This document shows positions 1 to 36,337 of a DNA stretch of 36,337 nt, one piece after another. Where the stretch lies: assembly GCA_017615355.1 (NCBI GenBank), contig JAGAAJ010000075.1:1-36337 (forward strand), read 5' to 3'. How positions within the stretch are numbered: the stretch's first letter is position 1; each line of letters opens with the position of its first letter. Below the pieces are notes generated by a model that saw only the letters and a program-made list of their open reading frames with translations, was not told the origin of the DNA and did no database searches. Origin of the DNA: Prevotella sp. Its GTDB lineage: Bacteria; Bacteroidota; Bacteroidia; Bacteroidales; Bacteroidaceae. Position numbers and translations under genes: made by a program.

Positions 1-1
1 C

Positions 2-253
2 GCTGCAAGGTTGTCTATGGCAAAGTGGTATAATAAAGTCGAAGAGGCCGGTTTCCATTCCTTCAACGTTATCGCGGCTACTTTCTACGAACACTACGAC
101 GATATCCTTAACTTCTACAACAACCGATCTTCAAATGCTGCAGCTGAGTCTTTCAATGCCAAAGTCAAGGCTTTCAGAGCTGCACTCAGGGGAATAAGAG
201 ATGAGAAATTCTTTCTCTATAGGCTATCATCGATTTATGCTTATCCCCACTGA
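2..253 (+). CDS. ISL3-type transposase, C-terminal fragment (cut by window edge)
   Basis: The frame is open from the left edge, so only the C-terminal part, about 83 residues, is visible. It contains the segment SNAAAESFNAKVKAF followed by RDEKFFLYRLSSIYA. This resembles the end of the DDE domain of ISL3-like (IS204/IS1001/IS1096/IS1165) transposases common in Bacteroidetes. The Glu of AAESFN would be the last acidic residue of the DDE triad. The protein stops shortly after, as in complete members, so this end looks intact. I could not identify the terminal inverted repeat, so the element boundary is not set. Whether the upstream part is intact cannot be told from here. The family call is by motif resemblance only. 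Confidence 0.7.
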   Translation, partial: AARLSMAKWYNKVEEAGFHSFNVIAATFYEHYDDILNFYNNRSSNAAAESFNAKVKAFRAALRGIRDEKFFLYRLSSIYAYPH

Positions 254-300
254 TTATCTACTGAGCCCTATAAATTTGAAGAAGCGTGGGAATCTACCTG

Positions 301-468
301 TTACTCGTCCCACGTATTGAGACTCTGGCATCGCCCTGATTGTTGAACGAGCAACGCCGAAGCCCACGCCGATATGTAACTATACGACAAAGTCGGATAA
401 TACATACCCATGAGCGTCATTGTTGCCTTGTTCTTGACAATCAGTTTGAAACTGCCAGATTCCAACAC
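301..468 (-). CDS. Possible short ORF downstream of an orphan promoter
   Basis: A leftward frame begins at a GTG at 468 (or ATG at 420) and stops at 301, giving 55 or 39 residues. It includes the segment YYPTLSYSYISAWASALL, which is hydrophobic enough to span a membrane, and ends in NTWDE. The frame lies about 90 bases downstream of a well-formed promoter at 565-596. No ribosome binding site stands out, and I do not recognise the product. The same transcript carries a 15-codon ORF (start at about 547) and another open frame ending near 440, so coding status is uncertain. It could equally be a non-coding RNA. Confidence 0.2.
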   Translation of the reverse strand: MLESGSFKLIVKNKATMTLMGMYYPTLSYSYISAWASALLVQQSGRCQSLNTWDE

Positions 469-564
469 GTCAAGTACAAAGCGTCAAGTAACGCCTTTCC
501 TATATATAGGTCCTCATTCCGCAGCTTCCACCCTTGGGCTTCGGCATTGTCCAGAGAACATTTG

Positions 565-596
565 CAAAAGTAAGAAGTTTTTCTGAACCCAACAAA
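565..596 (-). promoter_or_regulatory. Leftward Bacteroidetes-type promoter with no obvious gene
   Basis: Read on the minus strand it has TTTG at 596-593, a 20-base spacer, then TACTTTTG at 572-565. This matches the Bacteroidetes sigma-ABfr pattern TTTG-N19-21-TAnnTTTG exactly. Transcription would start near 558 and run toward the transposase. No gene of normal size lies downstream on that strand. Confidence 0.55.
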
Positions 597-615
597 TTTT
601 TAGACAACAAATTAC

Positions 616-643
616 AAAAAAAGATTTCCACAAGGCTTGTGGA
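616..643 (-). terminator. Rho-independent terminator of the RhuM/DUF3791 unit
   Basis: On the minus strand a 7-bp stem (TCCACAA/TTGTGGA, positions 643-627, loop of 3) is followed after a short AATC by seven T. It lies about 105 bases past the stop of the DUF3791 gene and fits as the end of that leftward unit. Confidence 0.55.
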
Positions 644-747
644 TGTATTTCCTGCATTAATTATACTACTCCTCTACTAACTCCTTGGACTTTCTTCAGC
701 CATAGGCGTTTTGGTATTTGCGCAGAAAGCCGGTGGGAACGAAGAGG

Positions 748-945
748 TTACTCCAACTCCATTAAGACATCGTCGACAATATACTGGTCGCTCATGAGTT
801 GCAAGCCGTATTTGGGGTCGGACAATTGCTGATAGGTTTTAGTAGAGTAGAACAAGTCTAATGCTTGCTCAGCATCTATCTTGAGTGAGTCGGCAAGCAT
901 CATGATAATATGGCTCTGTTTTCTCCATAGTACTGCATCTCTCAT
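748..945 (-). CDS. DUF3791 family small protein
   Basis: A 65-residue protein beginning MRDAVLWRKQSHIIMMLAD. It resembles DUF3791 proteins: a helix with IIMMLADSLKID, a middle AEQALDLFYST, then a YGLQLMSDQ turn and an acidic DDVLMELE end. DUF3791 proteins have no established function and are often found next to toxin-like or phage-like genes. The start codon overlaps the stop codon of the preceding RhuM gene by four bases (ATGA). AGGAGG at 957-952 sits 6 bases upstream of it. Such a strong Shine-Dalgarno sequence is uncommon in Bacteroidetes and suggests coupled translation and possibly foreign origin. The pair probably works as one unit, perhaps a toxin/antitoxin-like module; that role is inference. 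Confidence 0.65.
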   Translation of the reverse strand: MRDAVLWRKQSHIIMMLADSLKIDAEQALDLFYSTKTYQQLSDPKYGLQLMSDQYIVDDVLMELE

Positions 946-2192
946 GGCTCGTCCTCCTTTTTCTCATCAAATAGTCCGAGTTCTTTCCAGTTTCTAACTT
1001 CCTTATCGAAATCAGAGAGGTATTCTCGGTCTTGTATCAAACGGAACTTGTCATATTCACCATACGCTTTTTCTTTAGCCTCCTCTGCACTCACAGTTCC
1101 AGCATCTTTCAGTACATCATAGTTGTACATGGCCAAAAACCGCTCCAACTGCTGTTTCCATTCAGCCATTGTGGTGATAAGTTGACGGTTTGCCCTGTTT
1201 TCTGCCAAGTCGAGGAAGGCATTGGATATCAGGTTCAAATCAGACACTTCCTTGTCTGACAAATAATTCTTGGCTACTATGGTGTCCGATCGCTGCACCC
1301 TGCCATCAGGCGCATTCTTCCATGTGGTCAACCCCATGTGTGGCATTTCTGCATCAGCCCTATTATAGATAATCTCTGCTGCCGTCTGATGAGTCACAGC
1401 CCAATGCATCATATTCTGAACCATCTTGAAGAACAACTGGGTTGTCTCGCTCTTAGGATCGTAGTCGGCACTACACTCTGCATACACATCAGTTATCTTC
1501 TGATAGTAGCGACGCTCCGAGGTGCGAATCTCACGGATGCGCTCCAGCAAGTCGTCGAAGTAGTCTTGTCCGAAATGCTTTCCTTGTTTCAGTCGCTCAT
1601 CATCCAGCACAAACCCCTTGATGATAAATTCCTTCAGTACACCCGTGGCCCAGATACGGAACTGCGTGGCTTGATAGCTGTTCACACGATAGCCCACCGC
1701 AATGATAGCATCGAGGTTATATATTATCTGCGAACGATTCACCTCACGAGTTCCTTCCGTTTGAACTATTTCAAATTTTCGAATAGTTGCCTCTTCTTTC
1801 AATTCTTGCGTCTCATAAATTTGCCCAAGGTGATAATTAATAGTACTAACTTCCACGTTATACAAATCAGCCATTCGTTTCTGTGTGAGCCAAAACGACT
1901 GCCCATTAAACAACACCTCAACACGCGTCTCACCTTGGTTGGTCTTGTAGATCAGAACGCTCGAAGTCATCTGATTTTCAATCAGTTCCAATGTCGGCGT
2001 TTGCGCTCTGAAATAGATTCGTGCCGTTTGCACCTGAGGCTTCTTTCCGTCAGCATTCTCCGCAATGATCAGGCAAGCCAAACGGGAAAGATGCCAGTTT
2101 TCCACCTCGCGGAAAGAACCTGAGCCCAACTTAACCATCTCTACCACTTGGTTAAAATGCTCGCCCATTTCCATGCGATTTTCGATGCGCAT
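942..2192 (-). CDS. RhuM family protein with an in-frame DinD-like N-terminal segment
   Basis: A 416-residue protein. From about residue 75 it matches the RhuM (virulence RhuM/KilA-like) family: SSVLIYKTNQG, then VEVLFNGQSFWLTQKRMADLY, a winged-helix-like region, NLDAIIAVGYRVNS, QFRIWATGVLKEFIIKGFVLDDERLK, and a long helical C-terminus. Residues 9-70 instead resemble the middle of DinD, the DNA-damage-inducible protein (EMVKLGSGSFREV, then LSRLACLIIAENADGKKP and YFRAQT). The two parts join in frame with no stop. RhuM alone could begin at the ATG at 1970. Starting at 2192 keeps the DinD-like part, and the next upstream stop is at 2225-2223, so a full DinD N-terminus is absent. RhuM function is unknown. 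Both families occur on mobile elements and beside restriction systems, and the neighbouring transposase fits that. The overlap with DUF3791 suggests joint expression. Confidence 0.8.
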   Translation of the reverse strand: MRIENRMEMGEHFNQVVEMVKLGSGSFREVENWHLSRLACLIIAENADGKKPQVQTARIYFRAQTPTLELIENQMTSSVLIYKTNQGETRVEVLFNGQSFWLTQKRMADLYNVEVSTINYHLGQIYETQELKEEATIRKFEIVQTEGTREVNRSQIIYNLDAIIAVGYRVNSYQATQFRIWATGVLKEFIIKGFVLDDERLKQGKHFGQDYFDDLLERIREIRTSERRYYQKITDVYAECSADYDPKSETTQLFFKMVQNMMHWAVTHQTAAEIIYNRADAEMPHMGLTTWKNAPDGRVQRSDTIVAKNYLSDKEVSDLNLISNAFLDLAENRANRQLITTMAEWKQQLERFLAMYNYDVLKDAGTVSAEEAKEKAYGEYDKFRLIQDREYLSDFDKEVRNWKELGLFDEKKEDEP

Positions 2193-2245
2193 TAAGATGA
2201 GGTAATGGGACCAACAATCCGGTCAACACCGAAGGCCTTCATCGC

Positions 2246-2272
2246 GAACTGTCAAAAAATATTTTACAGTTC
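2246..2272. promoter_or_regulatory. Operator-like inverted repeat upstream of the RhuM gene
   Basis: GAACTGT (2246-2252) and ACAGTTC (2266-2272) form a perfect 7-bp inverted repeat around an A/T-rich 13-base centre. It lies 54-80 bases upstream of the RhuM start. It could bind a dimeric repressor, including an autoregulating product of this unit, or fold as a hairpin. The CTGT/ACAG half sites resemble those of an enterobacterial LexA box, but the spacing is 13 rather than 8, so I do not call it one. Confidence 0.35.
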
Positions 2273-2300
2273 ATTCCCTTCAATAGCATCACATTGAGCA

Positions 2301-2323
2301 GTTGTTCGGTTTTTCCGAACAAC
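2301..2323. repeat. Perfect 9-bp inverted repeat
   Basis: GTTGTTCGG (2301-2309) and CCGAACAAC (2315-2323) flank a T5 loop. No T-run follows on either strand, so it is not a standard terminator. It lies between the GlsB terminator and the RhuM gene and may be a regulatory hairpin or a scar of insertion. Confidence 0.4.
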
Positions 2324-2336
2324 CACCCAATTGCTT

Positions 2337-2364
2337 AAAAAAAAGCCCCCATTTTCGGGGGCTT
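2337..2364 (-). terminator. Rho-independent terminator of the C10 peptidase/GlsB unit
   Basis: On the minus strand AAGCCCCC and GGGGGCTT (2364-2343) form an 8-bp stem with a 6-base loop, followed by a run of eight T (2344-2337). It lies 35 bases past the GlsB-like gene. A nearly identical stem ends the GH3 gene at 32658-32682. Confidence 0.9.
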
Positions 2365-2398
2365 ATTCAGTTGTAAGTCAAGATGGCAAGGAGATTGC

Positions 2399-2638
2399 CT
2401 ATTTCTTGAACAGCGAGGCGACCCACAGGATAACGACGGCACCGACGATGGCAGCACCGAGCTGGCCGAGGATGCCACCCCACTCGATGTGAAGCAGCGA
2501 GAACAGCCAGCCACCCAGGGCTCCGCCCAGCAGACCCAGGATCACATTGACGATGAAGCCGAAGCCACCGCCCTTCATCAACTTGCCGGCACAGAAGCCA
2601 GCGAGACATCCCAAAAGAATAGAATATACAATACCCAT
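2399..2638 (-). CDS. GlsB/YeaQ/YmgE family small membrane protein
   Basis: A 79-residue, Gly-rich integral membrane protein with three hydrophobic segments: about 4-20 (VYSILLGCLAGFCAG), 27-47 (FGFIVNVILGLLGGALGGWL) and 54-75 (GGILGQLGAAIVGAVVILWV). Length, the GKLMKGGGFG turn and the GLLGGALGGW core match the GlsB/YeaQ/YmgE family, annotated as transglycosylase-associated and linked in other bacteria to stress or envelope responses. The biochemical role is not established. Its ATG lies only 3 bases after the stop of the C10 peptidase, and a strong terminator follows, so it should be the last gene of that unit. Why a stress-type membrane protein is coupled to a secreted peptidase is unclear. 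Confidence 0.85.
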   Translation of the reverse strand: MGIVYSILLGCLAGFCAGKLMKGGGFGFIVNVILGLLGGALGGWLFSLLHIEWGGILGQLGAAIVGAVVILWVASLFKK

Positions 2639-2641
2639 AGC

Positions 2642-5600
2642 TTATCTTACAATAAACTTCTTTCCGTTCTTGATGTAGAGTCCCTTTGTGAGGCTCTGCA
2701 CCTGCTGGCCGTTGAGGTTGTAGATGCCCGTGGCTGACTGATGGCCGTTCAGTTCGACGGTGTCTATCTGCAGGAGCAGCTTGAGTTCGTCAAGACTGAC
2801 ATTGGAACCATAGTAGAGCAGCTTGAAGTTGTCCCAGATGCACCACAGATTATTGTTTTTCTCTAAGTTTGCACCTACATAGACGGTAGCGTCGGCAGTG
2901 AGCTCCAAGAACATGGGGTCGGCGAGGTAATTGCCTTTATGGAAGGCGAGGGCTGCGTCTGTCATGGAGTTTTCCTGACCTGCGAGCTGCGGGAAGGTGG
3001 CTCTATCGCTTCCGTCCGCTGTGGTCAGGAAGAAATAGGGCAGGTCGTCGTTGTCGGTGCCGTCTTGCCTGTAGAAGCCCTGTGCCTGTAGCTGATACAC
3101 TCCCTTGGGTGCCTTCTGGATTTCCTGCAGCAGGGTGAAGGGCGAATGGTAGGCTTCTGCACAGTAGTTGACGGCATCGGCCTCGGGGCCACCGAAGGTA
3201 TAGTTGGAGCATTCGTAGATATGCCACACCTCTTCGCGGTCGGTGCGATTGCGTCCGAACTGAGCATCGCGGATGAGGAAGGTGGCGTCGGCGGGCTGTT
3301 CAGCCGTGGCCGCAGCCAGAATGGCCTGCTGCTCTTTCTTCACATCTGCCTCGGACAGCAGCTGCCAGAAGGCTCTCTCGTCGTCGCCGGTACGGGACTT
3401 TCCGAGGGCAGTAGTCGTAGCAAAGTTGCCATAGTAGTAGTTGCCGTTGGCTATGGTGTATTGGCCATTATCCACTTTCGTGATGGACAGCGCTGCGGGC
3501 GATTCGTTGTCCATAAACTTACCGTTGAAGTAGATCTTGTTGCCTCCTGATGACACCATCGACTGCAGGGTGTAGGTGCCGTCGGCCTGTCTGACCAGCG
3601 TGGCATACTGGTATTCGTCGACCAGCGAGGCCTGGGTGCCATATTGGTTGGCGGCTCCCCAGAACTTGCCGCTGGCCACATTGCGGAGGTAGTAGGTGCC
3701 GTCGGCCGGCTGGCTGTCGTCGGTCATGCCGTTGAGCGAGTAGATGTAGCCGCCCTTGTCGGCCATCTCCGGCGTAGTGCCCCTGTAGTTGACCAGACGT
3801 CCGCAGAGAACGACCTCGTCGCCCACCTTGATCTGGGTGTTGCCTTCCGTCCATGACTTATTCTCGAGGAAGAAGGCATTGTAGACGGTGAACTCCTTGT
3901 CGGTGGTGCCGTCGTCGGAGATATAGAAGACTGCCGTGCCGTATTTCTCGCTGAACTCGTATTTGATCCTCGAGATGATGCCCTGAACGTAATACGGCTC
4001 GGCTGTGGTATTGTCGGCCTCCATAGCGCTGGTCACAGCTAAGGCATCCTCAGCCGTGTAGGGATTCTCCAAAGTACCGTCGCCCACAAAGGTTGGTTCG
4101 GAGCCGCCGCCGGGTGTCGTCTCGGGATCATTGCCTTCCACGCTGACGGTGTAGCCATACAGCTTTCTATAGCTCACGCTTTCGTCGTTGAAGCTGGTAA
4201 ACTGGCCTTCGCTCCTGTAGATGATGAGGAACCAGTAGGTGCCGTTCCACAGGCTTCCCAGGTCGAGGTCGACGGTTTTCGTTTCGCCGGCATCGATATT
4301 GACATTGGTGTCTACATCCGCAGCGAAGCTAAAGCCGCCATCGTCTTCAATCTTCCAGATCGATGTCCTGATGACGTCGTCGTAAACATAGGTGGTGTCG
4401 TTTGTAATATCGATCTGGACGATGGGATGAGTCTCATGGATCACTTTGTCGGCATCGGCGTTGAGCACCTTGCCATTGCTGAAGCTGAGGCGGGTGGTCG
4501 GCAACGGTTCTATGACGGTTTCTGTCGAGGTAATCTCGTCGAATACCCGATTCCAACCATTATCATATACCCAGTATTCACGGCCAAGGGCAATTTTTGC
4601 GGTCACGGCCTCGGTAGGGATGAATGACATCTCAAGGACTTCGCTTTTTCCGGCTTCAACCTCGAAATATCGGCCACCCACGTTTTTTCCGTTGACCCTC
4701 AGGAAGAGCTCATCATTGAAGAATGATCCGTTGTTTTGGATGGTGGTGGTCACCGTCACGGCTTTGCCCAGGTGAGGGTATTCACTCACCTGCATGGTGC
4801 CGCTCAGGTCGATGGTGGGCTCCTCCAGCGTCATCGTGCTGTCAGCGACGATGGCAGTCAGATATTTCCTGTCAGAGCCGTCATTCTTAAACCATGTGTC
4901 GCTGCCTGCCTCACGGGTCAGCACACAAATGGAATAGATGCCTTCGGGCAGGGCAGGGACTTCGGCATCCAGTAGATGAGCACTCCATCCCCAGTTGTTG
5001 TCCAGTTGTACAGTGCCCAAATCTTCGGCATATACCAACTGGTCGCTGGTGTCATAGACGCCTGCACCGATATTGAAGTTATAGGTAGCGCCAGCCAGGT
5101 TATACATCTCTGTATAGAAAGTGATGGGATAGACATCGTTGGTCAGAGGGAATGTGGACGTCTCGTCCGGCCACATGTTATAAGTGGTCATCTTCACCTC
5201 CACGGGAGGGACAATGCCCGTGTTGGGCTGTGCACCAATGACGGCCTCTTGACTGTAGCTATAGCCGTCGGTGCTGCTGCTGGCTCCGCTGCCGCTGTTA
5301 TCGCCCGGGTCGAGGACGGAGAGCAGGAAGTAACCGTTGCACGAACCGCCCCAGCCCCAGTTCACATGATACAGGCCTTCCTTGTCGTAACCGTCGATGA
5401 CGAAGGCGTGACCGCCACCTACAGCCGAACCGCTGTAATAGACGGGCCGACTGTTAGCCAGCTCGTTATAGACAAGGTTATCCCAAGCTCGTGCACGGTA
5501 GTCGTTGCGCGAGACATAACTGGTGGCAGCATCAAAGTCAAAATAGTTCTTCAAGGCTTCGGAAACTTCTGATGAATAGGCACCGCTCCCTGCATTGGTA

Positions 5601-6349
5601 TAGTCCATATGCACCGACGTACCGCATAGCTGCATCAGCTTGGCCACGGCGTTCTTCTGGGCAGTAGGCTCCTCACCGGTATAATGGTCCTTCATATACC
5701 TCCAGTTGATGGTGGCTACATCCGCTCTGCCCACCGTTATTCCCTTCGAATTGGTGGTATAGCCGGGCATAGCAGCTGTCGTCTTAGCCGGATACTTGTA
5801 GTAATAGAGTACCTGGGCCATGGCGGTGGCTACACAGCCCGTGTACGTACTTTTGCCATCGTCTATCGGGCACAGGATATTGTAGGGATACGGCTGGTTC
5901 CAGGTGCTGGTGAGCAACGGCGCTACGGCAGCATGTTCATCGAGCACAGGAGCGGCTGACGACTGCTGCGGATGCTGCTTCAGCCACTGCAGCTGGTCGG
6001 CATAGCCCTGCAGCCAGGCACGCATGTTCTCCGGCATGTTCTCGCTGTCGAAGCATCCATCGTCGGCATAGCCCAGGATAGCGGGAGCACGGTCGTCGGC
6101 ACTCACAAGGACAAAGCCTTCCTTCTGTCCTACGTTGAACACGTAGTAGGTGTCGGCATCCTTGGCCAGACTCAGATTATTCACACTCACGGGCATACGC
6201 ATCCTGCTGCCAGGAGCGGCAGGGGCCGTATGGCGGTTCAGAAACTTCACGGCTTTCTGCTGTGCTTCTTCCCGGGTAATGTTGCCTGCCCATATCAGCT
6301 GGCTGAACAGCAGGCAGATTAGTAGTAAAACAGGTCTTCTCATCTTCAT
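2642..6349 (-). CDS. Large secreted C10 (streptopain-like) cysteine peptidase, multidomain
   Basis: A 1235-residue secreted protein with a Sec signal peptide (PVLLLICLLFSQLIWA, cleavage near 21). Residues 23-140 look like the inhibitory propeptide of C10 peptidases. Residues 143-350 are the peptidase: the nucleophile is Cys172 in TGCVATAMAQVLYYYKYP, the catalytic His is His314 in GGGHAFVIDGY, and WGWGG is at 331-335. About 370-745 is beta-sandwich material. About 755-872 resembles the OB-fold DUF6359 (GTLENPYTAEDAL, then VGDEVVLCGRL). 880-1180 holds YYLRNVASGKFWG and further beta-rich, possibly carbohydrate-binding modules. The last 30 residues (IYNLNGQQV, GLYIKNGKK) look like a sorting tail. 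SpeB-like peptidases are much shorter, so the C-terminal extensions probably anchor it or bind substrate. It has its own promoter at 6389-6420. An alternative ATG lies at 6343. Confidence 0.88.
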   Translation of the reverse strand: MKMRRPVLLLICLLFSQLIWAGNITREEAQQKAVKFLNRHTAPAAPGSRMRMPVSVNNLSLAKDADTYYVFNVGQKEGFVLVSADDRAPAILGYADDGCFDSENMPENMRAWLQGYADQLQWLKQHPQQSSAAPVLDEHAAVAPLLTSTWNQPYPYNILCPIDDGKSTYTGCVATAMAQVLYYYKYPAKTTAAMPGYTTNSKGITVGRADVATINWRYMKDHYTGEEPTAQKNAVAKLMQLCGTSVHMDYTNAGSGAYSSEVSEALKNYFDFDAATSYVSRNDYRARAWDNLVYNELANSRPVYYSGSAVGGGHAFVIDGYDKEGLYHVNWGWGGSCNGYFLLSVLDPGDNSGSGASSSTDGYSYSQEAVIGAQPNTGIVPPVEVKMTTYNMWPDETSTFPLTNDVYPITFYTEMYNLAGATYNFNIGAGVYDTSDQLVYAEDLGTVQLDNNWGWSAHLLDAEVPALPEGIYSICVLTREAGSDTWFKNDGSDRKYLTAIVADSTMTLEEPTIDLSGTMQVSEYPHLGKAVTVTTTIQNNGSFFNDELFLRVNGKNVGGRYFEVEAGKSEVLEMSFIPTEAVTAKIALGREYWVYDNGWNRVFDEITSTETVIEPLPTTRLSFSNGKVLNADADKVIHETHPIVQIDITNDTTYVYDDVIRTSIWKIEDDGGFSFAADVDTNVNIDAGETKTVDLDLGSLWNGTYWFLIIYRSEGQFTSFNDESVSYRKLYGYTVSVEGNDPETTPGGGSEPTFVGDGTLENPYTAEDALAVTSAMEADNTTAEPYYVQGIISRIKYEFSEKYGTAVFYISDDGTTDKEFTVYNAFFLENKSWTEGNTQIKVGDEVVLCGRLVNYRGTTPEMADKGGYIYSLNGMTDDSQPADGTYYLRNVASGKFWGAANQYGTQASLVDEYQYATLVRQADGTYTLQSMVSSGGNKIYFNGKFMDNESPAALSITKVDNGQYTIANGNYYYGNFATTTALGKSRTGDDERAFWQLLSEADVKKEQQAILAAATAEQPADATFLIRDAQFGRNRTDREEVWHIYECSNYTFGGPEADAVNYCAEAYHSPFTLLQEIQKAPKGVYQLQAQGFYRQDGTDNDDLPYFFLTTADGSDRATFPQLAGQENSMTDAALAFHKGNYLADPMFLELTADATVYVGANLEKNNNLWCIWDNFKLLYYGSNVSLDELKLLLQIDTVELNGHQSATGIYNLNGQQVQSLTKGLYIKNGKKFIVR

Positions 6350-6388
6350 GTAATATTGGTAAATAGTTATTTTTACAGATTATGGTTG

Positions 6389-6420
6389 CAAATTTAAGAA
6401 GATTTTCTGAATTCTCCAAA
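6389..6420 (-). promoter_or_regulatory. Promoter of the C10 peptidase unit
   Basis: On the minus strand TTTG (6420-6417) is followed by 20 bases and TAAATTTG (6396-6389), a full match to the Bacteroidetes consensus. Transcription would start near 6383, about 33 bases before the ATG at 6349. The upstream element overlaps a short inverted repeat, CTCCAA/TTGGAG (6414-6429), which may be the end of the symporter transcript. Confidence 0.75.
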
Positions 6421-6439
6421 TTATTGGAGCAGAAAATGG

Positions 6440-7813
6440 TTACTCCTCCATCTCGTCATCGAGACGGTTGGACCAGAGGTATTTGCGGGTCTCGCGGGCA
6501 GCAACGCCGCTGAGCAGGAGGAGGGCGATGAGGTTGGGAATGGTCATGAGGGCGTTCATGCAGTCGGCGATGTTCCAGATGATGTCGAGATTGATGATGC
6601 AGCCGAAGAACAGGGCGACGATGAACAGGATGCGATAGAAACGGGAGCCACGGGCCTCAAACTTCTCACCACTCGCCTCCAGATAATTGACGGCACTCTC
6701 GCCATAGTAGCTCCAGCCAAGGATGGTGCTGAAGGCGAAGGTGAGGATGCCGAAGGTGAGCAGCGGCGCACCGACATAGGGAATCTTAGAGAAGGCGACC
6801 TTGGTGAGGGCTGCGCCGTCGGCGAAGGAGATATCGGGATAGGCGAGGATGCTGCTGACGAGCACGAGGCCTGTGAGGGCGCAGATGACGACGGTGTCCC
6901 AGAACGTGCCCGTGCTGCTGACAAGGGCCTGGCGCACAGGGTTGCGTGTCTGGGCGGCAGCGGCGACGATGGGTGCAGAGCCCATGCCGCTCTCATTGGA
7001 GAAGAGGCCTCGGGCAATGCCATAGCGGGCAGCCATCATGACGGTGGCTCCCACGAAACCGCCACCTGCAGCGGAGGGATTGAAGGCAGAGTCGACGATG
7101 AGCTGGACGGCAGGCCACACATAGTTGGCATTCATCAAGAGGATGACGATGCACCCCACAACATAGAAGAAGGCCATGAAGGGCACGAGGACGGTGCAGA
7201 CGCGGGCGATGGACTTGACACCACCGAGGATGACGACGGCTGTGAGCACGCAGACGAAGATGCCGACGGCCCAGGTGGGCACGCCGAAGGTCTCGTTGGC
7301 CAGGAGGGCGATGCTGTTGGCCTGTACCGTGCAGCCGATGCCAAACGACGCAAGCGCCGTGAAGACGGCAAAGAGGATGGCGAGCCATTTCATGTTGAGG
7401 CCTCGTTCGAGGGCATACATCGGACCGCCATACATGCGGCCATCGCTGCCCTTCACTCGGTATTTCACAGCCAGCAGGCCCTCGGCATACTTGGTGGCCA
7501 TGCCGAAGATGCCCGTGAACCAGCACCACAGCACGGCACCAGGACCACCCAGCGCCACCGCCGTGGCCACACCCACGATATTACCCGTGCCGATGGTGGC
7601 TGCCAGCGCCGTAGCAAGGGCACCGAACTGGCTGACATCGCCCTTGGCGGCTGTATCCTTCTTGACCGACAGGCGGATGCCCGTCAGGAGCTTGCGCTGC
7701 GGCACGCAGAGACGGAGGGTGAGAAACAGGTGGGTGCCCAGCAGGAGAATGATCATGGGCCAGTCCCACAGCCATCCGCTGACGAGCGAAAAGAATCCGT
7801 TGATTGCCTCCAT
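6440..7813 (-). CDS. AGCS family alanine/amino-acid:sodium symporter
   Basis: A 457-residue polytopic inner-membrane protein with about 10-11 hydrophobic segments, the usual length for the alanine-or-glycine:cation symporter family. Diagnostic blocks are ALAATIGTGNIVGVATAV near residue 69, GGPGAVLWCWFTGIFGM just after, YGGPMYALERGL, and GIARGLFSNESGMGSAPI near 265. The family moves Ala, Gly or related small amino acids inward with Na+; the exact substrate cannot be read from sequence. It follows tsaE by 38 bases on the same strand and is probably cotranscribed with it and the CotH protein upstream. The pairing with tsaE has no obvious functional meaning. The 38-base gap contains an inverted repeat, GAACGT/ACGTTC (7836-7849). 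Confidence 0.93.
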   Translation of the reverse strand: MEAINGFFSLVSGWLWDWPMIILLLGTHLFLTLRLCVPQRKLLTGIRLSVKKDTAAKGDVSQFGALATALAATIGTGNIVGVATAVALGGPGAVLWCWFTGIFGMATKYAEGLLAVKYRVKGSDGRMYGGPMYALERGLNMKWLAILFAVFTALASFGIGCTVQANSIALLANETFGVPTWAVGIFVCVLTAVVILGGVKSIARVCTVLVPFMAFFYVVGCIVILLMNANYVWPAVQLIVDSAFNPSAAGGGFVGATVMMAARYGIARGLFSNESGMGSAPIVAAAAQTRNPVRQALVSSTGTFWDTVVICALTGLVLVSSILAYPDISFADGAALTKVAFSKIPYVGAPLLTFGILTFAFSTILGWSYYGESAVNYLEASGEKFEARGSRFYRILFIVALFFGCIINLDIIWNIADCMNALMTIPNLIALLLLSGVAARETRKYLWSNRLDDEMEE

Positions 7814-7851
7814 CCTGTTGTTTTTGTGTTTTTACGAACGTTGACGTTCAC

Positions 7852-8253
7852 TTAGGAATCGCTGACGAGCCTCGAGCCGTCGGGCTGCTCTACGATATTG
7901 ACACGCACGGCATCGTCGGGCAGCAGCTCCTCGATGAGCTCAGGCCACTCGATGAAGCACAGCGCTCCGCTGTAGAAATAGTCCTCATAGCCCATGTCGT
8001 AGACCTCCTCAATGCGCTTGATGCGGTAGAAGTCGAAGTGGTAAATGGGCCCCTCGTACTCGTTGACGATGGCGAAGGTGGGCGAGGTGATGACATCGGT
8101 GACACCCAGCTCCTCACAGATGGCCTTGATGAAGGTGGTCTTGCCGGCGCCCATCTTGCCATAGAAGGCAAAGACACGGTGCTCGCCTATCTGCTCGACG
8201 AACTGACGGGCTGCCTCACGAATCTGACTGATATCGTCTATCCTGATCTGCAT
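7852..8253 (-). CDS. tsaE: tRNA threonylcarbamoyladenosine biosynthesis ATPase TsaE
   Basis: A 133-residue cytoplasmic P-loop protein. Walker A is [10 protein letters not shown] (31-40). It is followed by the family blocks [10 protein letters not shown] (57-66), HFDFYRI (72-78) and FIEWPE (100-105). TsaE works with TsaB and TsaD to make the t6A modification at position 37 of tRNAs that read ANN codons; its ATPase cycle resets the TsaBD complex. Size and motif spacing are normal, so it should be functional. It begins 12 bases after the stop of the CotH protein and precedes the AGCS symporter by 38 bases, so it appears to be expressed from the CotH promoter or an internal one I did not find. 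Confidence 0.95.
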
Positions 8254-8265
8254 GAGCGCTGAGGG

Positions 8266-11200
8266 TTAGTTTTCCTTGATAAACTTGCAGACGGCACGAT
8301 GTCCGCGGCCATCGGTGACGACGGCGACATAGGCACCTGCAGCGAGATTTTCCACAGAGACGGCAGCATAGTCGGCCATCGACCTGGCGCTGAGGGCAGC
8401 GGCCTTGCGGCCTGAGAGGCTGACGACGCTCACGCTGACGGCATCGTCGGCAGCACCACTGATGACGAGGTTGCCAGAAACATAGCGCATATCGAGGCCT
8501 GACGACACAGCCAGGTCGATGATGCCATCAAGTGCAGGCTGCACAATGGGCTGGGCATAGCTCGAGATGATGTTGGCACAGGCAATGGTGGGGATGTTCA
8601 TCGTCACCACCTGGTCACAGCCATCAGGATAGCGGCCGGCCGTCTCGTCGCTCCTCATCTCGGAATAGGTGAAGCGGTCGGTCCATGAGCCGTCGGCTGC
8701 GGTAAGCAGTACGTCGGCCTGCTCGTTGGCCAGCTTGAACGAGGCATGCAGCTGGCTCTGAGGCTTCAGCTTGTCGCACCACACGACGAGGAATCCGTGG
8801 GCAGGGATGACGGTGTTGGTCAATCCATCCTTGTCCTTGGCAATCTGATACTTCCTGAGATTGTCAGGACTGTCGCTGAGGTACATGCCCTCGACATCGA
8901 CGGGTGCAGAGGTGGTGTTGTAGAGCTCAATCCAGTCGTTGCGCTTGAAGAACTCGTTGACGTAGATGCCGTTGGAGGCGCTTGCCTCATTGATGCGGAC
9001 AGGGGTAATGTGTTCAGCGGCCAGTTCGTCGTCGCTGAGCTTAGTGAACGTTGCCGTGAGGCTGACGCTGTTACCGCTAGGCAGGCTTGTCTCAGCATCG
9101 GTGCTGATGATGTTGCTGCCCTGCTTCCATCCTGCAAAACGATAGCCGGCAGGTGCCTCGGCACGCAGCATGACGGACTCACCCTCAGCTACGGGCGAGA
9201 AGAGATGGCCCTTGAAGTCGGCGTAAGGCACGTTGATGCCATTGATGAAGATGTGTGCACCCTCTGTATCGCTCTTCAGCGTGACGGCCTGACGGGTGCT
9301 GCCGCTGAGCTTCATCAGCGAGAAGCTCTTCATATAGGCGGTCATCTTCTCAGAGCGGCCGCTGAGCTTGTCCTTGATGGTCTGGGCAGCACGACTGGGA
9401 TCGTGACCGTCGTAGATACCCTGCCGCTGCATCAGGTCGCACATACTCTTCACCTTGTTCAGCAGCTCCGTCACGATGGTGTTGGCACGTGTGGGCTCGA
9501 AGACGCTACCTGCTACGATGCAGAACGTGTCGATGAACTTGCGGCGGAAGCCGTCGTGCTTCAGCATATTCAGGAAGAAATTGACGAAGGCCTGGTTCTG
9601 GTTGCCGTCGTTGCGGAACTTGTAGAAGAAGGTGAAGGGGTCGTCGCTGCTGTTTGAGCCTCTGAGGTCGAAGGCATAGTCGAGGTCGAAGCTGACGAAG
9701 CGGTAGCGTCCGTCGTTGCGGCTGCGGTAGCCCTTGAGGTTGTTGTCGGGCCAGTCGGTGTTGTCGAGGAACATCGTGCAAGCCATGTAATTGGTATACT
9801 CGTCGATGTCGAGCAGCGTCAGCAGCTCCTCGTAGGCACCCTCGGTATTGATGCTCTTGCCCAACTCAAAGATGCGCTTCAGCACCACGTCGTCGCCGTT
9901 CTTCATCTTCAGGTTCTCGAAGGCGTCGAGCTCCTCGTCGTCGTAGCCCCAGTTGGCATAGGCGAACTTGTCATTGTTGGGCTCGCGCAGGTTGAGCACA
10001 CCACGCAGCTCGCCATTGACATACTCAATGACGGGCACATAGCTTTGCACGTCGACATCGATGCCTGAGCGCTGGATGATGGTCTCAAGGGCAGGATCGA
10101 GGAAACGGGCGTTGTGGACCCAGATATCGTTGCCGCCGTTGCGCACCAGGAGCGTCTTGCTGCGGATGTAGGGCTTCTGCGGGAAGAAGGAGTAGTCGTA
10201 GCGGTTCTGGCCGTCGAATATCTTGTTGGCCTTGAGTTTGAACGAGCGGTAGCGCTGCGAACGCGTCCAGCCACCGCTGACGCTGATGTTCACATCCTGA
10301 TTGTGCAGCATCTGGCCGTCAGTACCAATATAGCTGAAGTTCACAGGACGGTCCCAGTCGCAATTGTAGTTCTTGGGCTGATCCTGGCCGTTGCCCGTCT
10401 TGCCGTTGGTGCCGTCGCCATCGCAGTCGATGCCAATCTTCGGGTCGGTGAAGAATCTCTTGTCGCCTACGATGCTGATGACAGGCAGGGTGTAGTTGTT
10501 GGAGGTCTTGATATAGCTGCGGGTGACAGGCACGCTGGGCAGGTAGCCGTCCTTGAAGAGGCGGAAGGTGAGGTTGGTGGTGTTCGTGATATTGAACTTT
10601 CCGTCCTCGCTCTTCTCGCAACTGACGGTCTCATCGTATGTTTCCCACGTGATCTCGTCGAAGTAGAAATTATTGTCGGCAGTCTTGTCCTTGTTCAGGT
10701 TGAAACCGATGGACTGCAGCGTGTAGACCGTTGTCGTCCACCAGCCCCAGCCTTGCTGCTCTTCACCGGCCTGATCGGCAGTGAGGGTGCCCTCGTAGAC
10801 GAACTCCTTCCAGTCGGTGGTCACCTCAAGGGTGCCTCCCAGGATAGCCTTACCAATCTTGTCGCCAGGCTTCTTGTAGTTTCTGATGCTGACGGTGGCT
10901 GCCTTGTCGGCTCGTACCATCATGCGGAAACGAATCTTCTCGCCCTTGCTCCACACGCGTCCGGGCGTGTACACATAGAATTGTGAAGCCTCATCGCTGG
11001 TGGCGCCAGCTATCGAGTGCACCTTGATGCCGCGTGATTCGTCAACGCCGGCACCATTGGTGATGGTGTTCGTCATGTTGCTGCTGCCGCCATTCTTGCT
11101 GACGAAGCAGGAGGCATCGCTGCCCTCACAGTTGCTGTTCTGAATCCAATTGACCCAGGGTGTCACCTCATCCAAGGGTATGGGCAGGCTGCCGTTGGTA

Positions 11201-11769
11201 GTGTACATCAGCGTGGCACCCTCGGGAATACTGACATTCACCTGTATCGAACCGCTGCTGAAGAGGTGGCTGTCGACGCTGACCTCTGGTGCAGCGAGAC
11301 GCTCTGTGGCGAAGACAGCAGTGGTGTTGGAGGCCTCAGGAGTGGGCTTGGAGGTCCATCCCCATTCGTCGCCACCGTCAGTGGTACGTGCCCAAGCCGT
11401 ACGGCTCAATGCCTCAGGGTAGACCTGCGAGACCAGCAGCTCTCCGTTGGCATCGCTGAGATAGATGGTGCCACCGTCGCAGTCGAGATGGAAGGGAGCC
11501 TGTGTGGTCTTGATATCGTTGCTTCCCAGCCAAATCACCTTGAAGCCCTTCGCAGGAACGCTGCCTACGCCGGAGGGTATCTTCCACAGCTGCAGGTTGC
11601 TGGCGTCGTCGCTCAGATACATGCCGCTTAAGTTGACGGGTTGGTCGCTGGGATTATAAAGCTCAATCCAACTGTCGAAATTGATGGCCGGACTCATCAC
11701 CGAGCCCGCATTGGAGGCCATCAGCTCATTGATGACCAATACTGCTGTTGCTAAAGTAGAAGCTAACAT
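8266..11769 (-). CDS. CotH-kinase/lamin-tail-domain surface protein
   Basis: An 1167-residue protein. A first lamin-tail domain spans about 10-125 (VINELMASN, WIELYNPSDQPVNLSGMYLS). A chitobiase-C-like strand pair (LMYTTNGS near 188, then NLTFRLFKDGYLPS near 400) is split by a jelly-roll-like insert. The CotH kinase-like domain runs from about 425 to 800 (YTLPVISIVGD, NISVSGGWTRSQRYRSFK, YRFVSFDLDYAF). A repeat-like beta segment covers 820-900, and a second lamin-tail domain 920-1045 (VRINEASASN, DWIELYNTTSAPVDVEGMYLS). The C-terminal 80 residues resemble a type IX secretion tail (VVSLSGRKA, AAGAYVAVV). The start is awkward: only MLASTLATAV precedes the first domain, and no ATG, GTG or TTG occurs upstream before the stop, so a normal signal peptide is missing. 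Bacterial CotH domains are kinase-like, but the role of these large surface proteins is unknown. First gene of the CotH-tsaE-AGCS unit. Confidence 0.85.
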   Translation of the reverse strand: MLASTLATAVLVINELMASNAGSVMSPAINFDSWIELYNPSDQPVNLSGMYLSDDASNLQLWKIPSGVGSVPAKGFKVIWLGSNDIKTTQAPFHLDCDGGTIYLSDANGELLVSQVYPEALSRTAWARTTDGGDEWGWTSKPTPEASNTTAVFATERLAAPEVSVDSHLFSSGSIQVNVSIPEGATLMYTTNGSLPIPLDEVTPWVNWIQNSNCEGSDASCFVSKNGGSSNMTNTITNGAGVDESRGIKVHSIAGATSDEASQFYVYTPGRVWSKGEKIRFRMMVRADKAATVSIRNYKKPGDKIGKAILGGTLEVTTDWKEFVYEGTLTADQAGEEQQGWGWWTTTVYTLQSIGFNLNKDKTADNNFYFDEITWETYDETVSCEKSEDGKFNITNTTNLTFRLFKDGYLPSVPVTRSYIKTSNNYTLPVISIVGDKRFFTDPKIGIDCDGDGTNGKTGNGQDQPKNYNCDWDRPVNFSYIGTDGQMLHNQDVNISVSGGWTRSQRYRSFKLKANKIFDGQNRYDYSFFPQKPYIRSKTLLVRNGGNDIWVHNARFLDPALETIIQRSGIDVDVQSYVPVIEYVNGELRGVLNLREPNNDKFAYANWGYDDEELDAFENLKMKNGDDVVLKRIFELGKSINTEGAYEELLTLLDIDEYTNYMACTMFLDNTDWPDNNLKGYRSRNDGRYRFVSFDLDYAFDLRGSNSSDDPFTFFYKFRNDGNQNQAFVNFFLNMLKHDGFRRKFIDTFCIVAGSVFEPTRANTIVTELLNKVKSMCDLMQRQGIYDGHDPSRAAQTIKDKLSGRSEKMTAYMKSFSLMKLSGSTRQAVTLKSDTEGAHIFINGINVPYADFKGHLFSPVAEGESVMLRAEAPAGYRFAGWKQGSNIISTDAETSLPSGNSVSLTATFTKLSDDELAAEHITPVRINEASASNGIYVNEFFKRNDWIELYNTTSAPVDVEGMYLSDSPDNLRKYQIAKDKDGLTNTVIPAHGFLVVWCDKLKPQSQLHASFKLANEQADVLLTAADGSWTDRFTYSEMRSDETAGRYPDGCDQVVTMNIPTIACANIISSYAQPIVQPALDGIIDLAVSSGLDMRYVSGNLVISGAADDAVSVSVVSLSGRKAAALSARSMADYAAVSVENLAAGAYVAVVTDGRGHRAVCKFIKEN

Positions 11770-11819
11770 CGATTTATTATTGTGAGAAAGTTGTGTACCT
11801 TGTTTACAAAAAACGGGTG

Positions 11820-11827
11820 CAAAGTTA
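11820..11827 (-). promoter_or_regulatory. Likely -7 element for the CotH unit
   Basis: The minus strand reads TAACTTTG directly followed by CACCC, a good match to TAnnTTTG, about 50 bases upstream of the CotH ATG. No TTTG is present at the expected -33 distance, so this is a partial match. The 278-base gap between the divergent CotH and hydrolase genes otherwise holds only AT-rich sequence and the rightward element at 11944. Confidence 0.5.
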
Positions 11828-11943
11828 CAAATATTCGAGTAAAAAATACACTTTTTTCACTCAAAATTGATAAAGTTTAGCCTCATGCAACATTTTTAAC
11901 AATAAAAGATACATTATCTGACGCTCATTTGACATTTACTTTG

Positions 11944-11951
11944 TAAATTTG
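11944..11951 (+). promoter_or_regulatory. Likely -7 element for the xylan cluster
   Basis: TAAATTTG matches TAnnTTTG about 96 bases before the first gene of the rightward cluster. The nearest upstream TTTG (11928-11931) is only 12 bases away, so the -33 element is weak or absent, as expected if an activator is needed. I saw no clear operator. Confidence 0.45.
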
Positions 11952-12047
11952 TACCCAAAATCAAAATAGCGAATTGAACTTTTCAAATTCATGTTCGTCT
12001 AACACGTAAAAATTGCAACCAAAAAACTACAAACAAATATTGATGAA

Positions 12048-12992
12048 ATGAAAAAATTACTTTGTTCATTATTCGCACTGTGCTGCACGCTGGGCATGAC
12101 GGCACAGCCTGCCGGAGGCTTCGGCGGATTCCAAATGCCCCAAGTCAATCTGGAAACCAGCCAACAGTGGAAAGACGTCAACTATGCCGGCGACGACCAG
12201 GCCTATCACACCTGCGACATCTATCTGCCCAAGGAGGTGAAGGACAGTTATCCCGTCGTCATCCACATCTACGGCAGCGCATGGTTCAGCAACAGCAGCA
12301 AGGGCATGGCCGATCTGGGCACCATTGTCAAGGCCCTGCTCGACAACGGTTTTGCCGTCGTCTGCCCCAACCACCGTTCCAGCATGGATGCCAAGTGGCC
12401 TGCACAGATCAACGATATCCGTGCCGTCATCCGCTTTGTACGCGGCGAGGCACAAAAATACAAGTTCGACACCAGCTTCATCGCTACCAGCGGCTTCTCG
12501 TCGGGTGGACACCTTGCTTCGACGGCTGCCACGACCAGCGGTATCAAGCAGACCACCGTGGGCACCTACCCCATCGACCTGGAGGGCACGGTGGGCAACT
12601 ACCTGAATCAGCCCAGCACCGTCAACGCTGCCTGCGACTGGTCAGGACCTGTCGACCTGACGGCTATGGACTGCGGCGAGGGCATGAAGATGGGCGACAG
12701 AAGCCCCGAGGACGTGCTGCTCGATTCCAAGCTGTCTGAGGAGCCCGACAAGTATCGCAGCCTGAGCGCTACGTACTATGTCAGCAAGAACACGCCTCCC
12801 GTCATCATCTTCCACGGCGAGAAGGACAATGTGGTGCCCTGCTGTCAGGGAAAGATGTTCTACGAACTGCTGAAGGCTGCCGGTGTGAAGACGGAGGCCA
12901 CCTTCGTTCCAGAGGGCGGTCACGGCATGGGCATGTACGCAGAAGAAAACCTGAACAAGATGGTCAACTTCCTGAAGGCTGCCATGAAATAA
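12048..12992 (+). CDS. Secreted alpha/beta hydrolase, probable acetyl or feruloyl esterase (BD-FAE/lipase-like)
   Basis: A 314-residue protein with a clear signal peptide (KKLLCSLFALCCTLGMTAQ, cleavage near 20). The fold is alpha/beta hydrolase of the Abhydrolase_3/BD-FAE type. The oxyanion-region motif IYGSAW (75-80) replaces the usual HGGGW. The nucleophile is Ser151 in GFSSGG, with Asp260 in HGEKDNVVP and His292 in GGHGMGM completing a triad. After the signal the mature N-terminus has a Gly/Phe-rich stretch (AGGFGGFQMP). Its position at the head of a xylanase cluster suggests removal of acetyl or feruloyl groups from xylan or xylo-oligosaccharides, but other esters cannot be excluded. It is followed by the CE1-like gene after 37 bases in an apparent operon. 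Confidence 0.85.
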   Translation: MKKLLCSLFALCCTLGMTAQPAGGFGGFQMPQVNLETSQQWKDVNYAGDDQAYHTCDIYLPKEVKDSYPVVIHIYGSAWFSNSSKGMADLGTIVKALLDNGFAVVCPNHRSSMDAKWPAQINDIRAVIRFVRGEAQKYKFDTSFIATSGFSSGGHLASTAATTSGIKQTTVGTYPIDLEGTVGNYLNQPSTVNAACDWSGPVDLTAMDCGEGMKMGDRSPEDVLLDSKLSEEPDKYRSLSATYYVSKNTPPVIIFHGEKDNVVPCCQGKMFYELLKAAGVKTEATFVPEGGHGMGMYAEENLNKMVNFLKAAMK

Positions 12993-13029
12993 CAAAGACA
13001 ACGGATTATACTAAAAACCCAACATAGTC

Positions 13030-15072
13030 ATGAAAAAATTATTGTTGTCAATGGCATTGTTCGGCTGCGCCCTGACAGGCAGCGCACAGCCAAGGTGCAA
13101 CGCCGACGGCACGGTGACGTTCCAGCTGCGCGCCGACTCGGCACAGCAAGTACTCGTCGACGTGCAGTTTGCTGGTAGAAAAGAAATGTCACGCGGCATC
13201 GACGGTCTGTGGACGGTCACACTCGGCAACAAGGGCGATGTGCATGCGCCCGTGGCCCCCGACATGTATCCCTACTGCTTCATCGTCGATGGTGTCAGCG
13301 TGATGGACCCGGAGAACCCGCAGTATTTCCCCAACGAGGGCTTCAAGAACAGCCTGTTGGAGATTCCTTCCAAGGAAGGGGCACTGCCGCACGACATCCG
13401 CTCTGACGTGGATCACGGTCGTGTGGAGTATATCCACTACTACTCGAAGAGCCTCGGCGCCACCAACAACGCCGTCGTCTATCTGCCGCCCTCGTACATG
13501 ACCGACATGCAGAAGAAATTCCCTGTGTTCTACCTCATCAGCGGCACGACAGATACTGAGGAGGTCTACTTCAAGGTGGGCCGTGTGAACTATATCCTCG
13601 ACAACCTGATTGCCGACAAGCAGGCCAAGGACATGATCGTGGTGATGCCTTATGGAAATCCCATGAAGCTGAAACTTCAGGATGCACCCACCACGGTGCC
13701 CGGCTCTACTACGAAGGAGCGCTCAGAGGCAATGGCCGCCCAGATGCGTTTCGGCGGCGATGTATTCAGCCAGGATCTCATCAACGACCTGATGCCTTAC
13801 ATCGAGAACAACTACCGTACCATCAACAACAAGGACAACCGCGCTATCGGCGGTTTCTCACGTGGTGGCAACCAGGCACTGTTCAACGGTCTGACCAACC
13901 TCGACAAGTTCTCCTACCTGTGCAGCTACAGCTCATTCACATCGACTGACATCCCCAATGTCTACGACCAGGCAGCCGATACGAACAAGAAGATTCACCT
14001 GTTCTGGCTCGGCGTAGGTACCGACGACTTCCTCTATGGCAATGCCCGCGACTACATGGAGTTCCTCGACAAGAAGGGTATCACTTGCGTGAAGGAGTTC
14101 ACCACCGACAAGTTCGGCCACACCTGGATGAACGCCAAGTATTTCCTGTCGAAGACACTGCCGCTGCTTTTCAACAAGAAGGCAGCCGAGACCGCCATGA
14201 AGGAGGCACAGCCTGCACCTGCCGCTACTGGTCAGGAGCAGCAGTTCACTCCTGGCGTGATGGCCCGTCTCTTCCCCAAGCCTATCATCTCGCCTGAATA
14301 TAGCGAGCAGGGCATCACCTTCCGCTTCAAGGCACCAGATGCCAAGAAGGTGGAGCTGGATACCGAGTTCCGTCCTGAGAACATCGTCATGGAGAAGGAC
14401 AGCGACGGTGTGTGGAGCACCACAGTCACTGATTTCATCTTTGAGACCTTCGTATACTGCTTCGTCGTTGACGGAATGCCCGTGACCGACCCCAACAATA
14501 TGTACATCGCACCAGGCAACGGCTTCAAGTACAGCATTGCCGACAACCCATATTCACCCTTTAACTTCGCTTCGCAGGGCGACATCCAGCACGGTCGTAC
14601 GGCCTACGACCTGGCACGCCAGGAGGCTTGGTACACATCGGCTATGCCCGCAGGTATGGTCATGCCTGTCTTCATCCAACTGATACCAGGCAAGGGTGAC
14701 ACGATGGAGAGCTGGTTTAAGGTAGGTGGCGCCGACGCCATTGCCGACAAGCTGCTGGCCGACGGAAAGACGAAGCCCTGCATCATCACCACGAGCTCGC
14801 TCGACTTCATGCCGGGCGGCCAGCGGATGCCTGGTTTCCGTGTGAGGACGCTGAAGGCTGACGACTATCCGACGTGGAGTCTGAGGCGTCGTGCCTTAGT
14901 GAAACTGCTATTCGATATTGGTAAGGAACAGCAGACCGGCTTCCCAGGTATGGGTGGTGGCTTCCCTGGTGGCGGAGGTGGATTCCCCAGAGGTGGCGGC
15001 GGCTTCCCTCCCGGTGGAGGCGGTGGCTTCCCGAGGGGTGGAGGTGGATTCCCTCCCGGCGGTGGATTCTAA
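13030..15072 (+). CDS. Tandem CE1-like esterase: active module, degenerate module, Gly/Phe/Pro tail
   Basis: A 680-residue secreted protein (signal peptide KKLLLSMALFGCALTGSAQ). Residues 22-115 form a CBM48-like early-set domain (DGLWTVTLGN, YPYCFIVDGVSVMDP). Residues 120-395 are an esterase-D/CE1 catalytic domain with nucleophile Ser277 in IGGFSRGG, Asp332 or Asp333 in GVGTDDF and His364 in KFGHTW. A second early-set domain follows at about 420-505 (DGVWSTTVTD, FVYCFVVDGMPVTDP). The second esterase-like part at 510-636 is shortened: the nucleophile elbow is deleted and the His position reads YPTW, so it cannot be catalytic in the usual way. Residues 637-680 are only Gly, Phe, Pro, Arg and one Met. 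Similar rumen Prevotella enzymes (Fae1A type) cleave feruloyl esters, and the cluster supports a hemicellulose esterase. Confidence 0.85.
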   Translation: MKKLLLSMALFGCALTGSAQPRCNADGTVTFQLRADSAQQVLVDVQFAGRKEMSRGIDGLWTVTLGNKGDVHAPVAPDMYPYCFIVDGVSVMDPENPQYFPNEGFKNSLLEIPSKEGALPHDIRSDVDHGRVEYIHYYSKSLGATNNAVVYLPPSYMTDMQKKFPVFYLISGTTDTEEVYFKVGRVNYILDNLIADKQAKDMIVVMPYGNPMKLKLQDAPTTVPGSTTKERSEAMAAQMRFGGDVFSQDLINDLMPYIENNYRTINNKDNRAIGGFSRGGNQALFNGLTNLDKFSYLCSYSSFTSTDIPNVYDQAADTNKKIHLFWLGVGTDDFLYGNARDYMEFLDKKGITCVKEFTTDKFGHTWMNAKYFLSKTLPLLFNKKAAETAMKEAQPAPAATGQEQQFTPGVMARLFPKPIISPEYSEQGITFRFKAPDAKKVELDTEFRPENIVMEKDSDGVWSTTVTDFIFETFVYCFVVDGMPVTDPNNMYIAPGNGFKYSIADNPYSPFNFASQGDIQHGRTAYDLARQEAWYTSAMPAGMVMPVFIQLIPGKGDTMESWFKVGGADAIADKLLADGKTKPCIITTSSLDFMPGGQRMPGFRVRTLKADDYPTWSLRRRALVKLLFDIGKEQQTGFPGMGGGFPGGGGGFPRGGGGFPPGGGGGFPRGGGGFPPGGGF

Positions 15073-15099
15073 CTATAACCAGCAAAAAGACAGATACTT

Positions 15100-17703
15100 A
15101 TGACAAAGAAAACCATTATAACGGCCATGGCACTCGTACTGAGTGTCATGGGCGTTTCCGCTCAATACAAATACAATTGGCAGAATCCTCAGCTGCCAAG
15201 GGCTGAGCGTGTAGAGAGCCTATTAGGCATGTTGACACCTGAGGAGAAAGTAGGTCTGATGATGAACAAGAGCATCTCAATAGACCGTCTCGGCATCCCC
15301 TCCTACAACTGGTGGAGCGAGGCCTGTCACGGCGTGCGCCAGGGCGACTATACCGTCTATCCGCAGCCTATCGGCATGGCCGCAGCCTTCAACGAGGAGC
15401 TGGTAAACAACGTCTTCTCGCAGGTCAGCGACGAGGCACGTGCCAACTGGAACCGTTCCGACCACAGCGTGCAGCATGTGGACATGGGCGCCATTTATTA
15501 TCCCGGCAACCCTGAACTCACATTCTGGTGTCCCAATGTGAACATCTTCCGCGACCCGCGTTGGGGACGCGGACAGGAGACCTGCGGCGAAGACCCATAC
15601 ATGAATGCCGTATTGGGTGTGGCAACGGTCAAAGGCATGCAGGGCAACAACGACACCTATTACAAGACGCACGCCTGTGCCAAGCACTACGCTGTGCACA
15701 GCGGCCCGGAGCCTCTGCGCCACTCAATGAATGTAGAGCCAACCAACCGCGACCTATGGGAAACTTACCTGCCAGCCTTCAAGGCACTGGTAAAGAAGGC
15801 CGACGTGCGTGAGGTGATGTGCGCCTACCAGCGTTTCGAGGGCAAGCCCTGCTGCAGCAGCGACCGCCTGCTCATCGACATCCTGCGCAACAAGTGGGGC
15901 TACGAAGCCATCGTCCTCACCGACTGCGACGCCATCAACAACTTCTACAACCGCGGCCAGCATGAGACGCACAAAGATCCGCTGTCGGCCTCAGTCGACG
16001 CCGTGCTCAACGGCACCGACCTGGAGTGCGGCAAGGTGTTCATGTGCCTCACCGACGGTCTGAAACAGGGCCTCATTAAGGAAGAAGACCTCGACGGTCA
16101 CCTGCGCAAGACGCTGACGGGCCGCTTCGAACTCGGCATGTTCGACCCAGCTGACCAGCTGCCCTGGGCCTTCTTAGGCGAGGACGTCATCAGCAGCGAG
16201 GAACATAACGACTTGGCTGTACAAGCTGCACGCGAGTCGATGGTGCTGCTTTACAACGGAGGTAAGAACCCTGTCCTGCCCTTGAGCAAGGACATCAAGA
16301 CACTGGCCGTACTCGGTCCTAATGCCGACGACGTGGAGCTGCTGAACGGCAACTACGGCGGCACACCCACGAAGGCCCACCAGCACTCGCTGTTGGAAGG
16401 CATCCGCAAGGCCGTGCCCAATGCAAACATCATCTATCACAAGGCATGTGAGCTGAACGATGAATACGAGACGGTGCCCCATCTGCTGGACTTCAACGGC
16501 GGTCAGGGCGTGCTGGTAGAATTCTGGAACAACGCTGACCTGAGTGGCGAGCCCGTGCAAAAAGGCTACTACAAGGAGCTGAACTTTTCGACCTTCGGCG
16601 CCTGGGGCTTTGCCGACGGTGTCAGCCGCGACACGCTTTCCGTACGTATCAGCGGACAGTATAAATCCACGTTCACTGGTGAGATGAAGTACACGCTGAC
16701 CACCGACAACGGCTACGTGCTGAAGGTGAACGGCGAGGTGGTGGAAGAAGGTAAGCCTGGCGGACGTCGCGGATTTGGCTTCGGACGCCGTGTAGAGTAC
16801 AAGTCCTTCCCTGTAGAGGCTGGCAAGACCTACGACGTCAGCATCGAGTACAGCCACGACCGCGGACAGTTTGCCATGCTGCGCGGCGACATTTGCGAGC
16901 GTAAGCTGGTGGACTTCACCAATCTGGCCAACGAGGTGAAGGATGCCGACGCTATCATCATCATCGGCGGCATCTCAGCACGTATGGAGGGCGAGGGTGG
17001 TGACAAACAGACCATCGAGCTGCCCACCGTGCAGACCATGCTCGTTGCTGCCATGCACAACACAGGCAAGCCAGTCATCTTCGTCAACTGCTCGGGCTCG
17101 GCCATCGCCTTCGGCACCTTGGAGGGAATGTATGATGCCCTCTTGCAGGCATGGTATCCTGGACAGGGAGGCTCGCAGGCACTGGCCGAAGTGCTCTTCG
17201 GCGACTACAATCCCGGCGGCAAGCTGCCTGTCACTTTCTATCGTACAAATGGCGACCTGCCCGACTTCCTTGATTACTCGATGAAGAACCGCACCTACCG
17301 TTACTTCACCGGCCAGCCGCAGTACGCCTTCGGCTATGGCCTCAGCTACACCTCTTTCAGCGTGGGCAAGGCCAAGATCAAGGCCAAGGGTGGCAAGCCT
17401 GAATGTACGCTGACCATCCCCGTGAAGAACACGGGCAAGCGCGAAGGCACTGAGACCGTACAGGTATATGTGAAGCGTCTGGATGACCCCGGTGCTCCCA
17501 TCAAGGCATTGAAGGGATTCCAGAAACTGAGTCTCAAGCCCGGCGAGACCAAGAAGGCCGTCATTACGCTTGATGGCGAGGCCTTTGAGTATTACGACGA
17601 GAACATCGATGAGCTGGCTGTGAAAAGCGGACGTTATCAGCTGCTCTATGGCACATCCTCGCGTGACGAAGACCTGCAGGTCATCGATTTCATAGTGAAG
17701 TAG
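15100..17703 (+). CDS. GH3 beta-xylosidase-like glycosidase with inserted PA14 domain
   Basis: An 867-residue exported protein (signal AMALVLSVMGVSA). The N-terminal GH3 barrel includes WWSEACHGV, FRDPRWGRGQETCGEDP and KHYAVHSGPEP. The nucleophile is Asp275 in VLTDCDAINNF. The TDCDA context and the SGPEP loop fit the xylosidase/arabinofuranosidase branch of GH3 better than the glucosidase branch. The second GH3 domain carries IIIIGGISARMEGEGGDK, the usual site of the acid/base region. A PA14 domain of about 135 residues (470-605, beginning GVLVEFWNNADLSG) is inserted between the GH3 domains, which often narrows specificity to oligosaccharides. A fibronectin-III-like domain ends the protein. 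It would convert xylo-oligosaccharides to xylose in the periplasm or at the surface. The next gene follows after 44 bases. Confidence 0.9.
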   Translation: MTKKTIITAMALVLSVMGVSAQYKYNWQNPQLPRAERVESLLGMLTPEEKVGLMMNKSISIDRLGIPSYNWWSEACHGVRQGDYTVYPQPIGMAAAFNEELVNNVFSQVSDEARANWNRSDHSVQHVDMGAIYYPGNPELTFWCPNVNIFRDPRWGRGQETCGEDPYMNAVLGVATVKGMQGNNDTYYKTHACAKHYAVHSGPEPLRHSMNVEPTNRDLWETYLPAFKALVKKADVREVMCAYQRFEGKPCCSSDRLLIDILRNKWGYEAIVLTDCDAINNFYNRGQHETHKDPLSASVDAVLNGTDLECGKVFMCLTDGLKQGLIKEEDLDGHLRKTLTGRFELGMFDPADQLPWAFLGEDVISSEEHNDLAVQAARESMVLLYNGGKNPVLPLSKDIKTLAVLGPNADDVELLNGNYGGTPTKAHQHSLLEGIRKAVPNANIIYHKACELNDEYETVPHLLDFNGGQGVLVEFWNNADLSGEPVQKGYYKELNFSTFGAWGFADGVSRDTLSVRISGQYKSTFTGEMKYTLTTDNGYVLKVNGEVVEEGKPGGRRGFGFGRRVEYKSFPVEAGKTYDVSIEYSHDRGQFAMLRGDICERKLVDFTNLANEVKDADAIIIIGGISARMEGEGGDKQTIELPTVQTMLVAAMHNTGKPVIFVNCSGSAIAFGTLEGMYDALLQAWYPGQGGSQALAEVLFGDYNPGGKLPVTFYRTNGDLPDFLDYSMKNRTYRYFTGQPQYAFGYGLSYTSFSVGKAKIKAKGGKPECTLTIPVKNTGKREGTETVQVYVKRLDDPGAPIKALKGFQKLSLKPGETKKAVITLDGEAFEYYDENIDELAVKSGRYQLLYGTSSRDEDLQVIDFIVK

Positions 17704-17747
17704 AAACATTTGCAATGTACACGAACAAAGCTAATAGAAAAACCAGA

Positions 17748-19961
17748 ATGAAAAGAACATTAACAACCGTCATCGGCCTGCTCTCCTTTATCGGGGTGCA
17801 GGCACAGTTGTCTTCCAACCCCGACAAGTTCCTCGGCAACATCACTACCTCATACCAGGTAGACTATGGAAGTGTACCCTTCTATCAGTTGTGGAATCAG
17901 ATTACGCCAGAGAACGAAACGAAATGGGACGCCATCGAGCCTTCACGTGGCAATTTCAGCTTCGGCAATGCCGACAGGTCGGCCAACTATGCTAAATTGC
18001 ACCATTTTCCATTCAAGTACCACACGCTCGTCTGGGGCGGACAATATCCTAGCTGGATGAACAACCTCTCGACGGCCGAACAGTACAGCGCACTCATTGA
18101 GTATTTCGACGGTGTGAAGAAGCACTATCCCGACCTGGAAATTATCGACGTGGTGAACGAAGCCATTAACGAGTCTGGCGCAGTACATGCTCCTGCACCT
18201 TATAGGGCTGCACTTGGTGGCGAGGGACGCACAGGCTATGACTGGATCATCAAGGCCTTCCAGCTGGCTCACGAGCGTTGGCCCAACGCCATCCTCGTCT
18301 ATAACGACTATAACACCTTCCAGTGGAACACCGACCAGTTTATCAGACTTGTGCAGGCGCTGCGCGATTCCGGTGCGCCTATCGATGCATACGGATGCCA
18401 GAGCCACGATCTTACTGACATAAGCCTGAACAACTTCCAAAATGCAATGAACAAGCTGCAGAACGCGCTCCAGATGCCTATGTACAGCACCGAGTTCGAC
18501 ATTGGCACTTCCGACGACCAAAAGCAACTTAATCAGTACAAGAACCTGATTCCTGTGCTTTGGGAGGCCGACTACTGCGCTGGCATCACGCTGTGGGGCT
18601 ATATCTACGGCCACACTTGGACTACCGATGGTAACAGCGGTCTCATCAGGGATGGCAAAGACCGTCCCGCTATGACGTGGCTGCGCGAATATATGCAGAC
18701 CGATGCCGCCAAGAACGCTAAGAGTCCTTTCCCCGGATTCAAGAAAGAGGCTTCTATCTATGTGAAACCCGCATCGATGAAGGTGGCAAAGGACGACATC
18801 CTGTCCGTATGGATTGATGCCACATTGGCTACGAAGACCATCGAGAAGGTGGAGCTGTATTATGAGAACGAGCTTGTGGCTACAATGACTGAGGCCCCAT
18901 ATATTGCTGAAGTGACCCCGTCAATAGCAGGCACGAACAAAGAGCTGAAGGCCGTGGTGACTGCCATCGATGGCTCGCAGTACGAGCGTATTTCCAGGGT
19001 TTCGGTCTCCAGAGCAGCCAAGCGCAAACCTTATAATGATGTGGTTGCCGAACTGCCTGGCGTGATTGACGCAATGAACTATGACGAGGGAGGCTCTGGC
19101 ATTTCTTTCAACAATGCTGCACGCAGCGGTGCAACCAAGACTGGCGGATGGATGGAGTACACCGTCGATGTAAATGAACCGGGCCTTTATTCCTTGGAAG
19201 TGGAAGTGGCATCTACGCAAAGCGATGGCATGTTCCATCTCGTCGACAACCATTATGGAGACATGATATTCCTCACCAACTTCTTCACCGTTCCCAATAC
19301 GGGAAGCACGACTGAGTACCAGACCCTGCGCTGCCCGATGTTAGAGCCTCTGACAAAGGGCCGTCATGTATTCTGCCTGAATATCGACAAGGGCGGCTTC
19401 AGAATCAAGAATATGACCTTCAAACTCCTGCCTACCATCGACCTGCCTGGCGTTCTCGAAATCGAAGACTTTGCCAAGTCTAGCAGCGGTGTTAACATCA
19501 TCAGCGGTAATGGAGGCTCCGTTCTCGGAAATACTGCCAAAAACGAGTGGCTGGAATATTCCGTCAACTTCACTCAGGCTGGCAAATACTCCTACGATGC
19601 CACCTTCTCGTCGACTGCAGTCTCCTCATTCTCTATGGTTCTGATAGAAGCAGACGGTACGGAGAAGACGCTAGCCAACGTCACCCTGCCCAAGACAAAT
19701 AGCTTGGACTCCTACCAAGTGAAGACAGGCAAAATAAGGAATGCCATCAAAGCAGGCAAGCAGACACTGCGTATTACCGTCACCGGCGGCAATTTCAACT
19801 TCGACAAGATGGAATTCACTTGCATAGAACCCTCTGGCATCACTGAGCTGACAGACGACGACACAGCCACAGGCAACACCTACAACATCTCTGGTCAGAA
19901 GGTGGACGACAACTACCGTGGTATCGTCATCCGCAACGGAAAGAAAGTTATTAAGCGATAA
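17748..19961 (+). CDS. GH10 endo-xylanase with two CBM6 modules
   Basis: I start at the ATG at 17748, which gives a proper signal peptide (KRTLTTVIGLLSFIGVQAQ); an in-frame ATG at 17715 would add 11 unlikely residues. Residues 25-325 are the GH10 barrel: ITPENETKWDAIEP, HTLVWGGQYPSW, acid/base Glu138 in DVVNEAIN, nucleophile Glu249 in YSTEFDIG, and ITLWGYIYGHTW. An Ig-like segment follows near 345-420. Two CBM6-like modules follow, about 420-560 (GWMEYTVDVNEPGLYSLEVEV) and 565-690 (EWLEYSVNFTQAGKYSYDATF). The last 25 residues (YNISGQKV, GIVIRNGKK) look like the short sorting tail seen in its neighbours. It cuts internal beta-1,4-xylosidic bonds in xylan. The CE6 gene begins 7 bases after its stop. 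Confidence 0.9.
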   Translation: MKRTLTTVIGLLSFIGVQAQLSSNPDKFLGNITTSYQVDYGSVPFYQLWNQITPENETKWDAIEPSRGNFSFGNADRSANYAKLHHFPFKYHTLVWGGQYPSWMNNLSTAEQYSALIEYFDGVKKHYPDLEIIDVVNEAINESGAVHAPAPYRAALGGEGRTGYDWIIKAFQLAHERWPNAILVYNDYNTFQWNTDQFIRLVQALRDSGAPIDAYGCQSHDLTDISLNNFQNAMNKLQNALQMPMYSTEFDIGTSDDQKQLNQYKNLIPVLWEADYCAGITLWGYIYGHTWTTDGNSGLIRDGKDRPAMTWLREYMQTDAAKNAKSPFPGFKKEASIYVKPASMKVAKDDILSVWIDATLATKTIEKVELYYENELVATMTEAPYIAEVTPSIAGTNKELKAVVTAIDGSQYERISRVSVSRAAKRKPYNDVVAELPGVIDAMNYDEGGSGISFNNAARSGATKTGGWMEYTVDVNEPGLYSLEVEVASTQSDGMFHLVDNHYGDMIFLTNFFTVPNTGSTTEYQTLRCPMLEPLTKGRHVFCLNIDKGGFRIKNMTFKLLPTIDLPGVLEIEDFAKSSSGVNIISGNGGSVLGNTAKNEWLEYSVNFTQAGKYSYDATFSSTAVSSFSMVLIEADGTEKTLANVTLPKTNSLDSYQVKTGKIRNAIKAGKQTLRITVTGGNFNFDKMEFTCIEPSGITELTDDDTATGNTYNISGQKVDDNYRGIVIRNGKKVIKR

Positions 19962-19968
19962 AAAGAAA

Positions 19969-21474
19969 ATGAAAAAGTCAATATTTGTGACACTCCTAGG
20001 CCTGATGGCCTGCCTCACGAAGGCTAACGCAGATGTAGACCCCAACTTCTACATCTATCTCTGCTTCGGTCAGTCGAACATGGAGGGCAATGCCCAATGG
20101 GAAAGTCAAGATGTGGGCAATGTAGACTCACGTTTCCAGATGCTGGCAACATGTAATTTTGACAGCCCCAAGCGTACGCTGGGCAACTGGTACGTTGCCA
20201 AGTGTCCCATCGTCAGCCCTGTAGGCAAGTTAGGCCCTACTGATTACTTTGGACGTACGATGGTGAAGGCCCTGCCCGACAAGAAGATTGGCGTCATCGC
20301 CGTGGCTATGGGCGGTAGTCCCATCGAGATGTTCGACAAGGACAAATATAAGCAGAAGCTGAAAGATAACCCCAATGAGTGGTGGGCTCAGCTGGCTAAC
20401 AGATACTACGGCGGCAATCCCTACGGCCGCCTCATCGAGATGGGCAAGAAAGCTCAGCAGGTGGGTGTCATCAAGGGCATCCTGCTGCATCAGGGCTGCT
20501 CCAACTGTGGCGACCCCAACTGGCCCAATATGGTGAAGAAAATCTACAACGACATGCTGACCGACCTTGGTCTCAATGCTGCCGATGTACCCCTGTTTGT
20601 CGGAGAGGTAGAGTACGAGAACATGGGTGGCGGTTGTTCCGGCCATAACGTTCAGGTAGACCGTACGCCCGAAGTCATTCCTACCGCTTACGTCATATCA
20701 GCCAAAAACCTCCCAGGCAATGGCACTGATCCCTGGCATTTCTCTGCCCAGGGCTACCGTATTCTCGGACAGCGTTATGCCAAGGTAGCGCTTTGGCTGA
20801 TGGGTGTGGACTACGACATTGACAGACCAGCCGATCTGCCCTCTAGATTGTGGACTATCGATAAGCGTCTTACCATGCTGTCACAACTGTCATCCCACCC
20901 CTTTGCCATTATCAACGAAGCTGAAGGCAAGGCCTTCTATGGAACAGATTACGAAGACTTAGCCTACGACAAAAAGAGTATTGCCTTCAATGACAACAAC
21001 TCCGGCTATCTCTTCAAATTGGGAAGAATCTCTGGTGGACGTACCCTTCGCCTTGTCACTCCTGAAGGCGACATATTCAAGGTATACGGTGACGATGGTT
21101 GTCTGAACTCACAAGACGAGACAGGCGACCGTTGCAGCATCCTCGGTCTGAACGGCCAAAAAGGCTACTACATCCCCAGCGGTGCCGTATGGGAACCTGT
21201 CTATGTCGAGGACAAGGGATGGACGCTGAAGAATATCGGCACAGGCAAGTATCTCAAAGATGCGTCGTCGCCTGCCAAGTACGACGAGCCGACCTACTTC
21301 ACCTTCTGCACGCTAAAGGAAAAAGACGCCAGTGGCATCACCACACCTGACGCCGGCATCCAGTCTTATGATGTCTACACGCTGCAGGGTGTGAAGGTTG
21401 GCAAGAAAGAAGATTGGAACAGTCTGCCTCGCGGTATCTATATTGTCGATGGCAAGCTGAGAATGAAACAATAA
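19969..21474 (+). CDS. CE6-type acetyl-xylan esterase (SGNH/SASA family) with C-terminal accessory module
   Basis: I chose the ATG at 19969 because it begins a signal peptide (KKSIFVTLLGLMACLTKANA) and lies 7 bases after the GH10 stop; the upstream in-frame start is inside the previous gene. Product 501 residues. The SASA/CE6 signature is present: Ser36 in FGQSNMEG, and Asp254-x-x-His257 in DPWHFSAQGY. The middle block, usually HQGES/N, reads HQGCSN here, so a conserved Glu is replaced by Cys. The family removes acetyl groups from xylan, exposing it to the flanking GH10 enzymes. About residues 290-460 form a separate beta-rich module of unknown class with LVTPEGDIFKVYGDDG and LKNIGTGKYLKD, which may bind glycans. 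The tail (VYTLQGVKV, RGIYIVDGK) matches the sorting-like ending of neighbours. Confidence 0.87.
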   Translation: MKKSIFVTLLGLMACLTKANADVDPNFYIYLCFGQSNMEGNAQWESQDVGNVDSRFQMLATCNFDSPKRTLGNWYVAKCPIVSPVGKLGPTDYFGRTMVKALPDKKIGVIAVAMGGSPIEMFDKDKYKQKLKDNPNEWWAQLANRYYGGNPYGRLIEMGKKAQQVGVIKGILLHQGCSNCGDPNWPNMVKKIYNDMLTDLGLNAADVPLFVGEVEYENMGGGCSGHNVQVDRTPEVIPTAYVISAKNLPGNGTDPWHFSAQGYRILGQRYAKVALWLMGVDYDIDRPADLPSRLWTIDKRLTMLSQLSSHPFAIINEAEGKAFYGTDYEDLAYDKKSIAFNDNNSGYLFKLGRISGGRTLRLVTPEGDIFKVYGDDGCLNSQDETGDRCSILGLNGQKGYYIPSGAVWEPVYVEDKGWTLKNIGTGKYLKDASSPAKYDEPTYFTFCTLKEKDASGITTPDAGIQSYDVYTLQGVKVGKKEDWNSLPRGIYIVDGKLRMKQ

Positions 21475-21480
21475 AAAAAC

Positions 21481-21508
21481 GGTGCGATGCGTTTCGGCGC
21501 GTCGCACC
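21481..21508. other. Strong hairpin between CE6 and second GH10 genes
   Basis: GGTGCGATGCG (21481-21491) and CGCGTCGCACC (21498-21508) pair over 11 bp with one G-T wobble and a 6-base loop. It lies 6 bases after the CE6 stop and 17 bases before the GH10 ATG. No T-run follows on the plus strand, so readthrough is likely; it may act as an mRNA processing or stability element. On the minus strand seven T follow. Confidence 0.5.
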
Positions 21509-21525
21509 TTCATCACTTTCTACGA

Positions 21526-24030
21526 ATGACAAGAAAACTCTTGCCGGTAGTAATGCTGGCAGTGTCGATGAGCTCCTTCGCTGAAGAACGCACCATTGAT
21601 ATTAGTGGTGACAACACCTCATCGAGCTACATCAGCTATAACGCGGCTTTCTCCATCAGCCAAAACAACATCGTCAACGTGAAGATGGCGCGATACTGCT
21701 ATTTCTCGTCTACTATCAGCGGCAGCGGCATACTCAATCTCTACGCTGGCGGTGAGCGCTGCTATCTCGGCGACAAGGACAAGAAATGGCCCAACTGGAC
21801 AAGCTACAAAGGCGACGTGCACATCTATCCCTTCCCTGAGAACTCTTCATCCGCAGGCTTCTACGGCGTGGTATTAGCTCACGGAGGCAAAAGCTCGACC
21901 GCTGAGAATGCCCTCGACGATGCAAAATCGGGCAAGGTGAATCCATCGATGGCGAACAACCACGTCACCCTGCACCAGGGTGCCACCATCTGCTGTGAGG
22001 CTAACACATCGGGTGCAGGTTTCCGTATCGGTCACTTGGATACTGAAGCGGGTTCCACGCTGTTAGGCTATATGAAGAAAGAGCGCAATGCCTACTATCT
22101 CCTTGGCGGACTGAACACCGACTTCACGCTGGCCGGTGACATTCATTCAACTGACTATCGCGAAGATACAGAAGTGGGTATCGTCAAGGAGGGTTCAGGC
22201 ACGCTGCGTATCACCGGCAACGACAACTACGTCAATGGTGCCCTGCGCATCCTCAGCGGACGTGTCCTTATCAACAACAATGCCAGCGAGGCCCAACAAG
22301 GGAAGAAACGAGGCGGTCTGGGTGCAAAGCCCAACGCCAGCGAAGCTATTGCCTATGTCTTCGAAGACGGCATCCTTGGTGGCACGGGCAGTATCGGCGG
22401 CAGCGTCGACAACTACGGCACCATCGAGCCGGGCGACGATACCGTCGGCACACTCACCCTACAAAACTTCGCCACGTCCTCCGTACAACCCAACCTCACA
22501 CTGCATCCCGCTTCCATACTTCGGTTCAAAATTCAGTCATCACTCATCGTTAGCGGCAGCGTGAAGTATTCCTCTATGCAGCAGGACTTCACCAATGGCG
22601 ACAAGATGCCCCTCATCCAGCTCACATTGCCCAAAGACGCTTCCTTCGAGGTGGGCGACGAGTTTCTCCTCCTCACCGCTACGAGTAAAGCCGACAATTG
22701 TCAGTTCGAGCTGAAGCAGCCTGGCAAATACACATGGGAACTCATTGAAAGCACCGACGATGGCACTTACACCTTGAAGGCCCGTGTCATCTCACTCAAA
22801 GACTCCGACGATCCAGACAACCCTGACAACCCGGATCATCCGGACAATCCCGGCATGGGGCCTTACTATAATGACGGCATTGACGATGCTGCCGACACAC
22901 ACACCCTGCGATATTATGCTGAGCAGTGTGGCAAGTACATCGGCGTGGCGATGAGCACCTACAAAGGTTACCAGAGCGAACGCGACGAGGCCGGCCGTCA
23001 GTTCAATATGATGGTGGCCGAAAACGAGATGAAGATGGAGACCCTGCAGCCTAGTCAGGGACAGTTCAGTTACGGCAGCGCCGACAATCTCGTTAGCTTT
23101 GCCCAGCGCAACAATATGGCCATTCGAGGCCACTGTCTCGTCTGGCACTCGCAGCAGCCCACATGGCTGAGCAGCGACGGCAAGAAGAACGATAAGAACT
23201 GGAGCCGCCAGCAAGCCCTTGACATTATGAAGAGTCACATCACCAATGTCATGCACCATTTTAAGGGCAAGGTGACGGAATGGGATGTGGTGAACGAGTG
23301 TTTGGACGACGATCAGAGTATCATCCGCACCAATCCCGATGGCTACACCTTGCGGCAGACCGTGTGGCAGCGTGCCATCGGCGATGACTATATCGACTCT
23401 GCTTTCGTCTATGCCCATCGTGCAGATCCTGACGCTGTACTCTACCTCAACGACTACGGCGTGGAGCATCAGGGCAAAGCAAAATCCGTGGCCTTCTACA
23501 ACCTGGCCAAACACCTCAAGAGCCGGAATGTTCCCCTCGACGGTGTGGGCCTTCAGTGCCATTTCTCCATAGATGAAGTCGACTCAGTGAAGCTTGACGC
23601 AACCATCAAGCACTTCAGCGAGGATGGCATGAAATGCATCATCACCGAGCTGGATATGGGCATACCCAGCACGTCGTCAGAGAATCTGGAGGAGCAGGCT
23701 CGCCTCTACCGTGTCATTACTGACATCGTGTTGAAGAATGACAATTGCCCGAACATGGTTATCTGGGGCATCAAGGACAACGACTCTTGGCGCAACGGCT
23801 CCAACCCGCTGCTCTACAACTCAGGCATGCAGCCGAAACCCGCATGGCGCGCCGTTCGTTCTGCCCTGCGCCATCACTCGCTGACCAATGGTGTCACAGC
23901 TCCCACCATTCACCATTCAGCTCTCAGCACAGACGACATCTACACGCTTGATGGCCGCTGTGTCAACGGCAAGGCTCTCAAGCCTGGCATCTACATCAAG
24001 AATGGAAAGAAATTCATCGTAAGACCATAG
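21526..24030 (+). CDS. GH10 endo-xylanase with N-terminal autotransporter-repeat-like domain
   Basis: I start at the ATG at 21526 (signal peptide TRKLLPVVMLAVSMSSFA); the in-frame ATG at 21487 lies within the hairpin between genes. Product 834 residues. Residues 22-420 are a beta-rich region with Gly-rich turns and a segment like the passenger-associated transport repeat (EGSGTLRITGNDNYVNGALR, then ILSGRVLINN; GTGSIGGSVDNYGTIEPGD). This suggests a right-handed beta-helix. A DPDNP-type linker spans about 427-445. GH10 follows at 450-790: MVAENEMKMETLQP, HCLVWHSQQPTW, acid/base Glu591 in DVVNECLDD, nucleophile Glu708 in IITELDMG, and MVIWGIKDNDSW. The end (IYTLDGRCV, GIYIKNGKK) is the shared tail. 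Beta-helix modules of this kind are unusual in front of a xylanase; they may be a spacer or a glycan-binding surface. Confidence 0.88.
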   Translation: MTRKLLPVVMLAVSMSSFAEERTIDISGDNTSSSYISYNAAFSISQNNIVNVKMARYCYFSSTISGSGILNLYAGGERCYLGDKDKKWPNWTSYKGDVHIYPFPENSSSAGFYGVVLAHGGKSSTAENALDDAKSGKVNPSMANNHVTLHQGATICCEANTSGAGFRIGHLDTEAGSTLLGYMKKERNAYYLLGGLNTDFTLAGDIHSTDYREDTEVGIVKEGSGTLRITGNDNYVNGALRILSGRVLINNNASEAQQGKKRGGLGAKPNASEAIAYVFEDGILGGTGSIGGSVDNYGTIEPGDDTVGTLTLQNFATSSVQPNLTLHPASILRFKIQSSLIVSGSVKYSSMQQDFTNGDKMPLIQLTLPKDASFEVGDEFLLLTATSKADNCQFELKQPGKYTWELIESTDDGTYTLKARVISLKDSDDPDNPDNPDHPDNPGMGPYYNDGIDDAADTHTLRYYAEQCGKYIGVAMSTYKGYQSERDEAGRQFNMMVAENEMKMETLQPSQGQFSYGSADNLVSFAQRNNMAIRGHCLVWHSQQPTWLSSDGKKNDKNWSRQQALDIMKSHITNVMHHFKGKVTEWDVVNECLDDDQSIIRTNPDGYTLRQTVWQRAIGDDYIDSAFVYAHRADPDAVLYLNDYGVEHQGKAKSVAFYNLAKHLKSRNVPLDGVGLQCHFSIDEVDSVKLDATIKHFSEDGMKCIITELDMGIPSTSSENLEEQARLYRVITDIVLKNDNCPNMVIWGIKDNDSWRNGSNPLLYNSGMQPKPAWRAVRSALRHHSLTNGVTAPTIHHSALSTDDIYTLDGRCVNGKALKPGIYIKNGKKFIVRP

Positions 24031-24031
24031 C

Positions 24032-25933
24032 ATGAAAAAACTCAACAACATACCTTCGTTCACAGTACCGGTATTAGCCCTTGTGGTTATCGCCAGCCTG
24101 CTTCTGATTTTCGAGTCCGACTTTCTCTGGAAGCTGCAAGAGGAGAACCTGTTCCTCAACAGCAAGATATTCTTCAAGGAACAGATGGTAGAGCCAGGCG
24201 GCTTCTTGTCGTGGATAGGTACCTGGTTCACGCAGTTTCTCTTCCACCAATGGGTTGGTGTACTGATGCTGTGTGCCTGGTGGCTGTTGCTGATGTGGTT
24301 GGTAAAGAAGGCTTTCCACGTCAACAGCCGTTGGATGCCCATCACCGTCATTCCAGTTCTCTTCCTGCTAGTCACCATCGTCGACATGGGCTACTGGGTC
24401 TACATCCTGAAACTGCGCGGCCACGTATTCCTTGCCACTATCGGAACGACAGCTGCCATAGCACTCCTGTGGGCCTTTAGGGTACTGAACGAAAAGATTG
24501 CGCTACAAAATACCCGTGGGGCATGGATGAAGCCGCTGCTGCTATGTCTCTTTGTCGTGCTGAGCTGCTTCGTGGGCTATCCGCTGTTAGGTGTCTACGG
24601 CTTAGGTGCCACACTGCTTATGGCTATATGGATATGGCGACTGGAACCGCATCGTCTGTCGGCATTGGCCGTCAGTCTGACTGGCTTTTTGAGTGTATGG
24701 CTATTGCCGTTGTTCTTCTATCGTTTTGTCTATTACCAGATCAACGTGGAGAATATCTACGTCGCCAAACTGCCGCTCTATTATGTCCTGGAGGAATATG
24801 CTTCGTACTATGTGCCATTCCTCCTGCTTTTGGCGTTCTTCCTGGTGATGAGTGTCCTTCCCTGTAGGCATGAAGCTTCCAAAGTTAAGAAAGTGACCTC
24901 TTCAGTCCCCAAATGGAAGGTGCTGGGAGAAGGTCTGCTGGGACTAATCCTCCTCCTCGCTGCCGCCTTCTACACCTACCACAACTGGTATCGCGACAAG
25001 AATTTCCACCGCGAGCTGGCCATGCAGCACTGCATAGACCACTTGGACTGGGAGGGTGTGCTGGAGGAAGCCATGGAGCTGGAGAAATCAACAGATCCGG
25101 ATGACACGCCCACCCGAGCCATCGTGATGATGCGCAACCTGGCCCTCGCCAATCTGGGTCGTCAGGGCAATGAGATGTATCACTACAAGAACGGCTGTAA
25201 AAAGTGCGATGCACCCTTCGACATCCGCGCCATCAACTCGGTAGGCCCACTCATCTATTATTATTATGGTATGCCCAACTATAGCTACCACCTGTGCATG
25301 GAGCGTGGAGTGGAGTTCGGATGGCGTACAGAGCAGCTGAAGTATATGGCGAAGTGTTCCCTTGTCAATGGTGAGATACAGCTGGCACGCAAGTATCTGG
25401 GTCTGCTGAAACAGACGATGTATTACGACACATGGGCCGAGGAGCTCTTGCAGCTGACCGAGCATCCCGAGAACATTGCCAAGATGCCGGAGATGGACTT
25501 CATCAGCCACATGAGTCATTACGATGATGAGTTGACCACCGATCATAACCTGGTGGAGAAATTCCTGATGAGACGTCTTGCGCTTAGCAACTACACCGCC
25601 GATCCCGTCTTTCTGGAGCAGGCGCTGTATGCATCTATGGAACTGAAGGATCCCTCACTCTTCTTGCCTCATCTACACAACTACTTACTTCTCTATCCCG
25701 ACAGGCCCTGGCCCATTCACCTACAGGAGGCTGCCTATCTGTTCGGCTTACAGAAAGAGATACCCAATCTGGACCGATTCCCCATCAGCCCTGCCGTGAA
25801 AGAAAACTACGAACGCTTTGACATGTCAGCTCCACGCTATACTTTTGAGGAGGCCAAGACAGCGCTCTATCCCGTTTTCGGCAACACGTATTTCTACCGT
25901 TATGACCTCGTGGATTTCCCTGCGCAAAACTAA
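24032..25933 (+). CDS. DUF6057 family polytopic membrane protein
   Basis: A 633-residue protein whose ATG lies one base after the GH10 stop, so it is translationally linked to the xylanase gene. The first 320 residues contain about nine hydrophobic segments (for example VPVLALVVIASLLLIF, WVGVLMLCAWWLLLMWLV, YVPFLLLLAFFLVMSVLP). The remaining 310 residues are hydrophilic and helical, with alternating patterns that suggest TPR-like repeats (HCIDHLDWEGVLEEAMELEK, MVRNLALANLG-like, YMAKCSLVNGEIQLARKYLG). This arrangement matches what I know as DUF6057, found in Bacteroidetes and without a known function. Two Cys-containing motifs occur in the soluble part (GCKKCDAP). It stands immediately before a lipoprotein propeller gene, and the two may act together at the envelope. 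Family assignment is from architecture and memory of the domain, not a search. Confidence 0.7.
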   Translation: MKKLNNIPSFTVPVLALVVIASLLLIFESDFLWKLQEENLFLNSKIFFKEQMVEPGGFLSWIGTWFTQFLFHQWVGVLMLCAWWLLLMWLVKKAFHVNSRWMPITVIPVLFLLVTIVDMGYWVYILKLRGHVFLATIGTTAAIALLWAFRVLNEKIALQNTRGAWMKPLLLCLFVVLSCFVGYPLLGVYGLGATLLMAIWIWRLEPHRLSALAVSLTGFLSVWLLPLFFYRFVYYQINVENIYVAKLPLYYVLEEYASYYVPFLLLLAFFLVMSVLPCRHEASKVKKVTSSVPKWKVLGEGLLGLILLLAAAFYTYHNWYRDKNFHRELAMQHCIDHLDWEGVLEEAMELEKSTDPDDTPTRAIVMMRNLALANLGRQGNEMYHYKNGCKKCDAPFDIRAINSVGPLIYYYYGMPNYSYHLCMERGVEFGWRTEQLKYMAKCSLVNGEIQLARKYLGLLKQTMYYDTWAEELLQLTEHPENIAKMPEMDFISHMSHYDDELTTDHNLVEKFLMRRLALSNYTADPVFLEQALYASMELKDPSLFLPHLHNYLLLYPDRPWPIHLQEAAYLFGLQKEIPNLDRFPISPAVKENYERFDMSAPRYTFEEAKTALYPVFGNTYFYRYDLVDFPAQN

Positions 25934-25979
25934 GCCGCAGACTAATACATTGATAATTGATCATTGAACACAGATTATT

Positions 25980-27584
25980 ATGAGCATCCATAAACCGACG
26001 TTTTTTTATTCATTTGTACTTTTATTATTTTTCCTCTCTTCCTGTGGTACCAAGCTGCCTACAGAGTATGTCGAGAAGAATGAGTGGCCGAAGATTTATC
26101 CCGACTACGTCAACGTCACCATTCCTGTGAACATTGCGCCGCTGACCTTCGAACTCGATGAAGAGGCCGACGAGATGGTGGCACGATACAAGGTAGGCGA
26201 CATCGAGATTGTCTGTGCCGACAAAATGCAGCCCGATATCGACGACTGGAAAGAGATGACGTCAGCTGCCAAAGGTAAGGATATCCAAGTCGATGTCTTT
26301 GCCCGCCACGACAGTCGCTGGACACACTACAAGCCGTTCACCATCACCGTCTCGCCTGACAGCATCGACCCATGGCTCAGCTTCCGACTCATCCCGCCTT
26401 CCTACGTCAGCTACGAGGCCCTGACCATCAGCCAGCGCTGCCTTGAGAACTTCGACGAGAGTGTCATCTACGACAATATGCTATGCAGCTTCGAGGTCGA
26501 TGGCCAGTGCATCAACTGTCACAACTACCAACAGTACAACCCCGAGCGTATGCAGTTTCATGCACGCCAGAAGAACGGCGGCACCGTCATTGCCTACGAT
26601 GGGCAGCTGAAGAAGGTGAACATGAAGAACGACTCCATTATCTCCGCAGGTGTCTATCCCGCCTGGCATCCGTGGATGAAGCTCATCGTCTACAGCACCA
26701 ACCACACCAATCAGAGTTTCTTCACCACCAACCGCGACAAGATTGAGGTGTACGACAGCCAGAGCGACCTTATTGCCTACGACATCGACAGTGACGAGGT
26801 GACCAACATCGAAAACCGCGATGACGAGCTGGAGGTATTCCCCGCTTGGGCTCCCGACGGCCGCACACTCTACTACAGCAGCGCCCATTTCGTCCGCGAC
26901 AGCTCCAATCAGGATATCATCGCCGATGTCATCGCCCACTACGACAGTCTCCACTATAATATCTACCGCAAGAGCTTCGACCCCGACACCAAGCAGTTCG
27001 GCCCGAGGGAATTGGTGATCTTAGCCGACAATCTCGTTGCTCAGACCGACAGCCTCGTTGCTCAAACCGATAGTATCATAGCTCAAGACACAACTCTCAC
27101 CTCCCACACCTCACCTCTCACCTCTAAACACGGCAGTGCCCTCCTTCCCCGCATTTCGCCTGATGGCCGATTCCTGCTCTTCTCGATGGCCGACCATGGT
27201 GTGTTCCACATCTGGCACCACGATGCCGACCTGTGGTTGATGGACTTGCAGACAGGTGAGGTGCGCCCCTTGGACGAGGTGAACTCGCCCGAGACGGAGA
27301 GCTATCACACCTGGTCAAGCAATGGAAGGTGGATTGTGTTCAGCAGTCGGCGCGACGACGGATCGTTCACCCGTCCGTTCTTCGCACATTGCAATGCCGA
27401 CGGCCATTTCGACAAACCATTCGAGCTACCCTGTGCCGATCCTGACTATCACCGTCAGTTCCTGAAGAACTACAACATTCCTGAGCTGATGCGCGGCCCT
27501 GTCACCTATAGCCCGCAAGACTTCGCCGATTTGCTTAAGGGTGACGGTGTGCCGGTGAAGTACGTCCGCCAGCTGTCGAAATAA
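25980..27584 (+). CDS. TolB-like (PD40) beta-propeller lipoprotein with a CxxCH motif
   Basis: A 534-residue protein. The N-terminus is a lipoprotein signal (FVLLLFFLSSC, lipidated Cys22). Residues 30-170 form a beta-rich domain. Then CINCH at 177-181 is a single c-type heme attachment motif, after which the propeller begins. PD40-type blades include VYPAWHPWMKLIVYSTN, VFPAWAPDGRTLYYSSA, LPRISPDGRFLLFSMAD and YHTWSSNGRWIVFSSRR. Related Bacteroidetes proteins are annotated as TolB-like or as cytochrome c biosynthesis proteins; their function is not known. If heme is attached it would occur in the periplasm, but one CxxCH alone does not prove it. Residues 352-372 contain a small internal repeat. 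It lies 46 bases after the DUF6057 gene and 33 before GH97. Confidence 0.75.
   Translation: MSIHKPTFFYSFVLLLFFLSSCGTKLPTEYVEKNEWPKIYPDYVNVTIPVNIAPLTFELDEEADEMVARYKVGDIEIVCADKMQPDIDDWKEMTSAAKGKDIQVDVFARHDSRWTHYKPFTITVSPDSIDPWLSFRLIPPSYVSYEALTISQRCLENFDESVIYDNMLCSFEVDGQCINCHNYQQYNPERMQFHARQKNGGTVIAYDGQLKKVNMKNDSIISAGVYPAWHPWMKLIVYSTNHTNQSFFTTNRDKIEVYDSQSDLIAYDIDSDEVTNIENRDDELEVFPAWAPDGRTLYYSSAHFVRDSSNQDIIADVIAHYDSLHYNIYRKSFDPDTKQFGPRELVILADNLVAQTDSLVAQTDSIIAQDTTLTSHTSPLTSKHGSALLPRISPDGRFLLFSMADHGVFHIWHHDADLWLMDLQTGEVRPLDEVNSPETESYHTWSSNGRWIVFSSRRDDGSFTRPFFAHCNADGHFDKPFELPCADPDYHRQFLKNYNIPELMRGPVTYSPQDFADLLKGDGVPVKYVRQLSK
27033..27095 (+). repeat. 21-bp repeat inside the propeller lipoprotein gene
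   Basis: Three units of 21 bp encode LVAQTDS, LVAQTDS and the diverged IIAQDTT. The first two units differ at few bases. The next 40 bases are C/T- and A-rich and encode Thr/Ser. The segment sits between propeller blades and looks like a recent slippage-driven loop expansion. Confidence 0.75.
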
Positions 27585-27617
27585 TCACTGTTTGCAAACA
27601 AAAAAACTATAACAACG

Positions 27618-29468
27618 ATGAAGAGAATAATCTATGTATGTATGATGGTTGCAGGCTTGTTGCTTGCAATGCCGGCAAAGGCATGGAAGGGCACGTCGCC
27701 CAACGGCATGCTGACAATGGAAGTGAACAACGGGCACCTGAAGCTGTTCTACGCAGCCAGGCAGGTGATGGACATCGTCATCGACCAGCGGGCAACGATG
27801 CCAAGACAGGTGGCAGCACGACGCCTCAGCGAGGAGTACCAGATGCTGACGGGCAAGCGCCTGCATTGCACCAACGAGGGCAATGAATACCGCGTGGGCG
27901 GCATGGTTCTCCGCCTCTATAATGACGGCCTTGCGTTTAGGTACGAAAACCAAAACGAAAACGGAAAAGAGCCCACGGCCTACATCATTCCTGAAGGCAC
28001 GAAGCGCTGGATGCAACAATGGAGCGACGGCTACGAGGGTTTCTTCCCCATGTCGACCACTGCCAACGTGAAGACCCTGGGCGGCTTTGGAGGTTCGATC
28101 ACACAAAATGAAAACAACACCCATTGGGGATATCCGCTGCTGGTGGAGCCCGGGAAACAAAACGAAAACCAAAACGAAAACGAAAACGTTTTTGCGCTGA
28201 TTACCGAGGCCAACATCGAGCAGGGACAGAGCGCCTCATCTTTATTCAATGAGGGTGAGACCTTCCGTGTAGTGCCCGACAAGCGCGACGAGCAGGGCAA
28301 GCCCTGGCCTGGCCACACCCCCTGGCGTGTGGTCATCGTGGGCACGCTGGCCGAGGTGGTGCAGTCGACGCTGGTGACCGATGTCAGCGAGCCCTCGAAG
28401 ATTGCCGACACCAGTTGGATCAAGCCGGGCGTCGTGTCATGGGTCTACTGGGCCTACAATCACGGCTCCAACGACTTCAACATCATCAAGAAATATGTGG
28501 ACATGGCCGTTGCCCTGGGCCTGCCCTACGTGCTCATCGATGCCGAGTGGGACGAGATGGACAAGGTGGCCTCCAACGAGGGCAAGACCATCGAGGATGC
28601 TGTGGCCTATGCCAATGCCAAGGGTGTGAAGCCACTCATCTGGTACAACTCGTCAATAGGCTGGATCAACGGCGCCCCTGGCCCGAAGTTCCGTCTGAAC
28701 AAGCCCGAGGATCGTGAGAAGGAATTCGCCTGGTGCGAGAAGATAGGCGTAGCCGGCGTGAAGATCGACTTCTTCAGCGGCGACACACAGCAGAACATGG
28801 ACTACTGCATCGACCTCCTCGAGAGTGCTGCCCGTCACCACCTGCTGGTCAACTTCCACGGCGCCCCTATCCCTCGCGGATGGCAGCGCACATGGCCGAA
28901 CCTTATGTCGACGGAGGGCGTCTATGGCGCTGAGTGGTACAACAATGTGCCTCACTTCACCAAGAAGGCGGCTGCACACAATGCCACCCTGCCCTTCACC
29001 CGCAACGTCATCGGCCCGATGGACTATACGCCCTGTGCCTTCAGCGACTCGCAGCATCCGCACATCACCAGCCACGCCCATGAGCTGGCGCTGACGGTGC
29101 TCTTCGAGAGCGGTCTGCAGCATCTGGCCGACCGTCCCGAGAGCTTCCTCGCACAGCCGGCAATGGTGCAGTATTTTCTCGGCCATCTGCCCAGCGTGTG
29201 GGATGAGACGCGTCTCGTCAGCGGCAATCCTGCCGACCACGCCGTCATCGCCCGTCGCTCAGGTGCCACCTGGTATGTGGCAGGCATCAACGGCACCGAT
29301 GCTGAGAAGACCGTCGCCCTCAACCTCAACTTTATTCAGGGCAAGCGCATCACCAGCTTCGCCGACAGCGGCAACGCCGACAATCCCTGGACCATCACGC
29401 AGCCCGGTGCCCTGCCTGCATCGGTCAAGATGCAGCCTCGTGGCGGCTTCGTCCTCGTCATTCGCTAA
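27618..29468 (+). CDS. GH97 glycosidase, probably of the retaining alpha-galactosidase type
   Basis: A 616-residue exported protein (signal IIYVCMMVAGLLLAMPAKA). It has the N-terminal super-sandwich domain (SPNGMLTMEVNNG, LRLYNDGLAFRYE), a TIM barrel (SWVYWAYNHGSNDFNIIKKY, YVLIDAEWDEM, LIWYNSS) and a C-terminal beta domain. At the barrel position where inverting GH97 (SusB) has no acidic residue, this protein has Asp384 in GVKIDFFSGD, as in retaining GH97 alpha-galactosidases. Glu433 in STEGVYGAEW is the likely acid/base. I infer alpha-galactosidase or a related alpha-glycosidase acting on xylan or other hemicellulose side chains. The protein has three Asn/Glu/Gln-rich loop insertions (residues 110-115, 163-166, 181-190). 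The downstream repeat family begins 6 bases after its stop. Confidence 0.88.
   Translation: MKRIIYVCMMVAGLLLAMPAKAWKGTSPNGMLTMEVNNGHLKLFYAARQVMDIVIDQRATMPRQVAARRLSEEYQMLTGKRLHCTNEGNEYRVGGMVLRLYNDGLAFRYENQNENGKEPTAYIIPEGTKRWMQQWSDGYEGFFPMSTTANVKTLGGFGGSITQNENNTHWGYPLLVEPGKQNENQNENENVFALITEANIEQGQSASSLFNEGETFRVVPDKRDEQGKPWPGHTPWRVVIVGTLAEVVQSTLVTDVSEPSKIADTSWIKPGVVSWVYWAYNHGSNDFNIIKKYVDMAVALGLPYVLIDAEWDEMDKVASNEGKTIEDAVAYANAKGVKPLIWYNSSIGWINGAPGPKFRLNKPEDREKEFAWCEKIGVAGVKIDFFSGDTQQNMDYCIDLLESAARHHLLVNFHGAPIPRGWQRTWPNLMSTEGVYGAEWYNNVPHFTKKAAAHNATLPFTRNVIGPMDYTPCAFSDSQHPHITSHAHELALTVLFESGLQHLADRPESFLAQPAMVQYFLGHLPSVWDETRLVSGNPADHAVIARRSGATWYVAGINGTDAEKTVALNLNFIQGKRITSFADSGNADNPWTITQPGALPASVKMQPRGGFVLVIR
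27945..28187 (+). repeat. Simple AAC/GAA-type hexamer repeats in the GH97 gene
   Basis: Runs of AAC, GAA and CAA codons occur at 27945-27962, 28104-28118 and 28158-28187, encoding ENQNEN, QNENN and QNENQNENEN. They fall in loops of the N-terminal domain and differ from the GC-rich codon use around them, as if added by slippage or insertion. Confidence 0.6.
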
Positions 29469-29473
29469 GATTG

Positions 29474-29528
29474 TCTACGGACTAAAATGACAAAAAGGAC
29501 AGTCCAAAAAGTCCCAAGAGTCCGTAGA
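29474..29528 (+). repeat. Palindromic repeat, copy 0 (upstream of GxxExxY gene)
   Basis: Arms TCTACGGACT (29474-29483) and AGTCCGTAGA (29519-29528) are perfectly inverted. Between them GGAC and GTCC words separated by A-rich tracts would pair as two more short stems with A-rich internal loops. It lies right after the GH97 stop and 28 bases before the GxxExxY start. Confidence 0.9.
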
Positions 29529-29556
29529 AAGAATAACTAACAAGCCATAGAAAAGA

Positions 29557-29943
29557 ATGGATAGAAGTTACACTTACAGAATACTCCGCTGTGCCTACAA
29601 CGTATACGATGAACTAGGGCCAGGTCTGTTGGAAAGTATCTACGAAGAAGCTCTCTGCCGCGAACTGCAGGCCAACGGATTCTCTGTGGAGCGTCAGAAA
29701 CCTATACCGGTCACCTACAAGGGGGAACCTTTGACCAATGACCTACGCCTTGATATCATCGTTGACAACAAGGTGATACTTGAGCTGAAATCCGTCACTG
29801 AGTACCGCAAGCTCTTTGAGAAACAGTTGTATACCTACTTGCGCCTCACCGGCTGCGAACTCGGCTATGTCATCAACTTCAACGAGGAGGACCTTGCCGA
29901 TGGTATCCACACTATAGTCAACCGTTTCAGTTCCAAGGAATAG
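29557..29943 (+). CDS. GxxExxY protein, PD-(D/E)xK-like
   Basis: A 128-residue protein with the family signature GLLESIY (Gly23, Glu26, Tyr29). A possible nuclease core follows: Asp66 in LRLDIIVDN and Glu76-Leu-Lys78 in VILELKSV, then a Tyr/Leu-rich helix (QLYTYLRLTG) and YVINFNEE. These are the features of the PDDEXK_3 (GxxExxY) family, widespread and often multicopy in Bacteroidetes, with a predicted PD-(D/E)xK nuclease fold and no known function. All candidate active-site residues are present, so it is probably intact. It has no signal peptide and is the only cytoplasmic protein in this cluster. It is flanked on both sides by copies of a palindromic repeat, unlike the surrounding glycosidase genes, which suggests the gene and repeats entered or spread together. 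Confidence 0.85.
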   Translation: MDRSYTYRILRCAYNVYDELGPGLLESIYEEALCRELQANGFSVERQKPIPVTYKGEPLTNDLRLDIIVDNKVILELKSVTEYRKLFEKQLYTYLRLTGCELGYVINFNEEDLADGIHTIVNRFSSKE

Positions 29944-29966
29944 TTCTATTTCTAGGGGGAAATAAG

Positions 29967-30215
29967 TCTACGGACTAAAAGGACAAAAAGTCAGTCCAAA
30001 AAGTCCATCAAGTCCGTAGAACAATATAAACCTACGGACTAAAAGGACAAAAAGGACAGTCCAAAAAGTCCCAAGAGTCCGTTGAATAATATAAGTCTAC
30101 GGACTAAAAGGACAAAAAGGACAATCCAAAAAGTCCCAAGAGTCCGTAGAATAATATAAGTCTACGGACTAAAATGACAAAAAGATCAGTCCATCAAGTC
30201 CAAAGAGTCCGTAGA
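29967..30215 (+). repeat. Tandem array of four 55-bp palindromic repeats
   Basis: Copies are at 29967-30020, 30031-30085, 30096-30150 and 30161-30215, with a period of 64-65 bp. The spacers are 10 bases of an ATAATATAAG type. Each unit has the 10-bp arms TCTACGGACT and AGTCCGTAGA around A-rich tracts with GGAC and GTCC words. All copies have the A-rich strand on top. In copies 1 and 4 the internal words have decayed while the arms are exact. Copy 2 has one change in each arm. This fills most of the 361-base gap between the GxxExxY and GH3 genes. Confidence 0.93.
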
Positions 30216-30304
30216 ATAAAACAGTCAAAGACAAATAAAGTCCGTAGAGCAAACAGGACAATCCATCCAAAGACAACAAGTATAATCATTTAGCCAAAGA
30301 CACT
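30216..30304 (+). repeat. Degenerate end of the repeat array
   Basis: After copy 4 the sequence keeps the same words in broken order, including one full arm AGTCCGTAGA at 30239-30248 and GGACAATCCATCC. It then runs into the GH3 start without a clear promoter. Confidence 0.6.
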
Positions 30305-32644
30305 ATGAAAAAAATTCTTCTGATTATGACAGCAACTGCAATGGCCGCTGCAGCCCAAGCCCAGCAGGCCCCTCAACTCACCGCCGACAACATCGACGAA
30401 GTGATGAAAGCCATGACCCTTGAGGAGAAGGCAAAGCTACTGGTTGGCGGTGCCAACAACTTCTTCGGCAGCACAGCCGTTGTAGGCGGCGAGGCCGACC
30501 TCGTGGCCGGAGCTGCCGGCACGTCGCCCGCCATTCCCCGTCTGGGCATCCCTGCCACCGTGCTCACCGACGGCCCTGCCGGCGTGCGCATCGACCCCAC
30601 CCGCAAGGGCACGGACAAGACCTACTACGCCACCGCCTTCCCCATCGGCTCCTGTCTGGCCTCTACGTGGAACACCGAGCTGGTAAGCCAGGTGGGACAG
30701 GCCATCGGCAATGAGACGAAGGAATACCGCTGCGACGTCATCCTCGGCCCAGGCATGAATCTGCACCGCAACCCGCTCTGCGGCCGCAACTTCGAGTATT
30801 ATTCCGAAGACCCGCTGCTCACGGGAAAGATTGCCGCCGCCTATATCCAGGGCGTACAGAAAGAGGGTGTCGGCGTCAGCGCCAAGCACTTCGCCGTGAA
30901 CTCTCAGGAGACCGACCGCACCAGCGTCGACGAGCGTGTCAGCCAGCGTGCTGCCCGCGAAATCTACCTCCGCGGCTTCGAGATAGCCGTCCGTGAGAGC
31001 CAGCCCTGGACTATCATGGCATCCTACAACCAGGTCAACGGCCAGTATTCGATGGGCAACCACGACCTGCTGACAAAGATCCTGCGCGACGACTGGGGCT
31101 TCAAAGGCATCGTGATGACCGACTGGATTGGCATCCGCAACGGTCTGACCACCATCAGCGAGGTACATGCCGGCAACGACCTGATGGAGCCGGGACAGCC
31201 CAAGCAGGTGGAGGAGATCATCGCCGGTGTGAAGAACGGCAAGCTCGACATCGCCGATGTCGACCGCAATGTGCGCCGTATGTTGGAGTACATCGTGAAG
31301 ACACCCAGCTTCCGCCACTATCCCGCCAGCAACAATCCCGACTTCAAGGCCCATGCCGCCATCACCCGCCAGAGTGCCTGCGAGGGCATCGTCCTGCTGA
31401 AGAACAACGGCGTCCTGCCTTTCAACGTCAAGACCGTCGCCCTCTTCGGCGAGAACTCCTACGACTTCCTCTCCGGCGGCACAGGCTCCGGCTGCGTGCA
31501 TCCGCCCTACGTCGTCGACATGCTGCAGGGCCTGAAGAACGCAGGCATCAGCTCGTCGCCTACCCTGACCGACATCTATCGTAAGTACATCGACTATGCC
31601 AAGGTGAAGTTCCAGGCCGAGCGCCATCCAGCCAAATGGTTCCAGACCGAGATGATGGGCCAGCAGAAATATCCCGAGATTTCGCTCTCGCCCATCGCCG
31701 TCAACAAGGAAGTGCAGGCAGCCGACGCCGCCATCATCACCATCGGCCGTCAGGCAGGTGAAGGCATCGACCGCGACATCGACACCGAGTTCAACCTCAT
31801 TCCCGAGGAGCGTGCCCTCATCATGGACGTCTGCAACGCCTTCCATGCAGTTGGCAAGCCCGTCATCGTCATCATCAACTCCGGCAGCGTCATCGAGACA
31901 GCCTCATGGAGTGGCTATCCCGACGCCATCCTCTGCGCCTGGCAGCCAGGCATGGAGGGCGGCAACAGCATCGCCGACATCCTGACGGGCAAGGTGAATC
32001 CCTCAGGCCGTCTGACCATGACATGGCCCCTCGCTGCCACCGACCATCCCTCCACGAAGAACTTCCCTGGCAATATCGATACCTATACCTTCGAAGCCAT
32101 GATGGGCAACAAGATGCCTATTCCAGGTCATGACTACACCAACCATGAGGAAGACATCTACGTGGGCTACCGCTACTTCGACACCTTCGGTCGTAATGTG
32201 GCCTATCCCTTCGGCTATGGCCTGAGCTACACCACCTTCGCCTACGAGAAGCCGAAGGTAACTGTGCAGGGCGATCTCGTTACTCTGGAAGTGACGGTGA
32301 AGAACACGGGCAGCGTCAGCGGCAAGGAGGTGGCACAGGTCTATGTCAGCGCCCCTGCCGGCCAGCTGGAGAAGCCCGCGAAAGAGCTGAAGGCCTTTGC
32401 CAAGACGCGCGAGCTGCAGCCCGGCGAGAGCCAGCGCCTCGTGATGAAGATACAGAAGCGTGAGCTCGCCTCATTCGACGAAGGCGGCTCACAGTGGCTG
32501 GTGGAGGCCGGCACCTACAACTTCCTCATCGGCGCCAATGTAGAGGACATCCGCTGTCAGGCCTCAGCCCGTCTGACGGAGTACAAAGAGTCAGTCAGCA
32601 ACGCCCTCGCTCCGCAGGTGAAGCTCAATCTTCTGAAACAATAA
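30305..32644 (+). CDS. GH3 beta-glucosidase-like glycosidase
   Basis: A 779-residue exported protein (signal KKILLIMTATAMAAAAQA). The GH3 N-domain has LTDGPAGVRI, GPGMNLHRNPLCGRNFEYYSED and SAKHFAVNSQETDR, with nucleophile Asp273 in IVMTDWIG. The C-domain (VALFGENSYDFLSGGTGSGCV; TIGRQAGEGIDRD) holds the likely acid/base region near the GEGIDRD loop. A fibronectin-III-like domain ends the protein (EVTVKNTGSVSGKEVAQVYV). The MTDW and QETDR blocks place it in the beta-glucosidase branch, distinct from the PA14-bearing xylosidase-like GH3 earlier in the cluster. It would release terminal glucose or xylose from oligosaccharides. Its upstream region is the repeat array, and a strong terminator follows 13 bases after the stop. 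It may be cotranscribed with the upstream genes or separately expressed. Confidence 0.9.
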   Translation: MKKILLIMTATAMAAAAQAQQAPQLTADNIDEVMKAMTLEEKAKLLVGGANNFFGSTAVVGGEADLVAGAAGTSPAIPRLGIPATVLTDGPAGVRIDPTRKGTDKTYYATAFPIGSCLASTWNTELVSQVGQAIGNETKEYRCDVILGPGMNLHRNPLCGRNFEYYSEDPLLTGKIAAAYIQGVQKEGVGVSAKHFAVNSQETDRTSVDERVSQRAAREIYLRGFEIAVRESQPWTIMASYNQVNGQYSMGNHDLLTKILRDDWGFKGIVMTDWIGIRNGLTTISEVHAGNDLMEPGQPKQVEEIIAGVKNGKLDIADVDRNVRRMLEYIVKTPSFRHYPASNNPDFKAHAAITRQSACEGIVLLKNNGVLPFNVKTVALFGENSYDFLSGGTGSGCVHPPYVVDMLQGLKNAGISSSPTLTDIYRKYIDYAKVKFQAERHPAKWFQTEMMGQQKYPEISLSPIAVNKEVQAADAAIITIGRQAGEGIDRDIDTEFNLIPEERALIMDVCNAFHAVGKPVIVIINSGSVIETASWSGYPDAILCAWQPGMEGGNSIADILTGKVNPSGRLTMTWPLAATDHPSTKNFPGNIDTYTFEAMMGNKMPIPGHDYTNHEEDIYVGYRYFDTFGRNVAYPFGYGLSYTTFAYEKPKVTVQGDLVTLEVTVKNTGSVSGKEVAQVYVSAPAGQLEKPAKELKAFAKTRELQPGESQRLVMKIQKRELASFDEGGSQWLVEAGTYNFLIGANVEDIRCQASARLTEYKESVSNALAPQVKLNLLKQ

Positions 32645-32657
32645 ACAAAAAACGAAT

Positions 32658-32682
32658 AAGCCCCCAATTTCGGGGGCTTTTT
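32658..32682 (+). terminator. Rho-independent terminator after GH3
   Basis: AAGCCCCC (32658-32665) and GGGGGCTT (32672-32679) pair with a 6-base loop, followed by a short T-run to 32682. It ends the rightward xylan cluster and is almost the same as the terminator at 2337-2364. Confidence 0.9.
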
Positions 32683-32708
32683 CATTGCCCATGCGAGGGC
32701 GCATAAAA

Positions 32709-32747
32709 AAGAGCAACGCACGAAACGGTGCGCTGCTCTTATCTTTT
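32709..32747. terminator. Bidirectional terminator between GH3 and rpsJ
   Basis: AAGAGCA-a-CGCAC (32709-32721) pairs with GTGCG-c-TGCTCTT (32728-32740), with one internal mismatch. On the minus strand six T follow, so it ends rpsJ transcription. On the plus strand a T-rich run to 32750 follows, giving a backup end for GH3. Confidence 0.85.
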
Positions 32748-32762
32748 TTTGAGAGGGTAATC

Positions 32763-33068
32763 CTAGACCTTGATTTCCACCTCCACGCCGCTGGGGAGTT
32801 CGAGCTTCATCAGTGCGTCGACGGTCTTAGCGGTTGAGCTGTAGATGTCGATGAGGCGCTTGTAGTCGCTCAGCTGGAACTGCTCACGAGCCTTCTTGTT
32901 GACGAAGGTCGAGCGGTTGACGGTGTAGATACGCTTGTGAGTGGGAAGGGGAATGGGACCGCTGATGATAGCACCCGTAGCCTTCACGGCCTTCACGATT
33001 TTCTCTGCTGACTTGTCGACCAATTTGTGGTCGTAGCTCTTCAGCTTGATTCTGATTTTCTGACTCAT
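32763..33068 (-). CDS. rpsJ: 30S ribosomal protein S10
   Basis: A 101-residue protein with typical S10 sequence: [20 protein letters not shown], the loop [17 protein letters not shown] with its tRNA-binding side, and [18 protein letters not shown]. The length is normal. S10 is part of the 30S head and the NusB-S10 antitermination complex. In Bacteroidetes it normally lies between fusA and rplC. Here a histidine kinase gene separates it from fusA, and a terminator, not rplC, follows it. It has its own promoter at 33164-33195 and a leader of about 90 bases with a possible hairpin (33110-33137, GTCGCT with AGCGGC). It is therefore expressed as a single-gene unit. Confidence 0.98.
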
Positions 33069-33163
33069 TTTTTGATTTTTGAATTGTTAATTTTTTAATT
33101 TTCCCGCCTGCCGCTAAAGAGTCATTTGCTCAGCGACAGACGTGCTTTCTCTATTACGGGCTG

Positions 33164-33195
33164 CAAAGGTACGCATATTTCGTGACATACGCAAC
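33164..33195 (-). promoter_or_regulatory. Promoter of rpsJ
   Basis: The minus strand has GTTG (33195-33192), a 20-base spacer and TACCTTTG (33171-33164). The -7 element is a full match and the -33 element has one mismatch. It lies about 95 bases before the rpsJ ATG and just after the kinase stop. Confidence 0.65.
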
Positions 33196-33235
33196 TCCTG
33201 CAACCTAAACACGAACGATATTTAATATTTTTTAA

Positions 33236-35326
33236 TTATTTGGGCAGTGTCATCACGAAGCGGGCACCATCGGTGTAGGCGGTGTCGAGGATGACGTCGC
33301 CGCCCATGTGGCGTGCCAGCGAGCGAGCGATGGAAAGGCCGATGCCGGTGCCGTCGGTAAACTCGTCGAGCTGCACAAACTCGTGGAAGATGTTCTCCAC
33401 CTGCTCTGGCGGGACGCCGATGCCGGTATCCTCGACCGTGAAGGCCACATGCGTCGGCGTCGTATCGATGATCAGCGTGACACGCAGCTTCTTCTCCTCG
33501 GATGCAAGGGGCAGGGTGAACTTGGCGGCATTGCTGAGCAACAAGGCCAAAGCCTTGGCTGCCGACTTCTGATTGGTGACGATGGTCAGCTGTTCGGCCT
33601 GCGGCGACACCTGCTGCTGCAGCTGCAGGTGATCGGCCTCGCGGATGCCGCTCAAGGTGATGGCCAGGACGGCAATGTCGGAAGGACGTACCATGTCGTT
33701 GCGCTCGATGTCGGCGTTGCGATTCAGCTGACTGAGGTCGAGCATCTGGTCAATCAAATGTGTGATGCGCTCGCTGTTATCCATGATCTGCCGGCTGATG
33801 TCCTGCAGCTCGTCGCTGCTGAGCTTGATGTCGGGGACTGCCAGCACCTGCGTGAATCCTGAGATGATATTGAGCGGTGTGCGCACCTCGTGGGAGATCT
33901 GCCGGATGAAATTGGTCTTCATGCGCGACGACTCCTTGGCCTTCTCGTTGGCAATGACGAGCTGGTGGTTGGTGGCATCGAGCTGCTCGTTGGCAGCGAC
34001 CAGCTGGCGGTTGGTGGCATCGAGCTTCTTGTATGCCTTGCGGCGCTGCATGGTATAGATGACGGCGAAAAGGACGAAGACAATCAAGACGATGACCAGG
34101 GTGAGCAGCCGCTGCTGTGACAGCTCGGCACTCTGCTCGGCTATCTGTCGCTCCTTGCCCTCGGTGTCGTAGAAGGTGGTCAGCAGGTCGGAGTCGATCC
34201 TGCGCTGGCGGACGAGTGCGGAATCGTAATACTCGGCCACGATCATGGCTGTGCGCAGGGCTGAGTCAGTGTGTCCGGCCAAGAGGTTGGCGCGGAACTT
34301 GGGCATCATGTAAAGGCCGAAGTTCTCGAAGTCGGCCTTATAGCCGCCCGACTTCAGGAAGTGGTCCAGCTGCTCGTAGTTGTGTGCCGCCTCGTCGTAG
34401 CGATTTGTCAGCAGCAAATACTCGGTGCTGTTGATGACGCTGCCCAGCTGTGCGGCTGTATGCGTAGACTGATAGTCGCTGAAGGCACGCTCGGCATCGG
34501 CTTCACGTCCCTGGGCATGGGCCAGCAGCGCCTTGCTGTAGCAGATGTCGGCCTTCATCTCGTCCAAGAACACGGTATCACGCTGAGGATGTGCATCGGC
34601 CACGGCATAGAGCGAGTCCTGCACGGCTATCCATGGTGCGGCCTCGGCATAGCGGTCTGTCTGCATATACACCTTGACGATGGCATTCATACACTTCTGG
34701 CACTCGCGGTAGTCCAGCGGGTCGTGATGGACAGCCAGACGGGTGTGTACGCCCTGCAGCGACTTCCTGAAGCTCTGGGCTGCCAGGTCGGTCTGTCCCA
34801 GGTAGAGCTGACACTCGCCCATGGTCTGTGCAATGTCGTGGTGTTCGGTGAAGGCGTCATAGCCGGCAGCCTTGAGCTTACGGTCGGCAGCGTTGGCCTC
34901 GCGCAGGGCACGGTCGTAGCGTCGCATCTCGCAAAGCAGGCGCACATAGTTGTTGTAGGAATAGAGGTAGGCATCGAGGTCGGCCTCGGTGGCGATGTCG
35001 TTCATGTCGATGCTGCTCAGCTGCGAATAGAGCCGCAGCGAGGTGCGATACTGGCCCATCAGGTTGTAAGTGATGGTGCGATAGAAAATGGTCTTCGGAA
35101 GCGAGAGCTCACCCGCCCTTTCGAGACTATCGATGACAGTCAGGACGCGCACGTTGTTGTCGCGCGCATCGCCGATGGCCGAGACGATGGAGTCGGCCCG
35201 GTTGAAGCCTTCGGCATCGTTGAAGCCGCCATCGCCGATTGCCGGCAGCTGTTTGCGGTTTGTGCAGCCGCCAACTGCCACTAATATCAGCAGTATGAAT
35301 GTCAGTAGTATAGAATGTCTCGTCAT
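33236..35326 (-). CDS. TPR-containing membrane sensor histidine kinase
   Basis: I start at the ATG at 35326 (696 residues). An in-frame ATG at 35398 lies upstream of the transcription start predicted from the promoter at 35369-35401, and the later start gives a lipoprotein-like signal ([18 protein letters not shown], Cys21). Residues 30-400 are helical with TPR-like pairs (an extracytoplasmic sensor). A single membrane span lies near 405-425 ([18 protein letters not shown]). A coiled-coil linker of two 14-residue repeats follows ([28 protein letters not shown]). The HisKA domain has His479 in [10 protein letters not shown]. The ATPase domain has [15 protein letters not shown] and [18 protein letters not shown]. 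There is no receiver or DNA-binding domain, so it needs a separate response regulator not present here. Its signal and targets are unknown. It sits between fusA and rpsJ but has its own promoter. Confidence 0.88.
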
Positions 35327-35368
35327 TTTCAACACAGCCGTTTCAGCTAGTAGCATCATTCCGACTTG

Positions 35369-35401
35369 CAAAGGTACACTTTTATTTGAACTTCTCACAA
35401 A
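35369..35401 (-). promoter_or_regulatory. Promoter of the histidine kinase gene
   Basis: On the minus strand TTTG (35401-35398), a 21-base spacer and TACCTTTG (35376-35369) match the Bacteroidetes consensus. Transcription from near 35363 leaves about 37 bases before the ATG at 35326, which decides the start of the kinase. Confidence 0.75.
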
Positions 35402-35429
35402 TTTCTGACAAGTTTTTTCAGTCGGCCAT

Positions 35430-35494
35430 CAAAAAAAATAGGTGCGAGGCGCACACAAAAACTCCCGGAACCGCAGGAAACGATTCCGGGAGTT
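35430..35494 (-). terminator. Tandem terminators after fusA
   Basis: First hairpin: an 11-bp stem (ACTCCCGGAA region 35460-35470 with 35484-35494, loop of 13) followed on the minus strand by a T-run. Second hairpin: GTGCG/CGCAC (35454-35442, loop of 3) followed by eight T. Together they separate fusA transcription from the kinase gene. Confidence 0.85.
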
Positions 35495-35503
35495 ATTTTA
35501 TTT

Positions 35504-35545
35504 CGTTATTACGTTATTTCGTTATAACGTCATAACGTCATTTCG
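35504..35545. repeat. 8-bp tandem repeat downstream of fusA
   Basis: Five successive 8-base units of the form CGTTATTN or CGTCATNN (starting at 35504, 35512, 35520, 35528 and 35536) end with CG. They lie 14 bases past the fusA stop. ACGTTAT and ATAACGT words make part of the stretch self-complementary. Confidence 0.75.
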
Positions 35546-35559
35546 ACTCAAGTTTCTTC

Positions 35560-36337
35560 TTACACCAGGTCGGCACGACCCTTCACCTCTTCGAGCACAG
35601 CCTTGGCAAGGGCGCTGGAGAGCGGTGCGTGGTGGTCGTACTCCATAGAGCTGGTAGCACGGCCTGAAGTGATGGTACGCAGAGCGGTGACATAGCCGAA
35701 CATCTCGCTCAGGGGCACCTGGGCCTTCACAACGCGGGCGCCGCTGCGGCTCTCTTCCATGCCTTCCACCTGGCCACGACGCTTGTTCAGGTCGCCGATG
35801 ACGTCACCCATGTTCTCCTCGGGTGTCACCACCTCGAGCTTCATGATGGGCTCCATCAGCACGGGCTTAGCCTTGGCGCAAGCCTCCTTGTAAGCCATCT
35901 GGGCAGCGATCTCGAATGAGAGCTGGTCGGAGTCGACGGGGTGGAAGCCACCATCGACGACGGTCACCTTCAGCGAGTCGAGCGGATAGCCGCCGAGGAT
36001 ACCATTCTTCATGGCTGCCTCGAAGCCCTTCTGGATTGAGGGGATGAACTCCTTGGGGATGTTACCACCCTTCACCTCGTTGACGAACTGCAGTCCGCCG
36101 TCCTTGGCGATATCCCAGTCGTCGTCCACGGGACCTACGTTGACGATGATGTCAGCGAACTTACCGCGACCACCCGACTGCTTCTTGTAGACCTCACGAT
36201 AGTTCATGACGGTCTTGGTGATGGCTTCCTTATAGTTAACCTGGGGCTTACCCTGGTTACACTCCACCTTGAACTCACGACGCAGACGGTCCAGGATGAT
36301 GTCCAGATGAAGTTCACCCATACCCGATATCACGGTC
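35560..36337 (-). CDS. fusA: Elongation factor G, C-terminal part (cut by window edge)
   Basis: The frame is open to the right edge and covers about 259 residues: the end of domain III ([22 protein letters not shown]), domain IV ([61 protein letters not shown]) and domain V ([44 protein letters not shown]). EF-G is the GTPase that drives ribosomal translocation and, with RRF, recycling; the GTPase domain lies outside the window. The order fusA then rpsJ on one strand is the usual one for Bacteroidetes and marks this as the main fusA copy, although here a kinase gene and two terminators intervene. Confidence 0.98.

Follow-up and report, generated by a model that had tools for sequence, protein, structure and literature searches.

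What kind of element places a ladder-like palindrome before a small GxxExxY gene and four more in tandem after it, and does it exist beyond the locus where it was noticed? We addressed this question in a window of 36,337 nt (the whole stretch of Prevotella DNA that was analysed), where an insertion of 836 nt (29469..30304) fills the gap between a GH97 gene (27618-29468) and a GH3 gene (30305-32644). The GxxExxY gene within it (29557..29943) encodes 128 aa, and the insertion, its repeats and the three genes all lie on the + strand. The repeats are five palindromes of 54-55 bp made of 9-nt GGAC/GTCC units. The upstream copy (29474..29528, 55 bp) starts 5 nt past the GH97 stop codon. The four tandem copies occupy 29967..30020 (54 bp, one base short inside), 30031..30085 (one change per outer arm), 30096..30150 (the most stable fold, MFE -22.9 kcal/mol) and 30161..30215 (decayed rungs, exact arms), and are followed by a degenerate tail (about 30216..30304) with a further AGTCCGTAGA end and GGACAATCC core. 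With the arm's first base taken as the start, they follow one another at 64, 65 and 65 nt, and Tandem Repeats Finder gives a period of 65, 4.0 copies, 89% matches and a score of 397. Positions and program thus agree with the arrangement described in the initial annotation: one copy before the gene, four after it and a tail.

Each palindrome consists of three 9-nt units followed by three inverted ones, i.e. GGACTAAAA-GGACAAAAA-GGAC-A-GTCC-AAAAAGTCC-CAAGAGTCC, with TCTAC and GTAGA at its ends. The outer arms had been described as exact around a decaying interior. The 10-bp arms are indeed exact in four of the five copies, and it is the 30031 copy that departs from the description, with a single change in each arm (CCTACGGACT / AGTCCGTTGA). 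The decay of the interior in tandem copies 1 and 4 is real: the former lacks a base and the latter has broken rungs, as has, to a lesser degree, the 29474 copy. RNA folding of the + strand supports the proposed hairpin ladder. The five copies fold with MFE from -16.4 to -22.9 kcal/mol (z from -4.4 to -7.1), no shuffled sequence matches the native stability, and the outer stem is present in all five folds and the innermost rung in three only. The two copies tried as single-stranded DNA also fold.

An Rfam scan of the window returned no family at threshold and no rRNA match, and a promoter/terminator scan detected no terminator. Promoter-like sites number 6 against a mean of 1.2 in shuffled sequences, and five of the 6 fall in the array, on its minus strand. 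A CRISPR reading was rejected, as it had been from the start, on the near-identical spacers and the regular 65-bp period; no cas gene occurs among the six window proteins scanned.

The protein encoded between the repeats matches TIGR04256 (139.3 bits, cut-off 35) and PF13366 (135.5 bits, cut-off 22) and belongs to the PD-(D/E)XK family. Nucleases of this family have a conserved D and an E-x-K motif at the usual spacing. The window protein has these residues, and D66, E76 and K78 are invariant in 26 of 26 and in 41 of 41 aligned GxxExxY sequences, which in both alignments came from profile or pattern searches. The alignments show an intact PD-(D/E)XK site, with which these proteins may cut. The match to the sequence of T7 endonuclease I is weak (E 0.49). 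The ORF of the elements is under purifying selection, with differences of 0.204, 0.088 and 0.565 at the three codon positions (510 non-independent pairs whose flanks show no homology). The name GxxExxY appears in PMC12085832 and PF13366 in PMC9756366. GxxExxY genes occur in at least 95 of 150 genomes of the same genus, and genes for the four-helix-bundle protein S23, which we found in similar surroundings (see below), in at least 131 of the 150. Among the matches listed, two equal-score GxxExxY genes lie about 500 nt apart on one contig (L030 and L078, G086:C68), which looks like a tandem duplication. At three other loci (L019, L021, L032) the upstream ladder reads as the N-terminus of the GxxExxY ORF (MEHEETK..., MEHRDTET...), and the ladder unit may be coding there.

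How far does the ladder of the window extend? In its own genome the arm pattern matches at 4 forward places, against 0 for a reversed-pattern control, and the exact arms are confined to the window locus. Across 398 genomes of the genus, CTACGGACT-N20-45-AGTCCGTAG is present in 12, the window's own included, and the reversed control matches in one (G013). Most copies in other genomes keep GGACT rungs near a 9-nt period and have variable spacers. The search for the arms in the host and its relatives, proposed in the initial annotation, therefore gave a divided answer: the ladder recurs, but at the 11 other loci (one per genome) neither a GxxExxY nor an S23 gene was found in the flanks read. Because of this, the literal link between the window arm and a GxxExxY gene is true of the window but not a general rule. 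All 11 genomes nevertheless have GxxExxY genes somewhere (against a background of at least 95 in 150). In these genomes, 22 of the 27 readable GxxExxY matches have complementary arms of their own at a score of at least 14, a count that has no null set and takes in two pieces of one broken gene. Among the GxxExxY genes of these genomes, L288 (in G415) is enclosed by a GGACT hairpin of its own. The apparently broken gene is in G484 (L309 and L312, C103:7371-7624), where it is matched in two adjacent pieces and has arms of its own that differ from those of the window; the gene-less GGACT ladder of this genome (C103:9825) is on the same contig at a distance of about 2.2 kb, which places the gene outside the flank read.

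What recurs with the gene is the layout: about three units of some 9 nt per arm, inverted, around or beside the gene. The other two of the three GxxExxY genes in the window's genome have a CGCAGAG ladder (L006) and long palindromes (L007), and inspection by eye of 32 loci of the genus revealed flanking repeats at most of them, often with the gene inside the hairpin. To quantify this we used an arm score, i.e. the best complementarity between the 300 nt before and the 300 nt after the gene. A score of 17 is reached by 39 of 65 GxxExxY loci of the genus (1 of 191 mismatched pairings), by 8 of 30 phylum-wide GxxExxY loci (0 of 86) and by 12 of 28 S23 loci (3 of 83), the loci being mostly the best-scoring family members and not a random draw; 26 of the 65 and 22 of the 30 GxxExxY loci fall below it. 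Among control ORFs from 400 kb of a genome of the genus, 6 of 254 reach the score, and three of these are themselves GxxExxY or S23 genes. The association of a structured repeat with GxxExxY genes, suspected from the window, is thus upheld by flanking ladders at many loci. The 10-bp arms do not hold up as a general recognition feature: relatives replace arms and rungs in concert by other sequences and keep the layout.

These sets were obtained as follows. The GxxExxY loci of the genus went from 85 hits to 69 with flanks long enough and 65 after a stricter cut, the S23 loci from 31 hits to 30 and then 28, and the control ORFs from 284 to 254 (252 in the mismatched-pair comparison); all 30 phylum-wide loci were kept. 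A further, named set (80 loci, 66 after leaving out 3 short ones and 11 duplicates) reached the score at 40 of 66 loci, but also in 34 of 195 mismatched pairs because its arms share one motif, and we rejected it as a test of specificity. We also gave up a self-palindrome score of the whole region: ordinary ORFs do well on it too, with 121 of 252 at 16 or more, which made it unfair.

Searches with tblastn found eight GxxExxY loci on plasmids. Those of Sphingomonas (between fabD and fabG), Bacteroides finegoldii and Bernardetia have clear inverted arms, with scores from 18 to 22.5, and that of Treponema has an 11-nt match. The loci of Gemmatirosa, Fusobacteria, Prevotella nigrescens and Persicobacter score 10.5 or less, and three of these four have same-orientation repeats by eye. 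Outside the Bacteroidota, the layout was seen in the Pseudomonadota, at one locus.

Ladder and protein diverge together. The arm units have a period of 9 nt in GxxExxY elements and of 8 nt in S23 elements, and the ladder sequence differs between GxxExxY elements. At sites without homologous flanks, arm and protein divergence are correlated (Mantel r 0.34, n=128, and 0.58, n=18), with 0 of 2000 permutations as high in either test. In the 16 S23 elements of the frdA-frdB gap, unit types broadly follow S23 groups: protein identity is 56-87% within a unit type and 41-60% between types, and the ranges overlap. The three nearest relatives found for the window protein (L287, L291 and L109, at 71%, 68% and 62% identity) also lie in arrays, in tandem and with the ends TCTA...TAGA. 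Rungs no more than 32 nt from these ends number GGAC 8/GTCC 12 (1 other) in the window, GGAG 26/CTCC 14 (6 other) in L287, GGAG 12/CTCC 19 (4 other) in L291 and GGAT 20/ATCC 6 (0 other) in L109. This series consists of three chosen relatives, since the next ones, at 60-61% identity, have other ladders (ACGGAG units in L096, CGCAGAG units in L040) or none detected by score (L217). Concerted change of the rungs would be expected if one protein reads them all; it is also expected if arms are regenerated from one unit. We discarded a within-versus-between comparison of arms (770/968 pairs) as biased, because only loci with matching arms had entered it.

Operon gaps that hold 451-836 nt at some loci measure 46 nt or less in relatives. 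At L245, the orthologues of the GH97 and GH3 genes (88% and 91% identity) are 25 nt apart, against 836 nt in the window; this was the sole other locus with a close GH3 adjacent among the 30 GH97 loci fetched (window included). Between frdA and frdB, an S23 element of 451-586 nt is present at 10 of 30 loci, and the remaining ones have gaps of 1-46 nt (19 loci) or 112 nt (one). The clearest pair is L355, with an empty gap of 1 nt, and L356, with a filled one of 511 nt, whose flanks are 95.1% identical over 1802 bp on one side and 93.0% over 852 bp on the other. The insert of L356 consists of a ladder, the S23 ORF and the inverted ladder, and no clear target-site duplication of the MITE or DNA-transposon kind emerges from the pair, as the alignments overlap by 2 nt at the junction, where the end sequence also belongs to the arm. 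Between scpA and scpB, 28 loci were informative: one holds a filled gap, of 631 nt, whereas the gap measures -8 to 20 nt at 25 loci and 58 and 99 nt at the last two; two uninformative loci (L326, L335) are outside this count, and five further filled loci came from the GxxExxY search itself. More broadly, 510 of 611 pairs with at least 75% protein identity have flanks without homology.

Gene-less palindromes with cognate arms occur as well. In a 400-kb sample of genome G045, one 27-nt arm is found exactly at 5 places. Two of these are the arms of a GxxExxY element, two more are those of an element without a gene about 0.9 Mb off, and there is one further place; reversed-unit controls gave 0. 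The count for CGGACT (4 places) was left out, as it coincides with the CACGGAT places. From these comparisons of sequences, the view that the palindrome elements move is well supported.

We propose, with a probability of roughly 0.68, that the window repeats are one local family of mobile palindromes with two components, similar in design to RAYT/REPIN systems and built on unrelated proteins. One component would be a short palindrome, each arm of which is a ladder that repeats a unit of 8-10 nt about three times. The other would be a small gene in the loop of the palindrome or between its copies, encoding either a GxxExxY nuclease-family protein (9-nt units) or the S23 four-helix-bundle protein (8-nt units). 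The protein would bind the repeated rungs of its own ladder, and the rungs would therefore change together. Protein and host replication or repair enzymes would then copy or move the hairpin, in cis with the gene or in trans as gene-less copies, of which the four tandem copies of the window would be a local amplification. For GxxExxY, the likeliest step would be the cutting of an extruded hairpin or cruciform by the PD-(D/E)XK site. The S23 version has no such enzyme and would need a partner. That this unrelated protein shares the chassis is an argument that the enzyme behind the movement does not have to come from the ORF. Both the level of transfer, DNA or RNA, and the chemistry of the enzyme are things we infer. 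The DNA route is placed first only narrowly because of the orientation of the elements, while sense G-U mismatches are not in excess.

The orientation is the main reason to consider an RNA-level alternative, in which hairpin and ORF would form an element of the intervening sequence (IVS) type within operon mRNA, be excised by RNase III and spread through RNA or cDNA with a reverse transcriptase encoded elsewhere. In codirectional gaps, GxxExxY elements are oriented with the operon in 98 cases against 13 (150 examined, 28 mixed, 11 unclear) and S23 elements in 18 against 2 (24 examined, 4 mixed). Such a bias speaks either for an RNA route or for selection for expression, and a strand-blind DNA transposon would not predict it without selection. 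The window ladders fold well as RNA, and passages of the literature provide precedents: S23 is the protein encoded by some IVS elements of 23S rRNA, insertions with complementary sequences at their borders (PMC4990558), and the protein Avd of diversity-generating retroelements (DGR) is reported to be homologous to S23 (PMC10053308). On the other hand, the bias could reflect selection for expression or against antisense structure. In a G-U test for a sense RNA hairpin, arm mismatches show no sense-strand G-U excess, with A-C 62 vs G-U 35 for GxxExxY, 30 vs 11 for S23 and 23 vs 23 phylum-wide. We set this test aside, because a result opposite to expectation is confounded by the A-rich top strands. 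On balance the RNA-level route seems unlikely, if well short of negligible.

The two remaining explanations are both highly improbable. The ladder could be the antitoxin RNA of a regulatory pair, type III toxin-antitoxin-like or other, with the nuclease as its partner, and in the window, as in L287, L291 and L109, tandem structured repeats do have a small gene of a nuclease family next to them. In type III toxin-antitoxin systems the repeat array is upstream of the toxin gene and its RNA is cut by the toxin; in the window, four of the five copies are downstream of the gene. Against such a pair, many loci are bracketed by a single arm pair with no array (by eye), gene-less copies are found far from any gene copy, and S23 is not a nuclease family. 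The array could also have arisen in an ordinary way, by local tandem duplication of a palindrome that resembles a REP or a terminator, and belong to no system. Its exact 10-bp arms at one locus of the genome and the gene-less copies of the 11 other genomes are what such an accident would leave, but at the level of the family it is contradicted by gene-flanking ladders that recur relative to controls, by the co-divergence of ladder and protein and by insertion polymorphism.

The open-access PMC papers searched yielded no description of the mobile palindrome that we favour; the initial annotation, too, knew of no named element with this layout. The closest parallel is RAYT/REPIN, for which PMC2817692 describes inverted palindromes on either side of a small gene, further copies scattered through the genome without a gene, and co-evolution of repeat and protein. 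Here, the gene lies between inverted palindromes, not at every locus (26 of 65 GxxExxY loci are below 17), and cognate gene-less repeats are dispersed in the G045 sample, whereas in the window's own genome the exact arms were found at this locus only. RAYTs are HUH-type tyrosine transposases related to IS200/IS605, whereas the proteins here are of the PD-(D/E)XK family (PF13366/TIGR04256) or S23 (TIGR02436). REPs have tagged heads, GT(A/G)G, and the present arms, unlike those of RAYT/REP, are ladders of about 9- or 8-nt units. Because the protein family differs, we place the ladder elements outside RAYT/REPIN.

The 23S rRNA IVS elements likewise have an S23 ORF within an insertion that forms a stem and is part of a transcribed unit; they are sporadic and thought to spread horizontally (PMC4990558, in part). 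The present elements are inserted between protein genes instead of in rRNA, have arms of iterated units, also exist as gene-less copies and may carry GxxExxY in place of S23. The BrickBuilt MITE of Porphyromonas gingivalis is likewise intergenic in a member of the Bacteroidota, with tandem repeats and small inverted ends; it has 23-nt units and a limited host range, and its abstract mentions no gene, GGAC ladder or GxxExxY (PMC4596501). The TAACTGA repeats of Beggiatoaceae, Cyanobacteria and some Bacteroidetes are short-period, intergenic and often near start codons, but consist of one fixed heptamer in direct repeats, according to portions of PMC4679880, in whose main text 'palindrom' and 'S23' have 0 occurrences.

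More tentatively, and with slightly less than even confidence, we suggest that these elements form an unnamed superfamily of two-component mobile palindromes whose range takes in the Bacteroidota and one or more further phyla (Pseudomonadota, one locus). Each would have a private recognition code, written in some six rungs that change in concert and are read by the protein of that element; two unrelated proteins, a PD-(D/E)XK nuclease and S23 (reported kin of Avd), would serve one chassis, and the 23S rRNA IVS would be one branch. GxxExxY and S23 are common uncharacterised families, and both would gain a testable role as partners of mobile ladder palindromes. If this is true, the 23S rRNA IVS elements gain relatives outside rRNA, and 146 protein/repeat pairs with arms become available for the study of joint change in a protein and an iterated recognition unit. 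In compact operons the insertions come between neighbouring genes (frdA-frdB, scpA-scpB, GH97-GH3, fabD-fabG) and may therefore alter operon expression.

Several loci show further features. In the flanks of seven GxxExxY genes (L015, L027, L029, L035, L079, L174, L219), ladder arms surround a segment of about 110-160 nt that to the eye resembles a cloverleaf, its long outer stem closing off some three hairpins; several of these loci have two such segments, to the left and right of the gene. This segment may represent a third kind of cargo, similar to an RNA; 0 of 12 loci, among them L015, L027, L029 and L035, have an Rfam match. Between complementary ladder-like arms (score 23), L118 (1185-1860) has an ORF of 224 aa outside the GxxExxY and S23 families, possibly another cargo. 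Extra single units lie outside the main palindrome at L119 (10060-10860), L165, L170, L171, L181 and L207, often with one directly past the upstream stop codon and another directly before the next start codon (CACACGGA... / ...TCAGTGTGAAATATG). Finally, 3' of two GH97 relatives (L258, L261), other ladder-like repeats (AAGAGTGAAGAGTGAAG, ATTAAGAATTAAGAG) start a few nt past the GH97 stop codon, the site used in the window.
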